Below, piece by piece: positions 1 to 35,895 of a stretch of DNA of 35,895 nucleotides (its first letter is position 1; every line of letters begins with the position of its first letter). The DNA comes from a virus, in the IMG/VR virus record IMGVR_UViG_3300036832_000705, positions 1 through 35,895 of that record. One strand, given 5' to 3'. The translations under genes and the position numbers were made by a program. Under the pieces are notes generated by a model that searched no databases, was not told where the DNA came from, and saw nothing but the letters and a program-made list of their open reading frames with translations.

Positions 1-18
1 GATGGCGCCGGCCACCCT

Positions 19-57
19 GTAACTTTTTCATCGCACGATCGTGACCGGAAAAGTTAC
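19..57. promoter_or_regulatory. Inverted repeat, possible operator
   Basis: Two perfect 9-bp arms (gtaactttt and aaaagttac) are separated by 21 bp that contain the palindrome cgatcg. The arms are AT-rich in a GC-rich region, which fits a protein-binding site. No adjacent gene is visible to assign it to, so the function is unknown. Confidence 0.3.
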
Positions 58-240
58 GCGGCCGCCGGCGCTGCTAGGGGGGAGAGAAGGCTCCTTTCTG
101 CGAGGGTGGATATCAAAGAATAGGCCGCTGGACGCTACACCCCAAAGTACTGGGCGCAACCCGCGTCGAGCGCGCCCAGCGGACCCCTCGACGGGGTTGC
201 CCGACCGCCCCGGCCGCCCCGGCCAGGGGACCGAATCGGC

Positions 241-279
241 AAAAAAAAAGCCGCCGTCCCGCGTCGTGGGGACGGCGGC
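241..279 (-). terminator. Rho-independent terminator of the leftward operon
   Basis: A perfect 11-bp GC-rich stem (gccgccgtccc / gggacggcggc, 250-260 and 269-279) has an 8-nt loop. On the minus strand it is followed by nine T residues (nine A at 241-249 on the plus strand). It lies about 50 bp past the stop of the last leftward gene. Confidence 0.9.
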
Positions 280-326
280 CTCGAGGTGCGCGGCCGCAGG
301 GAACCGGCCGGCCGCGGGGAGGTCGC

Positions 327-1028
327 TTACCGCCGCGGCGCCGGCTGCCCGCCCGGATCGATCGGATGGGCCGGCGCTGGCGGCGGTGCAATCGGTTGCG
401 TGACGACAGGGCCGCCCGGGGCGATCGGATGCGTCGCCTCGGGCCCACCTGCGATCGGGTGCGTGGGAACGCCGTCCGGTGCCATCGGCGGCCTCGGCAC
501 CGTCGAGGGCGGGATGACGATCGGATGCGTGGGTTTGAGGTTGACGTCAATCGTCGTCCACCGATACCCGACCCCCGGGATCCACACAAAGCACATCAGT
601 TGCCCGACCGGCCCGGTCGAAACGTAAGGCGGCAATGGCGGCCAGACGCCGCCCGGCGGGATCGGCAGATCGTTGTTGGGGGCGACCGGCAGATAAATCG
701 GGTGGGCCGGATCGATCGGCACCGGCACCCCATAGTCCGGGTCGACCGGGCGTGGCGGCTGCGGCCAGACCGTCGGCGGCAGCGGCAGCCCGTAGTCCGG
801 GTCTACCGGATAGGTCGGCGGCAATACGATCGGGTGCGATGGCCCCGGCGGGATCGGGTGAGAAATCACCGGCGGCAACGGCACGCCCCAGCCGGGATCG
901 ACCGGCCCAGGGATCTCGGGCAGCGAATTGTCGACGACCGGCGGCGGACCACCGGGCGCGATCGGGTGCGCCGGGCGTCCCGGTTTAACGATGATCTTCT
1001 CTTCGAGATAGCCTTCGACAAACGGCAT
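327..1028 (-). CDS. Proline-rich repeat protein
   Basis: This 233-aa protein is dominated by Pro, Gly, His and Ile. The tetrapeptide HPIx (mostly HPIA, HPIV or HPIP) recurs about ten times. A second motif, VDPDYGxPxP, appears at least twice, with related DPGWGVPLPP copies between them. The start was set at 1028 because AGAAGGAAA lies just upstream of ATG, rather than at the in-frame Met further upstream. No enzymatic domain or membrane segment is visible. It is the last gene before the left terminator and is separated from the methyltransferase by about 300 bp, so it may have its own promoter. Low-complexity Pro-rich phage proteins of this type have no known function; a virion or surface-binding role would be a guess. 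Confidence 0.7.
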   Translation of the reverse strand: MPFVEGYLEEKIIVKPGRPAHPIAPGGPPPVVDNSLPEIPGPVDPGWGVPLPPVISHPIPPGPSHPIVLPPTYPVDPDYGLPLPPTVWPQPPRPVDPDYGVPVPIDPAHPIYLPVAPNNDLPIPPGGVWPPLPPYVSTGPVGQLMCFVWIPGVGYRWTTIDVNLKPTHPIVIPPSTVPRPPMAPDGVPTHPIAGGPEATHPIAPGGPVVTQPIAPPPAPAHPIDPGGQPAPRR

Positions 1029-1077
1029 CGTTGATTTCCTTCTGGGTTGTTGGGAAGCGACTACCCGGATTTGCACT

Positions 1078-1112
1078 CTTGCGGCCGGGTCCGGGTTACC
1101 CCCGGCCGCAAG
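1078..1112. other. Strong hairpin in intergenic region
   Basis: Perfect 12-bp arms (cttgcggccggg / cccggccgcaag) surround an 11-nt loop. No T-run follows on either strand, so it is not a standard intrinsic terminator. It could be a processing or stability element in the 5' leader of the proline-rich gene. Confidence 0.5.
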
Positions 1113-1145
1113 AAATTCGCCGTCCGCCGCTGCGGCGGTCTGTCG

Positions 1146-1198
1146 CATGAACAAATTGTCGTCAGCGTTTCGTTAGCGTTGTTCATGAACAGATGTTC
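1146..1198. promoter_or_regulatory. Palindrome cluster, candidate operator
   Basis: The 9-bp arms catgaacaa and ttgttcatg (1146-1154 and 1179-1187) form an inverted repeat. The second arm overlaps the perfect 10-bp palindrome gttcatgaac at 1181-1190, followed by gaacagatgttc (GAAC-N4-GTTC) at 1187-1198. Such overlapping dyads are typical of repressor operators. GAAC-N4-GTTC resembles the Bacillus-type SOS box, but alphaproteobacterial LexA uses a different spacing, so the binding protein is not identified. Confidence 0.35.
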
Positions 1199-1324
1199 TG
1201 CGTGAATGAAACCGGAACGCACAGCCCAAGTCCGATTGCCCCTTACCCCTCTATAGGGGAATTTGGACAGATTGCTTGCGCGGACACGCAGCTGACGATT
1301 GCGCGCGCGATTTGCGCATCGGTT

Positions 1325-2092
1325 CTATCGATAGACGGCGGCGATGTGGCGGGCGAGCGGGAGCGGGATTTTGGCGATCATGGCGCTGGCGGCTTTGCGG
1401 CGCGGAGAATCCGAACTGTGCTGCCGCAACGGATGATCATTGCTGCCAAACCATCCTTCTGCACCACCTCCAGGCACCTTGCGCCCATCCGGGTTCTGTC
1501 CCGTGCCGCTGGTGGTGTTGTGGGCGATGTTGAACCACGAACCGCCAGTATTCTTGATTTCCTCGCGAAATCGCTTTTCGCTCGTTCCGTTGAAACTGTC
1601 GCCTCGGTTCCAGTCGATACCCGGCACCTTGACGCCGCCGATCGGTCTCGGCATCAGCGCCGGGACATCGCCCCAGAGGTAGAACGAGCCGTAGTTCCAG
1701 CGGGCTCGGCCGACCCACGGCTGGGCGCCCCGGACGTTCTCGACCACGATCGGGATGCGTCGCCCGGCCGCTTCGCACGCTTCGCGCTGGATGCGGAAGC
1801 AAGCCTCGAACAGCGTGTTGTCGGGCGGCGGTAGGGCCTTGGCGCGCTTCCAAGGCATCGCCCGGTAGCTGTAGGCTTGGCAGGGCGGCGAGGCGACGAT
1901 CAGCGCCGCGTCGCGGAATTGCGAGCCGTGTAGCGTAAGCACGTCCTGCACCACGAGTTGAGCCGGGTAGTGGTGATCGCCGTATCGGTGCGCCTCGATG
2001 TCAAAGCCCACGACGCCGTACCCCTCGAGGAGCAAGCCCTCGGTCCAACCGCCGAGGCCGCAGAACAGATCAATCCCGAGCGGTCTGCTCAC
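1325..2092 (-). CDS. DNA (cytosine-5) methyltransferase
   Basis: This 255-aa enzyme should transfer a methyl group from S-adenosylmethionine to C5 of cytosine in DNA. Motif I (DLFCGLGGWTEG, residues 8-19) binds the cofactor. Motif IV has the catalytic Cys (PPCQ, C71) and motif VI is VENVRG (about 117-122). The C-terminal segment with RKAASAMIAKIPLPLA fits the terminal conserved motif of the family. It is shorter than the usual 300-400 aa, so the target-recognition region is small. The GTG start at 2092 overlaps the upstream TGA as GTGA; a longer frame extends upstream but is antisense-free overlap with the neighbour. No restriction endonuclease is next to it, so it looks like an orphan phage methyltransferase, probably protecting phage DNA or altering regulation. 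The target sequence cannot be read from the protein. Confidence 0.88.
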   Translation of the reverse strand: MSRPLGIDLFCGLGGWTEGLLLEGYGVVGFDIEAHRYGDHHYPAQLVVQDVLTLHGSQFRDAALIVASPPCQAYSYRAMPWKRAKALPPPDNTLFEACFRIQREACEAAGRRIPIVVENVRGAQPWVGRARWNYGSFYLWGDVPALMPRPIGGVKVPGIDWNRGDSFNGTSEKRFREEIKNTGGSWFNIAHNTTSGTGQNPDGRKVPGGGAEGWFGSNDHPLRQHSSDSPRRKAASAMIAKIPLPLARHIAAVYR

Positions 2093-2700
2093 CAGGAAGC
2101 CAGGCGGCTCGCCGCCACATAGAGCAGGCGCTGCGCGCCGCTCTCGGCCTCCGCGCCGAGCGGCGCGCGCCAGGCGATCGTCAGCGCCCCGACCAAGGCA
2201 TCGAGCACCGGCGGTACGGCGACCACGCAGCGCCGGCGCATGCCGAGTGCCGCCAATGCGCGGGTTTCCTCGCTGCCGTCCGAGGTATCGATATCGCGGC
2301 AGACCGTATGTCCCTCGATCATCGCGATCAGCTCCAGCGGGTCGCGCACCGAATAGAACACCGGGCGCGGGTTTGTGGGCGGCTTCCAGGCCGGATCCTC
2401 GCGAGCAAACCCCTCGATGTTGGTGGCCAGATTGTTGTGCAGATCGATGCGCACCAGCACGACCAGGTCGGCGCGCGCCTGCTGCATCAGCTCGATCCCG
2501 AGCTTGAGGGTGAACCGCTCCGGTTCGAGCCGCGGCTTGACCCAGCCCTCCAGCACGCTTTCGGCGAGCTCGCCGCGGCGTTCCCACAACGTCACTCCGA
2601 TGACGCCGGTAACCGCCAGCGCCACCACCGCCATGATCTTCCAGGGACGGTCGACAAAGGCGAGGATCTTCTCGACGATGCCGAGCGTGGCATCAGCCAT
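2089..2700 (-). CDS. Membrane-anchored protein in lysis region
   Basis: This 203-aa protein has one hydrophobic segment at about residues 22-38 (IMAVVALAVTGVIGVTLW) and then a soluble domain of about 160 residues. The soluble part alternates beta-like stretches (DLVVLVRIDL, RCVVAVPPVL, ALTIAW) and is compatible with a GAF-like fold; that is an impression, not a motif match. The start overlaps the endolysin stop as TGATG, and the end overlaps the methyltransferase GTG. Lying directly downstream of a peptidoglycan peptidase, it could be part of the lysis cassette. However, a single N-terminal helix with a large domain is not a classical holin, so a holin or spanin role is unproven. Confidence 0.65.
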   Translation of the reverse strand: MADATLGIVEKILAFVDRPWKIMAVVALAVTGVIGVTLWERRGELAESVLEGWVKPRLEPERFTLKLGIELMQQARADLVVLVRIDLHNNLATNIEGFAREDPAWKPPTNPRPVFYSVRDPLELIAMIEGHTVCRDIDTSDGSEETRALAALGMRRRCVVAVPPVLDALVGALTIAWRAPLGAEAESGAQRLLYVAASRLASW

Positions 2701-3218
2701 CAGGCAGCCGGCGGCAAATCATCACCCGGCTCGAGCGCGGCGAGCATGGTCTCGGGGACGCCGTCCTTGCCCGGCGGCTGGTAATGGCCGCGGCCGCGAA
2801 AACCGCCGAGGTCAAAGTGCATGACATCCCACTCGCCCGAGACCAAGGTGAACTTGCCGCCCCAGGCCAGGCGGCCTTCGAGCTCGGGATAGAGCACCCG
2901 CTGGCAATGGAACACCAGATCGGCGAGCTTGCGATACTCCTCCCAGATCTGGCCGCGCTGGTCGCGCGTCTTGTTGGGCACATGGCGCCCCTGCGGATCG
3001 ACCAATTGCACGTCGATCGCCAGCCCCGAGGCGTGCTGCGAGACCCCGCCGCGGGTGCCGGCCACCGTCGCCCCCGGGCGATGGCCCGAGGTCACCTCGA
3101 GCCGCCAGCCCGCAGGCAGAAAGCGGCTCGCCTCGTCAATGAGATGCACCAGGCGCTGGTCGAGTGCCTCAGAAATTTTGCGTGCCGGGTCCGATAGCCG
3201 GTGCCGTGGCGCCCGCAT
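2700..3218 (-). CDS. Endolysin, M15-type peptidoglycan peptidase
   Basis: This 172-aa protein is likely a zinc peptidase cutting peptidoglycan stem peptides (VanY / L-Ala-D-Glu or D-Ala-D-Ala peptidase family). The family pattern SxHxxGxAxD is present as SQHASGLAID (H62, D69), and the second metal site appears as VMHFD (H134). TSGHRP at 43-48 also matches the family. The size fits a single-domain phage endolysin without a cell-wall-binding domain. GAGGA lies 9 nt before the ATG at 3218. It sits between a tail fibre gene and a membrane-anchored protein, and the stop overlaps the next start, which suggests a lysis cassette. A second, virion-type M15 domain occurs in the gene at 9470-11224; the two are different proteins. 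Confidence 0.88.
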   Translation of the reverse strand: MRAPRHRLSDPARKISEALDQRLVHLIDEASRFLPAGWRLEVTSGHRPGATVAGTRGGVSQHASGLAIDVQLVDPQGRHVPNKTRDQRGQIWEEYRKLADLVFHCQRVLYPELEGRLAWGGKFTLVSGEWDVMHFDLGGFRGRGHYQPPGKDGVPETMLAALEPGDDLPPAA

Positions 3219-3230
3219 GGGAGGAGATCC

Positions 3231-4466
3231 TCAGCTGTGTTCCAATGCTTCGAGGCGCTGCACGACCTCCTTTAACGCGTTGACCAGGGCGTAGATCAGC
3301 GGTGTGGCGTCCAGCGTGTAGTAAGGCTGCGCGATCGGGTCGCGGCGCTCGGTCAGTCTTTCGCCGACCATTTCCGGCATGACGCCGAGCACCTCCTGCG
3401 CCACCAGCCCGTAATAGGTCTTGCCGTCGGCGATCGTGTCGCCCTGCCCGTTGAACTGGTACGACACCGGGCGCAGCCGGCGGATCGCGGAGAGCCCCGC
3501 CGGGTAATCCGCGATGTTCCGCTTTAGCCGCACATCGGAGGCAGTGTCGCCCCAGGCGCCGCCGCCGGGCTTGTAGGCGCCGCCGTAGACATTGAGATCG
3601 CCATTCTGGACCCGCGCGCCGCCGTTGAGCTGCGCGTAACCGGTGACGTTGAGGCCAAAGTCGAGATCGAGACTGCCGTCGGCGCCGAAATAGCCCCAGG
3701 CCGCCGTCGGATTGCCGGAGCCGTCCATCGCCCCGAAATTGAGCCCGCTCGTGCCGACCCACATGCCGGAAATCGCACCGGATGTGTTGTACATGGTCAG
3801 ACTGGGCGCGTTGCTCCCCTCCACCACGATGCGGTTGCCGGTCGCGAACAGCGGACCGCTGACCGTGGCCCCGCCGTTGACGGTCAGACCGCCGCAGGTC
3901 ACCCCGCCGGCCACGGCGGCGGCACCGGTCACGCTGAGCCCATCGATCGTTGCCCCGCCGTTGACGTTCGCTCCGCCGTTGAGCGTGACCCCGCCGGCGA
4001 CCGCGAGGGTCGAGTTCAGGGTCGCGGGCCCGGTGATCAGCGTCGTCGGCAGCTGCGCGTAGTTGCCGGCGGTCAGGTTCTGCCCGACCGCCAGATTGCC
4101 GCTGAGGGTGCCACCGCCGGCGACCGTCACACCGCCGTTGAGCGTGGTCCCGCCGGCGACCGTGAGCGTGCCGGTCGCCGTCAGATTGCCGTTGACCGTC
4201 TGATTGCCGGTGTTGGCGACGACCTGGTCGAACCGGGCATAGTCGGTCGGGTTCGACGCCGGGGCGACGCTGGTATGCTTGAACCCGCCCATCGGCAGGT
4301 TTGCCGAGGGCGTTGTGTAACCGTCGAGATTGACGGTCCGCATCAGCCCCTGAGTGATGTCGTTGGTGTCGGCATCCATGCGGTCGGCAAGGATGTCGAA
4401 CCCGGCCGCGGCGTCCGCGACCCACGAGTGAAGGCGGTTGAAGTTGCCGCCCGACTGCCACGGCAT
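3231..4466 (-). CDS. Tail fibre with C-terminal S74 intramolecular chaperone
   Basis: This 411-aa trimeric-type fibre starts with an attachment-like domain (residues 1-85). The shaft (about 86-230) is built of short Gly/Asn/Thr/Val repeats such as NGGVTVAGG and NGGANVNGG. The last 102 residues form a peptidase S74 (endosialidase-type) chaperone: SDVRLKRNI begins at S310, where family members cleave themselves after folding. YYGLVAQEV and the coiled end LVNALKEVVQRLEALE also fit. In this family the released chaperone leaves a mature fibre tip near residue 309. It is the first gene of a leftward unit, divergent from small plus-strand genes, with a TGGCCA palindrome just upstream. The receptor cannot be predicted. 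Confidence 0.9.
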   Translation of the reverse strand: MPWQSGGNFNRLHSWVADAAAGFDILADRMDADTNDITQGLMRTVNLDGYTTPSANLPMGGFKHTSVAPASNPTDYARFDQVVANTGNQTVNGNLTATGTLTVAGGTTLNGGVTVAGGGTLSGNLAVGQNLTAGNYAQLPTTLITGPATLNSTLAVAGGVTLNGGANVNGGATIDGLSVTGAAAVAGGVTCGGLTVNGGATVSGPLFATGNRIVVEGSNAPSLTMYNTSGAISGMWVGTSGLNFGAMDGSGNPTAAWGYFGADGSLDLDFGLNVTGYAQLNGGARVQNGDLNVYGGAYKPGGGAWGDTASDVRLKRNIADYPAGLSAIRRLRPVSYQFNGQGDTIADGKTYYGLVAQEVLGVMPEMVGERLTERRDPIAQPYYTLDATPLIYALVNALKEVVQRLEALEHS

Positions 4467-4491
4467 GCTGGCAAATCCTCTCTTGTTTCGC

Positions 4492-4512
4492 GATGGCCAA
4501 TGGCCATATAAT
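4492..4512. promoter_or_regulatory. TGGCCA palindrome with TATAAT in divergent region
   Basis: The core atggccaatggccatata spans 4493-4510 between the leftward fibre gene and the rightward gene at 4549. It overlaps TATAAT at 4507-4512 on the plus strand. ttgttt at 4482-4487 is a poorly spaced -35 candidate (19 bp). A copy differing at one central base lies at 33986 upstream of the portal-like gene, with the AT-rich flank in the same orientation. It is probably a promoter or operator shared by phage transcription units. Confidence 0.5.
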
Positions 4513-4548
4513 GGGCCCCCACCCAGCGCCCAGGAAGGGAGCCCTCGG

Positions 4549-4824
4549 ATGCTCGATTTGATTTTTTTTTGTACTGGCCCGATAGCCGGTTATGACCAGC
4601 CGTCAATTTGTCATTCCGGCAAGCCCAAGCCGCACAAGTGTTATGCTCTCAGCCCGGCGCCAGGACGTGAAGATTGGGTGTTTGTTATCAACCCACCGGA
4701 CCAGCGTAGCCGCGATGGCTGGTGGTGCCCGGCCTGCGCCCAGCAATTGCGGGAAATGATGCAACAGAACGGCTTTGAGATCATTGCCGAGAATATCCCG
4801 CTGCCGCCCGAGGGACGGGCATGA
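4549..4824 (+). CDS. Small cysteine-rich protein, possible zinc ribbon
   Basis: This 91-aa plus-strand protein has Cys residues in FFCTG, ICHSG, HKCY and WWCPAC. The spacing suggests a zinc-binding fold closed by the CxxC pair, followed by a helix (AQQLREMMQQNGFEIIAE). The start at 4549 is chosen because AGGAAGGGAG sits about 8 nt upstream; the frame is open further upstream but lies in the divergent promoter region. It is the first of three small rightward genes, opposite to the surrounding operon. No function can be assigned; small zinc proteins in phages are often regulators or host-takeover factors. Confidence 0.6.
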   Translation: MLDLIFFCTGPIAGYDQPSICHSGKPKPHKCYALSPAPGREDWVFVINPPDQRSRDGWWCPACAQQLREMMQQNGFEIIAENIPLPPEGRA

Positions 4825-4840
4825 GCGTCGCCCCGGGACA

Positions 4841-5143
4841 ATGACCATGACCATTCCAACGGACGATCAGACAAAGGGTCGCCGTGCACTTCGATCAGCC
4901 GGTCGCCGTGCATTTCGATCAGCCGCCGAGGCTGCCATGATCTTGGACGCGACCGGCGGCAGCCGGCGGGCGGCCTGGCATCTAACGATCACCCGCGAAG
5001 AGAGCGGCCAGCCGCACCTGGTCTTTCACGCCAAGAGCCTCGAGGCCGACGAGCTCAAGGCCTGCGCCCGCGCGGCCCGCCGGCGGCGCGGTGATCTCAA
5101 GATCATGCTGCGCGCCCCCTCGGGCGCGATCACCGAGCTTTAG
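4841..5143 (+). CDS. Small basic protein, unrecognised
   Basis: This protein is 100 aa if translation begins at the ATG at 4841; an in-frame ATG at 4937, preceded by GAGG, would give a 68-aa core. The optional N-terminal part contains an 8-residue tandem duplication (GRRALRSA / GRRAFRSA) from a 24-bp DNA repeat. The core reads AWHLTITREESGQPHLVFHA and then a helical, basic stretch (LKACARAARRRRGDLKIMLR). The alternating pattern could be a small alpha/beta fold. I do not recognise the family. It lies 16 bp after the Cys-rich gene and just before a small membrane protein gene, so the three are probably cotranscribed. Confidence 0.5.
   Translation: MTMTIPTDDQTKGRRALRSAGRRAFRSAAEAAMILDATGGSRRAAWHLTITREESGQPHLVFHAKSLEADELKACARAARRRRGDLKIMLRAPSGAITEL
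4877..4924 (+). repeat. 24-bp tandem duplication
   Basis: Two adjacent 24-bp units (4877-4900 and 4901-4924) differ at a single base. Being a multiple of three, the repeat duplicates eight residues in frame in the small basic protein, or lies in its leader if the later start is used. Confidence 0.85.
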
Positions 5144-5157
5144 GGGAGGACCCGCTG

Positions 5158-5298
5158 ATGATGCCGACCTGGCTTTTCCTCGGGCTATCGATGGTCGTGA
5201 TCGGCCCGTTCCTCGGAGTGCTCGCGCAAGCTCTCCTCAGGTCTCCCACGTTTTGGCTGCTGCTCGGCTTCGTGCTGCTGATCCTGTATCACGGCTAA
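5158..5298 (+). CDS. 46-aa two-helix membrane protein
   Basis: This short ORF encodes 46 residues with two hydrophobic segments, LFLGLSMVVIGPFLGVLA (about 6-23) and FWLLLGFVLLILY (about 32-44), joined by a short polar linker. GGGGAGGA lies 8 nt before the ATG at 5158, a strong ribosome binding site. It is the last of three rightward genes and ends 15 bp before the stop of a convergent gene. The size and topology are compatible with a small class II holin or another phage membrane effector, but no motif separates these possibilities. The endolysin gene lies about 2 kb away on the other strand. Confidence 0.6.
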   Translation: MMPTWLFLGLSMVVIGPFLGVLAQALLRSPTFWLLLGFVLLILYHG

Positions 5299-5313
5299 TC
5301 CCGGCAACCGGGG

Positions 5314-5946
5314 TTATGCCGCCAGCGCCAGATTTTGCGCGGCGAGCTCCAGCGCCACCGGCAGCGGCACCCACCATTGATTGACCGGGAAATCGATCGT
5401 GTCGCGGCCGACCTTGAAGCTAAAGGGTTTGGTGACGCGGATTGGCACAAAGACTGTGTCGTCACTCGGAAACCCGAAATGAAACCAGAAACGCCGCGCC
5501 TGCGCGATAAAAGGCAGCACCTCGGCGCCCGCCGCATCCTGCGTCCGCTGCACCTCCTCGATCCGCCGCCGCACCTCCTCGATCCGCCGCTCCCGCTCGC
5601 GCTGCGCTTCCTCGGCCTGCCACCGGCGGGCGGCGAGATCCTCTTTGGCCTGGCGCCTGGCGCGCTCCTCGGCTTCCCATATCGCTTGCAGCCTGGCCGC
5701 ACGCCCTGGGTTTTGCCGCTCTTCGTGCTCAACCTCGTAGGCGCGGACCTCCTCCCAGGTGAAAAACACAAAGGCGTGCTCGCCGTGCCGGCGCCGATAA
5801 AAGGCCTGGTAGGAATCCCCGGAATGCGGGGCGGCCAATTCGCCGACATCGAGCCGCCCGGTACGCTGCACCCGTTCGAGAAGATCGGCATAATCCGCCG
5901 GCCAGCGCTGCAGCGCCGTCTCTTTTGGCCACCATCCCCGCGCCAT
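5314..5946 (-). CDS. Coiled-coil virion-region protein, unrecognised
   Basis: This 210-aa protein has a long charged helix rich in Glu, Arg and Gln at about residues 68-138 (for example EEVRRRIEEVQRTQDA), typical of a coiled coil. It is flanked by an aromatic N-terminal part (WWPKET, YQAFYRRRHGEHAFVFFTWE) and a beta-like C-terminal part (FWFHFGFPSDDTVFVPIRV). It follows the large ejection-type protein gene by 12 bp and is the last gene before the convergent small genes. Position suggests a tail- or ejection-associated accessory protein, but this is inference from order only. No clear Shine-Dalgarno is seen before its ATG. Confidence 0.65.
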   Translation of the reverse strand: MARGWWPKETALQRWPADYADLLERVQRTGRLDVGELAAPHSGDSYQAFYRRRHGEHAFVFFTWEEVRAYEVEHEERQNPGRAARLQAIWEAEERARRQAKEDLAARRWQAEEAQRERERRIEEVRRRIEEVQRTQDAAGAEVLPFIAQARRFWFHFGFPSDDTVFVPIRVTKPFSFKVGRDTIDFPVNQWWVPLPVALELAAQNLALAA

Positions 5947-5957
5947 GCCGGTATTTT

Positions 5958-7973
5958 TTAGCGTCCGGTCTCACCCGGCCGCAACGGCAACTGCGGGATC
6001 AGTGCCCCGGCAAGCCCGAGCCGCGAGGCCAAACGCGGCGCCGCCAGCACGTTGGGTTGCGCCATAGCCGCGGTCAGGCTCGGCCGGGACAGCAGCTGTC
6101 CCCCGGCCCAGCCCGGCACAAACGGCGCCACCGCACCGCCGGCCGCGCCGGCCACACCGCCGACCGGGCCAAACCGACTGCCGATGTCATAGCCGCGCTC
6201 GGCCCCCTGGGGGATCAGCAGCCACGGCAAGGTGTGCCCCACGGCGGCCCCGGTCCCTGACGGATTGGCAAGTCTCTGCGCGGTATCCTTCATCGAGCCA
6301 GCGACGGTGTTCAGGTTGGCGATGTCGCCGGCCGCTGAATGAGTGGCCGGGAACAACGCATCCCGCGCCTCGGGCGCCATCTGGTTGTAGCGGGTCAGAA
6401 AACTGCCGGGCGAGATCGCATCACCGGCGGCCAGCTGCGCCGACGGCACCGCGCGCGCCATGTTGCGCAGCGAATAGCCGGCGAGCGCATCCGCCCCGGC
6501 CGGCAATTCGCCGCGGATCTCCTGGAGCACGCTGCCGCCCTTTTTTTGTGCCGACAACGCCCAATTGGCCGCATTCTCGGGATCGATCGTATTCTGCGCC
6601 GGGTTGCGGCTGTTGATGATGTTGTTGAGCGTACCGTCGCGGAAGGCCGCACCATCGCGGGTGACCTTGTTGGCGTTTGCCCAGGCGGCTTCGGCCTTAC
6701 CGCCAAGCCCGGTCGCCGTGTCGCCCAACGTTTGGCTCAGCGCACCATAGAGGTTGTTCCAGGCGGCCTGGTTGCCATCGCGGCTCAGCGATGAGTCATC
6801 GAGCTTTTCACCGACCTTCGTGCGCCAGGCGCGCACATCGCCCCAGGGCAGCGTGCCGGCATCGGCGCCCGCGGGCGGCATATCCTTCTGCAATGCCGCT
6901 TGCAGCTGCTGAAACACCGGGTCCTGCATGACCTTGGCGATATTCGGCGTATTAGACATCGACTGCGTCGCGTCGAGGGCATTGCTGACACCGCCCATCC
7001 GGGCCCGCGTCCCGGCCGGGATCTCGGCGGCGACATCGTTCTCGGCGTTCTGCTGGGCGGCGCGGAAATCCCCGTACCAGCGATACCCATCGCTCTGCAG
7101 CCCGATGCCGGACTGCTGGAGGCTCTTCGCGGGGGCGAACTTATTCGCGGCGTTCTCGACGGCATTGCCAAATTCATCGATCGTTTGTCTTGCTGCGGCC
7201 TCGATGCGGCCGCCGCCAGGGAATCTAGCCGCCGTCTGCTGCAGTTTCTGCAAGGGCCAGCTGCCGGTCACGTCGCCGGCGAGCCGCGGGGTGATCCCGA
7301 GCTCGCGATAGGCCTGGACAGCCGGATTCTCCGCACCAGTTACCGCACCGATCGTGCGGCCGATCGAACCGAGCCCGGCACTGCCAAGACCGAGCCCGGC
7401 AACGGTGCCGATCGCCCGCCCCGGCGGCCCGAGCGTCTCGCTGCCGAGCTCGCCGCCGGCCCCCGAGGCGGCACCCTGCTCGACCCCGCCGGCCAGCGAC
7501 TTGACGAGCGGCGGGATCGCACCCGTTCCGGCCCTCGCCCCGCCGATCGCGGCCGGAACGCCGCCGAGCACGGCCAGCGGCGCGGCACTCCCGACCCCCT
7601 CGGCACCAGCCGCCAGCACCCGCTCGCCAGGGGTCTGCGGCCGCGCCGTGGCGAGGCTCGGCAGGTTGCGCTCTTCCCAGCCGATCGCCTGCGGGCTGGC
7701 CGGCAGCCACGACGGCCGCACGTTGGCGAGCTCGGCGATGTCGACGGGCAAGAGCGCGCCCTCGGTCAAGCCGCGCGTCAGCCCGCCGCCGATCACCTGC
7801 GGGACCCGGCTCTCGGGCGGCACCAGCACCCCTTGAGCGCCGGGCTGGACCACACCCGGCAGATCGGGCGGCGGCGTTGCCGGCGGCGGCGGCACGTCAT
7901 AGGGAAACGGGATCGGTGCGGAGGGGGCCGCCGCGGCGTCAGGGGTAGCTTGGCTCTCCCAGGGAAACGGCAT
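5958..7973 (-). CDS. Large virion protein, likely DNA-ejection protein
   Basis: At 671 aa this is the largest protein here. A Pro-rich N-terminus (to about 60) is followed by Ala/Gly-rich, mostly helical sequence with amphipathic and hydrophobic Gly-rich patches, such as AAPLAVLGGVPAAIGGA and GTVAGLGLGSAGLGSIG. Another such patch near residues 610-640 contains VGGVAGAAGGAVAPFVPG. This composition resembles internal proteins of podoviruses that leave the capsid and form a channel across the envelope. It is next to two other proteins of similar make-up and downstream of the virion transglycosylase, the usual ejection-protein neighbourhood. GAGG lies about 9 nt before the ATG. No specific family motif was recognised. 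Confidence 0.7.
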   Translation of the reverse strand: MPFPWESQATPDAAAAPSAPIPFPYDVPPPPATPPPDLPGVVQPGAQGVLVPPESRVPQVIGGGLTRGLTEGALLPVDIAELANVRPSWLPASPQAIGWEERNLPSLATARPQTPGERVLAAGAEGVGSAAPLAVLGGVPAAIGGARAGTGAIPPLVKSLAGGVEQGAASGAGGELGSETLGPPGRAIGTVAGLGLGSAGLGSIGRTIGAVTGAENPAVQAYRELGITPRLAGDVTGSWPLQKLQQTAARFPGGGRIEAAARQTIDEFGNAVENAANKFAPAKSLQQSGIGLQSDGYRWYGDFRAAQQNAENDVAAEIPAGTRARMGGVSNALDATQSMSNTPNIAKVMQDPVFQQLQAALQKDMPPAGADAGTLPWGDVRAWRTKVGEKLDDSSLSRDGNQAAWNNLYGALSQTLGDTATGLGGKAEAAWANANKVTRDGAAFRDGTLNNIINSRNPAQNTIDPENAANWALSAQKKGGSVLQEIRGELPAGADALAGYSLRNMARAVPSAQLAAGDAISPGSFLTRYNQMAPEARDALFPATHSAAGDIANLNTVAGSMKDTAQRLANPSGTGAAVGHTLPWLLIPQGAERGYDIGSRFGPVGGVAGAAGGAVAPFVPGWAGGQLLSRPSLTAAMAQPNVLAAPRLASRLGLAGALIPQLPLRPGETGR

Positions 7974-7976
7974 CGG

Positions 7977-9467
7977 CTATTGCCTCGGCTTGGTCTGCTG
8001 TCGGCCCAGATGATCGTAGAACGTGCCACCGGCCGGGATGTGGCTGTAGATCTGATTGCCGTAAGGCGTGAACCCGGTCGCCGTCTGCGGGCTCGTACCG
8101 CCGGCGAGCGCATCGGGGGTCCAGCTGGGCAGCGGCGAATTCGGCGTCATCGCGTTGGCCGCGCGCAGATAGGTGTCGCCCGACTGGCGATCAAAGTTGG
8201 CCTCGGCCTGGCTGAGCAGGCCCGGCATGCCGCCCGCCCCATAGCCGCCCGGCGCCGTCAGCGCGTTGTTGACAAAGTCGCGCTTATCGAGAGCCCGCTG
8301 CTGCTCCATCTGCATCAGGTTGACCATGTGGTCGAGCGACGGCGGCGTCGTCTCAAAGCTGGGAAAGGCCTTTTGGAACAGGTTGATCACGCTGCCCGGC
8401 TCACGCGCCCCCATCTGGCGCACCGCCGCGGTCGACAAGCGCACAAACTGCTTTTGCAATGCGTCGGCGTCATTCGGATTGATGCTGAAGAGCGCCTGCG
8501 TCTGCTCGGGCGTGGCGCCCAATCCCTGGGCGATCTTGGCGGCCTGCGCTCTGGTGTCGGCACCCCAGCCGGTCTTTCCGACGACGGGGATCAGATTTTT
8601 GATGTCCTGCAGGTTCTGCGCTTGCAGGGAGGCATCGGATGCCGCGGCGTTGATTTCGCCGAGCCGCTGAAACCCTTCCTGCGCGCCAGGCCGGGCGACC
8701 GGCTGGCCGGCCAGCGTCGGACCGCCTGCCGCAGAGCCGGGACCGCCTGCCGCAGGGCCGGGACCGCCCGCCGCAGGACCGGGACCGCCCGGACCACTAG
8801 CGCCCGAACCGCCTGGGCCAAACATCCGGTCAACCGCCGCATTGTACTGATCGCGCGGCAAGTCCATCTCGACGATGCCCTGCGGCGTCCAGACCTGCGC
8901 CTTCACCGTCTCATAGGGTGCTGCCGCCGCATGGGTGGCGGTGGTTTTCAGCCCCTCGGCACCGGCCGCGACCTGGGCGCCGGCGTCTTTGGCCCCGCCC
9001 GGCATCGGCAGCCACCGCCTGTCGCCGGTCTGCGGATTCGAATACTCCATATCACCGGCGCGGAGGCTCTTGGCGATCTCCTCCAAGTAGCCGGTCGGGA
9101 GGCCGAGCAAGCTTTTGTTGGCGATATCCTGCTCGATCTGATAAGGGTCGTAGAGCGGCCGATACCCCTGCGGGATCGGCGGCACCACCGATTTTCGGCC
9201 GTCCGAGGGGGCGGCCGCTTGCGTCCCGGTCGGCACCGCTGTCGACGCTGCCCCTGGCCCAAGCTCGAGATCACCGCGCGCCCAGCGCGCCAGCGTGTTG
9301 CTGTCCTCGAGTGAGAACGCGCCGTTCGGACCATACCCGCCGCCGGCGCCCGGCATCCCGCCACCGGACGGCGCACCCGGCAATCCCGCGGCCTGCGCAT
9401 CCGCCGGCATCTCCTGCAGCGGCGGAATGCCTGCGGTTGGATCCTCTCCAGGACCGGTCCACGGCAT
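7977..9467 (-). CDS. Virion protein, likely internal/ejection protein
   Basis: This 496-aa protein has a low-complexity Gly/Pro N-terminus, a globular part (about 100-215), a 7-residue tandem repeat linker (GPGPAAG) near 230-250, and a helical Gln/Ala-rich C-terminal half. The ATG at 9467 has GGAGGG at 8 nt and is preferred over the GTG six bases upstream, which overlaps the previous TGA. It lies between the transglycosylase/peptidase gene and the largest ejection-type protein, so an internal virion role is likely. I do not recognise a named family. The stop is TAG, relevant to the amber-codon finding elsewhere in this window. Confidence 0.65.
   Translation of the reverse strand: MPWTGPGEDPTAGIPPLQEMPADAQAAGLPGAPSGGGMPGAGGGYGPNGAFSLEDSNTLARWARGDLELGPGAASTAVPTGTQAAAPSDGRKSVVPPIPQGYRPLYDPYQIEQDIANKSLLGLPTGYLEEIAKSLRAGDMEYSNPQTGDRRWLPMPGGAKDAGAQVAAGAEGLKTTATHAAAAPYETVKAQVWTPQGIVEMDLPRDQYNAAVDRMFGPGGSGASGPGGPGPAAGGPGPAAGGPGSAAGGPTLAGQPVARPGAQEGFQRLGEINAAASDASLQAQNLQDIKNLIPVVGKTGWGADTRAQAAKIAQGLGATPEQTQALFSINPNDADALQKQFVRLSTAAVRQMGAREPGSVINLFQKAFPSFETTPPSLDHMVNLMQMEQQRALDKRDFVNNALTAPGGYGAGGMPGLLSQAEANFDRQSGDTYLRAANAMTPNSPLPSWTPDALAGGTSPQTATGFTPYGNQIYSHIPAGGTFYDHLGRQQTKPRQ
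8719..8781 (-). repeat. Three 21-bp tandem repeats in coding sequence
   Basis: Three consecutive 21-bp units, each beginning ggaccgcc on the plus strand, encode repeated seven-residue Gly-Pro-Ala blocks in the minus-strand virion protein. The unit length preserves frame, so copy number could vary without disrupting the gene. Confidence 0.85.
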
Positions 9468-9469
9468 CG

Positions 9470-11224
9470 TCACTGCCCTCCGTTGCTCTGCTGCCGCTGC
9501 AATTCGCCGAGCCGGTCAATGAGCGCCTTCTGGTCGGCGTAGGTCAGGTTCTGGTTGGTGACCACACCATAGACATCCTCGGGGCCCATCCGGGCGAGCT
9601 GCTCGTCGCTCAAGGTGCGGTTGCCAGCCGCCGGCGTTGCGGCGGCCGCGCCAGGCTCTACAGCGGGCGGCCGAGGGACCTGCTCAAACCGGCTGGTGGC
9701 CTGATTATAGACCGGCTGCGTCGGCGAGGAGACCAGCGGCCCCGCCGGCCCGGCCGGCCCGGCCGGAGCAACGTAGTCGCCGCGGCCGGCTTGCGGCGGC
9801 GGCTGCCCTTGCCAATAGCTCGCCGGGGTCACCTCGCCGCGACCGACCGCGGCGAGTGCCGCGATCGGATCCGCCGGCCCCGAGGGCGAGCCGGCAGCGC
9901 CCGGAACCCCGGCCCAGCCTCGCCAACCGCCCTCCGGCGGCGGCGGGCTGCCGGGCCCGGTGATCACCGGCGGCCCTCCCGGGCTCGGACCCGTCCGCGG
10001 TATTACCGTCGGCACGCTGCGCCCCGGGTCTTCGGTGACCCTCGACGCCGGCGAGCTCGTCCCCATACCGGCGAGCGCCCGCACCGCCGCCTCGTAACCC
10101 TGTGGTGTGGACACCGCGTTCCAGCGCGCCTGTTCTGCAGGCGAGCTCGCGGTAAACGCCGAGGGCGGCGCCACCGACATCGAGGCCGGCGCGCCCGGCA
10201 CATCGGCCCAATTGGCCGGCAATGGCCCCGCGGTCGGACGCAGACCTTGAGGCGCACCCGCCGCCGAGGGCCCCGCAGCCTCGGCCGGCCGTGGCCGAGT
10301 TGTCCATTCCGGGATATCGGAGACCCCGGCGCTGGCTAGTCGCACTGTATCCGGGCCCGCCCACTCAAAATGCATCGGATCCTTGCGGGTCGTCCAATCA
10401 CCGCCCCAGACCAGCCCGTGGCGCGCGGCGATATCACCGACATTTGGCGGCAGATTGGTCTGCATCGGCCCGCCGCCCGCGGTCATCGGATTGCTCGCCG
10501 CATTGACGTCGATGGCATTGCCGTAGGCGTGTTCCGAGAGGTCGTGACCGCCACGGATATTGCGCGCGGCATAGCCGGAGCTCTGAGCGGGATCGATGTT
10601 GTAACCCCTCCCTTCGAGCTCGTTGATAAAGCCCTGAAAGGGCCCGGCCGCGGCACCGTTGACGCGAAATTTGACCCCGGATGGCGAGCTGATCGTCGTC
10701 AGGTTCTTGTCCTCCCAGCCAGGCTGACTAGGATCACCACCAAACATATCGGGATGCGCCTTGGCGAAATTCGCCGAGCCGCGGATAACGCCCTGCTGAC
10801 CGCCCGCGCCCGCCTGGGCGAAATTCCCGGCATGGTTCAGCACGCTGGTCGCATAGCCGACCTCATCGGGCCCGTTAAAGCCCGGGCCACCATTATAGAC
10901 CATCGCGGCATAGGCGTCGGGGTTGGCGGCACCCTTGTCGACCCCGACCTGGCGATATTTCGCGAGATAGCGCGCCGCCGCCGGGATCGCCTCGTTGGGG
11001 TCGTAGGGGTTCTTGACCCCGAGCTCGGCCTGCGTGTCGGGTGTGAGCTGGGCGATGCCCTTGGCCGTGCCGAGATGGGTCTGTTGACCGGTCTGGGAGG
11101 GATCGAAATTCGACTCCTGCTTGAGGATGCTGCGTAAGAGGTTCGGGCTGATGCCATTTTGCCGCGCCGACTGGACGATCAGCGGCTCATATTGGCTGAG
11201 CTGGTAGCCGGTGCCGCGCGCCAT
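9470..11224 (-). CDS. Virion-associated lytic transglycosylase fused to M15 peptidase
   Basis: This 584-aa protein carries two peptidoglycan hydrolase domains. Residues about 10-125 match a soluble lytic transglycosylase: ILKQESNF has the catalytic Glu (E37), GTAKGIAQLTP is the substrate-groove motif, and AMVYNGGPG closes the domain. Residues about 180-290 match an M15 carboxypeptidase-like domain: SEHAYGNAID gives H232 and D239, and DPMHFEW gives H285. The remaining half is Ala/Pro-rich and low complexity. Together the enzymes could cut both glycan strands and stem peptides. Position among ejection-type proteins and away from the lysis genes supports a virion enzyme used during DNA entry. 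The start overlaps the upstream stop as TGATG. Confidence 0.88.
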   Translation of the reverse strand: MARGTGYQLSQYEPLIVQSARQNGISPNLLRSILKQESNFDPSQTGQQTHLGTAKGIAQLTPDTQAELGVKNPYDPNEAIPAAARYLAKYRQVGVDKGAANPDAYAAMVYNGGPGFNGPDEVGYATSVLNHAGNFAQAGAGGQQGVIRGSANFAKAHPDMFGGDPSQPGWEDKNLTTISSPSGVKFRVNGAAAGPFQGFINELEGRGYNIDPAQSSGYAARNIRGGHDLSEHAYGNAIDVNAASNPMTAGGGPMQTNLPPNVGDIAARHGLVWGGDWTTRKDPMHFEWAGPDTVRLASAGVSDIPEWTTRPRPAEAAGPSAAGAPQGLRPTAGPLPANWADVPGAPASMSVAPPSAFTASSPAEQARWNAVSTPQGYEAAVRALAGMGTSSPASRVTEDPGRSVPTVIPRTGPSPGGPPVITGPGSPPPPEGGWRGWAGVPGAAGSPSGPADPIAALAAVGRGEVTPASYWQGQPPPQAGRGDYVAPAGPAGPAGPLVSSPTQPVYNQATSRFEQVPRPPAVEPGAAAATPAAGNRTLSDEQLARMGPEDVYGVVTNQNLTYADQKALIDRLGELQRQQSNGGQ

Positions 11225-11865
11225 CAGCCACCCCCGCCCGCTTGCCGCCGCTTGGCCAGCGCCAAGATGGCGGCCGCCCCGCCCGGCGTATGCTGGAGCC
11301 AGTCCATGCGCGCCTTGCCCGGCGGCAAGACCAGGCCGGGAGCCGGATCAGGCGGCGCCGGCGTCGACGGCGCCGCCGTGCCGACACCAGGAACCAGCGG
11401 CGACGTGCCGCCGGTGGCTCCGGGCAAGGTCGGGATCCCGCCGCCGCCGCTCGTGATCATCCCGCCGCGCGCGGTCGGCAGGACGGCCTGCGCGCGCTGC
11501 AGCGCCGCTCTCGACTGCAGCTCGCGCATCTGCGCCACCTGTTCGGGCGACGAGCGCAGCATCGCCCAGCGTGCCGCCGGGTCGCCGCTCGCGTCGGCTG
11601 CGGCGGCCCGCACCGGATCCTCGGCCGAGAGATACTTGCCGATGTCGGGCATCGCGGTGGTCTGCTGTCCGGCCAATTGCTGGGCCGCGGCCATCGCCCG
11701 GTTCATCGCAAATTGGCCGCTCAGCTGGCCGATCGCCTGGCCCACCGGCCCCGACGACGTCGCCAGCACGCGCGGATCAGCCGCCTGAGTGCCATAGATC
11801 TGCGCCTGGAGCTCGGCCGGCCCCAGCGGCCCCGCGCCCGCCAAAATATCGGCAAGGTCCGGCAT
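11224..11865 (-). CDS. Small virion-region protein, unrecognised
   Basis: This 213-aa Ala/Gly/Gln-rich protein is helical in the first 130 residues and Pro/Gly-rich between about 135 and 185, ending in a short basic helix (LALAKRRQAGGGG). AGGAGGG lies 4-5 nt before the ATG at 11865. The stop is shared with the start of the transglycosylase gene. It has no visible catalytic motif, signal peptide or membrane helix. Its place in the block of internal virion proteins suggests a structural or ejection accessory role by association only. Confidence 0.65.
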   Translation of the reverse strand: MPDLADILAGAGPLGPAELQAQIYGTQAADPRVLATSSGPVGQAIGQLSGQFAMNRAMAAAQQLAGQQTTAMPDIGKYLSAEDPVRAAAADASGDPAARWAMLRSSPEQVAQMRELQSRAALQRAQAVLPTARGGMITSGGGGIPTLPGATGGTSPLVPGVGTAAPSTPAPPDPAPGLVLPPGKARMDWLQHTPGGAAAILALAKRRQAGGGG

Positions 11866-11873
11866 CGACCCTC

Positions 11874-12407
11874 CTATACGAAGAAGCTGAACAAGGACAG
11901 GCGGCGCGCGACGGTCTCGGCCAGGGTTTTGATCCTGACGATTCCGTGTCGTTCCAGGGTCCGTCTCGCCTGCCGCTCATCCTCCGGCTCGACCGCCATC
12001 TCGGTAATGACGTTATCGCTCGGATCCACGGCTTGAAGAACGTAGGCTCGATTGGGATCGAGCCTCGATTTAGGCCTGACGTAACCAAGCACGTCGGCCA
12101 GCGCTTCTTCCGTTGGGTAACGCCTGAAGCGCTCCGCCTTGGCCGGGTCGTTGGTAATCAGCGTGCCGTGTGCGAGGTCCACGACCGAGTACGACCCAGG
12201 AGCGCGGGCGATCTGTGCCCGCCATTCCGGCGGCATCGGGTTGTCTTTCGATAGCCACATTGCGTCTTTCGGGTGTGCGGGATCGTTCAAGGCCCGCCAC
12301 TGGGCACGGATGTCGCCCGGCGGCTCGCGCAGCGTCGGCGCCGGCTCGACGGGCCCAACGTCCGCCAAAAGATCGGCCAGGGCCCTCCTTGTCTCCATTG
12401 GTTTCAT
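11874..12407 (-). CDS. Soluble protein of the virion operon, unrecognised
   Basis: This 177-aa protein is charged and globular, unlike its low-complexity neighbours. It contains MWLSKDNPMPPEWRAQI, SYSVVDLAHGTLITNDP and a C-terminal region that ends in a hydrophobic tail (RRLSLFSFFV). The start ATG at 12407 overlaps the upstream TGA as ATGA, which decides between the two nearby Met codons. The middle part looks like a small alpha/beta domain with Tyr- and Asp-rich turns. I know no family for it. Confidence 0.65.
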   Translation of the reverse strand: MKPMETRRALADLLADVGPVEPAPTLREPPGDIRAQWRALNDPAHPKDAMWLSKDNPMPPEWRAQIARAPGSYSVVDLAHGTLITNDPAKAERFRRYPTEEALADVLGYVRPKSRLDPNRAYVLQAVDPSDNVITEMAVEPEDERQARRTLERHGIVRIKTLAETVARRLSLFSFFV

Positions 12408-13921
12408 ATGGCTGCCAAGAGCGAGCCGATGCCGGCTAGGAGGCCGCCGCCGCCAGCAGCCGCCCCAGCGTCCGCGAGCCCGCTGGTCAAGAAGGCGTCG
12501 GCGGCACCGCCGGTCGTGGCCCCACTGGACAAGAAGGCTTCGGCAGGGGTCGCTGCGGCGCCGCCGCTAAACAACCCGCCACCGCCGCCGCTAAACAACC
12601 CGCCACCGAGCAACCCGCCCGAGCCAAACAGTCCCTGCCCGGTCAGCGCCTGCGAGCCGAGATTGCCAAACCCCAGCATGTTCGAGAGGTTCGTCTGCCC
12701 CTGCGCAAAATTCTGCGCCCGCGCCTGGTTCGCCGCCACGGCCGCACCGGCGACGTTGGTCGGGCTGACCCCGGTCGCCGTACCGGGTGCGAGGTTGGGG
12801 ATGCCGGTCGCCCCGGTCGGCCAGGCGGTGACCCCCGGCAATACGCCGGCGAGGCTGCCGAGCCCGGTGCCGTAGATACTGGTGCCCAGCCCGGTCAGCC
12901 CCTGGGCCGCGGTATAGGGTGCCCCAAAGGCCGCTTGCGCGCGACCCAGATTGCTCGCCGCCGCCTGGACATTGGCGCCCTGCGCGCCGAGCACCGACTG
13001 GTTGTAGAGATCGGCCAGGCTCATACCCTGGCCAAACAGCTGCTGCTGCGCCTGGTTGGTGAACTGGCCGCCGGCGAGCGCCTGGCCAAACAGCGCCCGC
13101 TGTTGCTCGTTGCCGGCCGAGACCGCCTGGCTCTGCGCCGACTGATAGGCCATCTGCTTTTGCCGGTCGAAATCGCCCATCGCGCGCGAAAAGGCCGGCG
13201 AACCTTCCTCGATGCCCTGATCGGCCATCGATTGGCGCAAGCTCTCCTCTTGCTGGTTGAACTGCGGGTCGAGGTATTGGGTCTGCGATTTGTAGGCGGC
13301 GTCCTGCGCCTGCTGGACCAGCTGCGGGAAATTGCTGTTGACGCCGGTCTGCACCTGGCTCAGCGGCTGACCGCCGGCCCCGCCGGTCACATCGGTGCGA
13401 AACGACCCCGGCGTCAACATGCCGATATTGGGGACCGCCGAGAGATCGATGTTGGTCGGCAAGGTGCCGGCGAGGTCGCCGACCCGGCTCAGGATGCCGG
13501 CGCCGGTCGTCGCCATGCCGGGCGCGGCCGCGGCAAACGGCGCCCCGGCGCCGGCCACCGCCCGCGCCAGCCCGGTTTGCGTGTCGAACAGCTGCTGAAA
13601 CTCGGGCGACAGCGACTGCGTGGCGTTGTAGGACGAGGGCTTCCCGGTCGACGGGTCGATCTGGCCCGGCTGGTAGACGGTCGATCCGTAAGGCGAGAAC
13701 GTGTTGATGGCGTTCAGCTGCGCCTGGGTCTCGGCCGTGTTGATATTCTGCTGGCCTTGCGCATTGGAGAGCGCGAGCGGGTCGACGCTGGCCCCGCCGC
13801 CGCCGCCGCCGCTGCTGCCGCCGCCGCCCTTGCATTGATCGCTATGGATCCGCGGGCGGCGGCGGCCGCAGCCGCCCCAGCCAGCGGCATTCATGCGCCA
13901 GCATGCCGTAGATTGCCGCAT
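12404..13921 (-). CDS. Gly/Ala/Gln-rich virion protein
   Basis: The reliable part begins at the Gly-rich run GGGGSSGGGGGGASVDPLAL and continues through a Gln/Ala-rich helical region (about 60-370) to a glycine-rich hydrophobic tail containing GGGLFSGGGGGLFSGG. NAINTFSPYGSTVYQPG and the Gln-rich helices resemble internal or tail-shaft proteins of podoviruses. The start is uncertain: 13921 has GGGAGGGG six nt upstream but lies inside the end of the GNAT-like gene (80-bp overlap). An ATG at 13894 is an alternative. The C-terminus overlaps the next gene as ATGA. Probable structural or ejection role. Confidence 0.65.
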   Translation of the reverse strand: MRQSTACWRMNAAGWGGCGRRRPRIHSDQCKGGGGSSGGGGGGASVDPLALSNAQGQQNINTAETQAQLNAINTFSPYGSTVYQPGQIDPSTGKPSSYNATQSLSPEFQQLFDTQTGLARAVAGAGAPFAAAAPGMATTGAGILSRVGDLAGTLPTNIDLSAVPNIGMLTPGSFRTDVTGGAGGQPLSQVQTGVNSNFPQLVQQAQDAAYKSQTQYLDPQFNQQEESLRQSMADQGIEEGSPAFSRAMGDFDRQKQMAYQSAQSQAVSAGNEQQRALFGQALAGGQFTNQAQQQLFGQGMSLADLYNQSVLGAQGANVQAAASNLGRAQAAFGAPYTAAQGLTGLGTSIYGTGLGSLAGVLPGVTAWPTGATGIPNLAPGTATGVSPTNVAGAAVAANQARAQNFAQGQTNLSNMLGFGNLGSQALTGQGLFGSGGLLGGGLFSGGGGGLFSGGAAATPAEAFLSSGATTGGAADAFLTSGLADAGAAAGGGGLLAGIGSLLAAI

Positions 13922-14297
13922 CGCAAACCCCTCCCCCATGGTACACCGCCTGGCGGGCGGTGCCCTCGAGCTGAAAGCCGAGCCGTTGGAGGAATGCCCC
14001 TGCGGGCTGGTTCGTAACGGCCGTGTTGGCGCCAAAGCGCCTGCACTTCATGGCGAGAAACGGATGAAAGAAGCAGGCGAACAGAGTTCGCCGGTTGCAC
14101 CAGCGCGAGCTCGTCGACCAGATCGAGCCCTCGATGTTCGGCCACTGAAAGTTGTGATAGGCGATCGCACCCAGGAGCTCGCCGCCATCGGCAAAGCCGA
14201 CCGCCACGCAGCGCGGCCCGAGGTCGACACCGAGGTTCTTGCCGACCCAATCGGCCAGTGTAGCGTCCCATCCGGTGATGATCTCGATTCTTGCCAC
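13842..14297 (-). CDS. GNAT-like acetyltransferase fold protein
   Basis: This 151-aa protein has the layout of a small GNAT domain: an acidic substrate-facing start, a central strand region (CVAVGFADGGELLGAIAYHNF), a helix with basic residues (MKCRRFGANTAVTNQPAG), and the typical late segment FLQRLGFQLEG, in which GNAT proteins bind acetyl-CoA and adjust substrate. GTG at 14297 is the start. It lies between the tail protein and the large internal proteins. Phages of this architecture often carry an acetyltransferase-like gene in the morphogenesis region, possibly modifying virion proteins; the substrate is unknown. It ends in TAG. Confidence 0.7.
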   Translation of the reverse strand: MARIEIITGWDATLADWVGKNLGVDLGPRCVAVGFADGGELLGAIAYHNFQWPNIEGSIWSTSSRWCNRRTLFACFFHPFLAMKCRRFGANTAVTNQPAGAFLQRLGFQLEGTARQAVYHGGGVCDAAIYGMLAHECRWLGRLRPPPPADP

Positions 14298-14435
14298 CGG
14301 CGAGCGCGCCCCATCAGGCGTGAGTGGCCAAGCCGGGAGTGCCGGCCAGGGTAGGTAGGGTCCGGGAGACGGCCCCCAGGCGGCCCTTAAAATCGATTTC
14401 CCGCCGCGGGCGCCGGGGCAGCGGCCGTCTTTTGC

Positions 14436-16091
14436 TTAGAGCGCCTGCCCCGGCTCGATCCGCAGATCCGTGCGCATCCAGATCAGCGGCTGCGGCGTCG
14501 AGGTCACGGTCGACAGCGCCACCGAGATCGCCGACCCGTCGCCTTCGGCGATGTACCAGATCGTATCGGTCTCGGCCGCCCGCTCCCAGGGCGTGCCCCA
14601 GGGTGTCGTGTTCCATGGGGTGGGGCGCCCGACATGCGCGGCAGAAAGGTCGAGTACCGGGTCGTTGTAATCAAAGCCGAGGCCAAAGGTGTACTGCACG
14701 GTCTGCGCGCTGCGCATGATCGGCCGGATCGCCGCCACCCGCTTTTGCAAGGGCGTGCCAAACAGGTTCCAGGCCTGCTGCGCATTGGCGGTGATCGGGT
14801 GGTATTCGAGCAATTGCCAGGGGGTCGTGCTCCACGCGCTCGTCCCCCAAGGCGGCGTCAATTTGACGAGCTCGTCGCCGCCGGGGAGGCCGAATTGCAC
14901 CACCATGCCGTTGTTGCCGCCAAACAGCAGCTGGTCGCCCATCACCACCCAGCAATAGGCGCCGAGCCCCTGATAGCGGCACCAGGCGTCGAGCCCGGTG
15001 TGGTAGACATGCTGCTCGAACTGCGGGTTGCCGCCCGCGTCGAACGAGGTCAATGGCACATTGACGACGAGGCGCCGGCCAAACCCCCAATAGATCGCCT
15101 GCCAGCCCTTGAGCCCGCGGCCTTGCGTCACCGCCGCCTGGCAGGCGCCGGCGGCCTTTGAGCGCGGCGGCACGGCACCCAGCTTGAGCGCGATCATCAG
15201 CTGCGAGAGCTTGGTGTAGTCCGAGCTCGTGACGATGTAGCTGTCGCCGCCATAACGGCACGCCGCGCGCATGTCGAGAGGTGCCGGTGTGGTATAGATC
15301 CCGACCAGCGAGAAATTGTTCGGGTCCGACGGGTCGGTGCCCTGATAGGTCAGAATCTCACCGGTCGACATCACAAAGATCGTGTAGGCCTGGATGCCGG
15401 TGCCGCCGTCATAGGTCAGGATCTGCACATTGACCAGGTAGGCGCCATCGCCGAGCGTCATCTCAAATGGGAAGTAGTTCAAATTCCCGGCGATCCCGTA
15501 GAGCACGCCATACCAGAACCCGCAATCCTGCAGGGTCCAGAAATAGAGGCGGTTGTGAACCGCGGCGACGCCGATCAGATCGTTGACATTGAGCGTGAAA
15601 GTGCTGGTCGGGTCCCGCACAAAGCCGGCCGCGGCCAAACTCGTGCCGTCATAGCCCTGCGGCGGGTCGACGCCGTTGACCCAAAAGAGGTGCTTGTTGA
15701 ATTGCGCGGTCTGCCACCATGAGCTCTGAAAGCCGCTGCCCAGGACGGTCTGCGCGTCGACCGACCAGATCTTGTCGGCCTGCGCGCCGAGTAGCTGCTG
15801 GGCAGTGCCGACCCGCCAGAACGCCAATGTGGTGACCGGGGCGGCCGGCTGCGACATGACGTTGGCCCAGCCGAGCGTCTTATAGACCTGGCAGCCCTCG
15901 CGCAGCCGCACCCCGCCATAGTCGGGCTGCCAATTGTCGAGCGTGATCGCGTCCTGCGGGTCCATCGCCTCGTAGGGATCGCGCGTGTTCCAGCCCTTGA
16001 TCGGCGCCGGCAGGACCTCGGGCTGCGTGATCTTGCGGGCGCGCATCTGGCGGCGCCCCGCGGCAAGCGCCTGGCGGCGCGCCTCCGACAT
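14436..16091 (-). CDS. Tail stabilisation/tubular-type protein
   Basis: This 551-aa protein is rich in beta strands and aromatic residues. It opens with a helix and the segment PIKGWNTRDPYEAMDPQDA followed by LDNWQPDYGGVRLREG, a pattern I associate with podoviral tail proteins that stack under the adaptor (P22 gp10 / tail tubular type). The rest has repeated strand-turn units (VAAVHNRLYFW, YGGDSYIVTSS, MGDQLLFGGNNGMVVQFG) that fit a beta-propeller. The start at 16091 overlaps the upstream stop as TGATG; the frame is open much further upstream but that part is not coding. No SP or membrane segment. Confidence 0.78.
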   Translation of the reverse strand: MSEARRQALAAGRRQMRARKITQPEVLPAPIKGWNTRDPYEAMDPQDAITLDNWQPDYGGVRLREGCQVYKTLGWANVMSQPAAPVTTLAFWRVGTAQQLLGAQADKIWSVDAQTVLGSGFQSSWWQTAQFNKHLFWVNGVDPPQGYDGTSLAAAGFVRDPTSTFTLNVNDLIGVAAVHNRLYFWTLQDCGFWYGVLYGIAGNLNYFPFEMTLGDGAYLVNVQILTYDGGTGIQAYTIFVMSTGEILTYQGTDPSDPNNFSLVGIYTTPAPLDMRAACRYGGDSYIVTSSDYTKLSQLMIALKLGAVPPRSKAAGACQAAVTQGRGLKGWQAIYWGFGRRLVVNVPLTSFDAGGNPQFEQHVYHTGLDAWCRYQGLGAYCWVVMGDQLLFGGNNGMVVQFGLPGGDELVKLTPPWGTSAWSTTPWQLLEYHPITANAQQAWNLFGTPLQKRVAAIRPIMRSAQTVQYTFGLGFDYNDPVLDLSAAHVGRPTPWNTTPWGTPWERAAETDTIWYIAEGDGSAISVALSTVTSTPQPLIWMRTDLRIEPGQAL

Positions 16092-16618
16092 CAGAAATTG
16101 GTCCCGGCGAGCAATGCCGCCAGCGCATCGCCCGGCGCCAGACCGCCGCCGCCAAAAGCCGGGGTCTGCGCCCCGCCATAAAGCTGGGCCTGCTGCGCCA
16201 TCGGCAATTGTGCGGCACGCGCCGCCTGCGGCCCGACCGCCCCGCCAAACAGACCGGCCAGCGTCGCGGCTAACGGCGGCGCTGGCGCTCCTGAAGGAAG
16301 CGGCATACCGCCCGGCAAGACAGATTGCGCCCCGGGATTGCCATAGGGTGCAGCGGCCAGGTCCTGCGGATTCATCGGTGGCGCCGCAGCCCCTGAAGGA
16401 AGCGGCATACCGCCCGGCAAGACAGATTGTGCCCCGGGATTGCCATAGGGTGCAGCGGCCATGGCTTGCGGATTCATCGGTGGCGCTGGAGCTCCTGAAG
16501 GAAGCCCCGGAGGCAGACCGATCGAGCCCGCCCCCGGCATCATGCCATAGCCGGGAGCCCCGGTGGTCAGCGGATCGGCGGCCCGCAGCGCCGTTGGGTA
16601 CATGCCAAAACCGTTCAT
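16091..16618 (-). CDS. Pro/Ala/Gly-rich protein with 34-residue repeats
   Basis: This 175-aa low-complexity protein begins MNGFGMYPTAL, chosen because its ATG overlaps the adaptor stop as ATGA. The middle holds two nearly identical 34-residue units, each with PPMNPQ, AAAPYGNPGAQSVLPGG and MPLPSGA, plus a partial third. The C-terminal part is Ala/Gln-rich and helical. It is encoded between adaptor and tail genes and probably is a tail or neck accessory protein. The repeats are nearly identical at DNA level, so length may vary between relatives. Confidence 0.65.
   Translation of the reverse strand: MNGFGMYPTALRAADPLTTGAPGYGMMPGAGSIGLPPGLPSGAPAPPMNPQAMAAAPYGNPGAQSVLPGGMPLPSGAAAPPMNPQDLAAAPYGNPGAQSVLPGGMPLPSGAPAPPLAATLAGLFGGAVGPQAARAAQLPMAQQAQLYGGAQTPAFGGGGLAPGDALAALLAGTNF
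16291..16505 (-). repeat. 102-bp tandem repeat, two copies plus start of a third
   Basis: The segment beginning ctgaaggaag starts at 16291, 16393 and 16495, an exact period of 102 bp. The first two copies differ at only a few bases. The unit encodes 34 residues in frame. Confidence 0.9.
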
Positions 16619-17634
16619 GTGCCGGGTGGCCATTGCTCGGAGGGAGAAACCGGGCCAAGCGGTTGCCGGACCGCCGGTGCGGCCGGCGCTTCCGTCGACC
16701 ACACCGGCGCCGAGGCGCGGACCAACGCAGCACGAACCGCGTCCCCGGCGGCGGCCGCCTGTCCTTGGCCCGCGGGAGCCGGTCGCAAGGGCGGCGGCCG
16801 ATCGAGCCAATCGGGGCGCGGCTGCGGTCCTTCAAAGGGGGCGATGCGCCGGGCGATGTCATAGGGCAGCGGCTCGGCCGGCGTTGTCGCCGGCGGCTGC
16901 GGCGGAAACGCGCCGAGGCTGAACTGGCCGATAAAGTCGATGTCCTGGTGCCACGGCACCAGGTTGAGGGTCATCATGCCGCCCGAGCGCGCCACCGCCT
17001 TGTCGACCTCGCGGTCGTACTCGTCGCGCTCCTCGGCATAGTCGAGCCCGATGCGGCGCAGCATCCGCCAGCGGGTGCCGAGTTCGATCAGAAACTCACC
17101 GATGATCGCGGTGTCGGTGTCGGCGTTCCAGTCATTGCCCATCGAGCCATCGGCATGACGGACCACGTTGCTCGACTGGTACTCGAACACGAATTGCGAT
17201 GTGTGATCGCCGGCCCCGACCGTCGGGTCGAGCGAGAACGTCAGGCTGGAGCCCGCCCCCTGACCCGACGGCACGCGAATCCGCCAGCGCCGCCAGAGCG
17301 TCGCACGCCCATAGATCGAGCGCCGATAGCGCTGCCATTGCTGCGGGCTGAGCGCGCCCCGCATTGCCCAATAGCGCGTCGATTCCCACACCGTGTCGTC
17401 GATCACCTTGAGGAAATCGGCCGGCAGCGGATAGTCGGACTGGCCATTGGCGGTGAACGTGTACTCGATCACCAGCGGCGCCCAGGCGGCCCGGCGGCCG
17501 AGCGCCCACAACGCCCGGCGCGCCTGCGCCACCAGCCGCCGCGCGGTCGGCAATTTGGACCCAAAAATCGGCGTCGGCGGATCGTCGATGCCGAGATCCT
17601 GGGCGACGTTCGTGCAGATCGTGGCGAGCGTCAT
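16615..17634 (-). CDS. Head-tail adaptor-like protein
   Basis: This 339-aa protein starts MTLATICTNVAQDLGI, followed by a helical region and RRLVAQARRALWALGRR. Its core has strands such as LVIEYTFTANGQSDYPLP, then FLKVIDDTVWESTRYW, and the C-terminal third is Pro/Ala-rich. The N-terminal pattern and length resemble podoviral adaptor or tail-accessory proteins (gp4/gp11-type) that connect portal and tail. The upstream five residues MVTLG come from a repeated intergenic element that also precedes another gene, so I place the start at the following ATG (17634); 17649 is the alternative. It is followed with ATGA overlap by the repeat-rich gene and then the tail protein. Confidence 0.7.
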   Translation of the reverse strand: MTLATICTNVAQDLGIDDPPTPIFGSKLPTARRLVAQARRALWALGRRAAWAPLVIEYTFTANGQSDYPLPADFLKVIDDTVWESTRYWAMRGALSPQQWQRYRRSIYGRATLWRRWRIRVPSGQGAGSSLTFSLDPTVGAGDHTSQFVFEYQSSNVVRHADGSMGNDWNADTDTAIIGEFLIELGTRWRMLRRIGLDYAEERDEYDREVDKAVARSGGMMTLNLVPWHQDIDFIGQFSLGAFPPQPPATTPAEPLPYDIARRIAPFEGPQPRPDWLDRPPPLRPAPAGQGQAAAAGDAVRAALVRASAPVWSTEAPAAPAVRQPLGPVSPSEQWPPGT

Positions 17635-17684
17635 CCCCAGGGTGACCATCGACGGAGTAAGGCAGGCATGTCAGTGCCTGCCGA
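17632..17684 (-). repeat. 53-bp direct repeat, copy 1, with hairpin
   Basis: This element matches 18463-18515 at 50 of 53 positions; all three differences are C/T. It contains a perfect 8-bp stem (ggcaggca 17661-17668 / tgcctgcc 17675-17682) with a 6-nt loop. It covers the start of the adaptor gene and its 5' leader. A further 18-bp match (ending at the preceding stop codon) continues after a 40-bp interruption. Confidence 0.9.
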
Positions 17685-17737
17685 CCAAAGGTCCGCCATC
17701 GAGGGAACACCTGGACAAGATGCGGACGGACGAGATG

Positions 17738-18208
17738 TCATCGCAGCCCCCGATTTCGTATGGAGTCGAATTCCGCGCCTGCCAGACAGAGCCGCTGAAC
17801 GGGCCCCTCGCACCACACCGAATAGCGGCAGGCGATCTCGACCGCCTGATCGGCCCGCGCCCCCATCGCCATCGCCCCGAGCGCCAGCTCCGCACCCGCA
17901 CCGCGGGCGTAGAATTCGGCTTGCAGCGCATAGCCGCGGCCCTCGGCGTCATAGATCGCGACCTCGCCGTTGCCGGCGACCACCAATGCCGAGAAGCCGT
18001 TCTCCTTGTCCCGGCATTCCCAAGGACCCCGGCCGCCGCCCAGGAGCCAAGCGACAAAGGTCGACATATCGCCGGCCCCGCCCGCACCGCCCACCAGCCG
18101 GCCATCATCAAACCGCCAGATCTTCTGTACCTGGCCGGTCTTGACGTGCCCGGCGGTCGCCAGGCTGTCGGCGGCGAGCACCCCGTCGCGATAGGCGACG
18201 ACGGTCAT
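17738..18208 (-). CDS. Proteasome/HslV-like Ntn-hydrolase protease
   Basis: This 156-aa protein resembles a proteasome beta subunit or HslV. The Met is followed by Thr (T2), the expected N-terminal nucleophile after Met removal. VVAYRDGVLAAD (to D14) and QKIWRF (K29) match the conserved strand and the catalytic Lys region, and VGGAGGAGDMSTFVAWL matches the GxxG-containing helix start. Family members form rings with chambered proteolysis, usually with an unfoldase; none is encoded nearby, so it may use host HslU or act alone, for example on virion proteins. The ATG overlaps the upstream stop as ATGA. With the preceding small gene it forms a unit bounded by 53-bp direct repeats. Confidence 0.85.
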   Translation of the reverse strand: MTVVAYRDGVLAADSLATAGHVKTGQVQKIWRFDDGRLVGGAGGAGDMSTFVAWLLGGGRGPWECRDKENGFSALVVAGNGEVAIYDAEGRGYALQAEFYARGAGAELALGAMAMGARADQAVEIACRYSVWCEGPVQRLCLAGAEFDSIRNRGLR

Positions 18209-18465
18209 CGCCGGCGCTGGTCGAGCCGCTGGTCGAGCCGGCGCGACAGGCTAGAATTGCTCGACCCGCGTCCCTTGCGCTCGCCAGAGGAGTTTCTTTG
18301 GGGTTTTGACTGGCCGGTCTGCGACAAGGCGATGGCGACCGCCTGCCTGGGGTTGGTGACGGTCTGCCCGGACGAGTTCTTGAGATCCCCTTCCTTGAAC
18401 TCGTGCATGGTCTTGGCGACGTGGCGCTGCTTGCCGGCCTTGGTCTTGGCGCGACTCTCGGGCAT
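18205..18465 (-). CDS. Small basic protein, DUF6496-like
   Basis: This 86-aa Lys/Arg/Ser-rich protein contains KTMHEFKEGDLKNSSGQTV followed by TNPRQAVAIALSQTG. The pattern V-MHEFK-G-LKS-SG-VT-RKQAIAIALSE is one I recall from a family of small proteins spread in bacteria and phages (DUF6496). Function is unknown. The start at 18465 excludes five residues (MVTLG) that are encoded by the repeated intergenic element. The tail is low complexity and ends with a 12-bp tandem duplication giving LDQRLDQR. It overlaps the protease gene by four bases. Confidence 0.7.
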   Translation of the reverse strand: MPESRAKTKAGKQRHVAKTMHEFKEGDLKNSSGQTVTNPRQAVAIALSQTGQSKPQRNSSGERKGRGSSNSSLSRRLDQRLDQRRR

Positions 18466-18515
18466 CCCTAGGGTGACCATCGATGGAGTAAGGCAGGCAT
18501 GTTAGTGCCTGCCGA
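18463..18515 (-). repeat. 53-bp direct repeat, copy 2, with hairpin
   Basis: This is the second copy of the element at 17632-17684, with loop tgttag instead of tgtcag and an identical 8-bp stem (18492-18499 / 18506-18513). It continues directly into an 18-bp segment holding the stop of the upstream gene. It has no T-run after the stem, so it is not a typical terminator. Confidence 0.9.
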
Positions 18516-18529
18516 CGGACGAGATGTCA

Positions 18530-18760
18530 TCAGGCCACCGGCTCGGCCGTGGCCTCGCCGGCCTGCTGCTGCTCGAACTGCCCCAGATACGCGGCATAAA
18601 CGGCGGCATAAGCCGTCGCATCCGCGGTCGTCGCCACCCGCACCGCCTCGCGGCGGCCGCCGTCGGCCTCCCAGCTTTCCTCGCAGCTGGCGATGCCGAT
18701 CAACAGCCGGGGCTGGTCGCCGGGATTTCCCTGATCCTCAAAAAACCGCACGGTCTGCAT
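18530..18760 (-). CDS. Small acidic protein, unrecognised
   Basis: This 76-aa protein begins MQTVRFFEDQGNPGDQPRL, followed by IGIASCEESWEADGG and an Ala/Tyr-rich helix (TAYAAVYAAYLGQFEQQQAG). GAGGAGGAGAAG immediately before the ATG fixes the start; the longer frame upstream overlaps the previous gene. The layout, a strand region followed by one helix, gives no functional hint. It sits 13 bp after the preceding gene and just before the 53-bp repeat element. Confidence 0.65.
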   Translation of the reverse strand: MQTVRFFEDQGNPGDQPRLLIGIASCEESWEADGGRREAVRVATTADATAYAAVYAAYLGQFEQQQAGEATAEPVA

Positions 18761-18773
18761 CTTCTCCTCCTCT

Positions 18774-19100
18774 TCAGGTGATTTCCGGGGCATTCCTGAC
18801 CGCCAGCCCGAATTCGGCAATCGCCGGATCGGCGACGCCAAACGGGAATTCCTCGAGGCGATCGCGCAAGGTGCGCCACTGCTCCTCGGTCAAGGTGACA
18901 CTCTCGGCCTTGTCGTCGACCGCCTTCGTGATCGGCCCCAGCGCCTCGACCGAGCGCAGGACCTCGGTGAGGTTGACGCCTCCCGGCGGCGCCCGCCGCA
19001 GGATGTCCTGCATCGTCTTGCCCCAGGCAAACGCCACCGGCGGGCCGCCCGCACCGTTGGCGAACAGACACCCGGTGCGCAGCTCGATCTTGCGTGCCAC
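18774..19100 (-). CDS. Small phage protein, unrecognised
   Basis: This 108-aa soluble protein has a GTG start with AGGAGG about 5 nt upstream. It contains RKIELRTGCLFANGAGGPPV, then VNLTEVLRSVEALGPITKAV and VTLTEEQWRTLRDRLEEFPF. Its LTEEQW helix pattern is seen in small phage proteins that bind partner proteins, but no specific family is recognised. It lies between the exported GH43-like protein gene and the small acidic protein gene. The segment 19101-19139 between it and the upstream gene is short and non-coding. Confidence 0.65.
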   Translation of the reverse strand: MARKIELRTGCLFANGAGGPPVAFAWGKTMQDILRRAPPGGVNLTEVLRSVEALGPITKAVDDKAESVTLTEEQWRTLRDRLEEFPFGVADPAIAEFGLAVRNAPEIT

Positions 19101-19139
19101 TTTGTCCTCCTACTCATTCTCTCTCAATTCCAAGGCGCC

Positions 19140-20957
19140 TCAATGGTGCCCGAATCGCCGGAACCCACCGGTCGGCGGCCCCGCCACCAATCCCGTGTTG
19201 ATGATCGAGAACTTCGCCGCTACATTAGCCTCGACTGTCCAGGTGTTCCCGGTGGGCCAATTCACCGAGGTCGCTTCAAAGCCCGCCGGGTATGGGTTGG
19301 TCCCGGTCTGATCGTAGGTCGACGTATACGAGCCGACTGTCGCCCCTGGAGCCGCCGACATCACCAGGGCATAGGCAACACCCGCCGTCAACGACACCGT
19401 CATCTGCGTCGCGTGAGGAACCCACGGCACAGGGTTGGGGCTGCCCTGCGCCCAAGTCACATTGGACTGCGGATTGCCCGTGTAGGTGAAGAGGGCTGGC
19501 CCGGTCGGCACCGCAGCCGTGCCGCTGCCGGTAGTGTTGAACACCTGGACCAGCAGGTTGCTGTCCGGACCCGGACACCCGACCACCCCCGATACCGAAC
19601 TAAACGGGCAATTCTGATTGCACTCTGCCGCCATGAATTCAAGCTGCCTGGTACCCGATTGGGTCGGGGTGAAGACCTGCATCCGCGACAATTGCGGGAA
19701 CGCCGTGCCGGCCGCCGTGATGTCGCAGTGGCTCCCAAACAGCCCGCCCTCGCTGGTCACATCCGCAGTGAATACCGGTGGCGTCACGGGGGTCACTCCC
19801 GGCACCGTGACCGTTGCCGGTATCGTGCTGGAAACGGGGTCGCCGGAGCACCCTACCATCGGGTTGATGGTCGTCCCGGTGAAGCTCAGGGGATACCAGA
19901 ATTCGTTCGCCTTCCCATGATCGTTGTACGCTCCCGGGCCGCCAGCGGGTGGCCCGAAGTAACGAGTTGCCTTCAGCAAATACGTCGTGATGCCGCCGGC
20001 CGTAAGCTGTGTGACGTTGAAATTCTGAGCAAAGCAAGTACTGTGCGAAAGAATATTCGCCCCCGCCTGACCACTGGTCGGCCAGCTGGCGATGTTGGTC
20101 GTCGATATCCAATACTGGGTTATCGCATCGTTGCAATAGTTGCACCCGCTTCCCGACAGATAATAATAGGTGCTGCCCGACTTGAACGCAGAGATGCCCT
20201 CACCGATCGACGGGAAGGTCTGCAATGTGCTGGAAACCGACAACCCGTCGGCGGCCAGCTTCTCCACGTACGCATTGACGTTCTGATCGGTGTGGAACAG
20301 GTAGATATTCGTACCGTCGATCAGCGGCTCGAGATCGTTGACCGTAGCGCCGGCCACCGCGAAGGTTATCTGCGGGTGCTGGGTGCACCCGCCGGTCGGC
20401 GAGGTGCAGGTGAACACATTGACGTAATTGCCCGAGGCTCCGCCGCTGCGCAGGGCAACCCACACATTGTACAACCCGGTATTCGGGTTGAGGCGGACCT
20501 TGGGTATCCCGCAGTACTCACTCGACGCGCCATGCGTCGCCCCCGCACAACCAGCCGAAATCGTATGCGCGGCGTCGTCGACATTCGTGGCATTGACATC
20601 GAATAGCGGGCCGCGATAAGTCCAATTGTGGTTGCGCAGGTCTGGGGACGTGTAAACATTCACGCCGCACCACGGCATCCCGTGCGGGTTTGACCCGGCG
20701 CTTTGCTGTCCCAGCCGCCATCCGCAGCTCCAAGCGGAGCCGTACAGTGCAAAGCTGCCATCGGGCAGCTGGATCAGCGCGCCGTCGGTCACGTCGATCT
20801 TGTTCCGCTGCGTGTCGAAAATGTTGACGCTATTCGCCTGCGCAGTGCCACCCCCGTCGTAATTGCGGATCGTGACGTCAGCCCTGGCGCCGGCCTGCGT
20901 CGCCAAGGCTATGCAGACCAGCACCAGCCCTCCGAAGCCTCGGCGAAGGAGGGGCAT
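19140..20957 (-). CDS. Exported GH43-like beta-propeller protein
   Basis: This 605-aa protein begins with a Sec signal peptide (LVLVCIALATQAGARA, likely cleaved after residue 26). The following 350 residues resemble a family 43 glycoside hydrolase five-bladed propeller: LPDGSFALYGSAW, NVYTSPDLRNHNWTYRGPLF, IPKVRLNPNTGLYNVWVAL and DLEPLIDGTNIYLFHTD. This is a fold-level assignment; catalytic acids were not verified. The C-terminal 200 residues form a beta-sandwich-like Thr/Gly-rich domain, with many Cys that could form disulfides outside the cytoplasm. The start overlaps the upstream TGA as TGATG. In a virion operon it could be a polysaccharide-degrading or binding protein, but the signal peptide is unusual for a tail protein. 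Confidence 0.75.
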   Translation of the reverse strand: MPLLRRGFGGLVLVCIALATQAGARADVTIRNYDGGGTAQANSVNIFDTQRNKIDVTDGALIQLPDGSFALYGSAWSCGWRLGQQSAGSNPHGMPWCGVNVYTSPDLRNHNWTYRGPLFDVNATNVDDAAHTISAGCAGATHGASSEYCGIPKVRLNPNTGLYNVWVALRSGGASGNYVNVFTCTSPTGGCTQHPQITFAVAGATVNDLEPLIDGTNIYLFHTDQNVNAYVEKLAADGLSVSSTLQTFPSIGEGISAFKSGSTYYYLSGSGCNYCNDAITQYWISTTNIASWPTSGQAGANILSHSTCFAQNFNVTQLTAGGITTYLLKATRYFGPPAGGPGAYNDHGKANEFWYPLSFTGTTINPMVGCSGDPVSSTIPATVTVPGVTPVTPPVFTADVTSEGGLFGSHCDITAAGTAFPQLSRMQVFTPTQSGTRQLEFMAAECNQNCPFSSVSGVVGCPGPDSNLLVQVFNTTGSGTAAVPTGPALFTYTGNPQSNVTWAQGSPNPVPWVPHATQMTVSLTAGVAYALVMSAAPGATVGSYTSTYDQTGTNPYPAGFEATSVNWPTGNTWTVEANVAAKFSIINTGLVAGPPTGGFRRFGHH

Positions 20958-21973
20958 CAGCAGGTACCCCCGGCATGGACCGCGGCAAGGCGGGCGCACA
21001 GCCGCGGCACCAGCCCGGTCGCCCCGGACGCATTGGCCGCAGTCACCGGCGTGCTGCCAAGGCTGCTGACGCAGCTGGTCCCTCCGACGCAGAGGGTGTC
21101 GGGGTTGCCGACGACGGTGCCGCCGACAGTAACCGCCGCCACCTGCAAGCCGGCTCCGTCCGTAGCGACGCCGCTCACATTGCCGGCCAGCAAGTAGATC
21201 GACAGCGATGGCGCCGTAGTCGCAGCGCCTAAGGTTGGAGACAGTGTCACGGATACCCCATTGCGAAACAGTTGACCAAGTGCCGAGCAGCCGGCGCACC
21301 GGTTGAGCACCCACGAACCTATGGTGTGTGCCAGTACGGCTATAGCTTGGGCGCTGATGGTGTTGTTCACTGTAAAATAGGTATCGCCATCGTTATACCA
21401 CGGGATGAAGTACGTCCCATTGTTGGTCGCCTGCGCACCCAGGACAATACCGACACCCGCACTCGCCGACTGCAGGTCGTTGTAAATCCAAACGGACACG
21501 TGTGCGTTGGTATTTGTGTAGGTCGTGCCCGACGACAGAATATTAAATCCGGTGTCGAGGTAATTGGCCGGCGTAGCCGACGCCGTCCCCGTGTATCCAG
21601 CATTCGCCGCCCATGCCGGCGCGCCGTGCACGGTGAGCGGGAAGGTGTTCGCCAGCATGTTGAGGTTGGACACCGGCTGGGACGAGAAGCCCCCCGGCAG
21701 CCAGATCGCGTCCATCTTCGCCCACACGCCGTCGCTGACCATCCCGCAGATCATCGTGTCATCGAGGGTGGTGGTGGCGCTGAGATTAGCGTTGCCGTTC
21801 GCGGCATACACCCGCGCCAGCCACGCGGTCGACGCGGCACATGTGCCGGTCGCCGCCCCGCCGCCGGCGGCAGGCTTGCCCATGCCGATGGGCAGGAACT
21901 GGGCGCGCAAGGAGAGCCCGGAGACGAGAGCCCCCGCCAGCACTGCCCAGCAGAAGAAATGACGAAACTTCAT
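20957..21973 (-). CDS. Exported lectin-like protein
   Basis: This 338-aa protein has a signal peptide (MKFRHFFCWAVLAGALVSGL, then SLRA). The mature part shows a jelly-roll type pattern: ANYLDTGFNILSSGTTYTN, NAHVSVWIYNDLQSAS, GSWVLNRCAGCSALGQLFRN and LSIYLLAGNVSG, reminiscent of concanavalin A/LamG-like phage appendage proteins. No catalytic motif is visible. It is joined to its neighbours by TGATG at both ends. A surface-binding or receptor-binding role is plausible; whether it is on the particle or secreted cannot be told from sequence. Confidence 0.68.
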   Translation of the reverse strand: MKFRHFFCWAVLAGALVSGLSLRAQFLPIGMGKPAAGGGAATGTCAASTAWLARVYAANGNANLSATTTLDDTMICGMVSDGVWAKMDAIWLPGGFSSQPVSNLNMLANTFPLTVHGAPAWAANAGYTGTASATPANYLDTGFNILSSGTTYTNTNAHVSVWIYNDLQSASAGVGIVLGAQATNNGTYFIPWYNDGDTYFTVNNTISAQAIAVLAHTIGSWVLNRCAGCSALGQLFRNGVSVTLSPTLGAATTAPSLSIYLLAGNVSGVATDGAGLQVAAVTVGGTVVGNPDTLCVGGTSCVSSLGSTPVTAANASGATGLVPRLCARLAAVHAGGTC

Positions 21974-22515
21974 CAGCCGCAATCCCCACTTACATCCACG
22001 GTACCGGCGGCAGCGCTCGTCTCCTGCCGTATCCAAATGATCGAATACTGCGCCCTGGTCCGCACGGTAGTGCAGGCCGAATGTACGATGCCGGTACCTG
22101 CGGCGATGGTCGCCAACCCCGCGCCGACCGCGACCACGGCGACATTGCAGCCTGCCGGCCAAGTGCTCAAAATCGACAGCGTCCCCGCCGCCGCATTGTT
22201 GTAGCCGATGGTGCCGCCGCACATCGCCGTCGCCGTCGGGTCGAGATTTGCGGTTGTTGCGGTGATAGCCGCCGGCGACGGCGGGAAGACATTGGCGTTG
22301 AACGTATTGGCAGCAGTCCAGGTGTTGGCTGCCCCGGCCCCGACGGCAACGCCGCCGTCCTGCACGCCACCAGTCGTGTCGGCCGCCGTCAACATATGAC
22401 CAACGACCGGAGCCGTGCCGGAAAGATACAGAAGGCTGGTCGCCGAATAGACGCCTCCCGCGACTAGGACAGCGACCACCGCTCCGATCAGCGCACCGGT
22501 AATTAAATTTTTCAT
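21973..22515 (-). CDS. Exported or membrane-anchored protein, unrecognised
   Basis: This 180-aa protein starts MKNLITGALIGAVVAVLVAG, a hydrophobic segment that could be an uncleaved anchor or a signal peptide. The mature part is Ala/Thr/Gly-rich with a beta-like C-terminal domain (CNVAVVAVGAGLATIAAGTG, then TTVRTRAQYSIIWIRQ) and paired cysteines. GTGAGG lies about 7 nt before the ATG. The C-terminal domain recalls the end domain of the fibre protein at 23742-24560, where a similar GAGCALPAATIGGHC segment occurs. Probably another surface or fibre-tip protein. Confidence 0.65.
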   Translation of the reverse strand: MKNLITGALIGAVVAVLVAGGVYSATSLLYLSGTAPVVGHMLTAADTTGGVQDGGVAVGAGAANTWTAANTFNANVFPPSPAAITATTANLDPTATAMCGGTIGYNNAAAGTLSILSTWPAGCNVAVVAVGAGLATIAAGTGIVHSACTTVRTRAQYSIIWIRQETSAAAGTVDVSGDCG

Positions 22516-22522
22516 ATCGACC

Positions 22523-22738
22523 TCACGGGCACAGAGTGAAGGGAGCCGTCCCGACTCCAACGCTGAAGGCCGCCGCGCCACTGCCGACACTCGCTGGAGC
22601 AGTGAAGCAGGGCGGCGGCCCGGCGCCGCCGGTCGGCATCAGCAGGATGAACGCATCGGCCGACATCGACACCAGCAGCACCCCCATCAATCCTGCTACG
22701 CCAAGGCTACGCAGGACTAGCGAAAGGAGACGTTGCAT
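22523..22738 (-). CDS. 71-aa exported protein
   Basis: This short protein has an N-terminal signal peptide (LVLRSLGVAGLMGVLLVSM, then SADA) and a mature chain of about 40 residues that is Gly/Ala/Pro-rich with two Cys (PPPCF, FTLCP). The ATG at 22738 has AAGGAGA six nt upstream. It overlaps the end of the preceding gene by 22 bp and lies just ahead of the next exported protein gene. The mature peptide is too short for family assignment. Confidence 0.6.
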   Translation of the reverse strand: MQRLLSLVLRSLGVAGLMGVLLVSMSADAFILLMPTGGAGPPPCFTAPASVGSGAAAFSVGVGTAPFTLCP

Positions 22739-23745
22739 CGCCCCTGCCCCAATGCGGTGGATGATGGCGTGACGGCGGCTCCAATCCACGAATTGGCAGC
22801 CACGACAACAGTCGATGTACCCAGCAGGTTCGTGGCTTCGGCCAACGCACCCGCCGTCATGTTGAATGCGCTCCCTATCGTCGTCCCTGCGTTTATCGCG
22901 CCGTTTGCCGTCTGCTGATAGAACTGCATCGAACCGGCACTCTCGACGATGTCGTTCTCGCAGTTGATCGCGTAGACGATCAGCGGCGTTGCCGAGCGTT
23001 TGACGCCAAACCCGGTAGTTGCCTTGTTGAGATCCATCCCCGGCATCCAGGCAAACGAGGCATCGCGCACCGGCCCCATCGGCACGGTCAGCGCGTTGGC
23101 GCCGGTGGTGATGATAAAAGATTGCATATCGGCCGGAAATGTCACCGCGGCGTTGGCCGCACCGCCGCCGACTTGCCCCGCATTGATAGCGTCGCCCGAA
23201 CTCGTAGCCGGCGTCAATGTCGCCTGCACTCCTATCGTGGCAATGGTCACTCCGCCCTGACCGGATAGCGTGTTCACGGCGGGGAATGTCAAATTGCATC
23301 CCGTGGCGACGCAAACAAATGTCCATCCGTACGTCCACTCGGCGCTGGTCACATTGTGTGCGGCGGGATTGACGGTAATCCCACCGTGGATGCCACCCAA
23401 CACAAAGCTGGTGGCACCGACATTGACTTGCAGACACTGATACCCCATCAGCTCGTTGCCGCCCAACGGGGACAGTCCACCGGGAATCTGGGTTTGCACG
23501 GCAAGCGCGGCCTTGCCGTCGACCGCAACCGTAGCGTTGCCCGTGTTCGGTGCGGTGAAATTAGCGCAGACGATATTCAGCGCCGTATTGGTAAAGCCGC
23601 CGGATGTCGTAATGACCTGAGCATTCGGGTTCGTAGCATTGACGGCGGTAGCCATAAACAGGGTCGGCCGCCCAGCAACCGCCTGAGCATGGGCAGCAGC
23701 AGCCGATAGGCATAATGCAAACGCAAGAGTAAGAAACTTAATCAT
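22717..23745 (-). CDS. Exported beta-rich virion-region protein
   Basis: This 342-aa protein starts with a clear signal peptide (MIKFLTLAFALCLSAAAAHA, cleavage near AQA). The mature chain is Thr/Val/Gly/Asn-rich and predicted beta: NATVAVDGKAALAVQTQIPG, TSFVLGGIHGGITVNP, TIATIGVQATLTPATSSGD. Four Cys occur in the mature part. The start at 23745 overlaps the upstream stop as ATGA, so a Met five residues earlier is rejected. I recognise no enzyme family. It resembles a fibre or surface protein in composition and position. Confidence 0.65.
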   Translation of the reverse strand: MIKFLTLAFALCLSAAAAHAQAVAGRPTLFMATAVNATNPNAQVITTSGGFTNTALNIVCANFTAPNTGNATVAVDGKAALAVQTQIPGGLSPLGGNELMGYQCLQVNVGATSFVLGGIHGGITVNPAAHNVTSAEWTYGWTFVCVATGCNLTFPAVNTLSGQGGVTIATIGVQATLTPATSSGDAINAGQVGGGAANAAVTFPADMQSFIITTGANALTVPMGPVRDASFAWMPGMDLNKATTGFGVKRSATPLIVYAINCENDIVESAGSMQFYQQTANGAINAGTTIGSAFNMTAGALAEATNLLGTSTVVVAANSWIGAAVTPSSTALGQGRCNVSFR

Positions 23746-24560
23746 GGCACGGTGAACCATTGGGTAGCTGCCACAGCCACTAGATGAGCGGTCGTATCAA
23801 CCGGTACGATGATCGGCGCGTTAGCGGCCAGCGCATTGATGATCGCATTGCTGGCGTTGAGCGGATAAAGCGTCAGGGCGTTAGCCCCACTGTTTCGGAC
23901 GTAGCAGTGTCCGCCGATTGTTGCTGCCGGAAGCGCACATCCCGCACCCGCGGCAACTGTCGTGACCTCGTTGATCGCGGCGGTGAGTGTGGTCGCCGTC
24001 GCCTGCGTGGTTCCGGCGGCGGAAACCGCGCGGGTCACGGTATCGGCGCCAGCGCCTGTGGTGCCGCTTGCCGCAGCCGTGACGCGACCCTGCGCGTCAA
24101 CCGTAATGTTGGCGTTGTTCCAACTGCCTACATTGCTATTCACGGCTGCCAGCGCCGGGGCCGCATCGCTCCGCATATAGGTATTGGCAATGCCGGGGAT
24201 CATAGTAGCGCCGATCTGCGCGGAGGGGTTGGCCCCCGTAGCGCCGGCCGGAGCCGTGCCGTTTGCCGCGGCGGTGATCCGGCCTTGGGCATCCACCGTC
24301 AGATCGGTGTTGGTATAGGGGCCGGGCGTCACTGTGGTATTAGCCAGGGCCGGCGCCGCGTCCGACCGCATGTAGGTGGTCCGGGTGCCGGGAACCATCG
24401 TGCCGCTGATCGTCGCTGTCGGGTTCGCTGGTGTACCGCCACCCGGCGGCGTTGCCTGCAGCGCCGAGATCTCGTTGGAAGCAATAAGAAAGTTGTTGCG
24501 AACCGAGGCCGTGGTCGGGTTCCCCGTAACGGGGATGGTCGTGTCGATTTGTGAAGGCAT
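23742..24560 (-). CDS. Repeat-containing tail fibre protein
   Basis: This 272-aa protein without a signal peptide has an N-terminal attachment-like part (NPTTASVRNNFLIASNEISA) and two copies of a unit of about 55 residues with NPTATISGTMVPG or NPSAQIGATMIPG, TYMRSDAAPALA, and TVDAQGRITAAANGT or TVDAQGRVTAAASGT. This TVDAQGRxTAA unit is common in phage tail fibre shafts. The C-terminal domain ends IVPVDTTAHLVAVAATQWFTVP, the sort of strand-rich tip with a final aromatic motif seen in fibres. AGGGG lies about 9 nt before the ATG. Confidence 0.8.
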   Translation of the reverse strand: MPSQIDTTIPVTGNPTTASVRNNFLIASNEISALQATPPGGGTPANPTATISGTMVPGTRTTYMRSDAAPALANTTVTPGPYTNTDLTVDAQGRITAAANGTAPAGATGANPSAQIGATMIPGIANTYMRSDAAPALAAVNSNVGSWNNANITVDAQGRVTAAASGTTGAGADTVTRAVSAAGTTQATATTLTAAINEVTTVAAGAGCALPAATIGGHCYVRNSGANALTLYPLNASNAIINALAANAPIIVPVDTTAHLVAVAATQWFTVP

Positions 24561-24561
24561 T

Positions 24562-24618
24562 TTACATCCCCTGATCCCAGCTCGTCGTGCTCGGCGAAAA
24601 CCAGACTTCGTCGGCCAT
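24562..24618 (-). CDS. Possible 18-aa peptide
   Basis: A tiny frame, MADEVWFSPSTTSWDQGM, starts two bases after the upstream stop and has AGGA about 8 nt before its ATG. It ends one base before the fibre gene start. The STTSWDQG segment recalls SSWDNNQSTWDAGQSVWD in the fibre at 27719-28660. It could be a real small protein or only a translational coupling leader. Confidence 0.4.
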   Translation of the reverse strand: MADEVWFSPSTTSWDQGM

Positions 24619-24620
24619 CG

Positions 24621-24881
24621 TTATTCCTGCTGCACGCCGATCGGGATCCACTCGCCGTTGCGCCGGGCGTAGATCCGGCCGTCACGCGGCGCGTCCTCGA
24701 GCGGCGCCGGCTCGGCGGGGCCCTGCTCCGGCTTATCGGGCTTCCCGTGGACGATGTAGACCGGCAGCGGGTTGTCGGCGGTCGGCGGAAAGTAGTGCTC
24801 GACCTTGGGCGGCGACGCGCCCTTGATCTCGATCACCGGCAATGGGTGGTCCTCCGTCCACGGCCCGCGAATCCCGCTCAT
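24621..24881 (-). CDS. Small Pro-rich protein, unrecognised
   Basis: This 86-aa protein has the halves PLPVIEIKGASPPKVEHYFP and PLPVYIVHGKPDKPEQGP, two similar strand-plus-turn units, and ends in DGRIYARRNGEWIPIG. The last segment is a strand-turn-strand like those at fibre ends. The ATG overlaps the preceding stop as ATGA. Likely a small accessory in the fibre region; no family known. Confidence 0.6.
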   Translation of the reverse strand: MSGIRGPWTEDHPLPVIEIKGASPPKVEHYFPPTADNPLPVYIVHGKPDKPEQGPAEPAPLEDAPRDGRIYARRNGEWIPIGVQQE

Positions 24882-24985
24882 CGTTTGTCGTGCGCCCCGA
24901 GCCGGCGCGCGAGCTCGCCCGAGATCCGGCTGTTGCTGCTATTGCCGGCGCGCGCGTTGCGGCGGGCCGCGGTCAATCGCGCCAT
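24878..24985 (-). CDS. 35-aa basic protein
   Basis: This short ORF encodes 35 residues rich in Arg, Ala, Ser and Asn (begins MARLTAARRNARAGNSSNSR). It fits exactly between neighbours: the start overlaps the upstream stop as TGATG and the stop overlaps the next start as ATGA. That tight packing is the main support. Short MxxLTAAxR proteins are frequent in phage operons, without known function. Confidence 0.6.
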   Translation of the reverse strand: MARLTAARRNARAGNSSNSRISGELARRLGAHDKR

Positions 24986-25749
24986 CAGGCCGCCTCCTCC
25001 TTCCGCTCGGTCACAAACCGCCCGTCAGAGCCACGCCCGGACTGTCGGTGCCGGCGATCGCCGCCCGATTGGGCAAGCGCATCGAGCGCGGAGCCCGGAG
25101 AGGGCGGCATCAGCGCTCCGGCGGCTTTGGCGATCTCGTGCGGGTCGTGCTCACCCGGCACATAGGCGTGTGCGGCCGGCATCATGTCGCGCTGCTGCTG
25201 AGCGGCACCCGCCATCCGCAGCATCTGCTGGCCCAGCGCCTCGACCTGGGTTTCGAGCGTCGCGACCCGCGAGCGCAATGTGTCGTTCTCGCCCAACAGC
25301 TTGTTGGTCAGCGCCTCGTGCTCGGCGTCGTCAAACCAGGCGCGCGCCCGCTCGCGCAGCATCTGACCGCCCATGCCGATGTGCTGCACCGCGATATCGG
25401 AGAGACCGGCGAGCTCCTCGACCGTGCGGATCTGCAGGTGATGGAGCTCGGCGATCATTGCCTTGTTGAGGATCGGCCATTCTTCGAGCGGCATGCCCTG
25501 CAGCGGCGCCTCCTGGCCGCGCTTGAACGCCGCATAGGCCTCGGGCCAGCGCTCCCGGTGGGTGTCGTCGACATTCTTGACGACGATCGAGGCGACGGCA
25601 CCCGGGATCACGATGCGCACCCGCTCGACCGAGCGGAAGATGTCGCGCCCGGCCTTTGCCGAGGCGAGCCCGTCCTTTTCGCTGTCGACAAAGAATTCGC
25701 CCCGCAGCTGGGCCGCAGGCGCGCCAAAGCTTCGCATATAGTCGGGCAT
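24985..25749 (-). CDS. Coiled-coil protein of head/fibre region
   Basis: This 254-aa protein has an N-terminal beta-like domain of about 75 residues (RVRIVIPGAVASIVVKNVDD), then a helical region with an HhH-like stretch (IRTVEELAGLSDIAVQHIG). A heptad-type coiled coil (LLGENDTLRSRVATLETQVE, about 150-185) follows, with a basic disordered end (GSDGRFVTERKEEAA). GGAGGGG lies 4-5 nt before the ATG at 25749, so the TTG four codons earlier is rejected. It resembles conserved hypothetical proteins found near phage head genes. The gene begins immediately after an intrinsic terminator. Confidence 0.7.
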   Translation of the reverse strand: MPDYMRSFGAPAAQLRGEFFVDSEKDGLASAKAGRDIFRSVERVRIVIPGAVASIVVKNVDDTHRERWPEAYAAFKRGQEAPLQGMPLEEWPILNKAMIAELHHLQIRTVEELAGLSDIAVQHIGMGGQMLRERARAWFDDAEHEALTNKLLGENDTLRSRVATLETQVEALGQQMLRMAGAAQQQRDMMPAAHAYVPGEHDPHEIAKAAGALMPPSPGSALDALAQSGGDRRHRQSGRGSDGRFVTERKEEAA

Positions 25750-25761
25750 CGGCCCCTCCAA

Positions 25762-25787
25762 TAAAAAACCCCGGAAAATCCGGGGTT
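25762..25787 (-). terminator. Intrinsic terminator after the beta-helix spike gene
   Basis: A perfect 9-bp stem (aaccccgga 25767-25775 / tccggggtt 25779-25787) with a 3-nt loop is followed on the minus strand by a T-run (TTTTTTAT, 25761-25768, overlapping the stem end). It lies about 40 bp after the TGA that would end the extended spike reading frame, and only about 12 bp before the next start codon. Confidence 0.75.
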
Positions 25788-25829
25788 GGTTTGGTTTGCT
25801 GTGTGAGCCACCCGGTCACCGCAGCGGCC

Positions 25830-25907
25830 TCACTGATAAATCCATGCCGTATTGTTGCACATGACAAGCGCCGCAAGGCTTCCCGTCGTCGAGCCCACCG
25901 CCCCGCC
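25830..25907 (-). other. In-frame continuation of the spike gene beyond an amber stop
   Basis: The 25 codons after the TAG at 25908-25910 continue in the same frame and end with TGA at 25830. They encode a Gly/Ala/Val start (GGAVGSTTGSLAALVM) and CNNTAWIYQ. This resembles the last strand pair of phage fibre tips, where a Cys-N/D-G/N-T-x-W motif is usual, and completes the domain begun by LPACGGANAGLLQVVSNG upstream of the stop. It has no start codon or ribosome site of its own. Confidence 0.6.
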
Positions 25908-25930
25908 CTAGACAGGGGGTGGGCTCGACG
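25887..25930 (-). promoter_or_regulatory. 13-bp hairpin enclosing the amber stop
   Basis: Perfect arms cgtcgagcccacc (25887-25899) and ggtgggctcgacg (25918-25930) flank an 18-nt loop. Inside, ccct/aggg (25906-25909 / 25914-25917) can pair further. The TAG complement lies at 25908-25910, at the tip. No T-run follows. It may influence termination or readthrough at this codon. Confidence 0.6.
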
Positions 25931-27719
25931 CGCCATTCGACACCACCTGGAGCAAGCCAGCGTTCGCGCCGCCGCAGGCCGGCAGTTGGTTTATCAGGAT
26001 CGGCACCAGATAGCTGCCGCCGTGGATCACCGCCTGCCCGGTAATCTGGGTCTGCGTCTGTCCGCTGCCGGTTCCGGTCGGGACGATGGAAAACGGAGTG
26101 TCGATGAACCCCAAGACGCCGTTGGGATCGAACCGGTCAAGAAAGAAAGTCCCGGTCGGCGGATCGTTGCGCCATCCCCACACCGGGGTGCCGAGATAGT
26201 ACCCCGGAGACTGCGGCGTCTTGATGTTCGAGAACCACAGCTCGCTGACCGAGCCGCCGACACCGCCAAGCTCCAGACCCGATATCATGGTGTTGGCATG
26301 GGTAGTGCAGCCGGCGCCCGAGCACAGCGCCCCCGCCGTAAAGCTGCCCGACGGATAAAACAGCGGCGTCCCAACGAACTCGACCAATGAATTGGTGTTG
26401 GCGACGACACCGGCAGCCCCGGCGGCATACTGAGAATACTGCTGCACAGTAGTGTTGGCGAGGTGCAATTGCCCGCCGCTGCCGCCGCCAATGTAGGCCA
26501 GGGATTGGAACCAGCCACCATCAATGCCGTCGAAATAGACATCAGCGTTGCTGGAGGCGAGGTTGATCGCGTAGGGCGTCGCCTGCGCGCACTGCCCCGC
26601 AGTCTTGCTCGAGGTGCTGTCGGTGTAGATTATCGATCCGGTGAACCGCCCGGTGACCGATGCTTGCGAGGCCGGTACCGGCGTGGGTGTCGATCCCCCA
26701 GTCGTCCCAGCCGCCACCGTCATCGCTTGACAGACTTCGTTGAACGACACTCCTTTGGCCTGGATATGGCCGAGGGCCATATGAATTTGCCCGAAGCCAC
26801 TGGTCACACCGTCCTCGGAGAGCTGCATCGCCGTGCCACTAAACGAGAACTCGACATCGGTGACCTGCGGATTGGCGAGATACCTGACGTCCCAGTCGAC
26901 ATGACTGGCCCCTTCCATCGCGTACCACCAGTTCGCCGAGCCCTGATACCACCACATCTCGTAGCGCAGCCGGCTCAAATTCAGCGTGTTGTCGATCCGA
27001 AAGAACCGCGTGCCGACATTGAAACAACCGAAATTGTTGCGGTCCATCCCCGAGTAGCTGCCGAATACCCCGTTGGCCGGCCCCTCCCAGTCCACGCAAT
27101 GCGAGGCGTTGACGATGCTGTTGTTGTTGATCCAGACCCCAACCGCTGCGGTGGTTCCGTCGACCTTGATCGTGTAGGGGAACACGGTCCAGGTATACGG
27201 CACGAAGACGCACGGACTAGCGCACGTCCCGCTGGTCGGTGTCGGTTGCGTGTACCAAAAATTTATGCCCTCGACCGCAGCCGAGCTGCCGGTGATATCG
27301 ACGCACGGATTGACAGTGTCCGTGCAATGCAACCAAGTTGATTTATTGGTCCAGTGGCTTTCGGTGTTGTCGATCGGGCTGGTCCAATTGAGCCCCCCCG
27401 CACCCTGGAGATGGACGCCGGCCGGAACGGTCAGGCCGTGGTCGATCACGTAGGCGGCCCCGGTCGGAGGGAGATAGACCGTACCGCCGCCGAGGCCCCC
27501 GACATAGGCGAGCGCCGCATTTATCGCCGCGCCGTCTCCGGTCGTGCCGTCGCCTTTGGCGCCCCACGCCTGCACATTCACATCACCGGGAAACCTGACG
27601 CCGTTGCCCGTTAAAGTGTTGTACAGGGTCCACGGCACATCGGTCGTCGGCGGCGTGGGGTGGACCTGCGCTTGCGCTGCCCCTGCACAGAGAAGCACAA
27701 CGAGCGCAAGCACACGCAT
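25908..27719 (-). CDS. Beta-helix tailspike-like protein (pectate-lyase superfamily)
   Basis: This 603-aa protein carries a signal peptide (MRVLALVVLLCAGAAQA) and then the N-terminal pattern of pectate-lyase-type right-handed beta-helix proteins: VNVQAWGAKGDGTTGDGAAI, AALAYVGGLGGGTVYLPPTG and YVIDHGLTVPAGVHLQGAGG. The long middle part repeats short strands and turns with N and G, as in spikes that bind or cleave polysaccharide. Catalytic residues cannot be chosen by eye. The annotated end is TAG, but the frame continues for 25 codons into a plausible fibre-tip end. The ATG at 27719 overlaps the upstream stop as TGATG; GTG at 27722 is possible. Confidence 0.82.
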   Translation of the reverse strand: MRVLALVVLLCAGAAQAQVHPTPPTTDVPWTLYNTLTGNGVRFPGDVNVQAWGAKGDGTTGDGAAINAALAYVGGLGGGTVYLPPTGAAYVIDHGLTVPAGVHLQGAGGLNWTSPIDNTESHWTNKSTWLHCTDTVNPCVDITGSSAAVEGINFWYTQPTPTSGTCASPCVFVPYTWTVFPYTIKVDGTTAAVGVWINNNSIVNASHCVDWEGPANGVFGSYSGMDRNNFGCFNVGTRFFRIDNTLNLSRLRYEMWWYQGSANWWYAMEGASHVDWDVRYLANPQVTDVEFSFSGTAMQLSEDGVTSGFGQIHMALGHIQAKGVSFNEVCQAMTVAAGTTGGSTPTPVPASQASVTGRFTGSIIYTDSTSSKTAGQCAQATPYAINLASSNADVYFDGIDGGWFQSLAYIGGGSGGQLHLANTTVQQYSQYAAGAAGVVANTNSLVEFVGTPLFYPSGSFTAGALCSGAGCTTHANTMISGLELGGVGGSVSELWFSNIKTPQSPGYYLGTPVWGWRNDPPTGTFFLDRFDPNGVLGFIDTPFSIVPTGTGSGQTQTQITGQAVIHGGSYLVPILINQLPACGGANAGLLQVVSNGASSPPPV

Positions 27720-28660
27720 CACGCCACCCCAAAGTTTGTGCCGTCGAAGATCAGTCGAAGCCTGCCGTAAGCTGTATTGATAATCGCCGAAGGTTGGTTG
27801 TCGATATTGGCTGAGCCCCCCGGCAGCACCGTAATCACGTTCGTGCTCGGGCTCGGCACGCCACAGGCCCCGCTTCGGTCCATGACCACGACCTCTTGCC
27901 CGATGACCAGCATCGCTGCGGCCAGCGTGATGGTCGCGGCGCCGTTGAAGGAGACAAAGATCCGCCCGATGCCCGCGGCCGAGAGGGTATACGAGCTGGT
28001 CCTCACGGCGACAGTGCCCGCCCCGACTGCCGATAGCGTGGCGGGACCGCCGCCGGGAGCCATATCCCAGACCGACTGGCCGGCATCCCAGGTCGATTGG
28101 TTATTGTCCCAGCTGCTCAGGTTGGTGCCGGGAGTCAAGATCAGTCCGGCGCCGACATTCCAAGTCTTGTTGTCGACGTAGTTTTTGGTTGCCGCCTGCA
28201 ATCCCGAGGCCGGATCGCCGGCCAAGGTCAAGGGACCCGTCAGCGTCCCGCCGGCGAGCGGCAGATAGGGATAGGTCTGACCGCCGCCCGCTCCCTGCAT
28301 GCCGAGCCATTGCCGGCGCGACGGCACCATGAGCCCGGTCGTGGCCGCGTTCAGCAGAAAAGGCACCCCTCCGAGCCCGGAGTCCGGGGGTCCGAAATGC
28401 TCGGTGCCAGAGGGATAGACGTTGACCGCAAAGCCCGTCGAGTTGCGCAGCACGTGCAGATACTGGCCGGCGGCCGGCGGCAAGCGCACACCTTGAGCCG
28501 CCGCCGTCGCCCCTTCGAGGATGACAAAATTGGCTTGAAGCAGTGTGGCGCTCGCCTGGTCCGCGCCGGCCGGGGTGACGACCGCCGGCTGGTCGCTGGC
28601 CAGCATGTGAGCCAGCTTGGCCGCGGTTCCGGCCAGCATGACCTCACGTTTGGTCGCCAT
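27719..28660 (-). CDS. Tail fibre protein
   Basis: This 313-aa protein has an N-terminal globular part and then YLPLAGGTLTGPLTLAGDP with LQAATKNYVDNK, a widespread tail fibre element. A central segment repeats SSWDNNQSTWDAGQSVWD. The C-terminal half is a beta-rich tip (YTLSAAGIGRIFVSFNGAAT, ITLAAAMLVIGQEVVVMD) ending RLRLIFDGTNFGVA. No signal peptide is present. It immediately precedes the beta-helix spike gene with overlapping stop/start, so the two may be parts of the same adsorption apparatus. No strong ribosome binding site is seen before the ATG at 28660. Confidence 0.82.
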   Translation of the reverse strand: MATKREVMLAGTAAKLAHMLASDQPAVVTPAGADQASATLLQANFVILEGATAAAQGVRLPPAAGQYLHVLRNSTGFAVNVYPSGTEHFGPPDSGLGGVPFLLNAATTGLMVPSRRQWLGMQGAGGGQTYPYLPLAGGTLTGPLTLAGDPASGLQAATKNYVDNKTWNVGAGLILTPGTNLSSWDNNQSTWDAGQSVWDMAPGGGPATLSAVGAGTVAVRTSSYTLSAAGIGRIFVSFNGAATITLAAAMLVIGQEVVVMDRSGACGVPSPSTNVITVLPGGSANIDNQPSAIINTAYGRLRLIFDGTNFGVA

Positions 28661-28670
28661 CGGAAAAAAA

Positions 28671-28907
28671 CTACACCCCGAGCTGGCGGGCCTGGGCGGC
28701 CGGCATGCCGACCGCCATCAGCCGCAACATCGATACATTGAGACCGCCGCCCGGCTGATCGGTGCCGAGGAGCTGCGCCTGCTGCGCCGGGATTCCGACA
28801 TGCTGAAGCATCCGTGCCGGAGCCCCGTTCGCGCCATCGGCGCCGAGCAGCCGCGCCGCGGCCGGCGCCATCCCGACATGCACCAAGGTATTAACCGTGG
28901 CGGCCAT
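28671..28907 (-). CDS. Small helical triple-repeat protein
   Basis: This 78-aa protein consists of three similar helical units: VGMAPAAARLLGAD, VGIPAQQAQLLGTD and VGMPAAQARQLGV, each preceded by a Leu/Met-rich turn (NTLVH, RMLQH, RLMA). GAGGGG lies 5 nt before the ATG and overlaps the end region of the preceding gene. Repeats of this kind form short helical hairpins and may mediate assembly. Located between a probable decoration protein and fibre genes, it may be a head or fibre accessory. No family recognised. Confidence 0.65.
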   Translation of the reverse strand: MAATVNTLVHVGMAPAAARLLGADGANGAPARMLQHVGIPAQQAQLLGTDQPGGGLNVSMLRLMAVGMPAAQARQLGV

Positions 28908-28919
28908 CTCATCCCCTCC

Positions 28920-29417
28920 TCAGTTCACCTCGGCGCGCGAAATATTGACATGCACCGTCGCATCGCCGGCAGCGGCCGCCGCATCGATCACCGCAGCGGT
29001 CAACGCCCCGGCGGTCGCCGAGCCACCGGCGCTGGTGCCGACCTGGCCAGGAGTGGCCGTGACCCCGACCGCCGTACCGACGGTGAGCGCGCCTGCGACC
29101 TTGGCGATCTGCGCGTCGCCGGTGATCATGTACCAGCCCCATTGCCCGGCGCCGATCGCCGCCATCGCCACCGCCACCGGCGAGCCGCCCTTGGCGCCGG
29201 TCGCCGCCAGGACGGTCGCCCCGGTCAGCGAGTTGTAGGTCACCAGCGAGCCCCGGACGGTATTGGCGACCCCTTGCAGGTACACGAACTCGCCGCCGCC
29301 CTGCACCGGGTCGACGGCATGACCGATAAAGCCGGGGTATTGCGGCGAGCGCATCGCCGCGTCGACCTGGGCGATCGGGGTCTTCCCGATCGTGTCGTCG
29401 ATAAACGCGTAAGCCAT
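28920..29417 (-). CDS. Probable head decoration/fibre-type protein
   Basis: This 165-aa protein begins MAYAFIDDTIGKTPIAQVDA and continues with a beta-rich Gly/Ala/Val core: GEFVYLQGVANTVRGSLVTY, ATVLAATGAKGGSPVAVAMA, GQWGWYMITGDAQIAKVAG. Such proteins often follow the major capsid gene and decorate the shell; here the position is exactly that. GGAGGAG lies 9 nt before the ATG at 29417, so a TTG two codons upstream is rejected. The decoration role is inferred from order and composition. Confidence 0.68.
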   Translation of the reverse strand: MAYAFIDDTIGKTPIAQVDAAMRSPQYPGFIGHAVDPVQGGGEFVYLQGVANTVRGSLVTYNSLTGATVLAATGAKGGSPVAVAMAAIGAGQWGWYMITGDAQIAKVAGALTVGTAVGVTATPGQVGTSAGGSATAGALTAAVIDAAAAAGDATVHVNISRAEVN

Positions 29418-29452
29418 TGCCAAGCACTCCTCCAGAATTGCGCGAGACGCTG

Positions 29453-30490
29453 CTAGTTGATCAGAACGCCCTGCAAAAAAGCGTTCGACATGGTCATGTT
29501 GCCGGCCCAGGCGACCAACTTGACCATCGCGTCTTGATTGACAGTAAAGCGGTCAGGATTGAGCGGCACCATGTTGCGCTCACGGTGCGGCCGCAAGAAT
29601 ATGTAATCTGTATTCAGAAAATACATATGATTATTTGGCGCACCACCGAGGGTTCCCCAAGTAATCCCGCCGCCGACCGGGCCGCCGACCAGGGTCCCGG
29701 CCGCCACACCCTGAAAGCCGCCGTCGAACACTACGTCGGCGTCCATGAATTTGAGGCTCTGGAAACCCGCCATACCCTCGGCCGTCGAAGTAATCCGCTG
29801 GATCGCCTGCAAGCTTTCCCAATAGAATTGGAAATAAGCGTTGTCACCGATCAGTAGATCCGGCCGGTCGGTGCCACGCACTTGGTTTAACCAGGATCGG
29901 TTCATCATGGTTTGGATCGTGGCAGTACCCGGGGTCAGCCCCGCACCACTAAACGAGCCGATATAACAGCGCCAGAATGGCCACAGACCGCGATCGATGC
30001 CGCCGACGACACCGGCGGTCTGCACATCGGCCACCAGGAGCTGCAATCCGCCGATCTGCTTGCCGCCGTCGAGCGTGCCGTCGCCGTAGCAGTCGCCCGA
30101 GATCCCATTGGTCATGGTCCGCTCGGCATTGCCGATCCGGCTTTCGAGCAGATCGATCATCCGCTCCTCGCCGGAATTCTGCAATTCTTCGAGACCGCTG
30201 ATCGAGACTGCGACCGCGGCCTGCGCCCAGGGATACTGTGCGGCGGTAAAGACATCGCTCGGCGAAATATTCAATATGTCATACCCGGAATAGCGCTTGT
30301 AAGTGCCGTTCTCCGAGTATTCGAGTTCCTGGACGATCGCCTGACCACCATCGACCGGCTTGATCTTTCCTCTTGCCGAGAGCCGGGCGAGGATTGCGTT
30401 GTTCTTGGTGACGTTGTCGGCGAGCTTACGGCTCCTATTGAACAGTGTGGTAGTTGTAATTTCGCCCCAATTCGGGTTCGGTGAAGGCAA
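29453..30490 (-). CDS. Major capsid protein
   Basis: This 345-aa protein begins after a scaffold gene and shows the features of a phage coat protein: an N-terminal helix (TLFNRSRKLADNVTKNNAIL), IKPVDGGQAIVQELEYSENG, an E-loop-like region, a long spine helix region (ERMIDLLESRIGNAERTMTN) and late LVGGPVGGGITWGTLGG. C-terminal MYFLNTDYIFLRPHRERNMV and DAMVKLVAWAGNMTMSNAF are typical of capsid P-domain ends. The start codon is TTG at 30490, with AGGAGGGGG five to six nt upstream; the next in-frame Met is about 110 residues in. A strong hairpin ends two bases before the ribosome site. The stop is TAG. Confidence 0.85.
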   Translation of the reverse strand: MPSPNPNWGEITTTTLFNRSRKLADNVTKNNAILARLSARGKIKPVDGGQAIVQELEYSENGTYKRYSGYDILNISPSDVFTAAQYPWAQAAVAVSISGLEELQNSGEERMIDLLESRIGNAERTMTNGISGDCYGDGTLDGGKQIGGLQLLVADVQTAGVVGGIDRGLWPFWRCYIGSFSGAGLTPGTATIQTMMNRSWLNQVRGTDRPDLLIGDNAYFQFYWESLQAIQRITSTAEGMAGFQSLKFMDADVVFDGGFQGVAAGTLVGGPVGGGITWGTLGGAPNNHMYFLNTDYIFLRPHRERNMVPLNPDRFTVNQDAMVKLVAWAGNMTMSNAFLQGVLIN

Positions 30491-30502
30491 GACCCCCTCC
30501 TG

Positions 30503-30523
30503 CGGGGCCCGGCTCGGGCCCCG
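30503..30523 (-). promoter_or_regulatory. Hairpin just upstream of the capsid gene ribosome site
   Basis: A perfect 9-bp stem (cggggcccg / cgggccccg) with loop gct lies between the scaffold stop (30550) and the capsid SD (GGAGGGGG). No T-run follows on the minus strand. In phage capsid operons such elements can stabilise mRNA after processing; that role is inferred. Confidence 0.6.
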
Positions 30524-30549
30524 TCATCAATAGGATTGTCGGAAAGCGA

Positions 30550-31836
30550 CTAGACCCGGCCGCTGCCGTTCCCGGTCATGTGCGCGCGGATCTCGTCGCG
30601 GATGGAGCGGTCGGGAGCTCCTGAATTCGGCACCTGGCCGGAGCTCGGCGCTCCGGTGACGCTCGAACCGGCACGCTGCGCGGCCTCGGCTTTGGCTTTC
30701 CTGGCGGCCGCTTGAGTCCTGTCCTCGGCTTCACGCTGCGAGGCCAGCAACTTGTCGCGAACCACCGGGTTGGCCCACGCCGCGCGCTCGTAGAGGTCGG
30801 CGATGACTGGCGTCCTGCCGGCCGTACGGTCGGCATAGGCCAGCTGCATCATCTCCCCCTCGAGCTCGGCGTAATGGGGATGCGCAAGGTTGCCATCGGC
30901 ATCCTTGGCATTGGCGAATTCATTGATCTGGCGATGCGCATCCTGCAGGCGCGCGTCCTGGTCGGCCTGGACGCGCTGGGTGCGGTCGGTTTCGAGCGCA
31001 TCGAGCCGGGCCGCCAGCGCGGGATGGATCCCGGTCGAGGGATCCGCACCATTGCCGACCCGCGCCGGCTGGGACTGCCCGCCGGGATCGGCAAAACCGC
31101 GCAGCTGGTTCAAATAGCGCGCGATCTGTGCCGGATCGGCGTTGTAATTGTGGATCATCCTGGCGATGACCTGGTTCTGCTCGGTGGGCAGGCTCAGGTT
31201 GCGCTCGACCTCGTGCCAGGTCTTGATGATGTCCTTGGGCGCCATGTTGCGCTGGCGCAGCATCTCGCCATAGGGCTGGAACAGCTGCTCGATCTCGCCA
31301 AAGCCACGCTCGAGCTCGGCACCGCGCTGCAGGCGCTGGGTAAAGCCGCCCTCCATGCGCTTGTACATCGTCAAAAACTGGTCGCGCATCGCCGGCTGCC
31401 AGGCGTTGAACATCGCCTTGTCGCCGGCCGACCAATGCTCGGGTGCGGCGGTCTCTTTGGTGCCCGTCTGGCGCTCGCCGGCGGCCGGCTGTGGCGCCTC
31501 TTTTGGCGGCACGGGTCCTTTATCGCCCTCGCCAGGAGGCTCGCCAGTGGGCTCCGGCGGCGGCCGCAGCGGCTCCCTGCGCTCGGGCTCGCTCGGCGTC
31601 TGCTCGCCGCCGGCGACAAACCGCCCGCCACGGCCACGCTCGGGCGTCGGCCGCGCGGGCCCGCTCGGCGCCGGCGTCGAGGCCTCGCCACTACCGCCAG
31701 CCGGCGGTTCCGTGGGCTGTTCCTTCTTCGCCTCGGTCGTGATCCCGGCGATCAGCGAGCGCAGATCGTCGGAGGGCGGCGAATTGCCGGTCGCAGGGGC
31801 GCCGCCACCGGCCCCGGTGGTGTTGTCGTCAGCCAT
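30550..31836 (-). CDS. Scaffolding protein
   Basis: This 428-aa protein is acidic and disordered in its first 120 residues (Pro/Glu/Gly-rich) and strongly helical afterwards (AMRDQFLTMYKRMEGGFTQ, PKDIIKTWHEVERNLSLPTE, ALAARLDALETDRTQRVQAD), with a Lys/Arg-containing C-terminal tail (RSIRDEIRAHMTGNGSGRV). This helical, charged composition directly upstream of the capsid gene is typical for scaffolds that guide procapsid assembly and leave later. No protease motif is present in it. The start at 31836 has GGAG nearby. The stop is TAG. Confidence 0.82.
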   Translation of the reverse strand: MADDNTTGAGGGAPATGNSPPSDDLRSLIAGITTEAKKEQPTEPPAGGSGEASTPAPSGPARPTPERGRGGRFVAGGEQTPSEPERREPLRPPPEPTGEPPGEGDKGPVPPKEAPQPAAGERQTGTKETAAPEHWSAGDKAMFNAWQPAMRDQFLTMYKRMEGGFTQRLQRGAELERGFGEIEQLFQPYGEMLRQRNMAPKDIIKTWHEVERNLSLPTEQNQVIARMIHNYNADPAQIARYLNQLRGFADPGGQSQPARVGNGADPSTGIHPALAARLDALETDRTQRVQADQDARLQDAHRQINEFANAKDADGNLAHPHYAELEGEMMQLAYADRTAGRTPVIADLYERAAWANPVVRDKLLASQREAEDRTQAAARKAKAEAAQRAGSSVTGAPSSGQVPNSGAPDRSIRDEIRAHMTGNGSGRV

Positions 31837-31851
31837 TCCTGGAGACTCCGT

Positions 31852-32241
31852 TTAACGGGCGCCGATGCGCCCTACAGCAGCAGTCGTGCCGCGCGCCTGG
31901 TGGCGCGCATCTTCGAGATCCTCGCGGACCGTCGTGGCGCGCTTGGCCGGATCGGCCTTCTTCTCGGCGCCGAGCTCGTGCAGCACCAGCTCGACCCGGC
32001 GGTCGGAGCTCTGATCGGTGTCGCGCTGCGCCGACTCCATCACATGCGCCTCGCCCTCGATGCGAAACTTGTCGCCGGGCTTGGGCATCTCATTGACGCC
32101 GAGTTTTTTAAGGCTGCCGTCGTCGAGGGTGATCGTCAGCCCGTGAGGGTAATCCGCCGCCATCGGCCGATAAGGGATCGCATAGTCCTCCTCGGCGTCC
32201 TTCTTCTCGCGGTCCGAGCGCCGCATCACGACGGTTTTCAT
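31852..32241 (-). CDS. Capsid staple/cement-like protein
   Basis: This 129-aa protein reads AADYPHGLTITLDDGSLKKL, then PKPGDKFRIEGEAHVMESAQ and RRVELVLHELG. The pattern DYPxGLxLxLDxxxLxKLG followed by PxxGDxxxIEAxAxVxSxS is one I know from phage capsid cement or staple proteins encoded next to the coat and scaffold genes. Its role would be to reinforce the capsid. GGGAAG is 5 nt before the ATG at 32241. It lies between the scaffold gene and the small Cys peptide. Confidence 0.75.
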   Translation of the reverse strand: MKTVVMRRSDREKKDAEEDYAIPYRPMAADYPHGLTITLDDGSLKKLGVNEMPKPGDKFRIEGEAHVMESAQRDTDQSSDRRVELVLHELGAEKKADPAKRATTVREDLEDARHQARGTTAAVGRIGAR

Positions 32242-32304
32242 GACAGCTTCCCTGATTGGTGACCTCGCAGGGACCGCCAACGGCACCCTCGCAGCACGAG
32301 GCGA

Positions 32305-32370
32305 TCAGATGCCGCCGGGGCTCCCCTGTCTGGCCTGCGGCGGCTCGTGGCGGCAGAATTCGCACGGCAT
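32305..32370 (-). CDS. Possible 21-aa CxxC peptide
   Basis: A short frame begins MPCEFCRHEPPQ with an ATG overlapping the upstream stop as TGATG, and ends at TGA 32305. The CxxC suggests metal binding. In another frame directly downstream, ASCCEGAVGGPCE has three more Cys, so a frame change would extend the protein into a larger zinc-type domain. This may be a real small gene, a broken one, or chance. Confidence 0.35.
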   Translation of the reverse strand: MPCEFCRHEPPQARQGSPGGI

Positions 32371-32753
32371 CAGGGGGGATCGAGGATGCGGTCGATCTGC
32401 GGGCCCTCGTAGCCGGCACCGCGCAGTGCCGTTTCGGCCATCGTGCGGCGCTCGCCGGGATCGCGGGCGAGCTCGCGCTTGATGTCCTGGGCGATCTCGC
32501 CGGGTTCCGGCTCGACCGGCTTGCGCGGCGCCATGATCGTCGAGGCCTCGTTGCCGACCTCAGTCAGCTCGTAGCGCCGGAGATGCTCCCGGTGCTGGGC
32601 GCGCCCGGTGATGATCTCGCCGGTGCGCATCGAGCGGTAAGGCTCGATGTCGGTCTGCACGATCGGCGCCGACAGATCCGAGCGTGCCGCCGATATCGGT
32701 GGCGGCCGCCAGGGCACGAGCTCGCCATTGCGCATGACATAGCGCCGTCGCAT
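32370..32753 (-). CDS. Conserved head-module protein, unknown function
   Basis: This 127-aa protein opens with MRRRYVMRNGELVPWRPPP and contains YRSMRTGEIITGRAQHREHL followed by RRYELTEVGNE. The motif YxSMxTGExIxxRxxHREHLRxxxxxEVGN recurs in small proteins near portal and scaffold genes of many podoviruses, so this is a head-module gene; its role is not known to me. The C-terminal half is charged and helical (IAQDIKRELARDPGERRTMA). GGAG lies 9-10 nt before the ATG. Confidence 0.75.
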   Translation of the reverse strand: MRRRYVMRNGELVPWRPPPISAARSDLSAPIVQTDIEPYRSMRTGEIITGRAQHREHLRRYELTEVGNEASTIMAPRKPVEPEPGEIAQDIKRELARDPGERRTMAETALRGAGYEGPQIDRILDPP

Positions 32754-33011
32754 TGCTTAAACTCCCCGTAGGAGCGATCAGCTGTGGGAGGCTGCGCGGC
32801 CCGCTCTTAGAGGCGAGGGCATTCCAGCCCCTCGGAAAGTCGGCGGCTTACTAGTACCCGTCCGCGCCCATCACCCTCCCTCGACCCTCAATTCCCCGCT
32901 ATATTCCGCTTAGGGCGAACGTCGCGGAGGGTGAGCCGCCACTGGAGCCCTGAGGGCGTCCGGCTTCTCCCCGAGGCCGTAGAACCGACCCGCCGGGCGC
33001 TCTCGTCCTCC
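32754..33011. other. Non-coding gap between portal-like and head genes
   Basis: I see no credible gene. On the minus strand it contains a weak AT-rich patch (GGAATATAGCGG) that could hold a -10 element and a few very short frames with ribosome-site-like sequences, the longest 14 codons. No terminator with a T-run and no tRNA-like cloverleaf were noted. Confidence 0.5.
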
Positions 33012-33944
33012 TCAGACTAGCCCCGCAGTTTGGCGGCTCAGCATGCTGGAGATGCGTGCCGTGGCGAGCTGCGAGCGCGCCTGCTGAACCTCGCTCTGCT
33101 GCGCCAGCTCGGCCGCGCGGAACATATTGTCGGATTGCTGCTTCTGCTGATCCTGCTGGAGCTGGGCAAAGGCCTTCCACATATCGGTCGCGTTCTTTTG
33201 CTGCTGGACCTGCAGCTGGACCGCCTCTTTCTGCTGGTCGCCCTGGATCTTGGCCATGTCGACCCGCTGCTCGCCTTGGGCGATTTGCGCTTCGCTGGCG
33301 ATCTCGGCCGGGCTCTTGGTGTTGCCCTTCTGCGGCGGCGGCTGCGGCGGCGTCTGCGCCAGTGTGGCAAAGGCCTGCTCGAACATCTCTTCGAGCGAGC
33401 GGGCCGCCGGGAACGCCCGCATCCCGAACATGACCAAGGCTTTGGCTAGGGGTGCGATCGCCGGGTTTTGCTGGATCTGCGGCACGATGACCTGCAGCAA
33501 TGGCATGATCGCCGTCAGAAACTCGGTGCGCGCCTGCTTTTCCGCCTGCTCGTCGGCGGCGATCGTCGAGTCCGCCTCGATATCGATCGCATAGCCGGTC
33601 GCGGCATCGCGCCGGATCACATTGCAGGCCGACAGAAACTGCATCTGCCGGCGCGACTGTTCGGCGTGCCAGGCGGCCGCCATCTGGCGCCATTGGAGAA
33701 AAGCCGGGTTGACCATCATCCCCGGCGGTGCGAGCTGCTGCTGCCCGAAGCCCGTGGCCGGGCGCATGCCAAAGCCGGGGGCCGAGGTTTGCGGCAGCAT
33801 GCCGCGAGCCACCTGCGGTGCCCCGCCCTGCGCGACACCGCCCGGCGCGGCGTCCGGGTCCTGGGTCAGCCCGCTGCCGGCGGCCGGCTGCGCGCTGCCG
33901 ACCGGGTAGACACCGCCCGGATTGGCGCCGCGATCGTCGGACAT
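33012..33944 (-). CDS. Portal-protein C-terminal-like protein
   Basis: This 310-aa protein starts with a Gly/Pro-rich 75-residue segment. Residues about 105-195 read IRRDAATGYAIDIEADSTIA, ADEQAEKQARTEFLTAIMPL, LAKALVMFGMRAFPAARSLE. I know this block, particularly IDIExDSTIxxDExAEKxxRxEF, as the end of large podoviral portal proteins (about 700 aa). After it comes a Gln-rich helical tail with repeated QxxK heptads. Here it is an independent gene with its own ATG at 33944 and GAGG upstream. The N-terminal portal body is not in the window. It may be a split portal subunit, a fragment of a broken gene, or a separate connector protein. A TGGCCA palindrome cluster lies just upstream. Confidence 0.75.
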   Translation of the reverse strand: MSDDRGANPGGVYPVGSAQPAAGSGLTQDPDAAPGGVAQGGAPQVARGMLPQTSAPGFGMRPATGFGQQQLAPPGMMVNPAFLQWRQMAAAWHAEQSRRQMQFLSACNVIRRDAATGYAIDIEADSTIAADEQAEKQARTEFLTAIMPLLQVIVPQIQQNPAIAPLAKALVMFGMRAFPAARSLEEMFEQAFATLAQTPPQPPPQKGNTKSPAEIASEAQIAQGEQRVDMAKIQGDQQKEAVQLQVQQQKNATDMWKAFAQLQQDQQKQQSDNMFRAAELAQQSEVQQARSQLATARISSMLSRQTAGLV

Positions 33945-33962
33945 TCGAGCCTCGAAAAGTTT

Positions 33963-34005
33963 TTGGCCATTGGCCATTGACCATGATGGCCATTGGCCAT
34001 ATATA
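33963..34005 (-). promoter_or_regulatory. TGGCCA palindrome cluster upstream of portal-like gene
   Basis: ttggccattggccatt at 33963-33977 is followed by atggccattggccatata at 33986-34003, two palindromic units 21 bp apart. The second unit differs by one central base from the site at 4493-4510, and both have ATATA-type flanks on the same side relative to a leftward gene. It is probably a promoter/operator for leftward phage transcription. Confidence 0.5.
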
Positions 34006-34163
34006 CAGCGGGCGATACAGAACCCCCTCCCCCGCGGACACTCGCGAGGGCAGCGGATCAGGCCTCAAGCAACTGAGACCCCGCTGACTGTCCCCATCGG
34101 CCTGTTGCTAGCGACGGTTGCAGCCCGTCCTCAGGCCCATCAATGCAGCGGGGAGGCGGTTCT

Positions 34164-34406
34164 TTAGCGTATTGGCAGCGGCAACGGCACGACGCACGCC
34201 AGGAGCCCAAAGACAACGACAATGACGGCGATGACGATCGCTGCCCATATGACGATTCGTACCACTTGGATCGCGGCATTCAGCGCCCAGGCCAGCTCGG
34301 CCGGCGGCGTGGCCAGCGCCAGCAGCACCCTGATGATCGCCAGCATCGCCAGCACCACCACGATCCAGATCAGCAAGTGCTCGATGGTCCCCAAGCCAAA
34401 ACACAT
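34164..34406 (-). CDS. 80-aa membrane protein
   Basis: This small protein has two hydrophobic helices, HLLIWIVVVLAMLAIIRVLL (about 10-29) and VVRIVIWAAIVIAVIVVVFG (about 48-67), with short polar parts. AGGAGG lies 6 nt before the ATG at 34406, so the start is firm. Similar small proteins beginning MCFxLG and containing two long helices are common in phages, with no function known to me; a holin role is possible but not shown. It faces away from the PEP-CTERM gene, with about 210 bp between them. Confidence 0.72.
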   Translation of the reverse strand: MCFGLGTIEHLLIWIVVVLAMLAIIRVLLALATPPAELAWALNAAIQVVRIVIWAAIVIAVIVVVFGLLACVVPLPLPIR

Positions 34407-34450
34407 GCCGACCTCCTCTTCGTGGTAAAGAGCGAATCAAAAAGCGGCCG

Positions 34451-34498
34451 AAAGTGTAAAGTTTTCCAGAATCCGGTGTCGACCGATCTTACGCTTTT
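34451..34498. promoter_or_regulatory. Imperfect inverted repeat, possible activator site
   Basis: aaagtgtaaa (34451-34460) and cttacgcttt (34488-34497) are inverted repeats matching at 8 of 10 positions. They lie about 60-110 bp upstream of the sigma-54-type promoter, a distance normal for enhancer-binding protein sites. Identity of the binder is not known. Confidence 0.35.
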
Positions 34499-34558
34499 CC
34501 CGTTTGTTCAGGCCACGCATCGAGGCAGGAAATCATAAGAATCAAGAGGTTACTGCTT

Positions 34559-34574
34559 TGGCCCGGTATTTGCA
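34559..34574 (+). promoter_or_regulatory. Sigma-54-type promoter
   Basis: tggcccggtatttgca matches the sigma-54 consensus TGGCACG-N4-TTGCA at all but one defined base, with GG and GC dinucleotides exactly 10 bases apart. It lies about 45 bp before the ATG at 34619. PEP-CTERM genes in several proteobacteria are expressed from sigma-54 promoters under a two-component system, which agrees with the gene it precedes. Confidence 0.75.
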
Positions 34575-34618
34575 CCCGGTGTTGATGCGGCACAAAGGTC
34601 CGCAGGAAGGAATGTCAC

Positions 34619-35281
34619 ATGCACAAACAGTTGCTCTCCGGCGTCGCTCTGGCGCTCGGCATGCTGGCCGGCTCGGCCAACGCCACTCTAACATTATCGG
34701 TCACCGATAACGGCACCGCGATTGCGGGGTGCGCAACGAGCACCGCTTCGCCTCTGTCGGTTACCTGTAGCGACCCCAGCTTCTCCGCGATTCAAGTCAG
34801 CGCGCAAGGCACGCCGACCGTGCCCTCGCCCGATCTCGGAACGATCACGATCAGCGCCACCGCCGGGGCGCTCAGCGCGACCCACATCTTGGAGGCCATG
34901 CTGACCCAGACCGGGCTCAGCAATTTCCCCGGCGGCGTCAGCTCGACCACGTTCACTGAAAACAGCTTGATCGGGTTACCGGGCCCGACCTCGTTCAACA
35001 TGCTGTTCAACGGCGCGTCCATCGCCAGCGCGACATTGCCGGTTAGCGCCGCACCGCAGACCGCGGGGCCGTTTATCGTGAACCTCGCCGCAGTCCCCGG
35101 ATCCTTCACCGACGAACAGACGATCTCGGTGGATTTCGGGCCGTCGATCGCGACGCAACAGTCCGAGGCGGGCGCCCAGTTCCAGGCGATTTCCACGCCC
35201 GAGCCAGCCTCGCTCGGACTGCTCGGCAGCGCCCTGATCGGCATGGGCGCCGTCGCGTATCGCCGCCGCCGGCGCTCCTGA
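34619..35281 (+). CDS. Exported PEP-CTERM domain protein
   Basis: This 220-aa protein has a Sec signal peptide (LSGVALALGMLAGSANA, cleavage near residue 21) and a beta-rich mature part with many Thr/Ser/Ala/Gly. The C-terminal sorting signal is complete: TPEPASLGLLGSALIGMG, a short hydrophobic helix, and a basic end AYRRRRRS. In bacteria with exosortase, PEP-CTERM proteins are cut near the PEP motif and go to the outer surface or matrix. AGGAAGGA lies about 7 nt before the ATG. The gene stands alone on the plus strand with its own promoter and terminators, opposite the phage operons. It could be cargo or a host gene at an element border. Confidence 0.9.
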   Translation: MHKQLLSGVALALGMLAGSANATLTLSVTDNGTAIAGCATSTASPLSVTCSDPSFSAIQVSAQGTPTVPSPDLGTITISATAGALSATHILEAMLTQTGLSNFPGGVSSTTFTENSLIGLPGPTSFNMLFNGASIASATLPVSAAPQTAGPFIVNLAAVPGSFTDEQTISVDFGPSIATQQSEAGAQFQAISTPEPASLGLLGSALIGMGAVAYRRRRRS

Positions 35282-35291
35282 AACCTCCCAT

Positions 35292-35329
35292 CATCCGCGG
35301 CCGGATCCAAAGGATCCCGACCGCGGATG
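35292..35329 (+). other. Hairpin after the PEP-CTERM gene
   Basis: catccgcgg (35292-35300) pairs with ccgcggatg (35321-35329), and two ggatcc palindromes (35303-35308 and 35312-35317) pair inside. There is no T-run, so alone it is weak as an intrinsic terminator, but it may protect the mRNA end before the next terminator. Confidence 0.55.
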
Positions 35330-35356
35330 GGCAAAGTCAACGGAATACCCACGCCT

Positions 35357-35385
35357 AAAACCCCGCACCCGGCACGGGGTTTTTT
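35357..35385. terminator. Bidirectional intrinsic terminator
   Basis: aaaaccccg pairs with cggggtttt around a 9-nt loop, with T-runs on both strands (six T on the plus strand after the stem, four A before it). It would end the PEP-CTERM transcript and could also stop leftward transcription coming from the genes to the right. Confidence 0.85.
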
Positions 35386-35421
35386 GTGATCGGCGGCAAT
35401 GTCGCCATAAGGCGCTCTTGT

Positions 35422-35589
35422 CTAACGCCTTACGGACAAGCACTTGAGCCATTCTGCGGGAGACGCAGCCGTCGCCAATCGAGCCGCTCGGTCTTGCGCG
35501 GCGATCGAGGAGAAGTCGAGCCCGGCCCGGTAGAGGGCGAGCGCCTTATCCTGACGCGCGAGCCACGTTTGTTTCCGCACTTTTCTCAC
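35422..35589 (-). CDS. 55-aa HTH-like protein
   Basis: This short ORF starts at GTG 35589, overlapping the upstream TGA as GTGA. It encodes a basic N-terminus and LARQDKALALYRAGLDFSSI, which resembles the first two helices of a homeodomain-type helix-turn-helix (ALxLYRAGLxFxxIA), as found in small terminases and regulators. The expected recognition helix is not clear, so it may be truncated or only HTH-like. It ends in TAG about 35 bp before the terminator. DNA binding is an inference from a short pattern. Confidence 0.5.
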   Translation of the reverse strand: MRKVRKQTWLARQDKALALYRAGLDFSSIAAQDRAARLATAASPAEWLKCLSVRR

Positions 35590-35895
35590 GGCGTGCCTGC
35601 AAACGGGTCGTGGTCGACCGGGATCAGGTCTTGCACGGCGCCCGCCGGGCCTCCGCCAAAATACGAAGGCCCGCTACCGGGTGGTGCGGGCCTTCCCTGA
35701 ATCCATGGGCGCGGCGGGTTGGGGACTAGCGTTTGTCCGTGTTGCTGGATGATGGGGCTGTTTTCCCAGATGCGGGTGGCTCGGTTGGGGGTCCACCCGT
35801 ATTTTTGGGCGAATTTGTCTTCGATTGCCGAGATGCGTGGCCCCAATGTGGCGAGTAGATCTGCGGCCCTTGCCTGAACGCCGGGTGATCCGGTG
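35586..35895 (-). CDS. Partial gene at right edge, unrecognised
   Basis: The frame is open to the edge of the window; at least 102 codons are visible. The visible part holds LATLGPRISAIEDKFAQKYG, then WTPNRATRIWENSPIIQQHG, and a Pro/Gly-rich end with PRPWIQGRPAPPGSGPSYFG. The helical first part followed by a disordered Pro-rich tail is compatible with an internal or DNA-associated phage protein but does not identify it. It overlaps the 55-aa gene by four bases, so both are in one operon. Confidence 0.55.
   Translation of the reverse strand, partial: TGSPGVQARAADLLATLGPRISAIEDKFAQKYGWTPNRATRIWENSPIIQQHGQTLVPNPPRPWIQGRPAPPGSGPSYFGGGPAGAVQDLIPVDHDPFAGTP

Follow-up and report, generated by a model that had tools for sequence, protein, structure and literature searches.

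In-frame UAG codons stand at the centre of the described systems that come closest to the locus considered here. In murine leukaemia virus gag-pol, the signal for reading through the stop lies downstream of the UAG, separated from it by an 8-nt spacer (PMC4178896). In T4 gene 60, a UAG and a stem-loop are combined at the take-off codon, and the stretch that is skipped is non-coding (PMC11194080). Recoding of TAG has been described in phages that use genetic code 15 (PMC9523058).

The window analysed was the whole of a viral DNA stretch of 35,895 nt (IMG/VR record IMGVR_UViG_3300036832_000705, positions 1 to 35,895), which is an incomplete genome. A spike-like gene on its minus strand stops at a TAG where related spike tips have an aromatic residue; the last 25 codons of the frame are therefore taken as the protein's normal end, and the stop is most likely a one-off. 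Probably, the TAG either arose by a recent nonsense mutation of a conserved Tyr codon in this lineage or reflects a miscalled base in the consensus, and is not a programmed signal. The features of the frame were as follows:

25908..27719, minus strand: spike-like gene as annotated, from ATG at 27719 through 603 codons to TAG
25908..25910, minus strand: in-frame TAG, in the column of a conserved aromatic residue (codon tally over at least 104 other module copies)
25833..25907, minus strand: 25 sense codons past the TAG, conserved module end (identity with homologue L002 and profile match)
25830..25832, minus strand: TGA, ancestral gene end (L002 and other module copies end at the matching place)
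25833..25985, minus strand: C-terminal tail module, split by the TAG (profile; predicted strands on either side of the TAG)
25767..25787, minus strand: terminator-like stem-loop with a T-run, past the TGA

Coordinates and translation confirmed the report of the first-pass annotation that the spike frame stays open beyond the TAG at 25908-25910 for 25 codons (GGAVGSTTGSLAALVMCNNTAWIYQ), up to the TGA at 25830-25832. The terminator that it placed 40 bp after the TGA was found as a terminator-like stem with a T-run (25787-25767), about 42 nt on.

Spike relatives were found in two other contigs of the viral collection, from which records very close to the window's own were possibly left out. One of them (L003) is cut before the C-terminus. 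The other (L002, on a 70-kb contig of an unrelated phage) is full length, and its protein is 72% identical to the window spike. The codon of L002 at the TAG column encodes Tyr, the residues beyond it are GTTVGTTGNLAALVMCNNTNWIYQ, and the gene ends with TGA at the same place; past the TAG, 20 of 24 residues are identical between the window and L002. Compared with L002, dN/dS was 0.27 past the TAG (24 comparable codons) and 0.24 ahead of it (583 codons). Such equal constraint on both sides indicates that the stop is recent, erroneous, or bypassed by functional readthrough, and a long-standing stop followed by a useless extension is unlikely judging from these codons.

The contig that carries L002 (G001) has the spike cassette and a few patches in common with the window (shared stretches 25830-28012 and 22300-24059), and the capsid region of the window is absent from it. 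The occurrence of the cassette in a contig of this kind means that the spike moves between different phages with its end intact. L002 also has, ahead of the C-terminal module, a near-duplicate stretch some 84 residues long (4555-5103), which the window does not have.

The C-terminal module itself was found in a much wider set of proteins. Its consensus, VTDATxPTYxGxLTGGGxVxxPVxCNGTxW followed by a stop, is completed by the extension of the window. A scan with a pattern for the final residues (VMCNxTxxW) showed that the same module ends unrelated phage tail proteins, and similarity searches placed it in Burkholderia phages Bm1 and BcepF1 and in two bacterial genomes. In a second scan, the pattern at the TAG column took TAA, TAG and the two Tyr codons. 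Both scans and the similarity searches together gave at least 104 other distinct copies, and the residues at the TAG column among the copies listed were Y in 99, F in 2, W in 2 and I in 1 (103 aromatic), with the share of Tyr inflated because the second scan was confined to codons beginning with TA. No stop was present in this column among these copies, though the second scan had admitted TAA and TAG. The 12 distinct copies found without the second scan (seven from the VMCNxTxxW scan, L002, and four from similarity searches) all had an aromatic residue there (8 Y, 2 F, 2 W). The window has TAG at this aromatic position of the PTY motif.

Only a few residues separate the conserved Trp from the protein end in nearly all copies of the module; the TGA of the window lies three residues past this Trp, as in other copies, and the module closes the protein. 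A module profile of nine rows, one of them the window's own, matched the read-through frame (TAG taken as X) over the whole module with 62 bits (E 2.1e-18). With the nine-sequence alignment, a profile search matched 2 of 696 genomes; a search of 297 bacterial genomes with a two-sequence C-terminal alignment gave weak matches only, which were not relatives. Pfam gave no convincing family match for the nine module members. The module (L153-L268 and others, the C-terminal 50 aa or so of phage tail proteins) is common and could be modelled as a new domain; widespread in phage tail proteins and without a Pfam model, it is usable for checking spike ends.

By these comparisons, the 25 codons past the TAG are the conserved normal end of the protein. 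Both the claim that the added residues form a normal tip and the claim that the TGA is the true gene end held, the former through the Tyr and identical end of L002, the module match and the identity past the TAG, the latter through the matching ends of L002 and the other module copies; codon conservation past the TAG was likewise found against L002. The TAG might instead be the true ancestral end with 25 codons open by chance, and an open run of this length is not rare at 66% GC. However, the identity with L002, the module profile and the terminal position of the module in other proteins rule this out, and its probability is negligible.

Another explanation is that TAG has been reassigned to an amino acid throughout this phage, as the in-frame TAG within a conserved protein might suggest. 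TAG nevertheless terminates 10 of the 41 predicted genes, including those for the capsid, a methyltransferase and a GNAT protein, in agreement with the first-pass annotation, which had listed these genes and had considered general recoding unlikely. The capsid gene closes with TAG at the very codon where 75 of 79 homologues also terminate (TAA, TGA or TAG). No tRNA, and so none that reads TAG, was found in the window, although the part of the genome outside it could still hold a suppressor, and no suppressor tRNA was found in five large related or cassette-sharing contigs, which held a single tRNA-Glu. Judged from these gene ends, TAG is a genuine ordinary stop in this phage group, and general reassignment is excluded, chiefly by the capsid end that matches the relatives; we regard it as almost inconceivable.

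Other interrupted genes were sought by scanning for stops and frameshifts against the open reading frames of relatives, a scan that was noisy until it was confined to the predicted gene frames. Of the 32 genes that had same-frame relatives, the spike alone showed homology that truly continued past its own stop; the two other listed crossings of a stop were a run-on into the next gene or a brief overrun. As the spike is the sole case, the contig is not generally error-ridden.

The TAG is enclosed by an inverted repeat with these arms:

25918..25930, minus strand: upstream arm of the hairpin (5' on the mRNA)
25887..25899, minus strand: downstream arm of the hairpin (3' on the mRNA)

The arms form a perfect 13-bp stem, as had been claimed, and in the RNA fold the stem lengthens inward until UAG is left as a three-base loop. 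The folding energy had a z value of -3.7, and none of 200 shuffles was equally stable. The window has three perfect stems of at least 13 bp with a loop of at most 24 nt, whereas shuffled sequences predict 0.08, which makes the hairpin unlikely to be a product of chance. Of the other two, one (1077-1113, 13 bp) is intergenic with no T-run and one lies within a GCC-rich repeat. At the L002 counterpart the hairpin was absent (fold z = +1.5), as it was from all other fetched loci (L001 being the window itself), so the hairpin appears to be as new as the stop. Rfam gave no match. An on/off switch by inversion of the 18-nt hairpin spacer was also considered; the inverted spacer is in frame without a stop, but the conserved Tyr-Gly would be lost, and the idea was unsupported.

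Inverted repeats draw template-switch mutations (PMC8604942) and are associated with Illumina miscalls (PMC3622629), so the role of the hairpin would be passive whether the change is a mutation or a base error. This codon may have changed because of the hairpin, the inverted repeat acting as a mutation hotspot or else making the site difficult to sequence. Strong motif-specific Illumina errors come after GGC or GGGT in the read direction (PMC3622629); neither precedes the TAG base on either strand, which leaves the inverted-repeat effect as the only one of these that could account for a base error.

The same hairpin also figures in functional readthrough, in which the hairpin or a suppressing host would let some ribosomes decode the UAG, so that long spikes with the tip and short spikes lacking it are both made. 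The unusually strong structure is centred on the codon, the TAG is kept beside an intact frame, and the extension is constrained, although the dN/dS value after the TAG would follow just as well from a recent mutation or an error. Against this, the stop is preceded by half of the stem, which would sit in the ribosome during decoding, whereas the signal of the murine leukaemia virus type is downstream. The suppressor tRNA that it might use was missing from the incomplete window and from the five large relatives. Programmed readthrough is usually judged in comparisons by whether the stop is conserved, and on the sequences compared the locus fails this test: L002 has Tyr, the module copies listed have no stop, and the hairpin is not conserved in L002 or any other fetched locus. 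Functional readthrough is therefore considered unlikely. Less probable still is the fuller proposal that a DNA phage decodes UAG in the loop of a long hairpin to make long and short spikes, with host attachment tuned by the minority of spikes that have a complete tip; this geometry was not found described. If true, readthrough here would give an unusual example of recoding used by a DNA phage to vary the tip that binds its receptor.

Bypassing in the manner of T4 gene 60 would need take-off at the GTC before the TAG and landing on the GTC 45 nt later. The in-frame GTC at that distance and the position of the UAG within a stem-loop, as at the T4 take-off site (PMC11194080), agree with such an event; GTC is a common codon, so a matching one is expected. 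The 15 codons that would be skipped hold the conserved Tyr-Gly and the Gly-rich part that are present in all relatives. Bypassing was rejected because this gap is conserved coding sequence, in contrast to the non-coding gap of T4, and it is very improbable.

The structure of the module, predicted from 47 sequences, had a mean pLDDT of 81 and three strands, two of which are located past the TAG. From this model, a truncated protein would lose most of the sheet of the module. Foldseek showed that the model resembles parts of a BcepF1 protein (TM-score 0.81) and of a parallel beta-helix protein (TM-score 0.72), both predicted, with no E-value under 0.001; no relative of the module was found among solved structures (PDB). 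The gene as written would thus yield mainly a protein without the last two of the three predicted strands. Such a spike would probably misfold at the tip, and basal suppression would give traces of the full-length spike at most.

The name tailspike is used here in a qualified sense, for similarity to pectate-lyase-type and tail families. Residues 47-109 of the spike matched Pect-lyase_RHGA_epim (E 3.7e-8), and the protein matched PHROG tail-spike families; tblastn of phage records with the spike gave no match. A full-length structure prediction from two sequences was uninformative (pLDDT 32). The N-terminus of the spike protein (27650-27719, minus strand; MRVLALVVLLCAGAAQA) and that of L002 (2968-3040) are signal-peptide-like, which is unusual for a virion protein, and the spike protein may be exported instead of, or before, joining the virion. 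Elsewhere in the window, the 220-aa product of a plus-strand gene (34619-35281) has an N-terminus resembling a signal peptide and, at the C-terminus, a PEP-CTERM sorting signal (TIGR02595, 21.3 bits against a cut-off of 16). The DNA of this region is 84.5% identical over 865 bp to a phage contig (G005). It seems unusual that a PEP-CTERM protein is carried by a phage contig.

The first-pass annotation had left the choice between readthrough, a nonsense mutation and a base-calling error. Nonsense mutation or base error was strengthened by the Tyr of L002 and by the lack of a stop in the at least 104 copies, while readthrough to a long and a short spike gained no comparative support. A real mutation and a base error have roughly equal odds, and the sequence does not rank them. 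Besides the missing GGC or GGGT context, two points count against a recent mutation or error. It is odd that a majority consensus should carry a broken spike, unless the spike is dispensable; and a purely incidental substitution leaves unexplained the perfect stem centred on the codon, which is unlikely by chance. In phage KP32, one of two receptor-binding proteins is reported not to be essential for virion assembly and infection (PMC13082707). A broken spike could be tolerable here provided that a different receptor-binding protein is enough; further tail-fibre-like genes are present in the window (3231-4466 and 23742-24560). The apparent short spike probably does not occur as a variant in nature, and annotations of the gene should mark the interruption at a conserved codon.

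Compared with the described systems, the window shares with murine leukaemia virus gag-pol (PMC4178896) an in-frame UAG, conserved coding sequence after it and strong RNA structure nearby, but the stop and the structure of the window are unconserved, and the structure encloses the stop in place of a downstream arrangement with a spacer. With T4 gene 60 (PMC11194080), it shares a UAG in a stem-loop and a matching codon about 45-50 nt downstream, whereas the stretch that would be skipped in the window is conserved protein. Like phages of genetic code 15 (PMC9523058), it has an in-frame TAG in a phage gene; unlike them, it still uses TAG to terminate about a quarter of its genes. The module of the Bm1 and BcepF1 type agrees with the window in the read-through sequence, in the positions of Cys and Trp, and in the end just past Trp, and a stop at the conserved aromatic column is seen in the window alone.
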